From NCBI GenBank assembly GCA_021730945.1, contig JAKFYH010000030.1, forward strand, positions 1 to 64,000: a DNA stretch of 64,000 nt, written 5' to 3'. Below, in pieces: positions 1 to 64,000 of this stretch; the stretch's first letter is position 1, and each line of letters opens with the position of its first letter. Source of the stretch: Acidobacteriota bacterium (GTDB taxonomy: Bacteria; Acidobacteriota; Vicinamibacteria; Vicinamibacterales; UBA2999). The position numbers and the translations under genes were made by a program. The notes below the pieces were generated by a model. The model was not told where the DNA came from. It was given only the letters and a program-made list of their open reading frames with translations, and made no database searches.

Positions 1-60
1 CGGGAGGGCACTTCTTGTCGGGAGGGCACTCCTGGTCGGGTGGGCACTACTTGTCGGGAG
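1..60. repeat. 18-bp tandem repeat, about 3.3 copies
   Basis: Three consecutive 18-bp units, each beginning CGGGAGGGCACT or CGGGTGGGCACT and ending TTGT or TGGT, followed by a partial CGGGAG. The array ends 22 bp before the start codon of the downstream peptidase gene. Because 18 is a multiple of 3 it could also be the coding tail of a gene outside the window. It may start further left than the window edge. Confidence 0.8.
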
Positions 61-82
61 TTCATGTGCGAAGGAGCGATTT

Positions 83-1804
83 ATGGGGCGCGTTCAGATG
101 GCAATAACAGCGGCTTCGATGGTGGCGGCATTGGCCGGGTGTCGGGCGCAGGCGCCGACCGTACCGGTGAATGGCGGGGCACCTTCGGTGGACTCGGCGG
201 CCGCCGCGCTCCAGCGCAGTACCGCGCGCTTTGCGCCCACCGACCTGAGCGCCGACCTGACGGGGTTGCCACCGAACGAGCGCGAGGCGCTGGCGCACAT
301 GGTTCGCGCCGCGCAGGTCATGGACGCGCTGTTCCTCGAGCAAGTGTGGTCGGGCAACGAGACCGTGTTTCAGTCGCTGGTCAAGGATGAGACGCCGCTC
401 GGCAAGGCTCGGCTGCACGCGTTCCTCGTCAACAAGGGACCATGGTCGCGGCTTGACCACAACGAGGCGTTCGTGCCCGGCGCGCCGGAGAAGCCCGCGT
501 CCGCGAACTTCTATCCTGTCGGTGCGACGAAGGAGGAAGTGGAGAAGTGGATCGCCGGTCTCAGTCCCGCCGAGAAGACCGCCGCCACCGGCTTTTTCAC
601 CACCATTCGCCGCGGACCAGACGGCAAGTTGATGGCGGTGCCTTATAGCACCGAGTATCAGGGGGAACTGGCGATTGCCGCCGGGCACCTGCGCGCCGCG
701 GCCGCGGCCACCACCCAGCCCACGCTGAAGGCGTTTCTCGAGTCGCGCGCCGATGCTTTCGGGTCGAACGATTACTACGCCAGCGACGTCAAGTGGATGG
801 AACTGGACGCGACCATCGAACCCACCATTGGGCCTTACGAGGTCTACGAGGATGAGTGGTTCAACTACAAGGCGGCCTTTGAAGCGTTCATCACGGTGAA
901 AGACCGCGCCGAGTCGGACAAGCTGCAGAAGTTTGCCGGTTCGCTGCAGGAGATCGAAGACAACCTGCCGATCGACGCCAAGTACCGCAACCCGAAGCTG
1001 GGCGCGCTGGCGCCGATCGCGGTGGTCAATACCGTGTTTTCGGCCGGCGACGCCAATCGCGGCGTGCAGACCGCTGCGTTCAACCTGCCCAACGACGAAC
1101 GCGTGATCCGTGAAAAGGGCAGCAAGCGGGTGATGCTGAAGAACAACCAGCAGGCCAAGTTCGACCAGGTGCTGGTGCCGATCTCCAAGGTGGCGCTGGC
1201 CGCCACCGACCGGAGTCATGTGGCCTTCGACGCGTTCTTCACCCACATCCTGATGCACGAACTGATGCACGGACTGGGCCCGCACGACATTACCGTGGCC
1301 GGGCGCACCACCACCGTGCGGCAGGAGCTCAAGGAGACCTACAGCGCCATCGAAGAGGCCAAGGCCGATATCTCGGGCCTATTCGCCCTGCGGTTCCTGA
1401 TCGACAAGGGACAACTGGACCAGGGCCTTGAGCAGACCATGTACACGACGTTCCTGGCCTCGGCGTTTCGCTCACTGCGCTTCGGCATCAACGAGGCGCA
1501 CGGCAAGGGGCAGGCGATTCAGTTGAACTACCTGCTCGACCAGGGCGCGTTCACCGTCAACGCCGACGGCACGTTTGCCGTGAACACCGCCAAGGTCCGG
1601 GACGGTGTCGCCGCGTTGACCGGCGAGATCATGACCCTGCAGGCCGAGGGGAGCTACGCCAAGGCCAGGCAGATGATCGACACGCTTGGTGTCATTCGAC
1701 CGCCGACCAAGGCGCTGCTGGACAAGCTGGCAGCCATCCCGGTGGACATCGAGCCGCGGTTTGTGACGGCGCTCGAGTTGGTTAAGAGCAACGGCACCCC
1801 ATAA
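83..1804 (+). CDS. M49-like (dipeptidyl-peptidase III type) zinc peptidase lipoprotein
   Basis: 573 residues. The N-terminus is a lipoprotein signal with lipobox LAGC (Cys about residue 19), so the protein is probably membrane-anchored outside the cytoplasm. A zinc motif HELMH lies at about residues 392-396 and is followed some 30 residues later by EEAKAD, which resembles the second, EECRAD-type motif of family M49. This spacing and pairing supports a distant dipeptidyl-peptidase III-like metallopeptidase; classical M49 has HExxGH, so the call is for the broad family only. The start is fixed by the Shine-Dalgarno AAGGAG at 71-76, six nt before ATG. The gene runs convergently into csoR and its stop codon lies in the loop of a GC hairpin. 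Confidence 0.75.
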   Translation: MGRVQMAITAASMVAALAGCRAQAPTVPVNGGAPSVDSAAAALQRSTARFAPTDLSADLTGLPPNEREALAHMVRAAQVMDALFLEQVWSGNETVFQSLVKDETPLGKARLHAFLVNKGPWSRLDHNEAFVPGAPEKPASANFYPVGATKEEVEKWIAGLSPAEKTAATGFFTTIRRGPDGKLMAVPYSTEYQGELAIAAGHLRAAAAATTQPTLKAFLESRADAFGSNDYYASDVKWMELDATIEPTIGPYEVYEDEWFNYKAAFEAFITVKDRAESDKLQKFAGSLQEIEDNLPIDAKYRNPKLGALAPIAVVNTVFSAGDANRGVQTAAFNLPNDERVIREKGSKRVMLKNNQQAKFDQVLVPISKVALAATDRSHVAFDAFFTHILMHELMHGLGPHDITVAGRTTTVRQELKETYSAIEEAKADISGLFALRFLIDKGQLDQGLEQTMYTTFLASAFRSLRFGINEAHGKGQAIQLNYLLDQGAFTVNADGTFAVNTAKVRDGVAALTGEIMTLQAEGSYAKARQMIDTLGVIRPPTKALLDKLAAIPVDIEPRFVTALELVKSNGTP

Positions 1805-1813
1805 CGGGGTGCC
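1793..1813. terminator. Hairpin enclosing the peptidase stop codon
   Basis: Perfect inverted repeat GGCACCCC - ATAAC - GGGGTGCC with 8-bp arms; the TAA stop codon sits in the loop. It lies between convergent genes and has no T-tract, so a bidirectional terminator role is likely but not proven. Confidence 0.6.
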
Positions 1814-1825
1814 CTACGCAACCCT

Positions 1826-2158
1826 CTACCGCAAGTGGCGGTAGACCAGTTCCAGCAACTCGTCGTAGGTGGCGTCGGCCTCCTTCGGCCCCTTCTTGAT
1901 CGCGGCCGTGGCGCAGTGCTTCAGGTGATTGCGCAGCAGCTGCCGCCCGACGGCCCGGAGCGCCTCCTGCGCCGACGCGATCTGCGTGATGATGTCAGGG
2001 CAGTAGCGATCCTCTTCGACCATCTTATGGAGGCCGCGAATCTGCCCCTCGATGCGGCGCAGCCGCTTCAGGTTTGCGACCTTCACGTCGGGATCGACGG
2101 CCACCGCGTGTTTCAAGTGCAGAGGTGCTGAAGTGCTCGGGTGCTTGGGTGCGGTCAC
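1826..2158 (-). CDS. csoR: CsoR-family copper-sensing repressor
   Basis: 110-residue DUF156/CsoR protein. The Cys-His-Cys copper(I) site of the family is present: Cys53 (in RYCPDI), His78 and Cys82 (in NHLKHC). It is the last gene of the copZ-copA-csoR operon; its GTG start overlaps the copA TGA stop (GTGA), so it is probably translationally coupled. CsoR proteins bind DNA in the apo state and release it on Cu(I) binding, and a matching operator lies in front of copZ, giving an autoregulated copper efflux unit. The first roughly 14 residues before the conserved helix are encoded by an 8-bp tandem repeat and look like a late addition. Confidence 0.93.
2122..2153. repeat. 8-bp GGTGCT-type tandem repeat inside the csoR 5' end
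   Basis: Four successive 8-mers (GAGGTGCT, GAAGTGCT, CGGGTGCT, TGGGTGCG). They lie at the copA/csoR junction and encode csoR codons about 2-12 on the minus strand. The same GGGTGCT core recurs upstream of copZ (4931-4958) and upstream of dut. Confidence 0.75.
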
Positions 2159-4653
2159 GACAGGCTCACTCCCCGTAATCGAAGGCTGTTGGAGACGACG
2201 CTCACCGAGCTGAAGGCCATGGCGGCACTGGCCAGGATCGGGCTGAGCAGGATGCCGAAACCCGGATACAGCACGCCGGCCGCCACCGGGATGCCGATCA
2301 CGTTATAGACAAACGCCCAGAACAGGTTCTGCTTCATCGTCCGCATGGTCGTGCGGGCGAGCACAATCGCCTGGGTGACCCCGTCGAGGTCACTGCGCAT
2401 GAGCGTGACCGAGGCCGCCTCGGCGGCAATGTCGGTGCCGGAGGCCATGGCCATGCCGATGTCGGCCTGTGCCAGCGCCGGAGCGTCGTTGAGGCCGTCG
2501 CCGACCATCGCGACCACGTGGCCGCCGGCCTGCAGCATCTTGATGGCCGCCACCTTGCCGTCGGGCAGCACTTCCGCGATCACCTCGCTGACGCCGGCCT
2601 GCTTCGCTACCGCCTCCGCTGTCGCGCGCCGGTCGCCGGTCAGCATCACCGTGCGCAGGCCATGCGCTGCCAGTGCGGCCAACACCACCTTGGCGTTGGT
2701 GCGCATGGTGTCGGCGATCGCGAAGGCGGCGACCGCCTGGCCGGCGATGGCGACAAACACGACCGTGTTGGCGTTGGCCGCCCAATCGCGCGCCGTCGCC
2801 TCGAGCGGCATCAGGTCGATGGCTGACTCGCGCAGCAGCGCCTCGGTTCCGGCCATCACGGCCCGGCCGTCGACCTGGCCAGAGATGCCCTTCCCCGGGA
2901 TGGCGCTCACGTCGTTCACGGTTGGCGCCGGGCCGGCCGCCACGCCGGCGGCCGCGACCACCGCGGTGGCCAGTGGATGTTCGGACCGGCTCTCGAGCGC
3001 GGCGACCAGGCGGAGCACCACGCCCCGATCCTGTCCCGGCACCACCAGCATGTCGGTGACTCGGGGCGTGCCCTCGGTGAGGGTCCCGGTCTTGTCGAAG
3101 ACGACGGTGTCGACCGCGGCGAGCCGTTCGAGCGGCTCGCCGCCCTTGATCAGGATGCCGGCGGCCGCGCCACGGCCGCTGGCCACCATCACCGCGGTGG
3201 GCACGGCCAGGCCCATGGCGCACGGGCACGCGATGATCAAGACCGCGACCGCCGCCGTGATCGCCGACCCGAAGGACGGCGTCTCTGGCAGCACCATCCA
3301 CGCGGCGAAGGTCGCGAGGGCGATGGAGATGACAATGGGGACGAAGACCGCTGAGATCCGATCGGCCAGCCGCTGAATCGGCGCCTGCGAGCCCTGCGCG
3401 TCCTTCATCAGCGAGACAATGCGCGCCAGGACGCTGGCGGCGCCCACGGCGGTCGCCCGCACCTCGAGTGCCGCGGTCTTGTTCACGGTGGCGCCGATCA
3501 CCGGGTCGCCCACGGCTTTTTCCACCGGCATCGATTCGCCGGTCAGCATCGATTCGTCGACCGCGCCACTGCCGCTCGTGATCGTGCCGTCGACCGGGAA
3601 GCGCTCGCCCGGCCGGACCAGCACGGTGTCGCCGGTGCGCACCTCGGCGATCGGGATCGCCAGTTCCTCGCCGCCGCGCCTCACCCGGGCGGTGGACGGC
3701 TGCAGTTTCGCCAGCAGCCGCAACGCGCGCGTCGTCTCGGTCTTGGCGCGCGCCTCCATGGCGTTGCCCAGCAGCACCAGCGCGATGATGATGATGACGG
3801 CCTCGTAGTAGACGTCGGCCCGCGCCCCGTCGGCGACAAACCATGACGGCGCGACGGTGGCCGCGACCGAATAGGTGAAGGCGGCACCGGTGCCGACGGC
3901 GATCAACGTGCTCATGTCCGCGGTGCCGTGCCGGAGGCCCGACCAGGCGCGGGTATAGAAGTGGCGTCCCGCCCAGGTCATGACGATGAGGGTGGCCACC
4001 AGCAGCGCGTAGGTCAGTGCCTGCGGGTTGATGGCGTACAACCAGGGCAGGGCCGTCCGGACGGGCGGGTCGATGCTGGTCATGGCCCAGCGCAACAAGG
4101 GATCGGCGGAGTGTTCCGCATGCGAGGCGCTTGCCCCGAGCGCGGCCGCGGGTCCGCCCATGAGCGGCATCGAGATCAGCATGGCCACGGCGCCAAACGC
4201 CAGGCTGACCAGCGACTTGGTGCGCAGCGTCACGTACTCGTGCCGCTGTTGACGCTCGCGCTGATCGTCGGCGCCGGTGCCGGTGTCGGCCGCGACCGGG
4301 AGCCGTGACACGTAGCCGGTGTCATTGATGGCAGCGACCAGTTGGTCCGGGCTGGTGGCCGCGGGATCGAAGTGCACGGTCGCCTCGTGCATCATCAGGT
4401 TGACCGCCGCCTGGCTGACGCCCGGCGCCTTCGACAAGGCGCGCTGCACCGTGGCCTGGCAAGCAGCGCAGGTCATGCCCTCGACTGGCAGCGTGACTCG
4501 GGCCGGTGTCTCGTCGTTCGCCGCCTGCGCGCCAGCCTGGCCCGGCGCGGCCACGGCGACCGCCGCGGCGCGCGTCCGGAACAGGAAGAACCAGTTCACC
4601 AGGACGATCAGCGCGGTCGCGCCGCCGACGATCGCGACGTCCATGGTGTCCAT
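2155..4653 (-). CDS. copA: Copper-translocating P1B-type ATPase
   Basis: 832-residue Cu(I) export ATPase of the cytoplasmic membrane. Visible elements: one N-terminal heavy-metal-associated domain with CAAC at residues 62-65; the transmembrane CPC metal site at about 476-478 (CPCAMGL); phosphorylation motif DKTGT at about 519; SEHPLA at about 559; and GDGLNDAP at about 718. CPC plus HMA supports copper specificity. An additional hydrophobic helix (about residues 6-26) precedes the HMA domain. The ATG start follows the copZ stop by four nt and is preceded by CAGGAG. Between copZ and csoR the gene forms a complete copper-detoxification operon. Confidence 0.95.
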
Positions 4654-4657
4654 GGCA

Positions 4658-4873
4658 TCACTCCTGACTGATCACACTGAAGCCGGCCCGTTCGACGGCG
4701 GCGGCCACGATCGCGGGTGTGACGACATCGGTATCGATCGACACCGTGGCCTTGCCAACTTCAATGGCCAGCGGCGCGATGCCGGGCACCGCGCTGAGGA
4801 CGCGGGTGAGACTGTTGACACAGCCGCCGCAGCTCATGCCGCCGACCAGAATGGTTTTCTCAACCCTGTTCAT
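4658..4873 (-). CDS. copZ: Heavy-metal-associated domain copper chaperone
   Basis: 71-residue single HMA-domain protein with metal-binding CGGC at residues 15-18 (GGMSCGGC). By family knowledge it buffers cytosolic Cu(I) and delivers it to CopA, the next gene. The ATG at 4873 is the first in-frame start downstream of the promoter; the longer open frame upstream of it runs through the promoter and operator and is not coding. It is the first gene of the copper operon. Confidence 0.9.
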
Positions 4874-4892
4874 CAAAATACCCCCTGCCCCT

Positions 4893-4921
4893 ATTAGATA
4901 CCCGAGGGGGGTATGGGTCAA
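4893..4921 (-). promoter_or_regulatory. copZ-copA-csoR promoter with CsoR operator in its spacer
   Basis: On the minus strand, -35 TTGACC (4921-4916), a 17-bp spacer and -10 TCTAAT (4898-4893). The palindrome ATACCC-N5-GGGTAT at 4898-4914 fills the spacer and matches the C-tract/G-tract type of CsoR operator. A repressor there would block polymerase binding directly. Confidence 0.8.
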
Positions 4922-4930
4922 GGGGAGGGG

Positions 4931-4958
4931 GCTGGGGTGCTGGGTGCTGGGGTGCTGG
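4931..4958. repeat. GGGTGCT tandem repeat upstream of the copper promoter
   Basis: Three GGGTGCT/GGGGTGCT units between the end of the small feo gene and the -35 box of the copper operon; same core as the repeat inside csoR. Confidence 0.7.
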
Positions 4959-5111
4959 CTAGTGGCAGGGGTCGTCGGGCTTCTTCTTGAGGCTCGCCAG
5001 TGGCACGAAGGTCGTCGCCTTCCCGGGTGGGCGGCGCCCACCGAAAAAGTGGCGGGCCAGGAAGCCCAGCGCGGCCAGGACCACGAGGGCGACGCCAAGG
5101 TCCTGCATCAT
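4959..5111 (-). CDS. Small single-pass membrane protein downstream of feoB
   Basis: 50 residues: one N-terminal transmembrane segment (about residues 4-23), then a basic proline-rich tail ending DDPCH. Its ATG overlaps the feoB stop (TGATG), so it is translated with FeoB. Position and topology recall the FeoB-associated Cys-rich membrane proteins, but only one Cys is present, so the metal-binding cluster of that family is missing. A role as an FeoB accessory subunit is inferred from position only. Confidence 0.65.
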   Translation of the reverse strand: MMQDLGVALVVLAALGFLARHFFGGRRPPGKATTFVPLASLKKKPDDPCH

Positions 5112-7201
5112 CAGGAGAGTCCCCAGCCGAGGCGCGCGCCGGCCTGATACACGACGAGCGAGGCGCCGTAGGCGAGCACCGTCATGTAGGCGAACATGAA
5201 CAGCGGCCATCGCCAGGTGCCCGACTCGCGCCGGACGACGGCGATGGTGCTCATGCACTGGCAGGCCAGCACGAAGAACACCATCAGCGACACGCCGGCG
5301 AGCGGGGTCATCAGCGGCCGCCCGTCGGGCCACGTCGCCGCGCGCAACGCCTCGCGGAGGGGTTCGTTGCCTTCCTCACCCGATTCAATGTCAAAGACGA
5401 TGGCCAGCGTCGAGACGAACACTTCGCGAGCGGCGAACGCGCCGATCACGCCGACGCCGATGCGCCAGTCGAAACCGAGCGGCTCAATCGCCGGTTCGAT
5501 GACGTGGCCGAGGCGGCCCGCGAAACTGTGCCGCAACTGGTCGCCGGCGGCGGGCACCCGCGGATATGACAACAGCGCCCACAACACGATGGTCAGCGCC
5601 AGAATCACGGTGCCGGCGCCGACGAGGAAGGCGCGGACCCGCTGCCAGGCGTTGGCCAGCAGCACGCGCGGCGCCGGCAGGCGATACGGTGGCAGCTCCA
5701 GGACCAGCGGCGCGCCCGGCCCCTTCAACACCGTCCGCCTCAACACCGCCGCCGCCGTGAGCGCGGCCACGACCGACAACATGTACATCGAAAAGAGCAG
5801 GACCGCGCCGGCGCTGAGCAAGCCGAAGCGGGTGCCCGGCGCAAACACCGTGGCGGTAATCAGCACGTAAACCGGCAACCGCGCACTGCACGACATCAAC
5901 GGCAGCACCAGCATGGTCAGCAGGCGATCGGTGCGGCTCTCGATTGTGCGCGTGGCCATGACCGCCGGGACGGCGCACGAAAACCCCGACAGCATGGGCA
6001 CGAACGCGCGCCCGTTCAGGCCGACGCTGCGCATCAGGCGGTCGATGACAAACGCCACCCGCGCGAGATAGCCCGAGTCTTCCAGCAGGCCGATGAACAG
6101 GAACAGCAAGCCGATCTGGGGCACGAACACCACGACGTTGCCGACGCCGGCAATCACGCCGTCGATCAGCAGGCGCGTGAGCGGCCCCGGCGGCAGCGCG
6201 GCCGCCGCCAGCGCCTGGACGCCGGTCACTCCTGATTCAATCAGGGCAATTGCCGGTTCCGACCAGGTGAACAGCGCCTGAAACACCACCATCATCACGA
6301 GCGCGAAGACCGCGCCGCCGTAGAGGCCGTGCGTCAGCACCGAGTCAATGCGGTCGGTCAGCCGCCGCCGCTCCTCGGGTGCGCGGCGGACGACCGCCGC
6401 GACAATCGCGTCGACGCGCCGGTAAGACGACGAAATGATCTCCAGGTCGACGTTGCGGCCGGCCTCGGCGGCGCGGCGGCGAATGGCGAGGGTCCGGGCG
6501 CGCAGCCCCGGCGGAATGCCGGCCAGGTCGTCGTCGCCGTTGTCATCGAGCGACAACAGGAGCCAGCACGCCCAGGCGCGCGCCGCGCCGGGCCGGTCGA
6601 GCACGCCTTCGGCGAGAATGGCGGCCTCAAGTTCGGCGATGTCGATGGTGAGACCGGCCGGCCGCTCGAGGAAGGGCGCGTCGGTGGGCGGCTTGGCCGC
6701 CGCCCGTTCAATCGCGGCGCCGAGCGCCGCCAACCCCTCGCCGCGGGTCGCCACCGTCGGCACCACTTCGGCGCCGGTCATGGCCGCCAGCCGGGCGATG
6801 TCGATGACGATGCCGTCGCGCGCGGCTTCGTCCGACATGTTGAGGGCCACCACCACCGGCACCCCGGTCGCCAGGATCTCGATCACGAGAAACAGCGCCC
6901 GGCCAAGCGCGGCGGCGTCGACCACCACGACCACGGCCTGCGGGGCCGGCAGGTCGCGGCCCAGCAGCGCATCAACCGCGATTTGCTCTTCGCGTGAGCG
7001 GGCGCTCAGGCCATAGGTGCCAGGCAGGTCGACCAGGTCAATGGTGCTGCCGTCGCGGGCGGTCAACGGCGCGGCGACGCGGTCAATCGTGACGCCCGGG
7101 TAGTTGGCGACATGGGCGCGGGCGCCGGTCAGCGCGTTGAAGAGTGTCGACTTGCCCGAGTTGGGGTTGCCCGCAACCAGGACCGTCCGTCGGGGCGTCA
7201 C
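5111..7201 (-). CDS. feoB: Ferrous iron transporter FeoB
   Basis: 696-residue GTP-dependent Fe(II) importer of the cytoplasmic membrane. The N-terminal G domain shows G1 GNPNSGKST (11-19), G3 DLPG (58-61) and G4 NMSD (about 116-119), followed by helical spacer and two gate-type membrane domains. Length is slightly short for the family (usually 700-780) but all parts are present. The start is GTG at 7201, overlapping the feoA stop by four nt (GTGA), so translation is coupled. Operon: feoA-feoB-small membrane protein, under the promoter and palindrome at 7450-7496. Confidence 0.95.
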   Translation of the reverse strand: MTPRRTVLVAGNPNSGKSTLFNALTGARAHVANYPGVTIDRVAAPLTARDGSTIDLVDLPGTYGLSARSREEQIAVDALLGRDLPAPQAVVVVVDAAALGRALFLVIEILATGVPVVVALNMSDEAARDGIVIDIARLAAMTGAEVVPTVATRGEGLAALGAAIERAAAKPPTDAPFLERPAGLTIDIAELEAAILAEGVLDRPGAARAWACWLLLSLDDNGDDDLAGIPPGLRARTLAIRRRAAEAGRNVDLEIISSSYRRVDAIVAAVVRRAPEERRRLTDRIDSVLTHGLYGGAVFALVMMVVFQALFTWSEPAIALIESGVTGVQALAAAALPPGPLTRLLIDGVIAGVGNVVVFVPQIGLLFLFIGLLEDSGYLARVAFVIDRLMRSVGLNGRAFVPMLSGFSCAVPAVMATRTIESRTDRLLTMLVLPLMSCSARLPVYVLITATVFAPGTRFGLLSAGAVLLFSMYMLSVVAALTAAAVLRRTVLKGPGAPLVLELPPYRLPAPRVLLANAWQRVRAFLVGAGTVILALTIVLWALLSYPRVPAAGDQLRHSFAGRLGHVIEPAIEPLGFDWRIGVGVIGAFAAREVFVSTLAIVFDIESGEEGNEPLREALRAATWPDGRPLMTPLAGVSLMVFFVLACQCMSTIAVVRRESGTWRWPLFMFAYMTVLAYGASLVVYQAGARLGWGLS

Positions 7202-7431
7202 TCGACGTCGATGCCGAGCGCTTCCGCCCGCCGGATCGACAGGGCGAAGTTGCGCAGCTTCAGCTCAATCGGATCGCCCATGGGGGCAACGCGGCGGAGC
7301 GTGACCTCGGTGCCGGGCACCAGGCCGATTTCGAGCAGGCGTCGAACCACCGCCCGTTGGCCGCGAACGCGCGAGATGACCGCCATGCCGCCGACCGGCA
7401 GGGCGGCCAGGGAGCCGGGTTTCTTGGTCAC
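7198..7431 (-). CDS. feoA: Ferrous iron transport protein A
   Basis: SH3-fold FeoA protein, 77 residues from GTG 7431, with the conserved core RVRGQ...RRLLEIGLVPGTEV. It is thought to interact with FeoB and modulate its activity. A longer reading frame opens at TTG 7467, but that codon lies inside the proposed -10/operator region, upstream of the expected transcription start, so GTG 7431 is preferred. No strong Shine-Dalgarno is seen at either start. Confidence 0.85.
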   Translation of the reverse strand: MTKKPGSLAALPVGGMAVISRVRGQRAVVRRLLEIGLVPGTEVTLRRVAPMGDPIELKLRNFALSIRRAEALGIDVE

Positions 7432-7449
7432 AGGAGCAATGCCTTCAAA

Positions 7450-7496
7450 GTTGAGACTCGATCTCAACTATAAGCTATTCCGACCGGAATTGTCTT
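7450..7496 (-). promoter_or_regulatory. feoAB promoter and overlapping iron-regulator-like palindromes
   Basis: Minus strand: -35 AAGACA (7496-7491), 18-bp spacer, -10 TATAGT (7472-7467). A 19-bp inverted repeat GTTGAGA-N5-TCTCAAC (7450-7468) covers the transcription start region, the place and size of a Fur/DtxR-type operator. A second palindrome ATTCCG-AC-CGGAAT (7477-7490) lies in the spacer. Which regulator binds cannot be read from the sequence. Confidence 0.65.
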
Positions 7497-8133
7497 AGTT
7501 AGGCAGCGGGGGCGGTTGGTGACCGGCGTGGGGGTCGGCGGGCGGCGTGGGCGGCGGCTCTCCCTGGAGGAACCGCTCAATGGCCTGTTCCTCTTCGATC
7601 TGCTGCCGCGATGCCGGGTTGAACCGCTCCATTTCGGCCAGGTCGTCCGGCGTCAGCGTCGACAGCCGGCGGATGAAATGGACCAGCTCCCAACTGGCCC
7701 TCTCGCCCTCGGGTGTGCCCGTGCTCCACGCCGGCATGCCGGTCATGCGAATGCCGTTCTCGATGAAGTAGAACAGCTCGCCGTCGCTTAGTTGCTGCGT
7801 GCGGGGCAGGCGCATGTCGGGCGCCTTGGGATAGAACGCCTGGCCCATCTCGGTGTTGCCACTGCCATCGTTGGCGTGGCAACTGGCGCAGTGATCCGCG
7901 AAGTGCTGGCGCGCCGCCGCGAAGTTGGTGACGGTGGCGGTCACCGGATTTCTCAATCCTTTGTACGTCGGTGGAGTGAGCCACCCGCGCAGCAGCAGTG
8001 CCGTCCGCGACTCGATCCACGATGGGTTCGGGCGCGCGCTGACGCCGCGGCCCTGGATCAGTAAGAGGCCTCCCGAAATGGCCACGACCAGCAGGAAGGC
8101 CAGCCACGCCGCGATTCGCATCAAGCGCTTCAT
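7495..8133 (-). CDS. Membrane-anchored c-type cytochrome
   Basis: 212 residues. An N-terminal hydrophobic segment (about 5-26) acts as anchor or signal. One haem-binding site CASCH (Cys82, Cys85, His86) lies in a cytochrome c domain, with Met133 (GMPAW) as probable axial ligand. The C-terminus is Pro/His-rich (PHAGHQPPP) and unstructured. It should carry electrons on the periplasmic side. It follows the sialidase-fold gene by 15 nt and probably belongs to the fmdB operon. Confidence 0.88.
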   Translation of the reverse strand: MKRLMRIAAWLAFLLVVAISGGLLLIQGRGVSARPNPSWIESRTALLLRGWLTPPTYKGLRNPVTATVTNFAAARQHFADHCASCHANDGSGNTEMGQAFYPKAPDMRLPRTQQLSDGELFYFIENGIRMTGMPAWSTGTPEGERASWELVHFIRRLSTLTPDDLAEMERFNPASRQQIEEEQAIERFLQGEPPPTPPADPHAGHQPPPLPN

Positions 8134-8148
8134 GACTTCGGCTTCGAA

Positions 8149-9384
8149 CTACGGCGCGGTGGCAACGGCGGTCTTGATCTGCAGGGCGCCACCGGCAGCG
8201 GACTCGGTCCACGCGAACACCAGCTCGCGGCCGTTCATCGCCATGCGCGGGTAGCCACTGGCCCGGCCGGCGGCCAGGCCGGCAATCGTCACCGGCGCCG
8301 AGCGCGTGCCGTCCTGGTCGATGCGGCGGGCGCGAAACTGCGATCGCTGGTCGGCGAATTCGATCCAGCTGGCGATCGCCGCCCCACCATCGGCCGACAG
8401 TGCCACGTCTACCCGCCCCAGCGACCCGCCATCGTCGACGCGAATCGGCGCACCGTACGTGCGACCGGCGTCGGCCGAGAAGGCGACGTAGGCCTGGCCC
8501 TGGTCGGCCTTGACCGTGAACCAGGCCGCGGCGACCTGGCGGCCGCTGGCATCGAGGGCCGGTCCATTCACCGGGCACGCGGCGATCTTCCAGCCGTCGG
8601 CATGTACGGCCGAGGGTTCGGACCACTTGCCGTTGACCAGGCGCGAGGTGTAGATGTCGCGAATCTCGGCCGGGCTGCGATCGCGAAAGGCGGCAATCAC
8701 GCCCTCGCTGGACACGGTGACCGCGGTGGGGCAGCACTCGCACACGCGGGCGTCAACCGCCGACTCTTCGACCTGCTTCCAGTGCTTGTCGAAGCGCGCG
8801 AAGTGCACCGTCATCGCGCCGCCGCCATGCTCGTCGTGACCGGCGGCCGGTTTCATGTTGCGGCCGTCCAGCCAGATCGCGCCGAGGCCATCGCCCAACG
8901 GGAACAGCGAGGCAAAGCCATGCTCGGTCTTGGTGCCGTCATGGTGCGGAATGAATGACGGCGACCAGGTCCGGCCATCGTCGGTGGAGTACGACAGGCG
9001 GACGTCATAGGCGTAGGTGTCGGGGCCGCTCTTCTGGAGCCAGTGCCCGACGAGGGTGCCGTTGGGCAGCCGGAGCACGGACGGCACGTCGGCCCAGTTC
9101 ACGAACCAGTCGCGGCCCGAGGCCACGGTGCGGGCGTCGGTCCATCCCGATGCCGTCCGCTCGGAGAATTTCAGCGTGGCCAGATCGCCGGCCCGCTCGA
9201 TCCAGCTCAGCAGCACGCCACGTGAAGAGACCGAGAGTTGCGGTTGTGCCGCGTTGCCGGTGGCGGGTGAGGGCACGGCCCGGGTGATGATCGGCGAGGC
9301 GGCCTGAGCGGCCACGAGTGTCGTGTGGGAGGCCGACGCGGACGCCAATGCCAAGGCGATGACGAGCGACAGGGGCGTCTGCAT
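8149..9384 (-). CDS. Secreted BNR-repeat (sialidase-fold) protein
   Basis: 411 residues from ATG 9384. A signal peptide ends near VAAQA (about residue 28). At least two Asp-box/BNR motifs are visible, S-T-DDGRTW and S-ADAGRTY, diagnostic of a sialidase-type beta-propeller. Catalytic residues of true sialidases could not be assigned, so exo-sialidase activity is not claimed. A paired-Cys motif CECCPT near the middle may be a metal or disulfide site. ATG 9384 is chosen over the longer frame because it begins the signal peptide and lies just after the fmdB stop. Co-transcription with a cytochrome c suggests an extracytoplasmic redox or metal-related role. Confidence 0.72.
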   Translation of the reverse strand: MQTPLSLVIALALASASASHTTLVAAQAASPIITRAVPSPATGNAAQPQLSVSSRGVLLSWIERAGDLATLKFSERTASGWTDARTVASGRDWFVNWADVPSVLRLPNGTLVGHWLQKSGPDTYAYDVRLSYSTDDGRTWSPSFIPHHDGTKTEHGFASLFPLGDGLGAIWLDGRNMKPAAGHDEHGGGAMTVHFARFDKHWKQVEESAVDARVCECCPTAVTVSSEGVIAAFRDRSPAEIRDIYTSRLVNGKWSEPSAVHADGWKIAACPVNGPALDASGRQVAAAWFTVKADQGQAYVAFSADAGRTYGAPIRVDDGGSLGRVDVALSADGGAAIASWIEFADQRSQFRARRIDQDGTRSAPVTIAGLAAGRASGYPRMAMNGRELVFAWTESAAGGALQIKTAVATAP

Positions 9385-9388
9385 GGCG

Positions 9389-9616
9389 TCAGTTCCGGCA
9401 ACTGCCGGGCCCGCGCGGATCACCGCACGCGCCGCAGGCGGCGGGGGGCGTAGTCATGGACATGCCGCTGCCGGCCGCGGCACTGACAGCGAACACCGAG
9501 AGTTGCTTCTCGAGTTCCCGGCCCGTGCACTTGGGGCACTCATACCGCGTGGACTCGCGAACCAGCAGCTCGAACTTGTGGTCGCACGACCGGCACTGAT
9601 ATTCGTACATCGGCAT
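9389..9616 (-). CDS. FmdB-family zinc-ribbon protein
   Basis: 75 residues. The N-terminus MPMYEYQCRSCDHKFE and a second CPKC pair form the four-Cys zinc ribbon of the FmdB regulatory-protein family; the C-terminus adds CGACG. Exact role in the family is unsettled (putative regulator). The start codon is preceded at exactly six nt by the -10-like hexamer TATCAT (9628-9623) and has no Shine-Dalgarno sequence, so the transcript is probably leaderless. First gene of the fmdB-propeller-cytochrome c unit. Confidence 0.88.
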   Translation of the reverse strand: MPMYEYQCRSCDHKFELLVRESTRYECPKCTGRELEKQLSVFAVSAAAGSGMSMTTPPAACGACGDPRGPGSCRN

Positions 9617-9751
9617 AGGCACATGATACCGAAGATATTCGCGATCGTGCGGCGCGGCCGGCGGCGCCCCACTGGCCGGTCCCGTTGCGGGAACGTGCGG
9701 CGAAAAGCGGCCGGTGCGACCCCAAGGCGGCCGGCCAGGGGCTGAACACTG

Positions 9752-9757
9752 TATACT
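9752..9757 (+). promoter_or_regulatory. -10 box TATACT for leaderless typA
   Basis: TATACT ends six nt before the typA ATG, which places the expected transcription start on the A of the ATG. No Shine-Dalgarno sequence and no clear -35 box are present. Confidence 0.65.
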
Positions 9758-9763
9758 GATTAG

Positions 9764-11602
9764 ATGCCTTCCTCGCAGAAATCCGCACCAATCGCCAATC
9801 TCTTGCGCCGCAACGTCGCCATCATCGCCCACGTCGATCACGGCAAGACCACCCTGGTCGACGCCATGTTCCGCCAGGGCGGCGTGTTCCGCGCCAACGA
9901 ACGCATCGCCGAGCGGGCGATGGACAGCAACGAGCTTGAAAAAGAACGCGGCATCACCATCCTCGCCAAGAACACGGCGGTGCATTACAACGACACGCTG
10001 ATCAACATCATGGACACGCCGGGCCACGCCGATTTCGGCGGTGAGGTCGAGCGCGTGCTGTCGATGGCTGACGGTGTCGTGCTGCTGGTTGACGCGGCCG
10101 AAGGGCCGCTCCCGCAGACCCGGTTTGTGCTGCGCAAGGCCTTCGAGCGTGGGCTGCCGCCGATTGTCGTGATCAACAAGATCGACCGCTCCGACGCGCG
10201 CCCGCAGGATGTGCTGAATGAGGTCTACGACCTGTTCATCGACCTCGACGCCACCGAAGAGCAGATCGAGTTCCCGGTGCTGTTCACCAACGGCCGGGCG
10301 GGCACGGCCAGCAACAGCCTGGAGGTGGCAGGCGAAGACCTGCGCCCGCTGTTCGACGCCATCCTGGCCCACGTCCCGCCGCCACGCGGCGATGTCGACG
10401 CGCCGCTTCAGATGCTGGTCTCGAACCTCGATTCGAGTGAATACCTCGGCCGCATCGCGATCGGCCGCATTTCGAACGGCCGGGTCAAGCTGAACAACCC
10501 CGTGGTCATCTGCAAGCTGGACGGCAAGTACAAGGAGACCAAGGTCACCAAGCTGTTCACGTTTGAAGGGTTGAAGCGGGTCGAAATCGACGAGGCCGCC
10601 GCCGGCGACATTGTCTGCCTGGCCGGCATCGACGACATCACCATCGGCGAGACGATCGCCGATCCGGAGAACCCCAGGCCGATTCCGCCGATCGCGGTGG
10701 ACGAGCCGACAGTGTCGATGATCTTCGGCGTCAATACCTCGCCGATGGCGGGCCGCGACGGCAACTACCTGACCTCGCGCCACCTGCGCGAACGCCTGGA
10801 AAAGGAATTGTTGGGCAACGTTTCGATCCGGGTCGAGCCGACCGAGACGCCGGAACAGTTCAAGGTGCTTGGCCGCGGCGAACTGCAACTGGCCATCCTG
10901 ATCGAGATGATGCGCCGCGAGGGTTTCGAGATGCAGGTGTCTCGCCCCGAAATCGTGGTCAAGGAAATTGACGGCGTGCGCATGGAGCCGGTCGAGGAAC
11001 TGGTGATCGACGTGGCCGAGGAGTTCCAGGGCGTCGTGATCGCCATGTGCGGCGTGCGCAAGGGCACCATGACCAAGATGGTCAACCATGGCAGTGGCCG
11101 CGTCCGGCTCGAATTCCGCATCCCGGCGCGTGGGCTGATCGGCTTCCGCTCGCAGTTCCTCACCGACACCAAGGGCACCGGCATCATCAATCACATTTTT
11201 GCCGGCTGGGAGCCGTGGCACGGCCCGATTGCCGCCCGCGCCAACGGCACGCTGGTCTCCGACCGCACCGGCGTGTCGACCGCCTACGCGATTGCCAGCA
11301 TGCAGGAACGCGGCACCATCTTCATCGAGCCGACGACCCAGGTCTACGAGGGCATGCTGGTGGGCGAGAACTCGCGCACCAACGACCTCGACGTCAACAT
11401 CTGCCGCGAGAAGAAGCAGACCAACATGCGCTCATCGGGCGCCGACGATGCGATTCGCCTGGTGCCGCCCCACCTGATGGGGCTGGAAGTCGCGATCGAG
11501 TTTATTAACGACGATGAACTGGTGGAAGTGACGCCCAAGAGCATCCGCCTGCGCAAGCGCATCCTGCAGCAGAACATGCGCCCGCGCAAGAGCGACGACT
11601 AA
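9764..11602 (+). CDS. typA: Translational GTPase TypA/BipA
   Basis: 612 residues, normal family length. Ribosome-associated GTPase of the EF-G/LepA class, needed for ribosome assembly and stress or cold adaptation in bacteria studied. G1 AHVDHGKTT (about 23-31), G3 [16 protein letters not shown] (about 84-99) and G4 NKID (about 138-141) are intact; the EF-G-like domains and the TypA-specific C-terminal domain follow. Monocistronic, with convergent gdhA behind it. The start region predicts a leaderless transcript. Confidence 0.96.
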
Positions 11603-11622
11603 GCGAACGCGACGACCCGCCT

Positions 11623-13038
<1,416 letters not shown>

Positions 13039-13054
13039 GGCCCCATTGTAGGCG

Positions 13055-13082
13055 GGGATCGGGGATCAGGGATCGGGGATCG
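13055..13082. repeat. GGGATCG heptamer array, 4 copies
   Basis: Four GGGATCG/GGGATCA units in the divergent gap between gdhA and the next gene, directly upstream of the gdhA -10 box and where a -35 element would be expected. Confidence 0.75.
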
Positions 13083-13110
13083 GCGATGCCTGAGCTACAC
13101 TGGTGGGCAT

Positions 13111-13614
13111 ATGTCGTCAGTTGAAGAAGTTCGCCCGGCGCGCTTGTGGCGCCTTATGCCGGTTGACTTGCGGACGGCCGCCGCCAGTGCGTTCTGGGCC
13201 GATGAACAGGCCGCCATCGAGCAGGCCGAGGCCATTGCCGTCATCGCCCGCCAGATCAAGTTCCGCCCCAAGAGCATCATGTCGCTGCCGCTCGACAAGC
13301 GCGCCCGGCACCTGGCCGGCCAGTTCCAGATTTCCGACCTGCTGGCGGCCCGCCTGGTAATTTCCTATCACCTCGAACACCAGCGGCCGATGATGGGGGC
13401 GTTTCTCGACGCGCTCGGCATTGCCCACGAGGACGGCCTGATCAAGGACGAGACGCCGGCCGCGCCCGACGCGGCCACCCTGGACACCGCCATCGCGACG
13501 CTGTCAGCGGCGTATCCCAAACCCGATGTGGCGCGCTACTTCTGGGCGCTGCTGTGGCAGGATCCCGAAACCTGGGGCGGCCTCAAGGGCCGGCCAGAAC
13601 TCGCCCTCGAATAG
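13111..13614 (+). CDS. Conserved hypothetical protein
   Basis: 167 residues, not recognised. Soluble, mainly alpha-helical by composition, with a basic central stretch (KFRPKSIMSLPLDKRARHL) and a C-terminal YFWALLWQDPETW block; no Cys and no membrane segment. The ATG at 13111 is chosen because the open frame upstream runs antisense through gdhA; TACACT (13096-13101) lies nine nt upstream. The strong coding bias and wobble GC support a real gene. Divergent from gdhA and followed 53 nt later by a 2Fe-2S protein. Confidence 0.7.
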   Translation: MSSVEEVRPARLWRLMPVDLRTAAASAFWADEQAAIEQAEAIAVIARQIKFRPKSIMSLPLDKRARHLAGQFQISDLLAARLVISYHLEHQRPMMGAFLDALGIAHEDGLIKDETPAAPDAATLDTAIATLSAAYPKPDVARYFWALLWQDPETWGGLKGRPELALE

Positions 13615-13615
13615 G

Positions 13616-13665
13616 CCACAGAGAATACAGCCACAGATTAGGCACCGATTCATCACAGATTCACA
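13616..13665. repeat. CCACAGAT-type dispersed repeat
   Basis: Copies of CACAGA / CCACAGATTA / CACAGATTCACA in the gap before the 2Fe-2S gene. Related elements occur at 26968-27024, 42351-42380 (inverted) and 49244-49277. Confidence 0.6.
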
Positions 13666-13667
13666 TC

Positions 13668-14006
13668 GTGGCGCGTTTCGAGAAGCATCTCTTCATCTGC
13701 TGCAACCGGCGCGAAGCAGGTCATGCGCGCGGGTGTTGCGATCCGACCGCGTCAGAAGCGTTGCACAAGGCCTTCAAGAAGGTGCTGGCCGAGCGCGGCC
13801 TGAACCGCCGCATGCGCGCCAACAAGGCCGGCTGCCTCGATCAGTGCGAGAAGGGCCCCACCGTGGTGGTCTATCCCGAGGCCGTCTGGTATGGCCGGGT
13901 AACCGAGGCCGACGTGACCGAAATCGTCGAGCAGCACCTGATCGGCGGCACGCCGGTGGCGCGGCTGCTCATGCCAGAGGATGAAGCGGCCAACCCGCCG
14001 CGCTGA
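13668..14006 (+). CDS. Thioredoxin-fold [2Fe-2S] ferredoxin-like protein
   Basis: 112 residues from GTG 13668. Cys11/12, Cys23/24, Cys56 and Cys60 (CLDQC) reproduce the C-x11/12-C ... C-x3-C pattern of thioredoxin-like 2Fe-2S ferredoxins (the NuoE-like fold). Likely a small soluble electron carrier. The start was set where similarity to the domain begins (ARFEKHLFIC); the open frame upstream overlaps the preceding gene. It lies five nt upstream of the terC-like gene, so the two are probably cotranscribed. Confidence 0.82.
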   Translation: MARFEKHLFICCNRREAGHARGCCDPTASEALHKAFKKVLAERGLNRRMRANKAGCLDQCEKGPTVVVYPEAVWYGRVTEADVTEIVEQHLIGGTPVARLLMPEDEAANPPR

Positions 14007-14011
14007 CTGTT

Positions 14012-14746
14012 ATGGATGCATTCCTGACCGCCGACGGCCTCATCGCCCTCGTCACCTTGACCGTGCTCGAGGTGGTGCTGGGCATCGACAACGTGATCTT
14101 CATCTCGATCCTGGCCGGCAAGCTGCCGGCGGCCGATCAGGAACGCGCGCGCCGCGTCGGCCTGTTGGGCGCGATGGGCATGCGCATCCTGCTGCTGATG
14201 TCGATTGCCTGGATCATGCGGCTGACCGCGCCGCTGTTCACGGTGTTCAACCATGCCTTCTCCGGCCGCGATCTGATCCTGGCGATCGGCGGCCTCTTCC
14301 TGATCTACAAGGCGACGCACGAGATCCACGACAAGCTGGAGGGCGAACCCGGCCACGTCTCGGCGCGCATCGCGCCGACCTTCGGCGCCGTGATCGTGCA
14401 GATCATGCTGCTCGACATCGTCTTTTCGCTCGACTCGGTGATCACCGCGGTCGGCATGGCCGACGACCTCTCGATCATGATTGCCGCGGTGGTGATCGCG
14501 GTCGCCATCATGATGTTCTCGGCGGCCGCCGTCAGCGAGTTCGTCGAGCGCCACCCGACGGTGAAGGTGCTGGCGCTCAGCTTCCTGCTGATGATTGGCT
14601 GCACCCTGATCGCCGACGGCCTCGGCTTCCACATCCCGAAGGGCTACGTCTACTTCGCGATGGGCTTCTCGATCTTCGTCGAAGCCATCAACCTGCGCGC
14701 GCAGCGCAAGGTCAAGCCGGTCAAGCTGCACGAGCCGTATCAGTGA
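14012..14746 (+). CDS. TerC family integral membrane protein
   Basis: 244 residues with about seven transmembrane helices. The family signature is clear: EVVLGIDNVIFISIL near the N-terminus and DIVFSLDSVITAVGM in the middle, where the repeated acidic residues are proposed to bind metal ions. TerC proteins are linked to Mn2+ export and metal loading of secreted proteins, and originally to tellurite resistance. Here it stands alone without a ter cluster. Closely follows the ferredoxin-like gene. Confidence 0.9.
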   Translation: MDAFLTADGLIALVTLTVLEVVLGIDNVIFISILAGKLPAADQERARRVGLLGAMGMRILLLMSIAWIMRLTAPLFTVFNHAFSGRDLILAIGGLFLIYKATHEIHDKLEGEPGHVSARIAPTFGAVIVQIMLLDIVFSLDSVITAVGMADDLSIMIAAVVIAVAIMMFSAAAVSEFVERHPTVKVLALSFLLMIGCTLIADGLGFHIPKGYVYFAMGFSIFVEAINLRAQRKVKPVKLHEPYQ

Positions 14747-14750
14747 TCGG

Positions 14751-15479
14751 CTAACGCGGCTGGCAGCGCGCGCGGATCCAGTCCGCGACCGCATCCTGAA
14801 TCGTGGCGTGCACGGCCGCCTGATCGCGTCCGCTCGATTTCAGCACCGCGAACGAATGGTCGCCACCTTCGACGCCGAGAATCTCGATCGGCGGCGCCGG
14901 GTCGGCGCCGGTCAGCGCCTCGCGGATTTCCGCCGGCCCGCCAAACGGATCGCGGGTGCCCTGCATGATCAGCGTCGGCACGGTCAGCGTCTTCAGGTGG
15001 GCCACGCGGTCGCCGGTTCGCCTGGAACGTGGCGGCGCCAGCGGATAGCCGAAGGCGACGATTCCGGCCGGAGGCGGCACATCGGGCCAGCGGTCGAGGC
15101 CGGCGCCCAGGTGCGTGGCCATGCGTCCGCCCATCGACTTGCCGCCGATGAACACCTGCCACCCGGCGCCGGTGGCCGCCGCGCCAGCCTGGTTGACGGC
15201 GCCGACGATCGCACGCCGAAACGTGTCCTCGAGCATCGGGGCGCGGTCGGGCGTCTTGCGCCGTTGTTCCATATAGTTGAAATTGAAGGTGACCACGCTG
15301 ACGCCGCGCTCGCTGAGGGCGGCGGCATAGCTGGTCATGAACGGGTGCTGATGCCCGGCGCCGGCGCCATGCGCGAAGACGAACAGTGCGCCCGCATCAT
15401 TGGCGGGCAGGGCACGATAGAGCGCCGCTGCCACCGAAGTGTCAGCATCAATCGGTAACCGGAAAGCTTGGGGGCTCAC
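14751..15479 (-). CDS. Alpha/beta hydrolase of the KANL3/Tex30 type
   Basis: 242 residues, cytosolic (no signal). Oxyanion region [14 protein letters not shown], nucleophile elbow GGKSMGG (Ser at about residue 124), acid Asp in QGTRDPFGG and His in GGDHSF complete a serine hydrolase triad. Substrate unknown. GTG start at 15479 preceded by GGAAGG and by TATAAC (15494-15489). Divergent from a second hydrolase gene; the two share a -10 region. Confidence 0.85.
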
Positions 15480-15488
15480 AATCCTTCC

Positions 15489-15496
15489 GTTATAGC
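15489..15496. promoter_or_regulatory. Shared bidirectional -10 element
   Basis: The octamer GTTATAGC reads TATAGC on the plus strand (toward the gene at 15508) and TATAAC on the minus strand (toward the gene at 15479). Only 28 bp separate the two start codons, so both genes must use this AT-rich core or very nearly it. Confidence 0.55.
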
Positions 15497-15507
15497 ATCA
15501 TCGGCAG

Positions 15508-16203
15508 ATGACCGAGCCGCTGCCGCCGAGCTTGACGGACGAGGGGCGAACCATTGCGGTGCAGGCTCATGGCCGCTATCTGCGAGAGTTTCGAGCCGAC
15601 GCGGCGGCCACCCTGGTGGGGTTTCACGGCTACCAGGAGAACGCGGCGATTCACCGCTACGTGCTCCGGCGAATTGCGCGCGGCCGGGCCGTGAACCTGC
15701 TCAGCATCCAGGCGCTCAACCGCTTCTACACCCGTGCCAACGCGGTGGTCGCTGGATGGATGACCAGCGAGGATCGCGAGTTGGCGATCGCCGACAACAT
15801 CGCCTACGTGGGCGCGGTCCTGGCCGAGGCTGCCGAGGAATCCGGACTGACCCGCCCGTTGATCTACGTGGGCTTCTCGCAAGGCGTGGCGATGGCGTAT
15901 CGTGCCGCCGCCTTCGTGCAGCGGCCGTGCGACGGCGTGATCGCGCTGGCTGGGGATGTGCCGCCCGATGTCGCGCCGATTGCCGCCGGCTTGCCGGCCA
16001 CGCTGCTGGGCCGCGGCACGACCGATGCCTGGTACACCGCCGAGAAGGCGGCGGCCGACCTCGCCCTGCTGCGCGGCGCCAGCGTCGCCGTCGACGAGCA
16101 TGTCTTCGAGGGTGGGCACGAGTGGGAGGACACGTTTATCGCGCGTGCCGGCGCGTTTGTGGACGAACGGATTGCCGCTAGGGCCGCGCCATCCGGTGAT
16201 TGA
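15508..16203 (+). CDS. Alpha/beta hydrolase (phospholipase/carboxylesterase type)
   Basis: 231 residues. Nucleophile elbow GFSQGVAM (Ser about 123) and C-terminal His in GGHEWED; Asp probably in RGTTDAWY. This arrangement matches the phospholipase/carboxylesterase (Abhydrolase_2) group. No signal peptide. Its 3' end overlaps the convergent ABC permease gene by 26 bp. Confidence 0.83.
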   Translation: MTEPLPPSLTDEGRTIAVQAHGRYLREFRADAAATLVGFHGYQENAAIHRYVLRRIARGRAVNLLSIQALNRFYTRANAVVAGWMTSEDRELAIADNIAYVGAVLAEAAEESGLTRPLIYVGFSQGVAMAYRAAAFVQRPCDGVIALAGDVPPDVAPIAAGLPATLLGRGTTDAWYTAEKAAADLALLRGASVAVDEHVFEGGHEWEDTFIARAGAFVDERIAARAAPSGD

Positions 16204-17482
16204 CAAATGCTGACCGCAGCGCCAGCACTGCCAGAACGGCCATGATCGCCAGCGCGGTGTTGACGCCGACCCAGGCGAACCGCAACGACCATCCGAGCAA
16301 CACCAAAACGACCAACAGTGTCGGCGCGGCGACGGCCACGGCCTGCAAGCCGCTCTGGCAGCGGGACGACACGACGAGGCTGGCAAGCGTCAACAGCAGG
16401 ACTGCGCCGGCATGTACTGGCGTGACGGCCAGTTGTCCGCGTGCCAGTAGCAGCGGCAGGAGAAAGGCCAGCAGCAGAGAAAGCGTGAGCGCTACCGCGG
16501 CCTTGACCGCGAACTGGCGCCACGCCGCGATCGGCAACAGCACCTGCCATTCCATCGTCCCCAGGTGCCGTTCTTCGGCACTGGCCAACGCACCAATCAC
16601 AACCGCCACCAGTCCACCGTAGAGCACCGCGACCATCGCCAGCACGCCGGCGGGGTCTCGGTCGACGATACTCGCGGCCGCAGTCCAAAACGCCACATTG
16701 ATGGCGGCCACCGCCAGCGACATCTGCTGAAGGCGAGCTTCTTTCTTCACGAGCAACCAATACGGATGCGACCGCCGCGGTGGCGCAATGGTCTGCTCCT
16801 CGTCCAGGGCCATCGCGCTGCGTAGCCACCGTGGCCAGGTGAGCGGGGCATCACGACCGTCGACGGCTTCCAGGCTCATGAAGGCGCGCCAGCCGGCCAC
16901 GGCTCCGAGCAGGGAGATGGCGATGAGCGAAGCCACGAGCACCCGGTTGTGCAGGGTCTCCAGGCCAGCGGCCATCGATCCGCCCAACCTGGCCCACGCC
17001 ATGACGGCCCCCAGTGAGGCCAACTGCAGCATTCCGGAGAGGCCGAGCGCGAAGACCCCGCCGGCGAGCGGACTGTGGCAAAGCATGGTCAACCACGGCG
17101 CCAGGCTGACGGCCGCCACCACCGACAACGCTCCGACGAGGCGGCCACGCTCGAAGTATGGTCCTCCGGGACCGATGGTCAGCGTCACCAGCGCGAGCAT
17201 GCCCAGCATTGGCAACACGGCCAATAGCTTGGCGGTGATGAGGCGCCGCCGTTCCACCGGAAGTGTCAGCAGCACTGGCAGCGTGCCGTGCGTGTACTCG
17301 TGGCCGACCGACATCGCGGCCAGGGCCACCGACCCCAGAAAGTACGCGAAACGTCCAGGAAACATAAACAGCGGCTGGTTGGTGACTGCCACGATCACGC
17401 AGGCTGCCGCGGTGCCGGCCCACACCAGCCACAAGGCGCGCGCTTCGTGTCGAACCAGCCCGGGCAGCGCCGGCCTCGTCAT
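16178..17482 (-). CDS. ABC-2 type transporter permease
   Basis: 434 residues with about twelve hydrophobic segments in two similar halves, the pattern of a fused or duplicated ABC-2 permease. No enzymatic motif. The start at 17482 overlaps the ATPase gene by four nt. In YtrA-type operons such permeases work with the adjacent ATPase; cargo is unknown but cell-envelope stress or antimicrobial peptide response is typical of the regulator family. Confidence 0.85.
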   Translation of the reverse strand: MTRPALPGLVRHEARALWLVWAGTAAACVIVAVTNQPLFMFPGRFAYFLGSVALAAMSVGHEYTHGTLPVLLTLPVERRRLITAKLLAVLPMLGMLALVTLTIGPGGPYFERGRLVGALSVVAAVSLAPWLTMLCHSPLAGGVFALGLSGMLQLASLGAVMAWARLGGSMAAGLETLHNRVLVASLIAISLLGAVAGWRAFMSLEAVDGRDAPLTWPRWLRSAMALDEEQTIAPPRRSHPYWLLVKKEARLQQMSLAVAAINVAFWTAAASIVDRDPAGVLAMVAVLYGGLVAVVIGALASAEERHLGTMEWQVLLPIAAWRQFAVKAAVALTLSLLLAFLLPLLLARGQLAVTPVHAGAVLLLTLASLVVSSRCQSGLQAVAVAAPTLLVVLVLLGWSLRFAWVGVNTALAIMAVLAVLALRSAFVNHRMARP

Positions 17483-18399
17483 GCCGCAGCTCCCCCGGGC
17501 TGTAAGGTCGCGACAAAGATCTCTTCGAGTGAGAGGGATTCGCTGCTGATTGCTTCCGGGGATTGCGCCTTCAGTCGATCCAGGATCGGCCCGGCATCGC
17601 CGTCGGTCACCAGCTCGATCTCGCGGCCGCCGCTGCGCAGCACCCGCGCGCCCGCCAGGTCAAGTCCGGCCGGCGCCTCCGCAAAGCGCGCGTAGATTTT
17701 CTGATAGCGCTCGCGGGCCTCGTCTGCCGCCAGCGTCAGCACTGCGCGGCCCTCCTCGATGATCGTGAACTCGTCGATCAGGCCCTCGAACTCCGAGATC
17801 AGATGAGTCGAGACGAACACCGTGCGATGTCCAGGATCGCCGTCCTGGTAGGCGCCGATCACGGTCTGGATGAACTCGCGCCTCACGATCGGATCGAGAC
17901 CGGAGGTGGGTTCGTCGAGCACCAGCAATTCCGGTTCGGGGCAGATCGCCGTGATCAGCGCCAGCTGGGTGCGCTGGCCCTTGGATAGGTGGCTGGTCTT
18001 CTGCCGCGTGTCGAGGCGGAACTGGTCGAGCAGTCCACGCTCGGTCGCGTCATTCCAGTGCGAGCGAAATGACGCGAAGTAGTCGAGCGTTTCGCGCACC
18101 GTCATCCAGGGATAGAACGCCACCTGGTCGGGGACATAGGCGATGCGCGACTTGACCGCGACTTCCTCGCGGGCCGGGTCCATCCCGAACAGCCGGACGG
18201 TGCCGCTGGTCGGCCGCAGCAGGTTGAGCAGGCACTTGATGGTGGTGGTCTTGCCGGCGCCGTTGCGGCCGAAGAACCCATAGCAGCGGCCGGCTGGAAC
18301 GCGCAGGGAGAGGCCGTTGACCGCGTCGGTGCTCCCGAAGCGGCGGGCCAGGCCGGTGGTCTCGATCACGGCAGTGTGCTGGGTGGTCGGCATGGTCAA
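17479..18399 (-). CDS. ABC transporter ATP-binding protein
   Basis: 306 residues. Walker A GRNGAGKTT, signature LSKGQRTQLAL (Ser-Lys-Gly variant common in this subfamily), Walker B LLVLDEPTSGLD. The C-terminal extension of about 80 residues is typical of ABC-2 drug and lantibiotic exporters. Overlaps the gntR gene by four nt and the permease by four nt, so the three are one coupled operon. Confidence 0.92.
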   Translation of the reverse strand: MTMPTTQHTAVIETTGLARRFGSTDAVNGLSLRVPAGRCYGFFGRNGAGKTTTIKCLLNLLRPTSGTVRLFGMDPAREEVAVKSRIAYVPDQVAFYPWMTVRETLDYFASFRSHWNDATERGLLDQFRLDTRQKTSHLSKGQRTQLALITAICPEPELLVLDEPTSGLDPIVRREFIQTVIGAYQDGDPGHRTVFVSTHLISEFEGLIDEFTIIEEGRAVLTLAADEARERYQKIYARFAEAPAGLDLAGARVLRSGGREIELVTDGDAGPILDRLKAQSPEAISSESLSLEEIFVATLQPGGAAA

Positions 18400-18797
18400 T
18401 TCCCCGCGCGGGTGCGCTTCAGTTGGAACCGGTCGAAACGGTCTTCAGCCAGTTGCAGGAAGTCGGTTTTCGCCACCTGCAGGTGGTGGGCCTGCACCAC
18501 CGCGTCGTCGATCTCCGAGGACAGCAGCTTGAGGCGGGCGTCCTTCTTGAACGGCGTGCCGGTCTCACGAAGGAAGCAGCCCTTGCCGGCCACCGTCTCG
18601 ATCACATGCTGGCTTTCGAGTTCGGCGTACGCCTTGGCGATTGTGTTGCGATTGACCCGGAGTTGCTCGGCCAGCGGCCGAATCGACGGCAGCGGCTCGC
18701 CGGCGCGCAGCGCGCCCGAGGCGGCCGCCGCCTTCACCTGGTCGACCAGTTGCAGGTAGACCGGCTTGCCGGACTTGAAGTTCAGTTGAAACTGCAT
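18396..18797 (-). CDS. GntR-family regulator, YtrA subfamily
   Basis: 133 residues from ATG 18797: N-terminal winged helix (SGKPVYLQLVDQVK ... EPLPSIRPLAEQLRVNRNTIAKAYAELE) and the short C-terminal dimerisation tail that defines YtrA-type regulators, which lack an effector domain. MQFQLNF matches the usual YtrA N-terminus. An upstream ATG at 18815 lies only three nt past the -10 box and inside the operator, so it is unlikely to be used. It should repress its own operon through the palindrome at 18809-18830. Confidence 0.88.
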   Translation of the reverse strand: MQFQLNFKSGKPVYLQLVDQVKAAAASGALRAGEPLPSIRPLAEQLRVNRNTIAKAYAELESQHVIETVAGKGCFLRETGTPFKKDARLKLLSSEIDDAVVQAHHLQVAKTDFLQLAEDRFDRFQLKRTRAGN

Positions 18798-18808
18798 TGC
18801 CGTGCCAT

Positions 18809-18847
18809 CTGTCATAGGACAGTATGACAGTTACGGCCGGCTGTCAA
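18809..18847 (-). promoter_or_regulatory. gntR-ABC operon promoter and operator
   Basis: Minus strand: -35 TTGACA (18847-18842), 17-bp spacer, -10 TACTGT (18824-18819). A perfect inverted repeat CTGTCATA-N6-TATGACAG (18809-18830) covers the -10 box and start region, the expected position for autorepression by the YtrA-type GntR protein. The -35 box overlaps the stop codon of the upstream DUF72 gene. Confidence 0.82.
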
Positions 18848-19872
18848 GCCCCGGCCGCGCGACGCCTGGCCGCCAGGCGCTGCGCCAGTGCCATGATCGT
18901 CAGCGGCGACGACCCTTCCGCCTTGTTGTTCACCAGCACCCACACCTTGCGGCCGCGCGTCAGGGCACGGTCGCTCAACTCGACCACGGCGTCCCGCATG
19001 GCCTCGTCTGGTTCGACGATCGCGTTGAATGGGTGGAAGCGCTCGCGTTGGTCCTGGTACCACGTCCCCGGCCGCAGCAGCAGCCGCACCACGGTGAACG
19101 GCAGGTCCTCGAGAGGGACGATGGCGGCCTGCGCGGAGGGCGGTGGCATCGCGCTCCAGTAGTTATAGGTGTGGGCCACGCGGTGGCGGGCCAGCACGGC
19201 GCGATAGGCCGGTGTCAGCAGCCGCCGGTCGCGCAGTTCAACGGCGTACTCGAAGTCACGTGGCAGGCGTTCGAGAAAGCTGTCGAGTCGCGCCAGAAAG
19301 TCCTCCGCTTCCAGCTTACGGTCGCGAGGAAACGGGGGGAACTCCAGGATGAACGGACCGGTATGGGCCGAGAAGGCCAGCGCGAAGGGCTCGAGCAGTT
19401 CGCTGATCAGGCGGCCGGCGGACAGGAAATCCGGATTGACCATGCCCGATCCTGGCGGGCCCAGGGTGAGGGCGGTCACGCCGGCCGGCGCCTTGGTGCA
19501 GCAGCGAAACCCGTCCGGCAGCTGATCGGCATAGCGCCGCAGGTCCTCGACAGGAATCGGCGCGTAGTAGCTGCGGTCGATGCCAACCGTTCTGAGGAGC
19601 GGATGGCGGGCGTACTCGCGCAGCCCGCCCTTGGCGATGGTGGACGAGGTGACGGCGCCCGAGTAGACGAGGCCTTTCCAGCCGGGGAAGCTCCAGGAAC
19701 TGGTGCCGAAGCGAATCTCGGGGGGCAGGCCGGCGGCGATGGCCGCCGCCTCGGCGTGCACCGCCGCCAAGGCAGCGACCGAAGGATCGTCTGGGGCCGG
19801 TGATGCCAACTCGAAGAGCGGTAGTTGATCGGTCACGTGGTGGGGTGCGGCGCCTACGTCCGACGGTCCCAT
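18844..19872 (-). CDS. DUF72 (YecE-like) family protein
   Basis: 342 residues. TIM-barrel DUF72 protein with the family block IRFGTSSWSFPGWKGLVYSG and the conserved EFPPFPRD segment; biochemical role is unknown, though the fold resembles endonuclease IV/xylose isomerase barrels. Starts at ATG 19872 inside the end of the DUF1003 gene (19-nt overlap), so translation is likely coupled. Confidence 0.85.
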   Translation of the reverse strand: MGPSDVGAAPHHVTDQLPLFELASPAPDDPSVAALAAVHAEAAAIAAGLPPEIRFGTSSWSFPGWKGLVYSGAVTSSTIAKGGLREYARHPLLRTVGIDRSYYAPIPVEDLRRYADQLPDGFRCCTKAPAGVTALTLGPPGSGMVNPDFLSAGRLISELLEPFALAFSAHTGPFILEFPPFPRDRKLEAEDFLARLDSFLERLPRDFEYAVELRDRRLLTPAYRAVLARHRVAHTYNYWSAMPPPSAQAAIVPLEDLPFTVVRLLLRPGTWYQDQRERFHPFNAIVEPDEAMRDAVVELSDRALTRGRKVWVLVNNKAEGSSPLTIMALAQRLAARRRAAGA

Positions 19873-20507
19873 GCGTCCAGTCGCTGTTGGAACGCGCCAA
19901 GCGCTGTTTGCTGTTGCTCAAGGGCCTGCGCCAAACGCGCCCATTCCTCATCGCGCAAGGCGTCGAGCTTCTGGTGCAGGGCGACGATTTCGAGTTCGGC
20001 CCGCACGTTGACGTCGTAATCGTTCTTCGCGTCGATCCGCTCGCGTGCTGCCTGGCGATTCTGGCTCATCATGATGATCGGTGCCTGCAAGGCAGCCAGG
20101 CAGGACAGCACCAGGTTCAGCAGGATGAAGGGGTAGGGATCGAACGGCCGTGCGTCTTCCCGGTTGACGGTCATCCAGATGATCATCATGGTGAAGAACA
20201 GCCCGATGAACGGCCAACTGCCGCCGAACCTGGCGACCTGATCGGCGACGCGCTCGCCGAGGGTGGTGCGCGAGTCGAACTCCTGGTTCGGATCCTTGGC
20301 TGAGGTCTGCCGGTTGAGCAGCCGATCGACCAGTACGCGCTCGCGCTGACTCAGCCGGGCGATCCGTTCCTCGAGCGTGCGCGCGAGGGAGGGTGCGTGG
20401 CCTTCGGTGTCAGCAACCGCGCTCCGGCTGCGCCAGCGTTGTAAACCGGCGCGTGCCCCCCAGCCCACGGCCAGGCCGGCAAGGGTTCCGAGCATCACAT
20501 CCAGCAC
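19854..20507 (-). CDS. DUF1003 membrane protein
   Basis: 217 residues. N-terminal hydrophobic segment, then the DUF1003 core with two transmembrane helices (GGSWPFIGLFFTMMIIWM and DPYPFILLNLVLSCLAALQ) and a C-terminal coiled-coil-rich cytoplasmic tail. Function unknown. GTG start at 20507 has a good GGAGGA Shine-Dalgarno. Lies between the LTA-synthase-like and DUF72 genes on the same strand. Confidence 0.82.
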   Translation of the reverse strand: MLDVMLGTLAGLAVGWGARAGLQRWRSRSAVADTEGHAPSLARTLEERIARLSQRERVLVDRLLNRQTSAKDPNQEFDSRTTLGERVADQVARFGGSWPFIGLFFTMMIIWMTVNREDARPFDPYPFILLNLVLSCLAALQAPIIMMSQNRQAARERIDAKNDYDVNVRAELEIVALHQKLDALRDEEWARLAQALEQQQTALGAFQQRLDAWDRRT

Positions 20508-20552
20508 AATTCCTCCTCCGGCGGCGGCGCCGGGTGGCCATCACGGGCGCCA

Positions 20553-22466
20553 TTACGGCAGTACGTATCGGCGTTCGAGATACAAGTGGTAGGCCGTCTG
20601 AAACGCCGCGGTCGTATCGGCGGCCAGCTCGCGCAGTGGGGCGGTCGTGCCGGGCACGTTGGCAAACACGTCGCTGTGGCGATCGGGCCTGGTGTAGAAC
20701 GTGCGGCTTTGGTGCAACCCCAGCACCACCAGCGCCGAATCGGTGAGCATCCCGATGCTGCGGTTGTGATTGACGAAGGCGCGGCCGCCCTCGTCTGGCA
20801 GGCCGAGCAGATCCTGCCCGAAGAACGGGGCGTCGTACTCGATGCCGGCCAGCGACAGCAAGGTCGGCGCCAGGTCGATCTGCGACACCAGGCGATCAAT
20901 CGTCACGCCCTGGTGGTCGGCGGCGGGCGAGAAGAACACCGCCGGTACCCGATAGCTGGTGACGGGAATCTCCTCGGCCCCGTAGACCCGCGAGCCGTGG
21001 TCGCCGACGACGAGCACCACGGTGTGGTCGAGCAGCCCTGCGGCCTTGGCTTGCGTCAGGTAGCGGCCAACGGCGTAGTCGGCGTAGAGCATGGCGCCGC
21101 GGCGATCCGATTTCTCCTCCGGCCAGCTCACCCGCCCGGGAGGCACGTCAAACGGCTTGTGATTCGAGCCGGTGATCGTCGCTGAAAACCAGCGCCGCCC
21201 GGCCGCGCGGGCCGCCTGCTGGCGCGCGATCATGTCGTCGAACACGAACTCGTCGGCCACGCCCCAGACGGTGCGGAACGCATCTGCTGGGTAGTCCGGC
21301 TGTTCCACGAACTCGGCAAAGCCGTTGGCGGTCATGAACGGCTTGACGTTGTCGAACAGGCCGTAGCCGCCGGTGAAGAACGTGGTCTGGTAGCCCTGGG
21401 CGGCGAGCACGCGCGCGATCGAGGCCACGTTCTCCGAGCGGTCGCGCTTGACCACGGAGTCGCCGGGCAGCGGCAGGAACGAACACAGGATGCCTTCCAT
21501 CCCGCGCACCGTACGATTGCCATTGGCGACCAGGCTGGTGAGGGCCATCCCGCTGCGGCTCCAGCGATCCAGTTCGGGGGTCACCGGGTCGTCGGTCGTC
21601 CCGCTAAAGCGGGCCGAGAAGATGCTGCCCAGGCTCTCTTCCATGATGATGACGATGTCCAGCGGGTTGCCGGCGGGGCGGCCGCGTGGCGTGAAGTGGC
21701 GGACCAGGCCCTTGGCCGCGTCACCCTGGCCGACCAGTCGGGCGGTGCGCGTCTCGGCCTCGGCCTCGGGCAGCATCGCGTAGTAGGCCTCGTAGTCGAG
21801 ATGCGACGTCAGGTAGGCGCGCACCAGTTGCGCCCAGCCGTTGAGGGAGAGTTCATCGGCGACGCGGCTGGCGCCGGTCGTGTACGGGGCCACGCTCCAC
21901 GCCAGCCACATGCCGGCGGCCAGCGCGGTCGCCGCCGCGGTGCCCGCGAGGCGATCGCGCCACGACCAGTCGTCAAACACCGGCGCCGTCCGCCGGGCGT
22001 TCCACCAGGTGAGAATCGCCGCCAGGCCGACGGCAATGCCGACGAACAATGGCACGTTGTAACTGGCGAAGATGTTGCCGAAGACCTCATCGGGATACAT
22101 GAGGTAGTCGAGCGCCAGGTGGTTGTAGCGCGCCGAGTACTCCTCGAAGAAGAACCACTCGACAAACAGGTTGAATGAGAGCACGAAGAACGTGACGGCC
22201 AGCAGCATGAGCCGCACCGAGGGCCGGCCCAGCCAACGCAGCCGGAACACCGAGATCAGGAAAATCAGCGGCAGCAGACTGGTGAGGCTCGCGAGCACGT
22301 CGAAGCCCGCGCCAATCACCAGGACGGCGATCAGCCGGCCGATGCCGATCGGTTCCTCGCGCAGCGTGGCGTAGAGCACCACCCGCAAGGCGCTCCAGAG
22401 CATGACCTGACAGACGAAGATGGTGGCAATCAATCGCCAGCGGCGCGAATAGCGGAGCAGGAACAT
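20553..22466 (-). CDS. LTA synthase/MdoB-like membrane sulfatase-fold phosphotransferase
   Basis: 637 residues. Five N-terminal transmembrane helices (to about residue 200) and a C-terminal extracytoplasmic sulfatase-fold domain: metal ligand EESLGSIF, putative catalytic Thr in GNRTVRGMEG, and the later VVGDHGSR metal-binding motif. The NRTVRGxE form resembles Gram-negative glycerol-phosphate or phosphoethanolamine transferases more than Gram-positive LtaS. ATG 22466 is preferred because MFLLRYSRRW begins the first membrane segment; the longer frame from 22505 adds 13 residues. Substrate unknown; periplasmic glycan or lipid modification is likely. Confidence 0.85.
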   Translation of the reverse strand: MFLLRYSRRWRLIATIFVCQVMLWSALRVVLYATLREEPIGIGRLIAVLVIGAGFDVLASLTSLLPLIFLISVFRLRWLGRPSVRLMLLAVTFFVLSFNLFVEWFFFEEYSARYNHLALDYLMYPDEVFGNIFASYNVPLFVGIAVGLAAILTWWNARRTAPVFDDWSWRDRLAGTAAATALAAGMWLAWSVAPYTTGASRVADELSLNGWAQLVRAYLTSHLDYEAYYAMLPEAEAETRTARLVGQGDAAKGLVRHFTPRGRPAGNPLDIVIIMEESLGSIFSARFSGTTDDPVTPELDRWSRSGMALTSLVANGNRTVRGMEGILCSFLPLPGDSVVKRDRSENVASIARVLAAQGYQTTFFTGGYGLFDNVKPFMTANGFAEFVEQPDYPADAFRTVWGVADEFVFDDMIARQQAARAAGRRWFSATITGSNHKPFDVPPGRVSWPEEKSDRRGAMLYADYAVGRYLTQAKAAGLLDHTVVLVVGDHGSRVYGAEEIPVTSYRVPAVFFSPAADHQGVTIDRLVSQIDLAPTLLSLAGIEYDAPFFGQDLLGLPDEGGRAFVNHNRSIGMLTDSALVVLGLHQSRTFYTRPDRHSDVFANVPGTTAPLRELAADTTAAFQTAYHLYLERRYVLP

Positions 22467-22564
22467 GCGTGCCCTAGGACAGGTGGTCGAACACACCGTG
22501 ATCATGACACTGGGAAGTAGCAGTGCCTAGTACCAATCCTGGCCAGGCGGGCACGTCCGCGACC

Positions 22565-22605
22565 AAGACCCAGGCCCCACGGCCCAGGACCCACAACCCA
22601 GGCCG
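22565..22605. repeat. CCCAGG(N)CC low-complexity repeat
   Basis: Several imperfect CCCAGGCC / CCCAGGACC copies in the divergent gap between the LTA-synthase-like gene and rsgA. Nothing else was recognised in this 180-bp gap apart from the rsgA -10 box. Confidence 0.5.
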
Positions 22606-22628
22606 GTGAAGCACCGTGTCGCTGGCGC

Positions 22629-22637
22629 TGCTATTCT
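22629..22637 (+). promoter_or_regulatory. Extended -10 box for leaderless rsgA
   Basis: TGCTATTCT is an extended -10 element; eight nt separate it from the GTG at 22646. No Shine-Dalgarno sequence precedes the GTG. Confidence 0.55.
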
Positions 22638-22645
22638 ACGGTCGC

Positions 22646-23722
22646 GTGAGCTTTGTGTTGTCAGACTTGGGATGGGACGCCGAGTGGGCGCGGGTGTTCG
22701 CGCCGCACGCCGCGGCCGGACTGGTGCCCGCACGGGTCGCCATCGAGTTCAACCACATCTATCGTCTCTACGCCGAGTCGGGCGAATTGCAGGCCCAGCA
22801 TGCCGGCCGGCTGCTCCACCAGGCGGAAGGGCGGCAGCACCTGTCGGCGGTGGGCGACTGGGTGGCGGCCCTGCCCACGCCGGGCGAGGCGGCGGCCACC
22901 ATTGAAGCGGTGTTGCCGCGGCGCAGCCGGTTCTCGCGCAAGGTCGCCGGCGAGACCACCGAAGAGCAGATCGTGGCCGCCAACATCGACACCGTGTTCC
23001 TGGTCATGGGCCTCGATGGGGACTACAACCCGCGCCGGCTCGAGCGCTACCTGCTGATGGCCCGCGAAAGCGGCGCGCGGGCGGTGATCCTGCTCAACAA
23101 GTCGGATGTCGCGGAGCAGTTGTCCGAGGACCTGGACGAGATTGCCGGCCTGGCCGCGGGAATCCCGGTGCACGCAATCAGCGCCAAGAGCCGGCATGGC
23201 CTCGACGTGATCGAGCGTCACCTGGGCCCCGGCCGCACCGGCGCCTTGCTGGGTTCGTCCGGCGTCGGCAAGTCCACCATCGTCAATGCGCTGATGGGCG
23301 ACGAAAAGTTGAAGACGAGCGAAGTGCGCGCCGGCGACTCGCGCGGGCGTCACACCACCCGTCACCGCCACCTCATCCTGCTCGGCAGCCGCGGCCTGTT
23401 GATTGACACACCCGGGATGCGGGAGCTGCAACTGTGGACCCAGTCGGAGTCGGCCGCCGAGACCTTCGAGGATGTCGAGGAGTTGGCCGGGCACTGCCAT
23501 TTCACCGACTGCCGGCATCGCGATGAGCCGCGCTGTGCGGTCAAGCAGGCGATCGCCGCCGGCACGCTGCCGGCCGGACGGCTCGACAGTTACTTGAAGC
23601 TTCAGGATGAAATGCGCAGCCTCGACGTGCGCAAGGACGCGCGGGCGCAGATCGACGAGAAACGCAAGATGAAGACCGTCAGCCAGTCGCTGAAAAAACT
23701 CTACAAGTCGCGCGACCGTTAG
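22646..23722 (+). CDS. rsgA: Ribosome small-subunit biogenesis GTPase RsgA
   Basis: 358 residues. Circularly permuted GTPase, shown by motif order: G4 LLNKSD, G5 ISAKS, then G1 GSSGVGKSTIVNALMG and G3 DTPGMREL, followed by the zinc knuckle CHFTDCRHRDEPRC. RsgA checks late 30S maturation. GTG 22646 is chosen over the earlier in-frame GTG (22616) because the latter lies upstream of the -10 box. The last stop codon overlaps the convergent ExeA-like gene (TTAG). Confidence 0.94.
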   Translation: MSFVLSDLGWDAEWARVFAPHAAAGLVPARVAIEFNHIYRLYAESGELQAQHAGRLLHQAEGRQHLSAVGDWVAALPTPGEAAATIEAVLPRRSRFSRKVAGETTEEQIVAANIDTVFLVMGLDGDYNPRRLERYLLMARESGARAVILLNKSDVAEQLSEDLDEIAGLAAGIPVHAISAKSRHGLDVIERHLGPGRTGALLGSSGVGKSTIVNALMGDEKLKTSEVRAGDSRGRHTTRHRHLILLGSRGLLIDTPGMRELQLWTQSESAAETFEDVEELAGHCHFTDCRHRDEPRCAVKQAIAAGTLPAGRLDSYLKLQDEMRSLDVRKDARAQIDEKRKMKTVSQSLKKLYKSRDR

Positions 23723-25077
23723 GGCACGACGCGACGGCTCTCGAGCTCGCCGGGAATCACGCGCGCCTCGTTCATGGTCGGGTCGAGCTTCTGGCGAATC
23801 GCGTCGGCGTCTTCGCGCGACGGATAGCGGCCGATCAGGAGCCGCCGGCGCACATCCCCCGGGGCCACTGTGACGTCGATTAGATAGGTGGGCAGCCGCT
23901 GGGCGCGCAGGGCCGTTTCGCGCACCTCCACCTCACGCAGCGATTCGAAGGTGCCGACCAGGACCGAGAACGACCCGGCCACGGGCGGTGGTGGGCCGAC
24001 CTCGAAGAGCCCCGCCGGCACGGCTAACGCCACCACCGGCACCGGCAGAAGCGGCACCGGCAGGCGCCGCGGCACCGGCATCTCGACGGCCTCCAGCAAG
24101 TCAAGCGGGTTGCCGACCAGGTAGAAGGTACCGCCGCCGAGCGCCAGGATCACCATCGCCGCCGCAATGAGCCAGCTGCGACCCGAGCGCCTGGCGGTGC
24201 CGGCCCCGCCGGTCGAGCGCTCGCCGCGAATCTTGCCCTTCGGCACCTCGAGGCCAATCTGGGCGGCGGCGCCGACCACCTGTTCCTCGGTGATGCGGTT
24301 GCTTTGCCCCTCGCAGGCCACCATCAACGCGCGATCGCACAGCAGGTTGATGCGGCGCGGCACGCCGTCCGACACCGCGTGGACGAGGTCGAAGGCCTTG
24401 GGCGTGAACGACACCGAGGTCGAGCCGCGCGCCACCCACAGCCGGTGGGTGACGTAGGCTTCCACTTCTTCCCGGGACAGCGCCTTCAGCGAACAGCGAA
24501 TGGAAATCCGCTGGTCGAGCTGGCGCAGCTCGCTCTTGTGCAGCACATCGAGCAGGTTGAGCTGGCCGACGATGACGATCTGCAGCAGTTTCTGGTCGTT
24601 GGTCTCGAGATTCGACAGGATGCGAATCTCCTCGAGCACGTCGGTCGACAGGTGCTGCGCTTCGTCGATAATCAGCACCGCGCTGCCGTGCAGCGGCACC
24701 AGCGAGAGCAGGAAGTCGTGAAGCGTGCGGATGAGCTCGTGCTTGCTGGCCGTGGCCAGGCGCCCGGTCTTGAGCGCGTCGCGTGACACCACGCCAAAAC
24801 TGAGCAGCACCTCGCGCAGCAGCTCCTCAACCGAGAGAAACGGATTGAGAATCAGCGCCGTGAAGGTGGTCTGATCGAATTGTTCGAGCAGGGTCCGGCA
24901 CAGCGTGGTCTTGCCGGTACCGATATCGCCGGTGAGGACAATGAAGCCCTCCTTGCGGCGGATGGCCTGCCACACCTGTTGCAGCGCGACGTCGTGGGAT
25001 TCGCTGCGGTACAAGAACCGCGGATCCGGCGTCAGGCTAAACGGCGGCTGAACAAACCTGTAGTACTCCTCGTACAT
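23719..25077 (-). CDS. ExeA/GspA-like AAA ATPase with C-terminal SPOR-like domain
   Basis: 452 residues. Order: MYEEYYRFVQPPFSLTPDPRFLY start typical of the ExeA family; Walker A TGDIGTGKTTLCR (about 45-57); Walker B LIIDEAQHL; AAA lid to about 280; one transmembrane helix (about 300-322); Pro-rich linker; and a SPOR-like C-terminus of about 75 residues (FSVLVGTFESLREVE ... RRRLLIGRYPSREDAD). ExeA proteins drive insertion of secretins through peptidoglycan, and SPOR domains bind denuded septal glycan. No type II secretion genes lie nearby. Confidence 0.85.
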   Translation of the reverse strand: MYEEYYRFVQPPFSLTPDPRFLYRSESHDVALQQVWQAIRRKEGFIVLTGDIGTGKTTLCRTLLEQFDQTTFTALILNPFLSVEELLREVLLSFGVVSRDALKTGRLATASKHELIRTLHDFLLSLVPLHGSAVLIIDEAQHLSTDVLEEIRILSNLETNDQKLLQIVIVGQLNLLDVLHKSELRQLDQRISIRCSLKALSREEVEAYVTHRLWVARGSTSVSFTPKAFDLVHAVSDGVPRRINLLCDRALMVACEGQSNRITEEQVVGAAAQIGLEVPKGKIRGERSTGGAGTARRSGRSWLIAAAMVILALGGGTFYLVGNPLDLLEAVEMPVPRRLPVPLLPVPVVALAVPAGLFEVGPPPPVAGSFSVLVGTFESLREVEVRETALRAQRLPTYLIDVTVAPGDVRRRLLIGRYPSREDADAIRQKLDPTMNEARVIPGELESRRVVP

Positions 25078-25161
25078 GCTGCTTGGTCAGGCAAGCCAAG
25101 CGAGGACGAAGGAGAAGAAGCCCGCTTGCCAGACACAGCATAACAGGAACGGACAGTTTCG

Positions 25162-25728
25162 TCACAGGTGGACGTTCTCGGTCAGGACCGCCGCCATTAC
25201 CGCGCCGGTGGTGTCCACCAGTTCACGCCGGACCTGAAAGCCCGCCTCCTGGGCGGCAATGGTCTCCCAACCCGAGGTGGCGACCGCCGAACTGGGTTGG
25301 CCAATGCGCTTGTACAGCGACACCAGGGTCTGCTCGCTGACCACGTTGGTATCGCCCATGACCTCCACGGCGTGTTGCAGTTCATGGCCGAGCGAGGCAA
25401 TGGCCTGGTTCGAGGTCTGGTCGGGGCTGATGGTGGCACGAAGATAGCGGTATGGCCCCGCCTGCGTCATCCACGTCAACTGGCCGGCCAGGCTTGCCTT
25501 GATGAAGGGACTGACCTGCACGTAGACAAAGACCTGGCTGGCTTCAATCTGATCCACGAGCGCGCGGAAGGTCGCCGAGCGGGCCATGCCGTCGCGCAGC
25601 AACTGCGCGCTGCGTGGATCTTGCGGCCGGATGCGCGGTCCGCCTTCGCGCGACTTGCCGGCTGGCGCAGCAATCAGGTTCGAGACCAGCAACGCCGAAC
25701 ACAGAACGACGCTCAGCAACCATCGCAT
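25162..25728 (-). CDS. Small secreted HExxH protein
   Basis: 188 residues from ATG 25728, which has GGAGG five nt upstream. Signal peptide to about residue 21. A zinc-peptidase motif HELQH (115-119) sits in a helix (IASLGHELQHAVEVMGD); Glu residues in ETIAAQEAGFQVRRE could supply the third ligand. The domain is too small for classical gluzincins and I do not recognise the family. Probably a minimal periplasmic metalloprotease or a protease-like binding protein. Upstream gap 25729-25877 contains only the promoter of the divergent cyclophilin gene. Confidence 0.7.
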   Translation of the reverse strand: MRWLLSVVLCSALLVSNLIAAPAGKSREGGPRIRPQDPRSAQLLRDGMARSATFRALVDQIEASQVFVYVQVSPFIKASLAGQLTWMTQAGPYRYLRATISPDQTSNQAIASLGHELQHAVEVMGDTNVVSEQTLVSLYKRIGQPSSAVATSGWETIAAQEAGFQVRRELVDTTGAVMAAVLTENVHL

Positions 25729-25865
25729 GATGTCCTCCCGCCCGTCACGTTCTCGCCAGTCGCCTCCGCCGGTTCGTACAGGTCGTGCAGCTTGGGAAGG
25801 TAGACGGGTCAGGCGGACCACCGGTTCGTCGCGCGCGCGAGTTTGCGGTGGTGAGCGGAGGGACG

Positions 25866-25871
25866 GATAAT
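25866..25871 (+). promoter_or_regulatory. -10 box GATAAT for leaderless cyclophilin gene
   Basis: GATAAT ends six nt before ATG 25878; a partial -35 TTGCGG (25843-25848) stands 17 bp upstream. No Shine-Dalgarno precedes the ATG. Confidence 0.65.
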
Positions 25872-25877
25872 GCGCGG

Positions 25878-26954
25878 ATGCTGTTGCGACGCGGATGGCT
25901 GTTGGCGGTGTGGTTGTTCGTCCCTGCGTGGGCCGGGGCCCAGCCCCGGCAGGCTGTGATCGACACCACCGCCGGCACGATCGTGCTCGACCTGCTGGCC
26001 GACCGCGCGCCCAATCACGTGGCGCTCTTCATCAAGACGGCGGAGTCGGGCGGTTACGACGGCACCACGTTCTTTCGGATGATCAAGTTCGGGATCATCC
26101 AGGGCGGTGATCCGGTCACGAAGGACCCGGCGGCGCGCGCGCGCTACGGCAGCGGCGGGCTGAACCTGCTCAAGCCGGAGCCCTCCGGCGAGAAGCAGAC
26201 GCGCGGCGCGGTATCGGCCACCGAGATCCCGGGCAGACCTGGCAGCGCCGGCACCCAGTTCTTCATTGCCGTGTCGGACCAGCCCGGCCTCGACGGCCGC
26301 TACACCATCTTCGCGCGGGTCAACGAGGGCATCCTGGTGGCGCAGAAGATCTCAGAGACGGCGGTCGATGAGGCCGGCCTGGCCGTCGATCGCATTGTCG
26401 TCAACAAAGTCACCATCCGCGACAAGCCGGCCGAGGTGCCCGAGCCGTTCTCGACTGAGCCGGTGGAGGAACTGGCGCGCTATCGCGCCGTGCTCGAGAC
26501 GTCGATGGGCACCATCACGCTGTCGTTTACCCCTGAGCAGGCGCCCAACCACGTGCGCAATTTCCTGCGACTGGCGCAGGCGGGCGTCTACGACGGCATG
26601 AGCTTTCACCGGGTCGTGAAGGGCTTCGTGATCCAGTCGGGGCACTTGCCGACCCGCTCGGAACCGCTCGGCGAGGGGCAGCAGAAATACGTGCGTCAAA
26701 TGAAGGCGGAGTTCAACGCTGAACCGCACGTGAAGGGCACTTTGTCCATGGCGCGCCTGGCGGAGCCCGATTCGGCCAGTGCTTCGTTCTTTATCGTCAC
26801 GGCAAGGGCGGAGGCGCTCGACGGCAAGTATTCCGCGTTCGGTCAGGTCGAGAGCGGCATCGAGGTTGTCGAGCAGATCGAGGGTGTGGCGGTCGACGGC
26901 GAGACACCGGTCGAGCGCGTCGAACTCAGACGGGTGACAGTGATCCGGCAGTAG
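25878..26954 (+). CDS. Secreted double-domain peptidyl-prolyl isomerase (cyclophilin)
   Basis: 358 residues. Signal peptide MLLRRGWLLAVWLFVPAWAGAQ, then two tandem cyclophilin domains: first with NHVALFIKTAESGGYDGTTFFRMI and GSAGTQFFIAVSD, second with NHVRNFLRLAQAGVYDGMSFHRVVKGFVIQSG and ASASFFIVT. It catalyses cis-trans proline isomerisation of exported proteins. The first domain is more divergent around the active-site Arg (FFRMIKFGIIQGG versus FHRVVKGFVIQSG). Start chosen at ATG 25878, which begins the signal peptide. Confidence 0.9.
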   Translation: MLLRRGWLLAVWLFVPAWAGAQPRQAVIDTTAGTIVLDLLADRAPNHVALFIKTAESGGYDGTTFFRMIKFGIIQGGDPVTKDPAARARYGSGGLNLLKPEPSGEKQTRGAVSATEIPGRPGSAGTQFFIAVSDQPGLDGRYTIFARVNEGILVAQKISETAVDEAGLAVDRIVVNKVTIRDKPAEVPEPFSTEPVEELARYRAVLETSMGTITLSFTPEQAPNHVRNFLRLAQAGVYDGMSFHRVVKGFVIQSGHLPTRSEPLGEGQQKYVRQMKAEFNAEPHVKGTLSMARLAEPDSASASFFIVTARAEALDGKYSAFGQVESGIEVVEQIEGVAVDGETPVERVELRRVTVIRQ

Positions 26955-26967
26955 ACACAGACTTGCG

Positions 26968-27024
26968 GGGCCACAGATGACACAGATTACGCGCGGCCCC
27001 GTGGATCCTCGTCATCTGTGGCCC
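26968..27024. terminator. Long inverted repeat between convergent genes
   Basis: GGGCCACAGATGAC (26968-26981) and GTCATCTGTGGCCC (27011-27024) are perfect 14-bp inverted arms around a 29-nt loop. The gap lies between the cyclophilin and dinB stop codons, so the structure can act as bidirectional terminator. Each arm is a copy of the CCACAGAT dispersed repeat. Confidence 0.6.
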
Positions 27025-27040
27025 TGTTGCACTGTGTTGG

Positions 27041-28114
27041 TTACGAGAACGGTAGCTTCAATTCAGCTGACGGGGCCTCGTCTTCATCGGTGTCGAGATT
27101 GTGGACGCCGACACCGAGCAGGCGCACCGGCCGCGCCCCGGCCTCGGTCTTGGCCAGTAGCGCCAGCGCCCGCGCCGCAATCGCATCGGCGTCGTCGGTC
27201 AGCAGTGGCGTGCTGTGGCTGCGGGTCACGGTGGTGAAATCGCTGTAGCGGACCTTGATCGTCACCGTGCGGGCGGTGATGCCACGCTTCTGCAGCCAGG
27301 CGGCGACGTCGCGTGCCATCTTGTCGATCTCCTGCCGGATTTCACTCATGCCCGACAGGTCGGTGGCGTAGGTGCGTTCCGAGCTCGACGACTTGGACGG
27401 CCGGTTGGGTTGGACGCGGCGCTCGTCGCGTCCGTGCGCCAGGTCGATGAGCCACGGGGCGAGGCTGCCGACCACGGCTTCAAGGTCGGCCTGCGATCGG
27501 GTGCGAACGTCGGTCAGCTTGTCGATGCCGTGCTCGCGCAGCTTGGCCGCGGTAACTGGCCCGACACCCCACAGCGCATCGACCGGCAGGCCTTTGAGGA
27601 ACAGCTCGACCCGCTCCGGCGCCACGACGGTGAGGCCGTCGGGCTTCTTCCAACCCGAGGCGATCTTGGCCAGGAACTTGTTGGGGGCCACGCCGGCCGA
27701 GGCGGTGAGGCGGGTCGTCTCCTTGATGGCGTCCTTTAATCGCCGCGCCACCGTGACTCCCAGCGGTTCGCCCCAACTGTTCGCGGTGACATCCAGGTAC
27801 GCCTCGTCCAAGGACAGCGGTTCGACCAGCGGCGTCACCTCACGGAACAGCGCGAACACCTGTTGCGACACCGCCCGATATTTCTGGAAGTCGGGCCGGA
27901 CAATCACCAGTGACGGACACAGGCGCACGGCGCGCGACATGGGAATGGCCGAGCGCACGCCAAACGTGCGCGCCTCGTAGCTGGCCGCCGCGACCACGCC
28001 GCGTGTGGTCGGATCGCCGCCGACGGCCACCGGCCGTCCGCGCAGCGCCGGATTGTCACGCTGCTCGACCGACGCATAGAACGCGTCCATGTCGACGTGG
28101 AGGATCTTTCTCAC
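27041..28114 (-). CDS. dinB: DNA polymerase IV
   Basis: 357 residues, Y-family translesion polymerase. Catalytic Asp in HVDMDAFYASVE (about residues 6-17) and SLDEAYLDV (about 103-111); little-finger domain with KSSSSERTY. Short compared with some homologues and without an obvious C-terminal beta-clamp motif beyond the terminal LKLPF. GTG start at 28114. No LexA-type box was recognised upstream. Confidence 0.94.
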   Translation of the reverse strand: MRKILHVDMDAFYASVEQRDNPALRGRPVAVGGDPTTRGVVAAASYEARTFGVRSAIPMSRAVRLCPSLVIVRPDFQKYRAVSQQVFALFREVTPLVEPLSLDEAYLDVTANSWGEPLGVTVARRLKDAIKETTRLTASAGVAPNKFLAKIASGWKKPDGLTVVAPERVELFLKGLPVDALWGVGPVTAAKLREHGIDKLTDVRTRSQADLEAVVGSLAPWLIDLAHGRDERRVQPNRPSKSSSSERTYATDLSGMSEIRQEIDKMARDVAAWLQKRGITARTVTIKVRYSDFTTVTRSHSTPLLTDDADAIAARALALLAKTEAGARPVRLLGVGVHNLDTDEDEAPSAELKLPFS

Positions 28115-28147
28115 AAGTTGAAAGTGGAAAGTGGAAACTTGGCAGTT
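28115..28147. repeat. GAAAGTG/GAAACTT low-complexity repeat
   Basis: GTTGAAAGTGGAAAGTGGAAACTTGGC fills the gap between dut and dinB, directly upstream of the dinB start. A related GAAACT/TTTCAAC stretch fills 40537-40590. Confidence 0.55.
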
Positions 28148-28579
28148 TCAGTTCCCGGTGCTGCCGAAACCGCCGCGGGTGGGGGCGGCCATTTCGGTGA
28201 CTTCCTCCCACTCGACCTGGGGGCAGGGGAGGACGACGCCCTGCGCGAGGCGGTCGCCGCGGGTGACCTGAACCGGTTGATCGGTCACATTCAGTAGTTG
28301 GATTTTGATCTCGTCGGCCGGGCCGCAGTAGTCGGCGTCGACGATGCCGACGCCGTTGGCGACCATGAGTCCACGCTTGAGCGGCGTGCTGCTGCGGGCG
28401 AATATCCCCAGGAAATACCCGTCGGGCACGGCAATCACCAGTCCGGTCCCAACCAGGCGGATGCTGTGGGCAGGGATTTCCATGTTGACGGCGGCGGCCA
28501 GGTCGAAGCCGGCCGCGCCGGTGGTGGCCGGTTCGGGCAGGCCAATTGATGAATCCAATCGTTTAATCTTGAGGCGCAT
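28148..28579 (-). CDS. dut: dUTP diphosphatase
   Basis: 143 residues, trimeric dUTPase hydrolysing dUTP to dUMP. All five family motifs are visible: AAGFDLAA, RSSTPLK (ARSS), NGVGIVDADYCG, GDRLAQGVV and the C-terminal RGGFGSTG. ATG 28579 is preferred over a longer frame that runs through a GGTGCC repeat; the -10-like TACTAT (28591-28586) ends six nt before it. Located upstream of dinB on the same strand, joining dUTP control and translesion synthesis. Confidence 0.94.
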   Translation of the reverse strand: MRLKIKRLDSSIGLPEPATTGAAGFDLAAAVNMEIPAHSIRLVGTGLVIAVPDGYFLGIFARSSTPLKRGLMVANGVGIVDADYCGPADEIKIQLLNVTDQPVQVTRGDRLAQGVVLPCPQVEWEEVTEMAAPTRGGFGSTGN

Positions 28580-28592
28580 TAGAGAATAGTAA

Positions 28593-28670
28593 TAGGTGCC
28601 TTGGGTGCTCATGGTGCCTATTGTGCCAAGGGGTTTGTGCCGGGTGCCAACGGTGCCGGGTGCCATGGTG
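28593..28670. repeat. GGTGCC low-complexity repeat between dut and the M16 gene
   Basis: About seven GGTGCC/GGTGCT/TGTGCC copies in the divergent intergenic region, immediately upstream of the dut -10 box. Core shared with the GGGTGCT repeats near csoR and copZ. Confidence 0.6.
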
Positions 28671-28692
28671 CGGAGTTGAGAGGGAGAGTTCA

Positions 28693-31539
28693 ATGGGTCG
28701 CTTGAGTTGCGTTGTTGCCGCCGGGGTCTTGCTGGTTACCGCCCTCGTGGCGATTCCACGGGCGCAGGGGGCCGCACCGCAGGCGCCGGCCGTGCCGGCG
28801 GAGCTGGCGCTGGACCGCGCGTTGCCGGTGGATGCGGCGGTGCGAACCGGCCGGCTGCCAAACGGCATCCGCTATTTCATTCGCCAGAACAACCGTCCGG
28901 CCAACCGGGTCTCGATGCGGCTGGCCGTCAACGTCGGCTCGCTGCAAGAGGAGCCCGACCAGCGCGGCCTGGCGCACTTCCTTGAACACATGGCGTTCAA
29001 TGGCACCGAGAACTTCAAGCCGGGGGAACTGGTGTCGTTCCTCGAGTCGATCGGCGCCCGCTTCGGTCCGCACGTCAATGCCTCGACCTCGTTCGACGAA
29101 ACCATCTACATGCTCGACATCCCGACCGATCGTCCCGGCTACGTCGATCGCGGCATGTTGGTGCTGCACGACTTCGCGGCCGGCTTGTCGCTGCTGCCGG
29201 CCGAGGTGGAGAAGGAACGTGGTGTCGTGCTCGAGGAGTGGCGCGGCCGGCTGGGCGCCGGTTCGCGGCTGACCGACAAGCAGCTGCCGATCATCTTTCA
29301 GGGCTCCCGTTATGCCGATCGCCTGCCGATCGGCCTGCCCGAAGTGCTCAAGGGCGCGCCACGCGAGCGGCTGGTGGCCTTCTATCAGAAGTGGTACCGG
29401 CCCGACAACATGGCGGTCGTCGTCGTCGGCGACCTGCCGGTGGCCGAGGCCGAGCAACTGATCCAGAAGCGCTTCGGCGTGATTCCCGCGGCCAAGGGCG
29501 CCGCCGCGTCGGTGGACGCGAGCGTGCCCGGGCATAAGGACACGCTGATCAGCATGTCGACCGATCCCGAGGCGCAAGGCTGGACCGTGTCGATGGCCTT
29601 CAAGGGCGCCGTCGAGATCGACAACACCGTGCGCGGCTATCGCAAGTCGCTGGTGGAGCAGTTGGTCTCGCAGATGTTGAACCTGCGGTTGGCCGAAATT
29701 TCGCGGCGGCCCAACGCGCCGTTCCTCGGCGCGCAGGCCGGCGGCAGCAGCATCGGCCGGACTCTGGAGCTGTTCGAGATCGAGGCGGCGGTGCCGGAAG
29801 GCCAGATCACCGAGGGGCTGGCCGCGCTGATGCTCGAAGCCAAGCGCATGCAGCAGTTCGGCTTCTCGGACGAGGAACTGAACCGGGCGAGGGCCGGCCT
29901 GCTGGCGGGTTACGAGCGGGCGTTCAAGGAACGCGGCACCGCCGAAAGCCCGAGCCTGGCCAACGAGTATGTGCGGCACTTCCTGCAGCTGGAGCCGATC
30001 CCCGGCATCGAGTACGAGTACCGCATTGCCTCGACCTACCTGCCGTCGGTCACCGCCGCGGAAGTGTCGGCCCTGGCCAAGGGCTTGATCACCGACGAGA
30101 ATCGGGTGGTCCTGGGCGTGGCACCGGAGAAGAAGGACACGCCGCCGCCCTCACCCGAGATGTTGCGGGCCGCGATCACGCGGGCCAGTGCCGCACCGGT
30201 CGAGCCCTGGGCCGATGCCACTTCTGGCCGCGCGCTGGTTGAGAAGGCGCCGGCAGCCGGTTCGGTGACCGCGCGCCGGACCGTGGCCGACGTGGGCGCC
30301 ACCGTGCTGACCCTCTCCAACGGTGTCGAGGTGTGGCTCAAGCCCACCGACTTCAAGAACGATCAGGTCATGTTCACCGCCTACGCGCCGGGCGGCGTGT
30401 CACTGGCGGCCGAGGCCGACTACAAGAGCGCCAGCCTGGCCACCGCCATGGTCGGTGTCGGCGGCCTGGGCGGCCTGAGCCCGGTGGACCTCAGCAAGAT
30501 GCTCTCGGGCAAGATCGCCCAGGCCTCGCCCAACGTCGGCGACTACACGCAAGGCATCAATGGTTCCGCCTCTCCCCGCGATCTGGAAACCGCACTGCAG
30601 TTGAACTACCTGGCGCACACCGCGCCGAATATGACGCCCGAGGTGCTCGATCTGGTCAAGCGGCGCCTGACCGGGTCGCTGCAGAACCGCGACCAGAACC
30701 CGCGCGCGGTCTTTGGTGAGAAGGTGGAACTGGTCAACACCGCGAACCACTACAGTGCCGCGGCCCTGACCATGGCGGACGTGCCCATGCTGAACCTCGA
30801 CACCATGAAGTCGTTCTATCAGCGGCGGTTTGCCAATGCCGCCGACTTCACCTACTTCTTCGTCGGTGCCTTCACCGTGGACGAAATCACGCCGCTGCTC
30901 GAGAAGTGGGTGGCGACGCTGCCGTCGCAGGGGAAGAAGTCCTCGGCCTATCGCGACATGGGCGTCAGGTTCCCGATGGGCATCGTGAAGGAAGAGGTGC
31001 GCAAGGGCAAGGAGCCGTCGAGCCAGACCGTGCTGTCCTTCTTTGCCGATCCGGGCGTCGACGAATTTGAAATGCACCGCGCCCGCGCCGCGTCGCAGGT
31101 GCTCAGCATCCGCCTGCGCGACATCCTGCGCGAGGAACTGGGCGGCACCTACGGCGTGTCGGTGGGCCTCAATAATTCGCCGCCGTTCCGGGGCTACGGC
31201 GCGATGGTGATCCAGTTCGGCAGCTCGCCCGACAACGTCGACAAGCTGGTTGCCGCCGCGATGCAGGAGATCGCCCGCCTCAAGGCCGACGGCCCGTCGC
31301 TTGACGATGTGAACAAGGTGAAGGAACTGGAGCGCCGCGACCTGGAAACCAACGCCCGGCAGAATTCGTACTGGATGGGCTCAATGCAGACCGTGCACAT
31401 GTACGGCTGGGACATGGGCCGCATCACCAAGCGCCTCGAGCGCACCGAATCGCTCACGCCGGAGATTCTGAAGACGATGTTCCAGAAGTACTTCCCGATG
31501 GACCGTTACACGCTGGTGACGCTGAAGCCGGAGGCGTAG
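28693..31539 (+). CDS. M16-family zinc peptidase, two-domain, secreted
   Basis: 948 residues. Signal peptide (MGRLSCVVAAGVLLVTALVA...) then two M16 halves. The active N-terminal half carries the inverted zinc motif HFLEHMAF (HxxEH) and a downstream Glu in EKERGVVLEEW. The C-terminal half has the R/Y substrate-binding region (EELGGTYGVSVGL). Like periplasmic pitrilysin-type enzymes it should degrade medium-size peptides. Start ATG 28693 has GGGAG upstream and begins the signal peptide. The stop codon abuts a 10-copy heptamer array. Confidence 0.93.
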   Translation: MGRLSCVVAAGVLLVTALVAIPRAQGAAPQAPAVPAELALDRALPVDAAVRTGRLPNGIRYFIRQNNRPANRVSMRLAVNVGSLQEEPDQRGLAHFLEHMAFNGTENFKPGELVSFLESIGARFGPHVNASTSFDETIYMLDIPTDRPGYVDRGMLVLHDFAAGLSLLPAEVEKERGVVLEEWRGRLGAGSRLTDKQLPIIFQGSRYADRLPIGLPEVLKGAPRERLVAFYQKWYRPDNMAVVVVGDLPVAEAEQLIQKRFGVIPAAKGAAASVDASVPGHKDTLISMSTDPEAQGWTVSMAFKGAVEIDNTVRGYRKSLVEQLVSQMLNLRLAEISRRPNAPFLGAQAGGSSIGRTLELFEIEAAVPEGQITEGLAALMLEAKRMQQFGFSDEELNRARAGLLAGYERAFKERGTAESPSLANEYVRHFLQLEPIPGIEYEYRIASTYLPSVTAAEVSALAKGLITDENRVVLGVAPEKKDTPPPSPEMLRAAITRASAAPVEPWADATSGRALVEKAPAAGSVTARRTVADVGATVLTLSNGVEVWLKPTDFKNDQVMFTAYAPGGVSLAAEADYKSASLATAMVGVGGLGGLSPVDLSKMLSGKIAQASPNVGDYTQGINGSASPRDLETALQLNYLAHTAPNMTPEVLDLVKRRLTGSLQNRDQNPRAVFGEKVELVNTANHYSAAALTMADVPMLNLDTMKSFYQRRFANAADFTYFFVGAFTVDEITPLLEKWVATLPSQGKKSSAYRDMGVRFPMGIVKEEVRKGKEPSSQTVLSFFADPGVDEFEMHRARAASQVLSIRLRDILREELGGTYGVSVGLNNSPPFRGYGAMVIQFGSSPDNVDKLVAAAMQEIARLKADGPSLDDVNKVKELERRDLETNARQNSYWMGSMQTVHMYGWDMGRITKRLERTESLTPEILKTMFQKYFPMDRYTLVTLKPEA

Positions 31540-31609
31540 ATCCGGGATCCGGGATCCGGGATCCGGGATCCGGGATCCGGGATCCGGGATCCGGGATCCG
31601 GGATCCGGG
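31540..31609. repeat. ATCCGGG heptamer array, 10 perfect copies
   Basis: Ten uninterrupted ATCCGGG units start at the base after the M16 stop codon, then degenerate into ACCCGACTCCCGACTCCCG before the ettA -10 box. Contains nested GGATCC and CCGG palindromes and so can fold on either strand. Confidence 0.95.
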
Positions 31610-31631
31610 ACCCGACTCCCGACTCCCGTTG

Positions 31632-31637
31632 TATAGT
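31632..31637 (+). promoter_or_regulatory. ettA -10 box TATAGT
   Basis: TATAGT lies 11 nt before ATG 31649, giving a predicted 5' leader of only about five nt. Confidence 0.5.
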
Positions 31638-31648
31638 CAGTGGTTCTC

Positions 31649-33328
<1,680 letters not shown>

Positions 33329-33365
33329 TCATGCCGGCGGTTGCATCAATGACACGGAGGCAGCG

Positions 33366-33860
33366 ATGAGCGCAGACCAGGCGAAATTCTTCACCACCAC
33401 GATCGGGCAGAACCTGCAGGGCGAGTGGATGCACACCTTCAAGGCGATCTCGGCCGTGCCCGATGCCAGGAAAGACTACAAGCCCGAACCCAACTCCCGT
33501 TCCGCCTGGGAACTGGCACACCACATCGCCATTTGCGACGTCGGCTTCCTGCACGCGGTGGCGGCCAATAACTTCGGCGTGTTCCCGGCCAAGTGCGATG
33601 CCAAGACCATTCCCGAGTTGGCGGATTGGTACAAGCACGAGTTCCCGAAGGCGCTCGAACAGGTGCTGGCGCTTGACGGCAACCATCTGTCGCAGATCGT
33701 CGAGGCGTGGGGCATGAAGCTGCCGTCGATGACTTACCTGATGTTCTGCAACAACCACATGATTCACCACCGCGGCCAGCTCACCACCTACCTGCGTCCG
33801 ATGGGCGGCAAGGTGCCGGCAATGTACGGCGAGAGCTTCGACGAAAAGATGGGCGGCTAG
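33366..33860 (+). CDS. DinB/DUF664-fold four-helix protein
   Basis: 164 residues. DinB-like superfamily: three metal-binding His are visible, in AWELAHHIAICD and the HMIHHRGQLTTYLR motif near the C-terminus. Members include mycothiol/bacillithiol-dependent enzymes, but the substrate here is unknown. GGAGG lies five nt before the ATG. Same strand as ettA, 37 nt downstream. Confidence 0.88.
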   Translation: MSADQAKFFTTTIGQNLQGEWMHTFKAISAVPDARKDYKPEPNSRSAWELAHHIAICDVGFLHAVAANNFGVFPAKCDAKTIPELADWYKHEFPKALEQVLALDGNHLSQIVEAWGMKLPSMTYLMFCNNHMIHHRGQLTTYLRPMGGKVPAMYGESFDEKMGG

Positions 33861-33874
33861 GGCGGACGGCGAAC

Positions 33875-34975
33875 GTGCGACTTTTGATCATCGCGGCGGG
33901 GGCGCTGGTGCTGGGCGCCTGCGCCGCGACCGGTCCGGATACGGTAATTTTCAACGGCACGGTCTTCACCGCCAACGCCGCCCAGCCATGGGCGCAGGCC
34001 CTGGCCGTGCGGGGCGAGCGAGTTGTCGCCGTCGGCGACACCCCGGCCATTGTCGCTCTCGCGGGACCGGCCACCCGCCGCATCGACCTGGACGGGCGGG
34101 TCGTGATCCCCGGATTGAACGACGCCCACTTCAACCTGGACGGCATCACGGCCGCCGGCGTGTCCGCGCTCGGCGCCGAGGCGGTGGCCCACGGCGTCAC
34201 CTCGCTGCAGGTGTTCTCGGCCGCGCCGGTGTCTGACACCGTGCGCGCATTTCGTGACGCCGATCTGCCGCTGCGGGTGCGCATTCTGCGCATGCCGCAG
34301 CCCGAGGCCGCAGGCATCACTCGCGACAGCCGGCCGTTCTTTCCGCCGCAACCCTCGCCTCGGCTGGACGTCCGCGGGATGGGCTTCGTGTTGGGCGCCG
34401 CCGATGGCCAACGGCTGCAGCAGGCCGTGGGCTGGGCTTACGGCAGCGAGGACCCGCTGGTCATCACCAGCCTGGATGAGGTCGCGACCGATGCCTACAT
34501 CACCGCGCTCGAAGTGCGCGGTTCGGCCGAGGTGTGGAAAGCGAAACGCCCGCGGATTGACCAGCTTCTGGTGTGGCCGGCCGGCTGGGAGGCCCGGCTG
34601 CGACGGGTTGGTGCCGTCGTTGTGCAGTCACCGGCAGCCGGCGCGCCACTCGCATCGATTCTGTCGGCGGACATTCCACTGGCGCTGGGATCAGGTGGCG
34701 CATTTCAGGGGTTCCCGCTCATTCAGTCCGCCACCGGCCCGGCGATGGGCAGAGAGGTCCTGACTGTGGCGCAGGCCATCGCCGCCTACACTCATGGCGG
34801 AGCGACGAGCGAGTTTGGCGAGAAGGACAAGGGCCGGTTGATGCCGGGTGCCCTGGCCGACCTGGCGGTGTTGTCGCGCGACCCGTTTGCCGCCACCGGT
34901 GAAGAACTCGGGCGAATCCGCTCGGTGTTGACTATGATCGGCGGACGGCCCGTTTACGATGTTCCCAGACCTTAG
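33875..34975 (+). CDS. Degenerate amidohydrolase-like lipoprotein
   Basis: 366 residues from GTG 33875. Lipobox LGAC (Cys16). N- and C-terminal parts resemble YtcJ-type amidohydrolases (VIFNGTVFTAN...QALAVRGERVVAVGD; GRLMPGALADLAVLSRDPF). But the metal motif HxH is reduced to DAHFN (His85 only), about 100 residues expected between it and the GVTSLQ block are missing, and the catalytic Asp near the end is replaced (LGSGGAF). The frame is open with normal codon use, so it may be a non-catalytic derivative rather than a fresh pseudogene. Overlaps ubiD by 17 bp. Confidence 0.75.
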   Translation: MRLLIIAAGALVLGACAATGPDTVIFNGTVFTANAAQPWAQALAVRGERVVAVGDTPAIVALAGPATRRIDLDGRVVIPGLNDAHFNLDGITAAGVSALGAEAVAHGVTSLQVFSAAPVSDTVRAFRDADLPLRVRILRMPQPEAAGITRDSRPFFPPQPSPRLDVRGMGFVLGAADGQRLQQAVGWAYGSEDPLVITSLDEVATDAYITALEVRGSAEVWKAKRPRIDQLLVWPAGWEARLRRVGAVVVQSPAAGAPLASILSADIPLALGSGGAFQGFPLIQSATGPAMGREVLTVAQAIAAYTHGGATSEFGEKDKGRLMPGALADLAVLSRDPFAATGEELGRIRSVLTMIGGRPVYDVPRP

Positions 34976-36764
34976 AGCGTTCCTCGATCAACTCCGCCGC
35001 GACCGCGACCTGGTCGAGATCTCCGCCCCGGTTGATCCGGTCCTTGAAGCGGCTGAGATCCATCGCCGGGTCATTGCCGCCGGCGGGCCCGCCTTGTTGT
35101 TTACCAACGTCACTGGCGCGGCATTTCCTCTCGTCACCAATCTGTTCGGCACCTCGCGGCGCGCCGAGTTGGCCTTCGGCCGGCGGCCGCTCGACTTCAT
35201 CAAGCGCGTGGTGCACCTGGCGGAGACGGTGTTGCCGCCGACTCCGGCCAAGTTGTGGGGTGCGCGTGACGTCGGCCTCGACCTGCTGAAGGTGGGCACC
35301 AGGCGCCTGGCGACCGGTCCGGTGCGCGAGGTGGTCACCTCTGACGTCCGCCTCGACCGGCTGCCCGTGATTACCTCGTGGCCTGACGATGGCGGGCCGT
35401 TTGTGACGTTGCCGCTGGTCTACACCGAGCATCCCGACAAGCCGGGGCACAACCTCGGGATGTATCGAATGCAGGTCTACGACCGGGCGTCCACCGGCAT
35501 GCACTGGCAGATCGGCAAGGGCGGCGGATTTCACTACGCGCGCGCCGAAGCGCGCGATCACGCGCTGCCGGTGACGGTGTTTCTCGGCGGGCCGCCGGCC
35601 TTGATTCTGTCGGCGATCGCGCCGCTGCCCGAGAACGTGCCCGAGTTGATGCTGGCCTCGCTGATTGCCGGCGAGCGCCTGCCGCAGGTCGCCGGCCCCA
35701 ACGGCCACCCGCATCCGCTGATTGCCAGCGCCGAGTTTGCCTTGATGGGGCAGGTGGCGCCGCGGGTGCGCCGGCCCGAAGGGCCGTTCGGCGATCATTA
35801 CGGCTATTACTCGCTGCGGCACGAATACCCGGTGTTTGATGTCACGCAGATCGCCCATCGCCAGGACGCGATCTACCCGGCGACGGTGGTCGGCAAGCCG
35901 CGCCAGGAGGACTTCTTCATCGGCGACCTCTTGCAGGATCTGCTGTCGCCGCTGTTCCCGCTGGTCATGCCGGCGGTGGAACAGTTGTGGTCGTACGGCG
36001 AGACCGGCTACCACTCCCTGGCGGCCGCGGTAGTCAAGCAGCGCTACAAGCGCGAGGCCATGGCCAGCGCCTTCCGAATCCTGGGCGAAGGGCAGTTGTC
36101 GCTGACCAAGTTCATCCTGATGACCGATCAGCCGGTGGACCTCAAGGACTTCCGCGCCACGCTGGAGCACGTGCTGGCCCGCACCGACCCCCGCACCGAT
36201 CTCTATGTGTTCTCCAACTTGTCGATGGACACCTTGGACTACACCGGACCAGTGGTCAACGAAGGCTCGAAGGGCGTGTGGCTGGGCCTGGGCGATCCGG
36301 TGCGCGACTTGCCGCGTGCATTCGCGCCGGGGGTGCCGCCGCCCTCGGATGTGACCGGTGTGAGGGTCTTTTGCGGCGGCTGCCTGGTGGTCGGCACGCG
36401 CAGTTTTGCCGACGATCCACAGGCGGCCAGCCGGGTGGCGGCCCACCCGGCCTTCGCCGGGTGGCCGCTGGTGGTCGTGAGCGACGAGCCGGAACGCGCG
36501 ACCCGCAGCGACATGAATTTTCTGTGGACGACCTTCACGCGATTCGAGCCCGGCGCCGACATTCACGCCGCGGCGCGGCAGGTGGTGCGCAACCACATCG
36601 CCTACGAGCCGCCGGTAATCATCGATGCCCGCATGAAGCCCTGGTACCCGGCCGAAGTATCCTGCCGGCCCGACGTGGCGTCGAAGGTAAGTGCGCGGTG
36701 GCACGAGTACTTCCCGGCGGGCAAGGTGGAGATGGGCGACGCCGAGCGTGGGCATTTGGATTGA
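34959..36764 (+). CDS. UbiD-family decarboxylase
   Basis: 601 residues. UbiD family enzyme, which uses prenylated FMN to decarboxylate aromatic or unsaturated acids. Family blocks include RMQVYD...GMHWQIGKGGGFHY, the LGGPPALILSAIAPLPE segment, EGPFGDHYGYYS and VTQIAHRQDAIYPATVVGKPRQED. Longer than E. coli UbiD (about 497), as in many menaquinone-pathway and aryl decarboxylases. No ubiX (prenyl-FMN synthase) is in the window. A quinone-biosynthesis role is plausible but unproven. Confidence 0.9.
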   Translation: MFPDLRAFLDQLRRDRDLVEISAPVDPVLEAAEIHRRVIAAGGPALLFTNVTGAAFPLVTNLFGTSRRAELAFGRRPLDFIKRVVHLAETVLPPTPAKLWGARDVGLDLLKVGTRRLATGPVREVVTSDVRLDRLPVITSWPDDGGPFVTLPLVYTEHPDKPGHNLGMYRMQVYDRASTGMHWQIGKGGGFHYARAEARDHALPVTVFLGGPPALILSAIAPLPENVPELMLASLIAGERLPQVAGPNGHPHPLIASAEFALMGQVAPRVRRPEGPFGDHYGYYSLRHEYPVFDVTQIAHRQDAIYPATVVGKPRQEDFFIGDLLQDLLSPLFPLVMPAVEQLWSYGETGYHSLAAAVVKQRYKREAMASAFRILGEGQLSLTKFILMTDQPVDLKDFRATLEHVLARTDPRTDLYVFSNLSMDTLDYTGPVVNEGSKGVWLGLGDPVRDLPRAFAPGVPPPSDVTGVRVFCGGCLVVGTRSFADDPQAASRVAAHPAFAGWPLVVVSDEPERATRSDMNFLWTTFTRFEPGADIHAAARQVVRNHIAYEPPVIIDARMKPWYPAEVSCRPDVASKVSARWHEYFPAGKVEMGDAERGHLD

Positions 36765-36795
36765 TCGCGCAAGATCCAGGACCCGGGACTCAAGA

Positions 36796-36881
<86 letters not shown>

Positions 36882-36887
36882 TGAGCG

Positions 36888-36896
36888 TGAGATAAT
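36888..36896 (+). promoter_or_regulatory. Extended -10 box for leaderless apaG
   Basis: TGAGATAAT (extended -10) ends seven nt before the GTG start 36904; no Shine-Dalgarno sequence. Confidence 0.6.
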
Positions 36897-36903
36897 CAAA
36901 GGC

Positions 36904-37287
36904 GTGAGTGATACCACGACCAACGGCATTCGTGTGCAGGTGACCACGAAGTTTCTTCCCGAGCGCAGTTCACCCAAGGACCAGGAGTATTGGTTTGCCT
37001 ACTTCATCCGCATCTCCAACGTTGGCGCGGAAACGGCGCAGTTGCTGAGCCGGCACTGGGTGATCACCAACACCGAAGGGGAAGAGGAAGAGGTCCGCGG
37101 CGAAGGCGTGGTGGGTGACAAGCCGGTGCTGGCACCCGGTGCCGCCTACGACTACAACAGCTTCTGCCACTTGAAGACCGCGGTTGGGACCATGCACGGC
37201 AGCTACACCATGGTGACCCAGGCTGGCGACACCTTCGAGGCGCGGATTGCGCCCTTCACGCTCGCGGTTCCGTACGCACTTAACTAA
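36904..37287 (+). CDS. apaG: ApaG domain protein
   Basis: 127 residues, the complete single-domain ApaG beta-sandwich. Conserved blocks: YWFAYFIRISNVG, SRHWVITN, and GDKPVLAPGAAYDYNSFCHLKTAVGTMHGSY. Associated with Co2+/Mg2+ homeostasis in enterobacteria, although the biochemical role is unsettled; recent views link the fold to pyrophosphate or protein binding. Small monocistronic gene with GTG start. Confidence 0.93.
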   Translation: MSDTTTNGIRVQVTTKFLPERSSPKDQEYWFAYFIRISNVGAETAQLLSRHWVITNTEGEEEEVRGEGVVGDKPVLAPGAAYDYNSFCHLKTAVGTMHGSYTMVTQAGDTFEARIAPFTLAVPYALN

Positions 37288-37343
37288 CGCTTGAGACTTG
37301 GGACTGGAGGCCAGGCACGCCTCACGCCCATCAGAAAATCCAT

Positions 37344-39269
<1,926 letters not shown>

Positions 39270-39299
39270 GGCTCGCGCCGTCAGCGCTCGCAGGGCGTG

Positions 39300-39819
39300 C
39301 TACAGATAACCGAGTTCGAGGGCTTTCAGGACCGCTCGTGTGCGATCACGCACGCCAAGCTTTGACAGAATGCTGGACGCATGGTTCTTGACCGTGCCTT
39401 CCGCCGTTCCCAAGGCGGACGAGATTTCGCGATTACTGAAGCGAGCCAGGTCGTAGACGGCAACCAACGCCAAGGCACCCAGCGTGGAATACGTGATCAT
39501 CGGCACCCACGGGACGCGAAGCTGCGGCAACCAGTAGCAGAAGCCCGCCACCGCCGCCAGGCCCGCGATCGACGCCACGCCGTCCTGAACCTGCGGCCCA
39601 CGCTCCCGGGTGCGGATGACGCGCACGCCCGAATAGGTCCAGTAGGCCACGAGCAGCGACGGAGCCGCCGAGCCCGACGAGCGCCGAGAGGCGCGAGCCC
39701 CAGGAGACCGCGGAGCGGGCGACCCCCACGGGCAGTGAAAACGCCCGCCCCACGAGGCGCAGAGCGCCGCGCCCTTTTCCATTGGAACCTTTCCACTCTT
39801 CTGCCAGTATTTTCTTCAC
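39300..39819 (-). pseudogene. Frameshifted membrane protein fused to a LuxR-type DNA-binding tail
   Basis: From GTG 39819 one frame gives MKKILAEEWKG...SALVGLGGS, then loses membrane character; a second frame continues YWTYSGVRVIR and two more hydrophobic helices. A single-base change near 39660 would join them into a three-helix membrane protein. The second frame then runs without a break into the last 45 residues of a NarL/LuxR regulator (SNREISSALG...EGTVKNHASSILSKLGVRDRTRAVLKALELGYL), missing the first HTH helix and any receiver domain. This looks like a decayed chimera. Confidence 0.55.
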
Positions 39820-39834
39820 TGAGGGACGAACGAC

Positions 39835-40536
39835 GTGCTGAACAACCCGGCTGACATTCTCGGCATCGTGTTACGCGGCACCATGGGCCGCTCGGGGCGC
39901 AAGCGCGCCCGGCGGGCCACCAAGTTCATTACCGGCAACGGCGGCTTCCTGACCGCGAGTACCGTGCTGGCGGCGGCCGGTGTGGTGTGGGGGATTTACG
40001 ACAGCGTGAAGGGGCAAGACGTAGGTGAGGTGCCTATGGTGCCGGGGGTGCCTGGGGTGTCCGCCTCCGCGGCCGAGGGCCGCTACGGCGAGACCTCGCC
40101 GAAGCTCGCCGGTGTTGCTGGTGCGAGCGCAGGCGGGCCTCCTCCTATCCCGGTATTGACGGCCGACCTGCCAAGTCCCGTGCTGCAGATGATCCGGCTG
40201 GCCGTGTCGGCGTCGCGGGCGGATGGTCAGCTGACCGCGCAGGAGCGCGAAGTGATCCTGGTCCGGGCGCGCGAGGCCGGCCTTGAGTCGGTGGTCGAGA
40301 GCGAGTTGACAACCACGAGGCCGCTGGCTGAGATCGTGCGCGGCATCACCGACCCTGCCGCGCGCAGGGAATTCTACGTCCTGGCGTTTACCATCGTCCG
40401 CGCCGACGAAACCGTGAGCGGCGCCGAACGCATCTACCTGGCCCAGCTCGCCCATCTGCTGGCCCTCGACCCCGCTGCCACGGTGGCGATCGAGGCCGAA
40501 ACGTCAGCCAAAATCGACGCTCAGCCTGAAAACTGA
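39835..40536 (+). CDS. TerB/DUF533-like protein
   Basis: 233 residues from GTG 39835 (GAGGG 8 nt upstream). A glycine-containing hydrophobic helix (about 37-55), a low-complexity linker (GEVPMVPGVPGVSASAAEG...), then a helical TerB-like domain (MIRLAVSASRADGQLTAQEREVILVRA ... FTIVRADETVSGAERIYLAQLAHLLAL) with two acidic metal-site-like turns. Related to DUF533/YebE membrane-associated proteins of unknown function. Divergent from the broken LuxR/membrane gene. Confidence 0.8.
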   Translation: MLNNPADILGIVLRGTMGRSGRKRARRATKFITGNGGFLTASTVLAAAGVVWGIYDSVKGQDVGEVPMVPGVPGVSASAAEGRYGETSPKLAGVAGASAGGPPPIPVLTADLPSPVLQMIRLAVSASRADGQLTAQEREVILVRAREAGLESVVESELTTTRPLAEIVRGITDPAARREFYVLAFTIVRADETVSGAERIYLAQLAHLLALDPAATVAIEAETSAKIDAQPEN

Positions 40537-40590
40537 AACTAAAACTAACAACTGAAACTTTCAACCTTCAACTGTCAAGTTTCAACTAAC
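40537..40590. repeat. AAACT/TTTCAAC low-complexity repeat
   Basis: AT-rich run of AACTGAAACT, AAACTAAC, TTTCAACC and CAACTGTCAAGTTTCAAC units between the TerB-like and AIM24 genes, able to form weak hairpins. Similar in sequence to 28115-28147. Confidence 0.6.
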
Positions 40591-40601
40591 AAGGATCACA
40601 C

Positions 40602-41645
40602 ATGGACGGCTCGAGTCAGTGGTACATGGCGATCGGTGGTCACCAGGTCGGTCCGGTGGCACAAAGCGAGATCATCTCCAACCTGCAGAACGGCAGCATC
40701 GACGCCGAGACGCTGGTGTTCAGCGCCGGCATGACCTCGTGGCAGCGGGTGAAGGACGTGGCCGCCTTCGCGGCCCATGTCAACCACCCTGGGGCCGCTT
40801 CGGCGGGCCAGGCAGCCTTCGTGCCGCCGCCGGCTCCCGGCCGCCGTGCGCACGACATCGATTTCGAGGTGCATGGCAACGAGATGCAGTTCGTCGAGGT
40901 CGCGCTCGATCCGGGTGAGGGCGCGGTCGCCGAGGCCGGGGCCATGATGTTCATGACCAGCGGCATCCAGATGGAGACCATTTTTGGCGATGGCAGCCAG
41001 AAGCAGTCCAAGGGCGTGATGGACGCGCTGCTCGGCGCCGGCAAGCGCATCCTGACCGGTGAGAGCCTGTTCATGACGGTGTTCACCAACCAGGGCCAGG
41101 GCAAGCACAAGGTGGCGTTCGGCGCTCCGTATCCCGGCAAGATCATTCCGATGGATCTGCGCGCGCTTGGCGGGCACCTGGTCTGCCAGAAGGACTCGTT
41201 CCTGTGCGCCGCCCGCGGCGTCTCGGTCGGCATTGCCTTTCAGAAGAAGCTCGGCGTCGGCCTGTTCGGCGGCGAGGGCTTCATCATGCAGAAGCTCGAA
41301 GGCGACGGCTTGTGCTTCGTCCATGCCGGCGGCACCATTCACCACTTCGAGCTGGCCGCCGGCGAGACCATGCGGGTCGACACCGGCTGCCTGGTGGCGC
41401 TGCAGCCGAGCGTGAACTACGACATTCAGTTCGTCGGGGGCATCAAGACGGCCTTGTTCGGCGGCGAGGGCATCTTCTTTGCCACGCTGAAGGGGCCCGG
41501 TCGCGTGTGGCTGCAGTCACTGCCGCTGTCGCGCATGGCCGACCGCATCTATGCCGCCGCGCCGCAGAGCAAGGGCTGGCGCAAGGAAGAGGGCTCGATC
41601 CTTGACCGCGTCGGCGGGCTGGGTGATCTCATTGACGGGCGATAG
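40602..41645 (+). CDS. GYF_2 domain - AIM24/TIGR00266 fusion protein
   Basis: 347 residues. N-terminal GYF_2 domain (about 5-58; WYMAIGGHQVGPVAQSEI ... TLVFSAGMTSWQRVKDV), linker, then the AIM24 beta-prism domain (about 85-320) with Gly-rich repeats such as GLFGGEGFIMQKLEGDG and ALFGGEGIFFATLKGPG. AIM24-type proteins are widespread but functionally undefined; GYF_2 often mediates protein contacts in membrane-associated proteins. Shine-Dalgarno AAGGA present. Confidence 0.9.
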   Translation: MDGSSQWYMAIGGHQVGPVAQSEIISNLQNGSIDAETLVFSAGMTSWQRVKDVAAFAAHVNHPGAASAGQAAFVPPPAPGRRAHDIDFEVHGNEMQFVEVALDPGEGAVAEAGAMMFMTSGIQMETIFGDGSQKQSKGVMDALLGAGKRILTGESLFMTVFTNQGQGKHKVAFGAPYPGKIIPMDLRALGGHLVCQKDSFLCAARGVSVGIAFQKKLGVGLFGGEGFIMQKLEGDGLCFVHAGGTIHHFELAAGETMRVDTGCLVALQPSVNYDIQFVGGIKTALFGGEGIFFATLKGPGRVWLQSLPLSRMADRIYAAAPQSKGWRKEEGSILDRVGGLGDLIDGR

Positions 41646-41712
41646 GCCGCCGAGCTACTCGGAATTGCTTCGCCACGATTGGCGCGCGTGCTACAACCCC
41701 GGAGGGGATCCC

Positions 41713-42240
41713 ATGACCGTATCGAAGCTTGCCGTGATGCTCGCGTGTTCCGTCCACCTCTCCTTCAGCGCAATCGACGCCCGCGCGCAGTCCGCCCTGC
41801 CTCCTCCCGCGCCCGCCTCGGTGGTCTCCCACGCCGAGTGGACGGCGGTGATGGAGAAATCCGTCGCGTCGAACCGGCTGGACACCAAGGTGCACGAAAC
41901 GGAGGTCCGCGGCGGAATCCTCCGAGTCGGGATCGTCAACCGCACGCGCGACGAGACCCGGGCCCTGATCCACGAAGCGCTGACCGAGACCTACTACATC
42001 GTTAAGGGGGCCGGCACGCTGATCACAGGTGGGGTGCCGGAGGAGGTGCGTCCCGTCTCGGACCCGCCAAATCTCGGGCCGACCCCGAGCTTCTTCGCGA
42101 CACAGGTGGGCGGCGACCGGCGGCGGGTGGGGCCGGGGGACATCATCATCATCCCGGCAGGGCTGCCGCACCGGCTGATCGAACTGGACGGACCCATGTC
42201 GTACATCATCCATCGCTTCGAGGGGAAGCCGACGCCCTGA
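41713..42240 (+). CDS. Secreted cupin-domain protein
   Basis: 175 residues from ATG 41713, with GGAGGGG seven nt upstream. Signal peptide (to about residue 26, ending ARAQ). Single cupin barrel with motif 1 HEALTETYYIVKGAGTLITGG and motif 2 GDIIIIPAGLPHRLIEL; the His and Glu residues can hold one metal. Substrate unknown. Confidence 0.85.
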   Translation: MTVSKLAVMLACSVHLSFSAIDARAQSALPPPAPASVVSHAEWTAVMEKSVASNRLDTKVHETEVRGGILRVGIVNRTRDETRALIHEALTETYYIVKGAGTLITGGVPEEVRPVSDPPNLGPTPSFFATQVGGDRRRVGPGDIIIIPAGLPHRLIELDGPMSYIIHRFEGKPTP

Positions 42241-42315
42241 CCGGCGATGCTCCGAACGCTGGTCCGAGATCCGGTCCGCAGCGAGGCAGCACCTGCGGGC
42301 CAGGCCGTGACTGCG

Positions 42316-42324
42316 TGGTACCAT
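42316..42324 (+). promoter_or_regulatory. Extended -10 element upstream of MBL-fold gene
   Basis: TGGTACCAT (TGn plus TACCAT) lies nine nt before ATG 42334 and gives a very short predicted leader. Confidence 0.45.
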
Positions 42325-42333
42325 AGCGCTGCC

Positions 42334-43236
42334 ATGCCTATGAAGACTCTGAAGTCTGCGTTATCTGCGTTATCTGTGGCCCTGGTGGTCTTGTCGGTGT
42401 CATCAGCGGCACAGGTCAGGACCGCGGACCCCGTCAAACGCGGTCTGTCCCGATCTGAGTTCCCGCGCACCGTCAAGATCACCGACTCCGTCTACGGCTA
42501 CGAGGACTTCCATAGCGCCGGCATGGTGACGGTCACCTTGTTCGTGGTGGGGGCCGACGGCGTGTTGATTGCCGACGGCCAGGGCAGTCCCGCCGCGACC
42601 CAGAAGCTGCTCGACGCGATTGCCAAGGTCACGCCCAAGCCCGTCAAGTGGTACATCGTCGGGTCGGACCACGGCGATCACACGGCCGGCAATGCCGTCC
42701 TGCCCAAGGACATCACCTTCATCGTGTCGCCGGCCTCGAAGGCGCAGATGAAGCTCGATGCCCCGGCCATGGCGACCAATCGCGAGGTGGTCAATGTCGG
42801 CGGCATCGAGGTGCAGGCGATTTTTGCCGGGCGCGCGCACACGGGTGGCGATCTGCTGGTCTACCTGCCCAGGCAGAAGATCCTGTTCATGAGCGAGGTC
42901 TACCTGAACCGGGTGTTCCCGGCCATGCGCTCGGCTTATCCGTCCGAGTGGGTGAAGGTGATCGATGCGGCCCTGCAGATGGATGTCGACCTGTTCGTGC
43001 CCGGCCACGGGTTCATCGAGGAGCCCAAGGCGGCGCGCGAGGAACTGGTGGAGTACCAGAAGGCCCTGCGGGCGGTGATTGCCGAGGTCAACCGGCTGCA
43101 CACGCAGGGCCTGTCGGTCGACGAGGCGGTCAAGCAGGCCAACTGGGGTCCCTACGCCCAGTGGTACCTCGCCGAGCAACAGGGCCCGATCGCCGTGCGC
43201 AAGGTCTACGACGAGATTACCGGGAAACTGAAGTAA
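42334..43236 (+). CDS. Secreted metallo-beta-lactamase-fold hydrolase
   Basis: 300 residues. Signal peptide (MPMKTLKSALSALSVALVVLSVSS...) whose codons are made of a dispersed repeat. The MBL motif reads SDHGDH, so the first His of HxHxDH is replaced by Ser, while Asp/His of DH, a later AHTGGD His and GHG His remain. This suggests an altered dinuclear site or a one-metal enzyme. Either ATG 42334 or 42340 may be used. Stop overlaps the next start (TAATG). Confidence 0.85.
   Translation: MPMKTLKSALSALSVALVVLSVSSAAQVRTADPVKRGLSRSEFPRTVKITDSVYGYEDFHSAGMVTVTLFVVGADGVLIADGQGSPAATQKLLDAIAKVTPKPVKWYIVGSDHGDHTAGNAVLPKDITFIVSPASKAQMKLDAPAMATNREVVNVGGIEVQAIFAGRAHTGGDLLVYLPRQKILFMSEVYLNRVFPAMRSAYPSEWVKVIDAALQMDVDLFVPGHGFIEEPKAAREELVEYQKALRAVIAEVNRLHTQGLSVDEAVKQANWGPYAQWYLAEQQGPIAVRKVYDEITGKLK
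42351..42380. repeat. Dispersed repeat copy inside a signal peptide
   Basis: TCTGCG-TTATCTGCG-TTATCTGTGGCC is the inverted form of the CCACAGATAACGCAGA element. It encodes SALSALSVA in the MBL-fold protein signal peptide. Confidence 0.6.
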
Positions 43237-43661
43237 TGGCCGGGCAGAGTTACCAGAGCCACGCGCACCACCCGGTCCTCACCTATGTCGCCAGCGCTTT
43301 CGCCTTGCTGGCCCTGATCCTGCTGTATGGTCACTTGCACCTGGGGTGGCGCAGCGGGGATGAGGCCCTGATGGCGTTGACGCTGGCCGTGTTCACGCTG
43401 GCCGCGATCTCGCGGGTGTACACGGTGGCGCTGCAGGATCGCATCATCATGTTGGAGATGAAGGTGCGGTGCGCCGAACTGCTGACCGCCGGCCAGGATG
43501 CCCAGTTGGCCAGGTTGTCGCCCAAGCAGGTCGCGGCGCTGAGGTTTGCCAACGACGACGAGCTGGGCGCGCTGCTGGAACGGGCGGCACGCGAAGACCT
43601 GTCGGCTAAAGACATCAAAGCGTCCATCCGCACCTGGCGTCCCGACCCGTATCGCACGTAA
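43236..43661 (+). CDS. DUF6526-like two-helix membrane protein
   Basis: 141 residues. Two transmembrane helices (about 15-35 and 43-62) followed by a cytoplasmic helical tail containing LAGL-type DAQLARLSPKQVAALRFANDDELGALLERA. The family is common in acidobacteria and bacteroidetes with no known function. ATG overlaps the MBL-fold stop codon by one nt (TAATG), so translation is coupled. Confidence 0.78.
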   Translation: MAGQSYQSHAHHPVLTYVASAFALLALILLYGHLHLGWRSGDEALMALTLAVFTLAAISRVYTVALQDRIIMLEMKVRCAELLTAGQDAQLARLSPKQVAALRFANDDELGALLERAAREDLSAKDIKASIRTWRPDPYRT

Positions 43662-43671
43662 GGGTGCTTTC

Positions 43672-43905
43672 GTGACCGCTGACGAACAACAAGAGGTCCG
43701 GCGTCTGATCGACGCCCACGAGCGCACGCTTCAGGTCTGCCGCGCCTGTGCCGAGACCACGCGCGACCTGGCGTGGGAAGTGAAGCGCGGCAGCGTACCG
43801 CCCCCCGACCAACTGGCGGCCACCCTGGCCGAGGTTGAACGGGTGCTGGCGGAAATTGGCCAGGTCGAAGTGGCGATTGCAGAGATGAAGGCTGCACTCT
43901 GGTAG
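43672..43905 (+). CDS. Small helical hypothetical protein
   Basis: 77 residues from GTG 43672. Predicted coiled-coil-like helices, two Cys (CRAC), no membrane segment. Not recognised. AGGGTG lies six nt before the GTG. Codon use matches neighbours and it closely follows the DUF6526-like gene, so it is probably the end of that operon. Confidence 0.6.
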   Translation: MTADEQQEVRRLIDAHERTLQVCRACAETTRDLAWEVKRGSVPPPDQLAATLAEVERVLAEIGQVEVAIAEMKAALW

Positions 43906-43928
43906 CTCGCGCCGTGCCGGGCCCGAAC

Positions 43929-43940
43929 TAGAATAGACGG
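43929..43940 (+). promoter_or_regulatory. -10 box TAGAAT for leaderless mini-ORF and histidine kinase
   Basis: TAGAAT (43929-43934) is followed after six nt by ATG 43941, the start of a 7-codon ORF that overlaps the kinase start. Confidence 0.6.
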
Positions 43941-43964
43941 ATGCCTGTTCGGAGTGTCCGGTGA
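43941..43964 (+). CDS. Seven-codon upstream ORF (MPVRSVR)
   Basis: ATG 43941 to TGA 43962-43964. The stop overlaps the kinase GTG (43961) as GTGA. The ATG lies exactly where a leaderless transcript from the TAGAAT box would begin, and GGAG (43951-43954) inside the mini-ORF is correctly spaced for the kinase start. Possible translational-coupling leader; existence as a translated peptide is inferred. Confidence 0.4.
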   Translation: MPVRSVR

Positions 43965-45835
43965 GCGAGACCCCCGGAGTCGAGCAACTTGCCGCGCTCA
44001 TCAACTTCAGTGTGGACGCCGTCATCCTGGTGGACATCGGTGGCGTCATCACCTGGGCCAACCCCGCCACCACCACGGTACTCGGTTACGCGCCGGATGA
44101 TCTGATTGGCCTGCGGGTTCGCGACATTGTCGAGCCGCAGGACCTCGAGGCCTGGCAGGCACTGGTGCGCGAGCTGTTTGACCATCCTTCGGTGCCGCAG
44201 AGCGGCACGTTTCGCTGCCGTCATCGCGACGGCGGCGTGCGCTGGACCGAAGGGGTGGCCCGCAACCTGTTGAGCGAACCGCGCGTCGGCGCGATCGTGG
44301 TTCACTATCGAGACGTGACCGAGCGTAAAGCGACCGAAGAGGCGCTGCGCGTCACCGAGGATCGCTACGGCCACCTGGTCGAATCCGCTGCCGACATCAT
44401 TTTCGAGGCCGACGCCGAGGGCTACTTCCGCTTTGTCAATCCCGAGGCCTTGCGGGTGTTTGGGTATCCGAAGGACGAGGTGATCGGCCGGCGCTTTACC
44501 GAGTTCATTCGCGCCGACTTCCGGCCCGCCATCCTGCAGCACTACTACAAGCAAACCAACGACGGTGTGCTGACTTCCTATGTGGAATTCCCTGGCGTGA
44601 CCCGCTCAGGCGAGGAAGTGTGGCTCGGCCAGAATGCCTGGCTGATCTTTGATGCCAAGGGCCAGTACGCCGGGATGCAGGCGGTGGCGCGCAACATCAC
44701 CGACCGGCTGAGCGCCGAAGGGGCGCTCCGGGCGGCCGAGGCCAAGTATCGCGGGCTGGTCGAGCAGTCGCTGGTCGGCGTCTACATCCTGCAGAATGAC
44801 CGGCTCGTCTACGTCAACCCGAAGGGGGCTGACATCCTGGGCTACTCACCTCAGGAGCTGTTCGATCTGCCGTGGGCGTTCAGCTTGTTGCACGAGCAGG
44901 ATCGCGCCCTGGTGATCGACCAGTTGTCGCGTCTCGGTGGCGCCGACCACGCCAACGTGCAGTTGACGCTGCGCGGCCTGCGCAAGGACGGCGACGTGGT
45001 GCAGGCCGAGGCCTTCTGTTCGGTTACCGAATTTGCCGGCCGGCCGGCGATCCTGGCGACGGTGATCGACATCAGCGATCGCGTCAAGCTGGAAGATCAA
45101 CTGCGGCAGGCGCAGAAGATGGAGGCGGTCGGCCGTCTCGCCGGTGGCATTGCCCACGACTTCAACAATCTGCTGACCGCCATTCGCGGCAACGCCGAGT
45201 TGATGTCGCACCGGGTGAAGAAGGACCCGGCGATGGCGGCGGAGGTGGATGAAATTCTGCACGCGGCCGATCGCGCGGCGTCGTTGACGCGGCAGTTGCT
45301 GGCGTTCAGCCGCAAGCAGATCCTGCAGCCGGTGGCGCTCGACATCAACGATGTCATTGCCAGCGTGACGCGGATGGCGCGGCGGCTGATTGGCACCGCC
45401 GTCCAGTTGCAACTGGCGCTGGCGTCCAATCTGGCGCAGGTGCTGGCCGACCCGGCGCAGATCGAGCAGGTGTTGCTTAACTTGATCGTCAACGCCCGCG
45501 ATGCGATGCCGTCAGGCGGGCTGATCACGGTGGAGACGGCGATGGTCCGGCTCGAAGCCGATTCCCCGGAGATGCAGCAGGCCGGCCTGGCGCCGGGCGC
45601 CTTCGTGATGCTCGCGGTGAGCGACAACGGCATCGGCATGGACCAGGCGACCCAGGGCCGCATCTTTGAACCGTTTTTCACCACCAAGGAGACCGGCCGC
45701 GGCACCGGACTGGGGCTGTCCACGGTCTACGGCATCATCCGCCAGACCGGCGGCGCCATCTCGGTGGTCAGCGAACGCGGGCACGGCGCCTGCTTTCGCG
45801 TCTACCTGCCAGCCGTTAAGGGGGAGTCGTCTTGA
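43961..45835 (+). CDS. PAS-domain sensor histidine kinase
   Basis: 624 residues, no membrane segments, so a cytoplasmic sensor. Three PAS domains (about 8-125, 128-250, 255-370), HisKA with phospho-acceptor His in LAGGIAHDFNNLL (about residue 398), and HATPase with N-box NLIVNARDAMPSGG, G1 DNGIGM, F-box FEPFFTTK and G2 GTGLGLSTVYGI. No receiver domain and no adjacent response regulator gene, so an orphan kinase. Start GTG 43961 overlaps the end of a 7-codon ORF. Confidence 0.9.
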   Translation: MSETPGVEQLAALINFSVDAVILVDIGGVITWANPATTTVLGYAPDDLIGLRVRDIVEPQDLEAWQALVRELFDHPSVPQSGTFRCRHRDGGVRWTEGVARNLLSEPRVGAIVVHYRDVTERKATEEALRVTEDRYGHLVESAADIIFEADAEGYFRFVNPEALRVFGYPKDEVIGRRFTEFIRADFRPAILQHYYKQTNDGVLTSYVEFPGVTRSGEEVWLGQNAWLIFDAKGQYAGMQAVARNITDRLSAEGALRAAEAKYRGLVEQSLVGVYILQNDRLVYVNPKGADILGYSPQELFDLPWAFSLLHEQDRALVIDQLSRLGGADHANVQLTLRGLRKDGDVVQAEAFCSVTEFAGRPAILATVIDISDRVKLEDQLRQAQKMEAVGRLAGGIAHDFNNLLTAIRGNAELMSHRVKKDPAMAAEVDEILHAADRAASLTRQLLAFSRKQILQPVALDINDVIASVTRMARRLIGTAVQLQLALASNLAQVLADPAQIEQVLLNLIVNARDAMPSGGLITVETAMVRLEADSPEMQQAGLAPGAFVMLAVSDNGIGMDQATQGRIFEPFFTTKETGRGTGLGLSTVYGIIRQTGGAISVVSERGHGACFRVYLPAVKGESS

Positions 45836-46854
45836 TACGCAAGCCGGTGGTGTTGATTACAGGTGCGGGTGGAGAAATTGGCCACGGGCTGATCGCACAC
45901 CTGGCCGAGGCCGGCACGCAGCCGGTGGTGACGCTGGATGTGAACCCGCTCGAGCCGGCGCTGGCGAGCAAGGTCCAGCGCGAGTTTACCGGTTCGATCA
46001 TGGACAAGTCGCTGCTCGAACGCGTGCTGTCCGAGTTTGAAGTCGACACCGTGTATCATCTGGCGGCCTTGCTCTCGACCCGGTCCGAGTTCACGCCGGT
46101 GACCGCGCACCAGGTCAACGTCGAGGGCACGTTGAACCTGCTGGAGTTCTCGCAGCGCGAGGCCGAGTCGCACGGCCGGCCGGTCACGTTCCTCTATCCG
46201 TCGTCGATTGCCGCTTACGGCCTGCCCAGTCTCGAAGCCAAGCGCCAGGCCGGAAGGGTGCGCGAAGACGACTACAACACGCCCTCGACCATGTACGGCT
46301 GCAACAAGCTGTACTGCGAGCAACTGGGACGCTACTACGCGAAGTTCTACAAGCAACTGGCGGCCGACACCCAGTCGGGCCGCGTGGACTTCCGGTCGGT
46401 GCGTTTTCCCGGCCTGATCTCGGCGCTGACCGTGCCGTCGGGGGGCACCTCGGACTACGCGCCGGAGATGATTCATGCGGCAGCCAAGGGCGAGCCGTAC
46501 GCGTGCTTTGTCCGTCCCGATACCCGCATTCCGTTCATGGCCATGCCGGATGGTGTTGCCGCGCTGCTGCGGCTGGCGGCGGCGCCGAAAGCGGCGCTGA
46601 CGCGGACGGCCTACAACCTGGCCGCGTTCAACCCGTCGGCGGAAGAAGTGCGGCAGGAGGTGGTCCAGGCCTTCCCGCACGCGGACATCACCTGGCACAA
46701 CGACCTCAAGCGGCAGGGCATCGTCGATTCGTGGCCAGAGGACGTTGACGACAGCGCGGCGCGCCGCGACTGGGGCTTCGCCCCAGCCTACGATTTCACC
46801 AAGGCGTTTCGTGATTACCTGATCCCGACGATTGGCTCCCGTTATGGCAAGTAG
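45832..46854 (+). CDS. L-threonine 3-dehydrogenase-like short-chain epimerase/dehydrogenase
   Basis: 340 residues, extended SDR. NAD-binding GAGGEIGHG (about 10-18), catalytic Tyr-x3-Lys in STMYGCNKLYCEQ, and the C-terminal RQGIVDSWPEDVDDSAARRDWGF block (with residues before) characteristic of epimerase-type threonine dehydrogenases, which oxidise threonine to 2-amino-3-ketobutyrate. GlcNAc-epimerase functions are less likely. TTG start overlaps the kinase stop (TTGA) after GGGGAG. Confidence 0.82.
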   Translation: MIRKPVVLITGAGGEIGHGLIAHLAEAGTQPVVTLDVNPLEPALASKVQREFTGSIMDKSLLERVLSEFEVDTVYHLAALLSTRSEFTPVTAHQVNVEGTLNLLEFSQREAESHGRPVTFLYPSSIAAYGLPSLEAKRQAGRVREDDYNTPSTMYGCNKLYCEQLGRYYAKFYKQLAADTQSGRVDFRSVRFPGLISALTVPSGGTSDYAPEMIHAAAKGEPYACFVRPDTRIPFMAMPDGVAALLRLAAAPKAALTRTAYNLAAFNPSAEEVRQEVVQAFPHADITWHNDLKRQGIVDSWPEDVDDSAARRDWGFAPAYDFTKAFRDYLIPTIGSRYGK

Positions 46855-48160
46855 AACACTGCTCGCGCTGATGCTGGCCGGAGTGCCCGTGATGCTGACT
46901 GCCCAGACGCCCGTCGACCCGATGCGCGGCGTGGCCGAACGCTACGTGAAACTCGTGCTCGCGGTCGGGCAGCACGACGCCGACTACGTGGATGCGTTCT
47001 ACGGCCCGGCGGAGTGGCGAACGGCGGCCGAGGCCGAAAAGCGCCCGCTGGCCGCCATCGCCCAGCAGGCCGAAGTGCTCGAAGCCGACATCGCCGCCCC
47101 GCCGAAACCTGGCGAAGGCGGGCCGGCGCCGCGCGACGCCGAGTTATGGGCGCTGCGCCGCCAGTACCTGTCCCGCCAGGTCTCGGCACTGCGGGCCCGG
47201 GTGTCGATGTTGCTCGGCCAGCGGCTGACCTTCGATGAGGAGTCGCGGGCGCTCTACGACGCGGTCGCGCCGACCCTTGGCGAGGCCGAGTTTGAGCAGG
47301 TGCTCAAGCAGCTCGATGCGCGGCTGCCCGGCGACGGCCCGCTGATCGAGCGCTACGACCGGTTCAAGCAGGCGTTCGTGATCCCGACCGCGCGGGTCGA
47401 CCGCGTGTTTCGCGAGGCCATTCGCGCCTGCCGCGACCGCACCATGGCGCATGTCGAGATGCCGCCGCAGGAACGGTTCACGGTCGAGTACGTCACCGGC
47501 AAGTCGTGGAGCGGCTACAACTGGTACCAGGGTGACTACAAGAGCCTGATCCAGGTGAATACCGACCTGCCGATCTACATCGACCGTGCCATCGACCTGG
47601 CGTGCCACGAAGGGTATCCGGGCCATCACGTCTACAACGTGCTGCTCGAGAAGCACCTGGTGCGCGACCGCGGGTGGATTGAGTACACCGTGTATCCGCT
47701 GTTCTCGCCGCAGTCGCTGATCGCCGAGGGCACGGCCAATTTCGGGATCGAGGTGGCCTTTTCGGCGGCCGAGCGCGTGGTGTTTGAGCGTGAGGTGCTG
47801 TTTCCCCTGGCTGGCCTCGATGGCAAGCGGGTGCAGGAGTACTACGACGTGCTCGCGCTCGTCGACCGGCTGTCGTATGCGGGCAACGAAGCGGCCCGCC
47901 GGTATCTCGACGGCACCATCGACCGCGCCGGCGCCGTGGCCTGGCTGGAAAAATACGCCATGTACACGGCACCGAGGGCCGAGCAGCGAGTCAAGTTCAT
48001 CGACCAGTACCGCAGCTATGTCATCAACTACAACCTCGGCAAGGATCTGATCCGCGCCTATGTCACCGGTAAGGCCGGGCGACAGGCCTCGGTGACCCGG
48101 CTCTGGGCCGAGTTCACGGCGCTGCTGTCATCGCCCCGCCTGCCCTCGGGCTTGAAATGA
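46844..48160 (+). CDS. Secreted HExxHH zinc metallopeptidase-like protein
   Basis: 438 residues from ATG 46844, which overlaps the upstream gene by 11 bp. Signal peptide ends at LTAQ. Zinc motif HEGYPGHH (in LACHEGYPGHHVYN) and a downstream Glu in LIAEGTANFG resemble the DUF885/M32-like gluzincin group. Long helical N-terminal half. Probably a periplasmic carboxypeptidase-like enzyme; substrate unknown. Confidence 0.8.
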   Translation: MASRTLLALMLAGVPVMLTAQTPVDPMRGVAERYVKLVLAVGQHDADYVDAFYGPAEWRTAAEAEKRPLAAIAQQAEVLEADIAAPPKPGEGGPAPRDAELWALRRQYLSRQVSALRARVSMLLGQRLTFDEESRALYDAVAPTLGEAEFEQVLKQLDARLPGDGPLIERYDRFKQAFVIPTARVDRVFREAIRACRDRTMAHVEMPPQERFTVEYVTGKSWSGYNWYQGDYKSLIQVNTDLPIYIDRAIDLACHEGYPGHHVYNVLLEKHLVRDRGWIEYTVYPLFSPQSLIAEGTANFGIEVAFSAAERVVFEREVLFPLAGLDGKRVQEYYDVLALVDRLSYAGNEAARRYLDGTIDRAGAVAWLEKYAMYTAPRAEQRVKFIDQYRSYVINYNLGKDLIRAYVTGKAGRQASVTRLWAEFTALLSSPRLPSGLK

Positions 48161-48257
48161 CACCACGAGGGACACGAAGGTCAGGCGACGAAGGGCTCGA
48201 AGCATAATCTGGTCTGGTTCGTGTTCTTCGAGATGTGTCGTCGCGTGCGTCGTGGTG
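48161..48257. repeat. CACCACGA-type inverted repeat filling the intergenic gap
   Basis: Begins at the base after the peptidase stop codon with CACCACGAGGGACACGAAG; the gap ends with the inverted CTTCGAG...CGTCGTGGTG. The outer 8-bp arms CACCACGA/TCGTGGTG (48161-48168, 48250-48257) are perfect. Confidence 0.6.
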
Positions 48258-48263
48258 GCGTTT

Positions 48264-49244
48264 ATGCGTGTTGTTGAGATCTCACAATTCGGGCCGCCCG
48301 AAGTCCTGCGGCTGGCCGAGCGTCCCCACCCGGTGGCCGGTGACGGAGACGTGCTCATCGACGTCGCCGCCGCCGGTGTCAATCGTCCCGATGTGATCCA
48401 GCGGCTCGGCAAGTATCCGCCGCCGCCCGGCGCCTCCGATCTTCCCGGCTTGGAAGTGGCCGGCACAATTGCGGCGCTCGGCGCGGGTGTCACCGGCTTC
48501 GCGGTGGGCGATGCGGTCTGCGCGCTGGTGGCGGGTGGCGGTTACGCCGAAGCGGTCGCCGTGCCCCACGAGCAATGCCTGCCGATGCCGCGCAGTCTGT
48601 CGATGACTGAAGCCGCGGCGATCCCCGAGACCTACTTCACGGTGTGGACCAACCTGTTCGATCGCGGCGGCCTCACGCGTGGCGAGTCGGTCCTGATTCA
48701 CGGTGGCACCAGCGGTATTGGCACGACCGCCATCCAGTTGGCGCGGGCCTTTGGCGCGCAGGTGCTGACCACGGCGGGGAGCGACGGCAAGTGCGAGGCA
48801 GCCAGGGCGCTGGGGGCGCAACACGCCTTCAACTACCGGACCACCGACTGGGTGGCCGCGGCGAAAGAGGCGACCGGCGGCCGCGGCGTGGATGTCATTC
48901 TCGATATCGTCGGCGGCGACTACATGGGCCGCAACCTCGACCTGCTGGCCACCGAGGGCCGCTTGGTCCAGATTGCCTTTCTGAAGAGCCCGAAGGCCGA
49001 ACTGGATTTCTCCGTGATGATGCGCAAGCGCGCCTGGATCACCGGTTCGACCCTGCGCCCCCGCACCCCGGCCGAGAAAGGCCTCATCGCCCAGCAGCTG
49101 CGCCAACACGTGTGGCCGCTGCTCGAAGCCGGCACGGTCCGGCCGATCATTCACCAGGTGTTTCCGCTGGCCCAGGCCGCGGATGCACACCGCCTCATGG
49201 AATCCAGCGCGCACATTGGCAAACTCGTACTCCGACTCAGATAG
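48264..49244 (+). CDS. NAD(P)H-quinone oxidoreductase-like medium-chain dehydrogenase
   Basis: 326 residues. GroES-like N-terminal domain (EVLRLAERPHPVAGDGDVLIDVAAAGVNRPDVIQRLG) and Rossmann domain GGTSGIGTTAIQLARAFGAQV. The structural and catalytic zinc ligands of alcohol dehydrogenases are absent, which fits the quinone oxidoreductase (QOR/PIG3) subgroup. ATG 48264 is preferred; GTG codons at 48252 and 48255 are in the same frame but within the repeat. Confidence 0.9.
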   Translation: MRVVEISQFGPPEVLRLAERPHPVAGDGDVLIDVAAAGVNRPDVIQRLGKYPPPPGASDLPGLEVAGTIAALGAGVTGFAVGDAVCALVAGGGYAEAVAVPHEQCLPMPRSLSMTEAAAIPETYFTVWTNLFDRGGLTRGESVLIHGGTSGIGTTAIQLARAFGAQVLTTAGSDGKCEAARALGAQHAFNYRTTDWVAAAKEATGGRGVDVILDIVGGDYMGRNLDLLATEGRLVQIAFLKSPKAELDFSVMMRKRAWITGSTLRPRTPAEKGLIAQQLRQHVWPLLEAGTVRPIIHQVFPLAQAADAHRLMESSAHIGKLVLRLR

Positions 49245-50460
49245 GGCCACAGATGACGCAGGTAACGCAGATTCTGAATCTGCGGCCAGGCGCGATGAGC
49301 CCCTGTTTACTGCGCGTTTCTTTCTGATGTGCAGCTACAGCTTCACGGTGTTCATGTCCGTGTTCCAGCTGCTGCCGGTCGCACCGTTTCATATCCTTTC
49401 GCTCGGCGGCACCGGAGGCGAAGCCGGGTTATTCCTGGGGCTGCTGACCTACGCCTCCGCGGTGTCGGCGCCGATCACCGGCGCCATGGGCGATCGGCTG
49501 GGCAAGCGGCGGGTGCTGATCGTGGCCAGCCTGGCCATCACCGTGTTTTCGCTGTTGTATGCGGTGGCGCCATCCTTTCACGTCATCCTGGCGCTGGTGC
49601 TGGTGCACGGCGTGTTCTGGTCGGGCCTGTTGTCGTCGTCGAGCGCGTATGTTACCGACATCGTGCCGATTTCCCGCCGCGCCGAGGGGCTGGGCTATGC
49701 CGGCTTTGCCAGCATCCTGGCGGTGGCGGTGGCGCCGTGGATTGGGCTCTGGGTGTTTGACCACGGCGGCTGGACCCTGTTGTGTCTCGAGATGGCGGGC
49801 CTCAACCTGATGATGGCCTTCATCGCCTGGCGGCTGCCGCCCGATGCCCGCCGCGCGATGCCGCCGCTGTCGCTCAAGCCGGCCGACCTGGTCGAGTGGC
49901 GAATCATGGTCGGCGCCATTACCCTGTTCCTGTATTCATTCAGCTACGGGGGCATCACCAGCTTCGTCGCCGTCTATGCCGACCAGCTCGGGGTGACGCC
50001 GCGGGCGTTGTTCTTTACCGTGTTCTCGTTGGCCATTGTTTCCACGCGGCCGTTCATCGCCCGCTATGCCGACCAGGTCGGCCACGCCCGCGTGATTGTG
50101 CCGTGTCTTGGAATGATGGTGCTGGGCATTGCCGTCCTGGTCTTCGCCTCGACCCGCATGACCTTCGCCCTGTCGGCCATGTTGTTTGGGGTCGGCTTCG
50201 GCTCCGCCTATCCGATTTTCGTGGCGCACCTGATGCATCATGTGCCGGAGCATCGCCGCGGTGCGACTTTCGGGGCGCTGATTGGCGCCTTCGATACCGG
50301 CATTGGCACCGGGTCGATTGCCATCGGCTGGATCAGCGAGCACTATTCGTTCAGCCACGCGTTCACCGTCGCCGGGGCGCTGGCCTTGCTTTCGATTCCG
50401 TATTTCCTCTTCATGGAGAAACGACAGTGGACTACGTCCGCCTCGGCACCACCGGCCTGA
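49183..50460 (+). CDS. Major facilitator superfamily transporter
   Basis: Open frame of 425 residues with twelve transmembrane helices; MFS loop 2-3 motif GDRLGKRR is present. Start is uncertain. The conserved family N-terminus (EPLFTARFFLM) is upstream of the first in-frame ATG (49327), and the only upstream in-frame start (49183) lies within the quinone oxidoreductase gene. The intervening 49244-49277 is a dispersed-repeat copy. No substrate indication; it is linked by a 34-nt overlap to the aldo/keto reductase. Confidence 0.82.
   Translation: MHTASWNPARTLANSYSDSDRATDDAGNADSESAARRDEPLFTARFFLMCSYSFTVFMSVFQLLPVAPFHILSLGGTGGEAGLFLGLLTYASAVSAPITGAMGDRLGKRRVLIVASLAITVFSLLYAVAPSFHVILALVLVHGVFWSGLLSSSSAYVTDIVPISRRAEGLGYAGFASILAVAVAPWIGLWVFDHGGWTLLCLEMAGLNLMMAFIAWRLPPDARRAMPPLSLKPADLVEWRIMVGAITLFLYSFSYGGITSFVAVYADQLGVTPRALFFTVFSLAIVSTRPFIARYADQVGHARVIVPCLGMMVLGIAVLVFASTRMTFALSAMLFGVGFGSAYPIFVAHLMHHVPEHRRGATFGALIGAFDTGIGTGSIAIGWISEHYSFSHAFTVAGALALLSIPYFLFMEKRQWTTSASAPPA
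49244..49277. repeat. CCACAGAT dispersed repeat at the MFS gene start
   Basis: GGGCCACAGATGACGCAG, GTAACGCAGATT and CTGAATCTGCGG follow the quinone oxidoreductase stop and are read in frame as part of the MFS N-terminus. Confidence 0.6.
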
Positions 50461-51404
50461 AGGTTTCCCGTCTCTGTCTCGGCACCATGACCTACGGCAC
50501 GCCCGCCTGGCGGCCGTGGGTGCTGGACGAGGCGGCCAGCCGCCCGTTCATCAAGCGGGCGATTGAGCATGGCATCAACTTCTTCGACACCGCCGACATG
50601 TACTCGCGCGGCGTCAGCGAGGAAGTGGTCGGCCGGGCACTCAAGGAGTATGCCCGGCGTGAGCAAGTCGTGGTGGCCACCAAGGTGTTCTACCCGGTGA
50701 CCGACCACCCGAACAGCCGCGGCCTCTCGCGCAAGCACATCATGGCGGCGATCGACGGCTCGCTGACCCGGCTGGGCACCGACTACGTCGACCTCTACCA
50801 GATTCACCGCTACGACGAGCACACCCCGATCGAGGAGACGCTCGAGGCGCTGCACGACGTCGTGAAAGCCGGCAAGGCGCTCTACCTCGGCGCCTCCAGC
50901 ATGTACGCGTGGCAGTTCGCCAATATGCTGGCCATGCAGCGCCGTCATGGCTGGACCCGGTTTGTCTCGATGCAGAACCACTACAACCTGGTCTACCGCG
51001 AGGAAGAACGTGAGATGTTTCCGCTGTGCGCGGCCGAGGGCATAGGCGTCATCCCGTGGAGTCCGCTGGCGCGCGGCTTCCTGGCCGGCAATCGCCAGCG
51101 AGGGGCCAGGGATGCCACCCCGCGCGAACGGCATGATGACTTCGGTCACGGCCTCTACTACGCGGACACGGACTACGACATCGCCGATCGCGTCGTCGAG
51201 CTGGCCCGGCGCAAGGGCGTGCTGCCGATCCAGGTGGCGCTGGCCTGGGTCGCGAACCGCCCCGGCGTGACGGCGCCCATCATCGGCGCGTCACGGTTGG
51301 AGCAGTTGGATCAACTGGTCGAGGGCCTGGCGGTGACGCTGGCGGATGACGAGCGGACGTTCCTGGAGGAACGCTACGTGCCCCACCGGGTGCTTGGCCA
51401 CTAG
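50427..51404 (+). CDS. Aldo/keto reductase
   Basis: 325 residues from GTG 50427 (GGAGA nine nt upstream), overlapping the MFS gene by 34 nt. TIM-barrel oxidoreductase with the complete tetrad Asp54, Tyr59 (DTADMYS), Lys86 (TKVFYP) and His127 (YQIHRYDE); NADPH site PIIGASRLEQLDQL near the C-terminus. Belongs to the YajO/YghZ-type group; substrate unknown. Confidence 0.92.
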   Translation: MDYVRLGTTGLKVSRLCLGTMTYGTPAWRPWVLDEAASRPFIKRAIEHGINFFDTADMYSRGVSEEVVGRALKEYARREQVVVATKVFYPVTDHPNSRGLSRKHIMAAIDGSLTRLGTDYVDLYQIHRYDEHTPIEETLEALHDVVKAGKALYLGASSMYAWQFANMLAMQRRHGWTRFVSMQNHYNLVYREEEREMFPLCAAEGIGVIPWSPLARGFLAGNRQRGARDATPRERHDDFGHGLYYADTDYDIADRVVELARRKGVLPIQVALAWVANRPGVTAPIIGASRLEQLDQLVEGLAVTLADDERTFLEERYVPHRVLGH

Positions 51405-51438
51405 CAGGCTGCTGACAAACGCAGCCTGCTAGTGGCCA
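51395..51438. terminator. Strong 18-bp hairpin between convergent genes
   Basis: TGGCCACTAGCAGGCTGC - 8-nt loop TGACAAAC - perfect complement to 51438. The aldo/keto reductase TAG is inside the left arm and the right arm ends five nt before the stop of the permease gene. A bidirectional terminator without T-tract. Confidence 0.78.
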
Positions 51439-51442
51439 CGGG

Positions 51443-52660
51443 CTATTCGAATCGCAACGCGTCGATCGGATCCAGCGCCGCGGCCTTGCGGGCCGGGTAG
51501 AAGCCGAAGAACACGCCGGTGATGGCGGCAAACACGAACGCCACCGCCACCGCCTGCGGCGAGACCTTGGTCGGCCACGACATCCAGAGCGTGACGCCCT
51601 CCGATAGCCCAAGGCCCAGTGCGATGCCAATTGACCCGCCGACCAGGCTGAGGACGATCGCCTCGACCAGGAACTGCAGCAACACATCGCGGCCACGCGC
51701 GCCGATGGCCAGGCGCAGGCCGATCTCGCGGGTGCGCTCGGTCACCGACACCAGCATGATGTTCATGATGCCGATGCCGCCCACCAGCAGCGACACGCCG
51801 GCGATGCTGGCCAGTAGCGCCGTCATTGTCTCGGTGGCCTGCACCCGGACGCTGGCCATTTCTTCCATGGTGCGCACCATGAAGTCGTCCTCCGACGCGT
51901 CAAGGATTTGATGACGCGTGCGCAGCAGCGTGGCAATGCGATCGGCCGTGGCCGCGGTGTCGCCGGCCGAGGCGGCCGAGACCGTGATGTTCTGCACGTA
52001 AGTGATGCCGCGCAGCTTCTTCATCACCGTCGTATACGGCACATAGACGACGTCGTCCTGGTCCTGGCCCATGCCCGACTGGCCCTTGCTCGACATCACG
52101 CCGGTCACGGTGAACGGCTGGTTGTTGATGCGAATAATCTGACCCACTGGATCGACATCGGCGCCGAACAACTGCTCGTGGACCACCGAGCCGAGCACGG
52201 CCACCTTGGCGGCTGACGCGACATCGGCGGGACCGAAGAAGGCGCCTGCGGTCGCCGGCCACGAGCGAATCAGCGGCAGGTCCACGTCGGTGCCCTGGAT
52301 TTGTGTGCCCCAATTCAGGTTGCCGGCCACCACCTGACCGCGCGTGCTCACGCCCGGCGCCAGGTACTGGACGCCCTGGACCTCCTGGATGGCCATGGCG
52401 TCTTCCGGTGTCAGCGTGCTGGCGTTGCCCTGGCCCGATCGCACGCCGCCGGACATGAAGTTGCCGGCGCTCACCATGATCATGTTGGTGCCCGCCGCCT
52501 GGATCTGAGTCTCGATCGACGATTGCGCGCCGGTGCCGAGCGCCACCATCGTGATCACCGCCGCCACGCCGATGATCATGCCGAGCATGGTGAGAGCAGT
52601 CCGCATCTTGTTGCGGGCCAGCGCTTTGAGCGCCACTCGCAAGACCATCAATACGCCCAT
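51443..52660 (-). CDS. MacB-type ABC transporter permease
   Basis: 405 residues: one N-terminal transmembrane helix (about 22-43), a large periplasmic MacB_PCD domain, and an FtsX domain with three C-terminal helices. It works with the ATPase gene two nt upstream and the MacA-like adaptor as a tripartite mechanotransmission pump for macrolides, peptides or lipids. Confidence 0.93.
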   Translation of the reverse strand: MGVLMVLRVALKALARNKMRTALTMLGMIIGVAAVITMVALGTGAQSSIETQIQAAGTNMIMVSAGNFMSGGVRSGQGNASTLTPEDAMAIQEVQGVQYLAPGVSTRGQVVAGNLNWGTQIQGTDVDLPLIRSWPATAGAFFGPADVASAAKVAVLGSVVHEQLFGADVDPVGQIIRINNQPFTVTGVMSSKGQSGMGQDQDDVVYVPYTTVMKKLRGITYVQNITVSAASAGDTAATADRIATLLRTRHQILDASEDDFMVRTMEEMASVRVQATETMTALLASIAGVSLLVGGIGIMNIMLVSVTERTREIGLRLAIGARGRDVLLQFLVEAIVLSLVGGSIGIALGLGLSEGVTLWMSWPTKVSPQAVAVAFVFAAITGVFFGFYPARKAAALDPIDALRFE

Positions 52661-52662
52661 GG

Positions 52663-53427
52663 TTACACCGCCTCCGCTTCCACCGGCAGGGCCGCGAGTT
52701 CGTCGGCGGCCGCCCGCCGCCTGGTGACCGGGCGGTCGGTCACGACCAGGCCGTCGCGGAATGCCACGATGCGCGTGCCGTACTCGGCGATGTCGTGCTC
52801 GTGGGTGATCAGCACCACCGTGATGCCGCGCTCCATGTTCAGCCGCTGAAACAATCCCATGACTTCAATGCTGGTGCGCGTATCGAGGTTGCCGGTCGGC
52901 TCGTCGGCGAGAATGATCGACGGTTCGTTGACCAGCGCGCGGGCAATGGCGACGCGCTGCTGTTGACCGCCCGAGAGTTGATTGGGATGGTGGCTGGCGC
53001 GGTCGGCCAGTCCCACCGCCGCCAGCATATCCTTGGCGCGGCGGTGCCGATCGGCGGTCTTGAGCGTCGAGCCGCCGTAGAGCAGTGGCAACTCGACGTT
53101 GTCGAGCGCCGAGGTTCGCGACAGCAGGTTGAAACCCTGGAACACGAAGCCGATCTTGGTGTTGCGAACCGCCGCCAGCTCGTTCTTCGACATCTGCGAG
53201 ACGTCCTCGCCGTCGAGGAAGTACTGACCCGACGTCGGCTTGGCCAGGCAGCCGACGATGTGCATGAAGGTCGATTTGCCTGAGCCCGACGGCCCGGTCA
53301 CCGACAGAAATTCGCCGCGGGCGACATCGAGGTTGACGCCGCGCAGTGCCTTCACCAGGTGCTCGCCGACCTCGTAGGTGCGAACCAGGTTGCGAGTCGA
53401 GATGACGTTGTCGGTGCGATCCGCCAC
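52663..53427 (-). CDS. MacB/LolD-type ABC transporter ATPase
   Basis: 254 residues from GTG 53427. Walker [10 protein letters not shown], signature [15 protein letters not shown], Walker [12 protein letters not shown]. MacB-like insertions are absent because the permease is encoded separately. A longer in-frame start at 53502 lies within the adaptor gene; GTG 53427, 17 nt after the adaptor stop, begins the conserved region. Confidence 0.92.
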
Positions 53428-53443
53428 CGTGTCACCCGCCTTG

Positions 53444-55303
53444 CTAGAAGCCGCCACGACCGCCGCCTCCAGGCCCGCCTGGGCCGCGGCCGCCTGGGCC
53501 ACGACCGGGCATCAGCGGATTGGCCGCGCCGCCCTGGGCCGGCGTGCTGCGGGTCGCCGTCAGGCCGGTCACGCCCGTCACCACTTCCATGTCCTCCGTG
53601 AGTTCGCCATTCAGAAGTTCCGTGAAGGTGCCGTCGCTGATGCCGAGCCGCAAGTTGAGCGCCTTCAACTGGCCCTCGGTGAACACCCACGCCCGGCCGC
53701 GCGATTCAACCGCCGGCAAGGGGGCAAACAGCGCATCGATGGTCTGCGCCTGAGGTGCTGTCGCGGCGCGCGCCGCCGGCCGCGGTGTCCGCCCCTGCGG
53801 CGCCATCAGCGCCTCGAACGCGCTGGTATCGGTGCCGCGTTCCTTCATGCGGGCCAGAAACTGCGTGCGTTCGTCGGCCGACATCGTCTTGAAGCGTTCG
53901 AGTGAACGGGCCTGGAAATCGGCGCCGCCTGGTCCGCCGCCGGGGCCGCCACGGCCCTGGAACTCACCACCGCCGCCCGGCCGTCCGGGGAAGTCGCCCC
54001 CCGCACCGCCCGGCGGCCGGCCAGGAAAGTCGCCGCCACGTCCGCCGCGACCGCCGCGTCCAACCGGCGGTGCTCCCGGCGCCCCAGATTCCGCGGGAGC
54101 GGCCGGTGCCACGTCCGCCGAGGGCGCCGCTGTTGGTGCCGGTCGCGGCCGCGCGGGTGTGACGGCGGCAGGCGCGGGTGCGCCCGTGGCCGCAGGGGCG
54201 GCCATCGGCGGTGCGCCGCCGCCAGGTCCGCCGCGACCGCCGCGGCCGGCGCCGCCAAAGCCCGCCACCTCGGTGGGTGGAGGTTCCTGATTGAACGCCG
54301 CGAACATGTCGTTCGTCGGCCGGAAGCGCAGCGCGGCATTGGCAATGCGCAGCGTGTTGATCCGCTTGTTGATCTCGATCTTGACGTTCGCCGTCATGCC
54401 CGGCTTGAGCTTCAACTGCTTGTTCGGCACGGTGATGACCGTGCCGTAGGTCGTGACGTTCTGCACGACCACCGGCTGCAGGCGAATCTGCGTGACCGTG
54501 CCCTCGAAGTTGTCAGCCGGGTAGGCATCGACCCGGAACGTCACGTGCTGTCCCGGACGAATCCGGCCCACATCGGCTTCGTCGATGTTGGCGTTGACCT
54601 GCATCTCGGTGAGGTCGGCGGCAATCACGAACAGGGTGGGTGCCGACATGCTGGCGGCCACCGTCTGGCCGACATCGACGCTGCGCTGCGTCACGATGCC
54701 GTCAATCGGCGCGGTGATGATGGTGTGGTCGCGGTTGACTTGCGATTGGTTGACCGAGGCCTCGGCCTGCGTGACCGCGGCCTGCGACTGGATGACCGAC
54801 GCCTGCTGCGACGCGACGCTGGCGGTGGCCGAGTCGACCGCCACTTTGGCGGCATCCAGATCGCTCGGGGCAATCAGGCTGCGGCTCGACAGCTCAACCG
54901 CCCGCGCGTATTTTTGTTGCGCGTCGAGCAACTGCACCTTGGTGCGATCCAGTTCACTGTTGGCGCGGGTGAGATTGGCGCGCGCCTGGCTCAGGTTGGC
55001 CTGCACCTGGCGGAGTTGCGCATCGAAGATCGACGGGTCGAGCCGCGCCACGACCTGACCCTTCGTGACGATGGAGTTGAAGTCGGCGCCGAGCCACTCG
55101 ATGTTGCCCGAGACCTGGCTGCCGACCTGGACGGTCGTGACCGCCTGGACGGTGCCGGTGGCGCCGACCGTGTCGACGATGTCTCCCCGTGTCACCGGCA
55201 CGGTGTTGACTGCCACGACGGCCTTGTCTCGATTGAGATACCACCAGGCGCCGCCGGCGCCAACCACTGCCAGGATCCCGAGGATCACGATCGATCGCTT
55301 CAT
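53444..55303 (-). CDS. MacA-like periplasmic adaptor with Gly-rich insert
   Basis: 619 residues from ATG 55303. N-terminal transmembrane anchor (MKRSIVILGILAVVGAGGAWWYL), lipoyl/barrel-sandwich halves around a long coiled-coil hairpin (about 95-190), and a beta-barrel domain to about 330. From about 345 to 460 an RGG/PGGG-rich low-complexity segment interrupts the protein, followed by a charged helical piece and a second membrane-proximal domain. Homologues are usually 350-450 residues, so this insert accounts for the extra length. Confidence 0.88.
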   Translation of the reverse strand: MKRSIVILGILAVVGAGGAWWYLNRDKAVVAVNTVPVTRGDIVDTVGATGTVQAVTTVQVGSQVSGNIEWLGADFNSIVTKGQVVARLDPSIFDAQLRQVQANLSQARANLTRANSELDRTKVQLLDAQQKYARAVELSSRSLIAPSDLDAAKVAVDSATASVASQQASVIQSQAAVTQAEASVNQSQVNRDHTIITAPIDGIVTQRSVDVGQTVAASMSAPTLFVIAADLTEMQVNANIDEADVGRIRPGQHVTFRVDAYPADNFEGTVTQIRLQPVVVQNVTTYGTVITVPNKQLKLKPGMTANVKIEINKRINTLRIANAALRFRPTNDMFAAFNQEPPPTEVAGFGGAGRGGRGGPGGGAPPMAAPAATGAPAPAAVTPARPRPAPTAAPSADVAPAAPAESGAPGAPPVGRGGRGGRGGDFPGRPPGGAGGDFPGRPGGGGEFQGRGGPGGGPGGADFQARSLERFKTMSADERTQFLARMKERGTDTSAFEALMAPQGRTPRPAARAATAPQAQTIDALFAPLPAVESRGRAWVFTEGQLKALNLRLGISDGTFTELLNGELTEDMEVVTGVTGLTATRSTPAQGGAANPLMPGRGPGGRGPGGPGGGGRGGF

Positions 55304-55404
55304 GCTGGTGGTTACTCTCAGCCCATCCCATCCGTTTACGCAGGGCGCCATGGTCGCGGACCGGATTCGGGCTGTACCGGGCTGTGCGCCCGGCGGAACA
55401 AGCT

Positions 55405-55440
55405 GTAGACCATCTACGTCTATGGCTGTAGAACGTCTAC
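55405..55440. promoter_or_regulatory. Twin PadR-type operators
   Basis: Two 13-bp palindromes, GTAGA-CCA-TCTAC (55405-55417) and GTAGA-ACG-TCTAC (55428-55440), with centres 23 bp apart on the same DNA face. They lie between the divergent macAB-type operon and padR, five bp before the padR start. Confidence 0.72.
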
Positions 55441-55444
55441 TGCT

Positions 55445-55798
55445 ATGGCCAAGCCCCGTGACGACCAACGAATCGACCTGCTTCAGGGCACCCTCGACAT
55501 GCTGGTGCTGCGGACCCTCCAGTGGGGGCCGCAACACGGCCACGGCATCGGCCAGGCCATCCGCGCCCAGTCAGACGATCTGCTCAGGGTGGAAACCGGT
55601 TCGCTCTATCCGGCGCTGCATCGGCTCGAGAAGCGCGGCTGGCTGAAGGCGGAATGGGGCGTGAGCGAGGCCAACCAGCGTGCCAAGTATTACCACCTGA
55701 CCGCGGCGGGGAAGGCCCAGTTGTCGCGCGAGCGTGACCGCTGGTCGCAGTTGGTCGGCGCCATTGGCCGCATCATGAACCCGGCCGGCAGCGAGTAA
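55445..55798 (+). CDS. PadR-family transcriptional regulator
   Basis: 117 residues, short class I PadR protein. Winged helix LLQGTLDMLVLRTLQWGPQHGHGIGQAI ... VETGSLYPALHRLEKRGWLKAEW, then one C-terminal dimerisation helix. Such regulators are commonly autoregulated and are often found next to ADOP permeases. Followed three nt later by the permease gene. Confidence 0.93.
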   Translation: MAKPRDDQRIDLLQGTLDMLVLRTLQWGPQHGHGIGQAIRAQSDDLLRVETGSLYPALHRLEKRGWLKAEWGVSEANQRAKYYHLTAAGKAQLSRERDRWSQLVGAIGRIMNPAGSE

Positions 55799-55801
55799 GC
55801 C

Positions 55802-58423
55802 ATGCGACCCGACGATCACGACTTCGACGAGGAGATTCGCGGTCACCTGGCGATCGGTATCCAGGAACGGATCGATCGCGGCTTCAGTCCCGAGGCCGCC
55901 CGGCTCGCGGCCCTGCGAGAGTTTGGCTACCTGCCGGCGACCCGCGATGAGATGCGCCGGGTGTGGCACAGCCGCTGGCTCGATGCGATGTCGGCGCTCG
56001 GGCAGGACATGCGCGTGGCCCTGCGCTCGCTACGACACGCCAAGGGCCTCGTCATCACCGTGGTCATCACCCTGGCGCTCGGGATTGGCGCCAACGCCGC
56101 CATCTTCAGCGTGGTGCGCGGTGTGCTGCTGCGTCCGCTGGTCAATCGCGACGAAGCCCGTTTGATCTACATCCGCCAGAGCGCACCGGGCCTGGGTGCG
56201 GACAATCTGACCTTCTCGGTCCCCGAGATTGCCGACCTCAAGTCGCGCGTCACGAGCCTGGCGGCGTTCGGCGATTTTTCGACCGTGTCCTTCACGTTGA
56301 TTGGCATCGGCGAACCGCGCGTGATCCAGGCGGGGGTGGTCGGCGGCTCGTTCTTCGAGGTGATGGGCCTGCGTCCTGTCCTTGGCCGCCTGTTGACCGA
56401 AGGCGATGACGGCCCCGCCGCGGCCGGGGTGGCGGTGCTGACCCATCGTTTCTGGACCACGTCACTCAACAGCGATCCCGCGGTCATCGGCAAGAGCATC
56501 ACCCTCGGCCCGCGCACGGCCACCATCGTCGGCGTGCTGGAGCCGTCGGTGCCGTATCCGGCCGACACCGAGATCATCGCGAACATCGTCACCAGTCCGC
56601 ATCATCTGGGCGCGACCATGGTCACGGGGCGTACCCACCGCATGACCGAACTGTTCGCCCGCCTGGCGCCAGGCGCCACGCTCGAGCAGGCGCGCGCCGA
56701 GCTGGGTTCAATCCATGCTGCCATGGTGAGCGCGCATCCCGATTCCTATTCAGCGAAGGCCGGCATGCAGATCACCGCCACGCCGCTGCGCGATCAGATC
56801 ACTTCGCCGGCGCGGACGATTCTCCTGTTGCTGCTGGCGGCGGCCGGTGTTGTGTTCATCATCGCCTGTTCGAATGTCGCCAACCTGATCCTGGCGCGTT
56901 CGGTGCGCCGGGAAGGCGAACTGGCCGTGCGGGCGGCGCTCGGCGCCAGCCGGGGCGCGCTGCGGCGGACGTTGCTGGCCGAGAGCTTGGTGTTGTGCGG
57001 CGCCGGAGCGGTGCTCGGCGTGATACTGGCCAGGCCGCTGGTGGCGATCGTGGCGAGCTTTGCCGCCCGCTTCTCGGTGCGCGCGCTTGAGGTGGCGGTG
57101 GACGGTAGCGTTCTCTGGGTCGGCGCCGGCCTCGCCATGGCCGCCGCCGTGGTGCTGGCCTACGTGCCGCGGCTGCCGTCGACCGACGGCCCCGCCTCGC
57201 TGGCCGCCACCGGTGTCCGGTTGACCCCGGCCACCAGCCGCCGGCTGCGGCTGCTCGCCACGGCGCAGATCGCCTTGTCGTTCGTGTTGCTGGCGGGGGC
57301 CGGGATGCTGGTGGCGGCGCTGATCAACCTGCAGGCGGCGGGCACCGGCCTTGAGATGCGGCAGGTTCTGGCGCTTGATGTGCCGGCGCCGCTTGGCGAG
57401 TACGGCGCAAGGGTCGTCGATTTCTACCAGGAGCTGGCTCGCCGGGTCGGCGAGTTGCCAGGTGTCGAGGCTGTCGCGGTGGGGAATTTCGTGCCGTGGC
57501 GGGACGCGGGTTCCTTTGGGCCGGCCGTGCCGTTTGCCGTGGAAGGCTACACGCCGGCCGATGGCGAAGAGAGCCAGCGCGGTCGCCTGCGCATTGTCTC
57601 ACCCCGATTCTTCGACGTGCTCAACGTGCCACTGGTGGCCGGCCGGCAGTTCACCGAGGATGATCGCCGTGGCAGCGAGTTGGTGGTGATCGTCAGCCAG
57701 ACCCTGGCGCAGCGCCTGTTTCCGAATGGCGAGGCGCTGAACCGGAAGATGTGGTGGACCGATCCCTACTTTGGCAAGCAGCCGCTCCCACGCCGCATCG
57801 TCGGGATCGTGGCCGACGTGGATGACGAGAACGTGGTACGGGCGCCGGCCATGATGGTGTATCACCCGTTCCAGCAACTGGGCGTGGCCGGCCGCGTATT
57901 CGTGCGCACGGGTGGCGATCCCTACGCGCTGGTGCCGGCGGTCAAGCGCGTGGTCCGCGAGATGTCGCCGAACCAGCCCGTCGAGCGGCCGGCGACGCTC
58001 GAAGACGTTCGCGCTGAGGTCCTGACCCCGGACCGGTTGAACGCGTTCGTGATTTCCGGGTTCGCCGGCATGGCGTTGTTGATCTCGGTGGTTGGTGTCG
58101 CCGGCGTCCTGGCCTTTTCGGTCAGCGCCCGTATCCGCGAGTTCGGCGTGCGGCTGGCGATCGGTTCGTCGCCGCGCAGCCTGCTGGTGGGCGTGTTGTC
58201 CGAAGGCGCGGTGATCGTCGCGATCGGCGTGGCGGCTGGCGCCGTCGGCGGTTACGCCTTCGCCGGACTGGCCGCCGCTTTCCTGTCGCAAGTTCAATTA
58301 CCCGGCGCGCTGCCCCTGGCAGCGGCCGCCGCGCTGATGCTGGGCGCCGCCGTGCTGGCATCGCTGATTCCGGCCGCGCGCGCGTCGCGCGTGGATGTCC
58401 TGCAAGCCCTGCGTTCTGAATAA
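55802..58423 (+). CDS. ADOP-type FtsX/MacB-like ABC permease
   Basis: 873 residues. A soluble N-terminal segment of about 60 residues (DEEIRGHLAIGIQERIDRGFSPEAARLAALREFG), typical of acidobacterial duplicated orphan permeases, then two MacB_PCD/FtsX units: helix at about 78-100, three helices at about 340-450, periplasmic domain, and three helices at about 755-865. No ATPase is encoded next to it in the same operon; the ATPase of the divergent macAB-type operon is a possible partner. Its stop codon overlaps the left end of an inverted repeat. Confidence 0.9.
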   Translation: MRPDDHDFDEEIRGHLAIGIQERIDRGFSPEAARLAALREFGYLPATRDEMRRVWHSRWLDAMSALGQDMRVALRSLRHAKGLVITVVITLALGIGANAAIFSVVRGVLLRPLVNRDEARLIYIRQSAPGLGADNLTFSVPEIADLKSRVTSLAAFGDFSTVSFTLIGIGEPRVIQAGVVGGSFFEVMGLRPVLGRLLTEGDDGPAAAGVAVLTHRFWTTSLNSDPAVIGKSITLGPRTATIVGVLEPSVPYPADTEIIANIVTSPHHLGATMVTGRTHRMTELFARLAPGATLEQARAELGSIHAAMVSAHPDSYSAKAGMQITATPLRDQITSPARTILLLLLAAAGVVFIIACSNVANLILARSVRREGELAVRAALGASRGALRRTLLAESLVLCGAGAVLGVILARPLVAIVASFAARFSVRALEVAVDGSVLWVGAGLAMAAAVVLAYVPRLPSTDGPASLAATGVRLTPATSRRLRLLATAQIALSFVLLAGAGMLVAALINLQAAGTGLEMRQVLALDVPAPLGEYGARVVDFYQELARRVGELPGVEAVAVGNFVPWRDAGSFGPAVPFAVEGYTPADGEESQRGRLRIVSPRFFDVLNVPLVAGRQFTEDDRRGSELVVIVSQTLAQRLFPNGEALNRKMWWTDPYFGKQPLPRRIVGIVADVDDENVVRAPAMMVYHPFQQLGVAGRVFVRTGGDPYALVPAVKRVVREMSPNQPVERPATLEDVRAEVLTPDRLNAFVISGFAGMALLISVVGVAGVLAFSVSARIREFGVRLAIGSSPRSLLVGVLSEGAVIVAIGVAAGAVGGYAFAGLAAAFLSQVQLPGALPLAAAAALMLGAAVLASLIPAARASRVDVLQALRSE

Positions 58424-58424
58424 A

Positions 58425-58559
58425 GGGGTCGGGGATCTTTTTCGGCAGTGGAAGCGGGAGTTTTCGGTCTTCGTCTCGTCCAAGTCGCAACAGGCTGTGT
58501 TTGATCCCGATCGAGCCCCAAGAGGAAGTGTTGAGATGAGCGAAAAGATCCCCGACCCC
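58425..58559. repeat. MITE/REP-like inverted repeat element
   Basis: GGGGTCGGGGATCTTTTTC (58425-58443) and GAAAAGATCCCCGACCCC (58542-58559) are inverted arms of 18-19 bp (one extra T) around about 98 nt. The left arm begins two nt after the ADOP stop and the right arm encodes residues 3-8 of the beta-propeller protein. Confidence 0.65.
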
Positions 58560-60432
58560 ATTTTCCGATTGTGGCCAGGTGTGGCGCTGGCGGGTTTTGT
58601 GCTGTTGGCCCGGTTCGGACCTTCAATCGCCATGCCTGGTGGCCAGATTCTTGGCATGGAGGCAGGCATAGCCGGACTGCTGGGGTCGGTCGTCGGGTCG
58701 TTGGGCATTCTCGTGTGGTGGCTGTTTTTCAGCCGGGCGCGCTGGGCCGAGCGACTCGGTGCCTTGGCCGTGATGGGTGTTGCCGTGCTCGCGACCAAGT
58801 CGGTCGCGCACCCGTCCATCACCGGAGCCGGTCAGGGCTTCCTGATCTACCTGATGGGGATCCAGCTGATGACCCTGGCGCTGGTGCTGTGGGCGGTGGC
58901 CAGCCGCCGTCTGTCGCCACGCGCGCAGCGCGGCTCGATGGCCGCCGCTCTCCTGATCGCGTGCGGACTGTTTGCCATCATCCGGACCGACGGCGTCAGC
59001 AGCAATGTGCTGGGCGCTGACTATCACTGGCGATGGACGCCGACGGCTGAGGAGCTGCTACTGGCGCGAGCCGCCGCCGAGCCGCCCCCAATCGCGCCGG
59101 CATCACCCGCCGCCGACACCGCGACCACCGCGCCGCCGGCCGTGGCACCACCGGCGCCGTCGACCGCGGTGGCTGAGGCGACACCCGCAGTCACCGCCCT
59201 TGAGACCGGACGTGCCATGAGCGACGGAGGCGAATCGCGTGCGCCAGACGCCTCCCGAGTCGAATGGCCCGGTTTCCGCGGACCCGCGCGCGACAGCGTC
59301 ATCCACGGCGTGCTGATCAACACCGACTGGGCGGCGGCGCCGCCGTCGCCGATCTGGCGGCGGGCGGTCGGCCCTGGCTGGTCGTCGTTCGCGGTCGGCG
59401 GCGACCTCATCTACACCCAGGAGCAACGGGGCGACGAGGAGATGGTGACCGCCTATCGGCTGTCGAACGGCGAGCCGGTGTGGCGGCATAGCAACCGGGT
59501 GCGCTTTTACGAATCCAACGGCGGTGCCGGACCGCGTGCCACGCCGACGCTCGCCGGTGGACGGGTGTTTGCGCACGGCGCGACGGGCATCGTCGATGCG
59601 TTCGACGCCGGCACCGGCAAGCGGCTCTGGTCGCACGACGCCTCGGCCGACACCGAAGTGTCGGTCCCCGGATGGGGGTTCTCGAGCTCGCCGCTGGTAG
59701 TGGACGGCAGCGTGATTGTCGCGTCATCGGGTGCGCTGGTAGCCTACGATGCCGCCACCGGCGAGCGGCGCTGGTTGATGAGATCCCGTGGCGGCAGCTA
59801 TAGCTCGCCGCACCTGCTGACGCTTGACGGCGTGGCGCAGGTGATCTTGATGGGGGGCCGCGGAACGACCGCGGTCGCGGCCGCGGACGGCTCGGTGCTA
59901 TGGGAGAACGCCTGGGCGGGATCGCCGATGGTGCAGCCGGCGCTGTTGCCGGGCGGGGATCTGCTGATCACGAGCGCCGATGCGATGGGCGGACTCGGCG
60001 TCCGCCGCCTCGGACTGGCGCACGGCGCCAGCGGCTGGAGCGTGGCCGAGCGCTGGACGTCGCGGGGACTCAAGCCGTACTTCAACGACTATGTTGTTCA
60101 CAAGGGTCACGTCTATGGCTTTGACGGCAACATCCTGTCCTCGGTGAACCTCGAGACCGGCGAGCGGGCCTGGAAGGGGGGACGCTACGGCAACGGCCAA
60201 CTGCTCTTGCTGGCCGACCAGGATCTCCTGCTGGTCACCTCGGAAGAAGGCGAGCTGGCGCTGGTGTCGGCGAAGCCGGACAAGTTCACCGAAATCGCGC
60301 GAATCCCCGCGCTCAACGCCAAGACCTGGAATCACCCGGTGCTCGTCGGCGACGTGCTGCTCGTTCGCAACGGCGAAGAGATGGCGGCGTTCCGGCTACC
60401 GCTGATGAAGACGCCCACTGACCGCGAACAGG

Positions 60433-60443
<11 letters not shown>
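58536..60443 (+). CDS. Membrane-tethered PQQ-like beta-propeller protein
   Basis: 635 residues from ATG 58536 (AGAGGAAG upstream). Four to five hydrophobic helices in the first 150 residues, a Pro/Ala-rich linker (about 185-235), and an outside beta-propeller of PQQ_2-type blades ([72 protein letters not shown]). PQQ-binding residues of dehydrogenases are not evident, so a scaffold or assembly role is more likely. Convergent with metH, overlapping by 11 bp. Confidence 0.85.

Positions 60444-64000
<3,557 letters not shown>

Follow-up and report, generated by a model that had tools for sequence, protein, structure and literature searches.

A conserved and probably leaderless small open reading frame overlapping the start of a histidine kinase gene in Acidobacteriota

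Introduction

How do ribosomes reach the start codon of a sensor histidine kinase gene that is preceded, within a few dozen bases, by a promoter-like hexamer, an ATG and a Shine-Dalgarno-like sequence? The question arose in a stretch of acidobacterial DNA of 64,000 nucleotides (the whole of which is called the window below), for which a first-pass annotation had noted a tiny open reading frame (ORF) nested with these elements at the kinase start. That annotation offered two functions for the mini-ORF: the conversion of a leaderless mRNA into normal coupled re-initiation, or the sensing of arginine or tRNA supply by way of two CGG codons.

Leaderless genes make up 9.7 to 19.4% of the genes in three Acidobacteria genomes, according to a published survey (PMC3160421). 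In mycobacteria, small ORFs on leaderless transcripts that are "coupled" to the following gene through an RTGA linkage were reported to be over-represented, with transcription start mapping and ribosome profiling behind them; some members keep placement and linkage without keeping the peptide sequence (Shell et al. 2015, PMC4633059). A 5′-terminal upstream AUG (uAUG) can also change downstream expression in E. coli, with effects that vary in sign (Beck et al. 2016, PMC4965119), and a synthetic "nonsense" ORF with an internal ribosome binding site beside its stop enhances translation of the downstream gene (PMC13255528).

Results

Architecture of the start region

Hexamer, spacer, mini-ORF, GGAG and stop/start overlap were all confirmed at the places given in the first-pass annotation (Table 1). 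The hexamer is followed by the spacer AGACGG and by an ATG (43941-43943), which opens a frame of seven sense codons in total; its TGA (43962-43964) shares bases with the kinase GTG (43961-43963). Six bases lie between the internal GGAG and this GTG, which is the earliest ATG, GTG or TTG in the open frame of the kinase. On the upstream side, 23 bases separate the stop codon of a 77-aa gene from TAGAAT. On the downstream side, the kinase stop overlaps the TTG start of an epimerase-family gene as TTGA, which would put the mini-ORF at the head of a run of overlapping genes in one operon.

Table 1. Features at the kinase start and its surroundings, in window coordinates.
Feature	Position	Strand	Basis or conservation
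77-aa upstream gene, ending ...MKAALW-TAG	43672..43905	+	GTG start set by homology
-10-like hexamer TAGAAT	43929..43934	+	CTAGAATAG invariant in six species
Mini-ORF, putatively leaderless, ATG CCT GTT CGG AGT GTC CGG TGA (MPVRSVR)	43941..43964	+	ATG, frame and stop kept in 6/6 species; peptide not kept
GGAG, Shine-Dalgarno-like, within the mini-ORF	43951..43954	+	invariant in six species
GTGA stop/start overlap	43961..43964	+	GTGA in 8/8 genus genomes with a whole or broken kinase
Sensor histidine kinase, 624 aa; three PAS stretches, HisKA, HATPase_c	43961..45835	+	Pfam; genus orthologues
NAD-dependent epimerase-family gene, TTG start	45832..46854	+	Pfam; reading frame

Evidence for a leaderless start

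In the 64 kb of the window the pattern TANAAT-N6-ATG was found two times, whereas shuffled sequences contain it 0.15 times on average. When the whole genome of the window was searched, TAGAAT-N5-8-ATG was found at 46 sites and a reversed control pattern at 4. Of the 46 ATGs, 39 opened a long ORF, taken as one of 90 aa or more or one still open where the fetched sequence ended; these counts suggest that TAGAAT is a sign of leaderless initiation in this genome. The spacer measured six bases at 20 of the 39 long-ORF sites and seven bases at 9, and the spacer of the mini-ORF (six or seven bases across species) thus matches that of 29/39 putatively leaderless genes, six being the commonest length. 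By this measure the mini-ORF ATG is placed where leaderless start codons are predicted to occur in this genome, and the mini-ORF probably begins at the very first base of the mRNA. No -35 element was found at the kinase promoter, and none emerged as a consensus before the 39 putatively leaderless TAGAAT genes as a group, the best match to TTGACA reaching at most 4 of 6 positions.

Conservation across the genus

The genus set consisted of nine genomes (Acidobacteriota MAGs), that of the window (G000) included. A full-length kinase was present in seven of the nine, and the six others are 75-87% identical to that of the window; the best full-length matches outside the genus are about 40% identical. 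Only a broken remnant is left in G004, and no match to the first 246 kinase residues was found in G003. The remnant (on contig C83) shows frame changes and has lost its middle part, and the epimerase gene after it looks intact in the part read. A public contig titled "Cyanobacteria bacterium" carries the kinase of the genus at 75% identity; its title is probably wrong.

Promoter, ATG, frame, GGAG and GTGA are kept in six species (G000, G005, G006, G007, G001 and G002), and the common layout consists of CTAGAATAG, 4 or 5 bases, ATG, 7 or 9 codons and a TGA overlapping GTG, with the GGAG inside. A pattern search of 199 loci returned this layout in 25, all of them copies of these same loci. The encoded peptides all differ (MPVRSVR, MPVRSAR, MPGRSVR, MPSWSDQ, MSPARRSAR and MSSASRRSR). 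Their lengths are 7, 7, 7, 7, 9 and 9 codons, the two longer ones belonging to G001 and G002, and the frame is retained across the 6-base length difference between this pair and the other four species; at 7 or 9 aa the predicted products fall within the 5-50 aa size range of Shell et al. (2015). Between the invariant AG and the ATG the sequence is variable and differs in length by one base. The second residue of the kinase varies as well (S, N, T, N, S, K, S, S), and its codon always starts with A, which is the A of the TGA. One condition that the first-pass annotation had set for its proposal was that close relatives keep the mini-ORF; all six promoter-bearing species retain the ATG, an in-frame length of 7 or 9 codons and the GTGA, which lends support to coupled re-initiation as the function suggested there.

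Neutral expectation and shared descent

The neutral yardstick came from fourfold sites in the kinase gene and the 77-aa gene. Across the six species 52 of 243 such sites were invariant; among the 23 (a small base) with A or T in the window there was none. Pairwise divergence at fourfold sites ranged from 0.33 to 0.45. The chance that three letters remain invariant is then about 0.01 (0.214 cubed), and less when A/T sites alone are used, though 23 are few. Conservation of the ATG exceeds this neutral expectation, in tests that are conditional in one respect: the window was chosen for its look, the relatives were not. Selection for translation and some need for the letters ATG at the transcription start are not separated by these tests. 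The six sequences are moreover related by descent, perhaps from a single origin, and the kinase tree does not settle the branching order of G001, G002, the G008/G004 pair and the group of four species.

Two donors of the overlapping UGA

Promoter and mini-ORF are absent from G008 and G004. In these two genomes the 77-aa gene ends in ...TGGTGA and places its own TGA directly on the kinase GTG; no GGAG adjoining that GTG was seen just upstream. A UGA thus lies on the kinase GUG in all eight genomes, contributed by the mini-ORF in six and by the upstream gene in two. From this distribution we infer that the mini-ORF takes the place of the upstream gene's stop codon, which serves this role in species without a private promoter.

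The 77-aa gene has no Pfam match. Homologues are present in 25 of 43 family genomes, that of the window included; their downstream neighbour varies across the family, with an epimerase-family gene directly or soon after in several. The kinase therefore looks like an insertion between the 77-aa gene and the epimerase-family gene in this genus.

Family-wide scans and other short ORFs

The nine genus genomes were scanned for TAGAAT-N5-8-ATG-N5-35-RTGA. Seven of 74 matches were in frame, and six of these are the kinase locus; at the seventh, another ATG four bases further on seems, by eye, to start a long gene. Outside the genus (34 genomes) the same scan gave 10 in-frame matches out of 82; one of the 10 is interrupted by an earlier stop, and some precede real-looking genes. 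The -10 scans covered TAGAAT and TATAAT, and with TATAAT in place of TAGAAT none of the 16 genus matches was in frame.

For comparison with a YTGA control, the 37 of the 43 genomes with complete match lists were used (G014, G017, G032, G036, G064 and G065 were left out, and one G014 match was dropped): in-frame RTGA mini-ORFs amounted to 5 loci (12 matches) and YTGA mini-ORFs to 9 loci (9 matches), one RTGA match (G020) and three YTGA matches (at a 129-aa gene of genus g21) being uncounted because of an earlier in-frame stop. On the + strand both scans give the shortest match only, and a longer in-frame case (e.g. in G000:C16) may hide behind an out-of-frame one. No enrichment of the RTGA architecture was seen among the 37 genomes, RTGA being no commoner than the YTGA control, and the idea of a general class in the family is not supported. 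Recurrence between species in these scans was confined to RTGA loci, namely the kinase in six species and the 129-aa gene in three.

The 129-aa gene belongs to the sister genus g21 (L184-L188); it is cupin-like by eye and has no Pfam match. TAGAAT, GGAGG and an RTGA start are present in 5/5 species, and an in-frame, putatively leaderless ATG (MRRMR) is found in the three closest species and is absent in the two more distant ones. Such AUGs can therefore be dispensable, and the contrast makes the retention of the kinase ATG in 6/6 species more telling.

TAGAAT sites in the genome of the window include seven with a short ORF, and in four of these the short ORF runs through an RTGA into an ORF of 144 aa or more. 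Besides the mini-ORF studied here, one such ORF has 37 codons, is likewise putatively leaderless, and overlaps an arginase gene start as ATGA (G000:C18:11100-12400, site C18:11254); it was not found in the other eight genus genomes, whose sequence upstream of arginase differs. Another precedes a 284-aa gene that has no close orthologue in the genus, a match being found in one of the eight other genomes with 30% identity over part of its length; the identification of this gene as a lactate racemase was rejected, since Pfam finds nothing. The remaining one is 58 aa long.

Discussion

Proposed mechanism

The reading that we favour, with a probability of roughly 0.6, is leaderless initiation on the mini-ORF followed by termination-reinitiation at GUGA. 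The TAGAAT promoter would start the kinase-epimerase mRNA at the ATG or about a base from it. A 70S ribosome would then bind the 5′ AUG, translate seven codons (nine in two relatives) of no particular sequence, stop at the UGA lying on the kinase GUG with the GGAG close behind, and re-initiate there. On read-through transcripts arriving from upstream the ATG is not 5′-terminal, and the kinase start would rely on the GGAG alone. Because relatives keep the arrangement but not the peptide, the mini-ORF probably serves to deliver ribosomes to the kinase start. A GGAG at six bases could suffice for the kinase start, which counts against re-initiation; in its favour, the promoter-less G008 and G004 have the upstream TGA on the GTG and no GGAG seen alongside.

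A further step may be considered, and we put it forward tentatively. The kinase start may need a terminating ribosome, which would come from the UGA of the upstream gene where the kinase lacks a promoter and from a "promoter plus leaderless mini-ORF" cassette where it has its own. A start suited to the middle of an operon would thereby work at its head, with the mini-ORF as an adaptor that yields nothing but a terminating ribosome.

Alternative explanations

The kinase could instead be an ordinary Shine-Dalgarno gene with a leader of about 20 bases, in which the ATG is fortuitous and inherited and the GTGA is due to a second codon that starts with A. Much in the data suits such a gene: the GGAG is invariant and well spaced, AUGs next to starts come and go, as in the two of five g21 species whose 129-aa gene has none, in-frame YTGA mini-ORFs are at least as frequent as RTGA ones across the family, and the locus was first picked in a single genome for its looks. 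What this explanation accommodates poorly is that all three letters of the ATG are kept in 6/6 species despite a one-base shift in spacing and varying neighbour bases, at an invariance of 52/243 for fourfold sites, and that the frame survives a 6-base length difference; we consider it unlikely, although it deserves to be taken seriously. A role of the 5′ AUG as a ribosome-loading or mRNA-protecting site, which raises 30S binding at the nearby Shine-Dalgarno start and to which translation of the mini-ORF and the position of its stop are irrelevant, would account for the ATG itself. The E. coli ptrB mRNA offers a precedent, in that changing its 5′-uAUG to AUC cut expression to under 8%, and a start-stop mutant restored 40% of the wild-type level (PMC4965119). 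As such a role leaves unexplained both the retention of frame and exact GTGA when seven codons become nine and the UGA on the kinase GUG in the promoter-less species, we judge it improbable.

Least probable by far is attenuation of the operon by a leader peptide responsive to arginine or charged tRNA(Arg), which extends the second function offered by the first-pass annotation. The two CGG codons of the window and the presence of at least two Arg codons in five of the six species fit this proposal, but the number of Arg codons runs from 0 to 3 across the six, and G007 (MPSWSDQ) has none, on which ground arginine sensing was rejected. The CGG codons themselves stem from CGGAG and CGGTG, which hold the Shine-Dalgarno sequence and the start, and the Pfam matches of kinase and epimerase have no link to arginine. 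Structural signals of attenuation did not appear either: no terminator-like hairpin was found at 43200-44300 of the window. Rfam gave no match at gathering scores over 43000-46900, and none of the four leaders (of six) that were folded was more stable than its shuffles (z -0.11 to 0.89). As to a possible hairpin that would mask the Shine-Dalgarno sequence and the GTG, the consensus fold joins both to kinase codons in the majority of the six species, but its covariation term is unfavourable (0.75) and the four single folds are no more stable than shuffles; in the alignment used, two sequences lacked the first base of the ATG.

Comparison with known systems

Leaderless initiation with re-initiation at the overlap would bring the locus closest to the mycobacterial coupled ORFs, which it resembles in the seven residues of its predicted product, in the RTGA overlap (GTGA in 6/6 species) and in a linkage that is kept while the six peptides differ. 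It differs from them in belonging to another phylum, in being described from sequence and conservation, in its internal GGAG and in a stop donor that alternates with the upstream gene. The over-representation of RTGA in mycobacteria (PMC4633059), a property of a lineage rather than of a single locus, has no counterpart here, with 5 RTGA loci against 9 YTGA loci in the 37 family genomes. With the mRNAs of Beck et al. (2016) it would, judging by its sequence, share a 5′ AUG upstream of a Shine-Dalgarno start on one mRNA, although the E. coli uAUG mRNAs, as described there, are not defined by a stop/start overlap (PMC4965119).

In ATGA/TGATG overlapping gene pairs, too, stop and start share bases, and the same termination-reinitiation would serve; those systems are pairs of genes, whereas the upstream ORF here has seven codons (PMC6728339). 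The synthetic "nonsense" ORF is equally short and meaningless, with an internal ribosome binding site at its stop, but it was engineered in E. coli, and the abstract that describes it is silent on leaderless mRNAs (PMC13255528). No earlier report of such a coupled ORF from Acidobacteriota was found in the literature covered, which took in few subscription papers. The kinase locus is real and conserved, and is best read as a further coupled leaderless small ORF of a known type.

Conclusion

Experimental descriptions of coupled leaderless small ORFs come from mycobacteria; here a probable case is kept across six acidobacterial species. The two species in which the upstream gene is the alternative donor of the UGA provide a natural comparison for asking whether selection keeps the overlap rather than the peptide. 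A kinase that resembles an ordinary Shine-Dalgarno gene may also rely on an ORF of seven codons that would escape gene finders.
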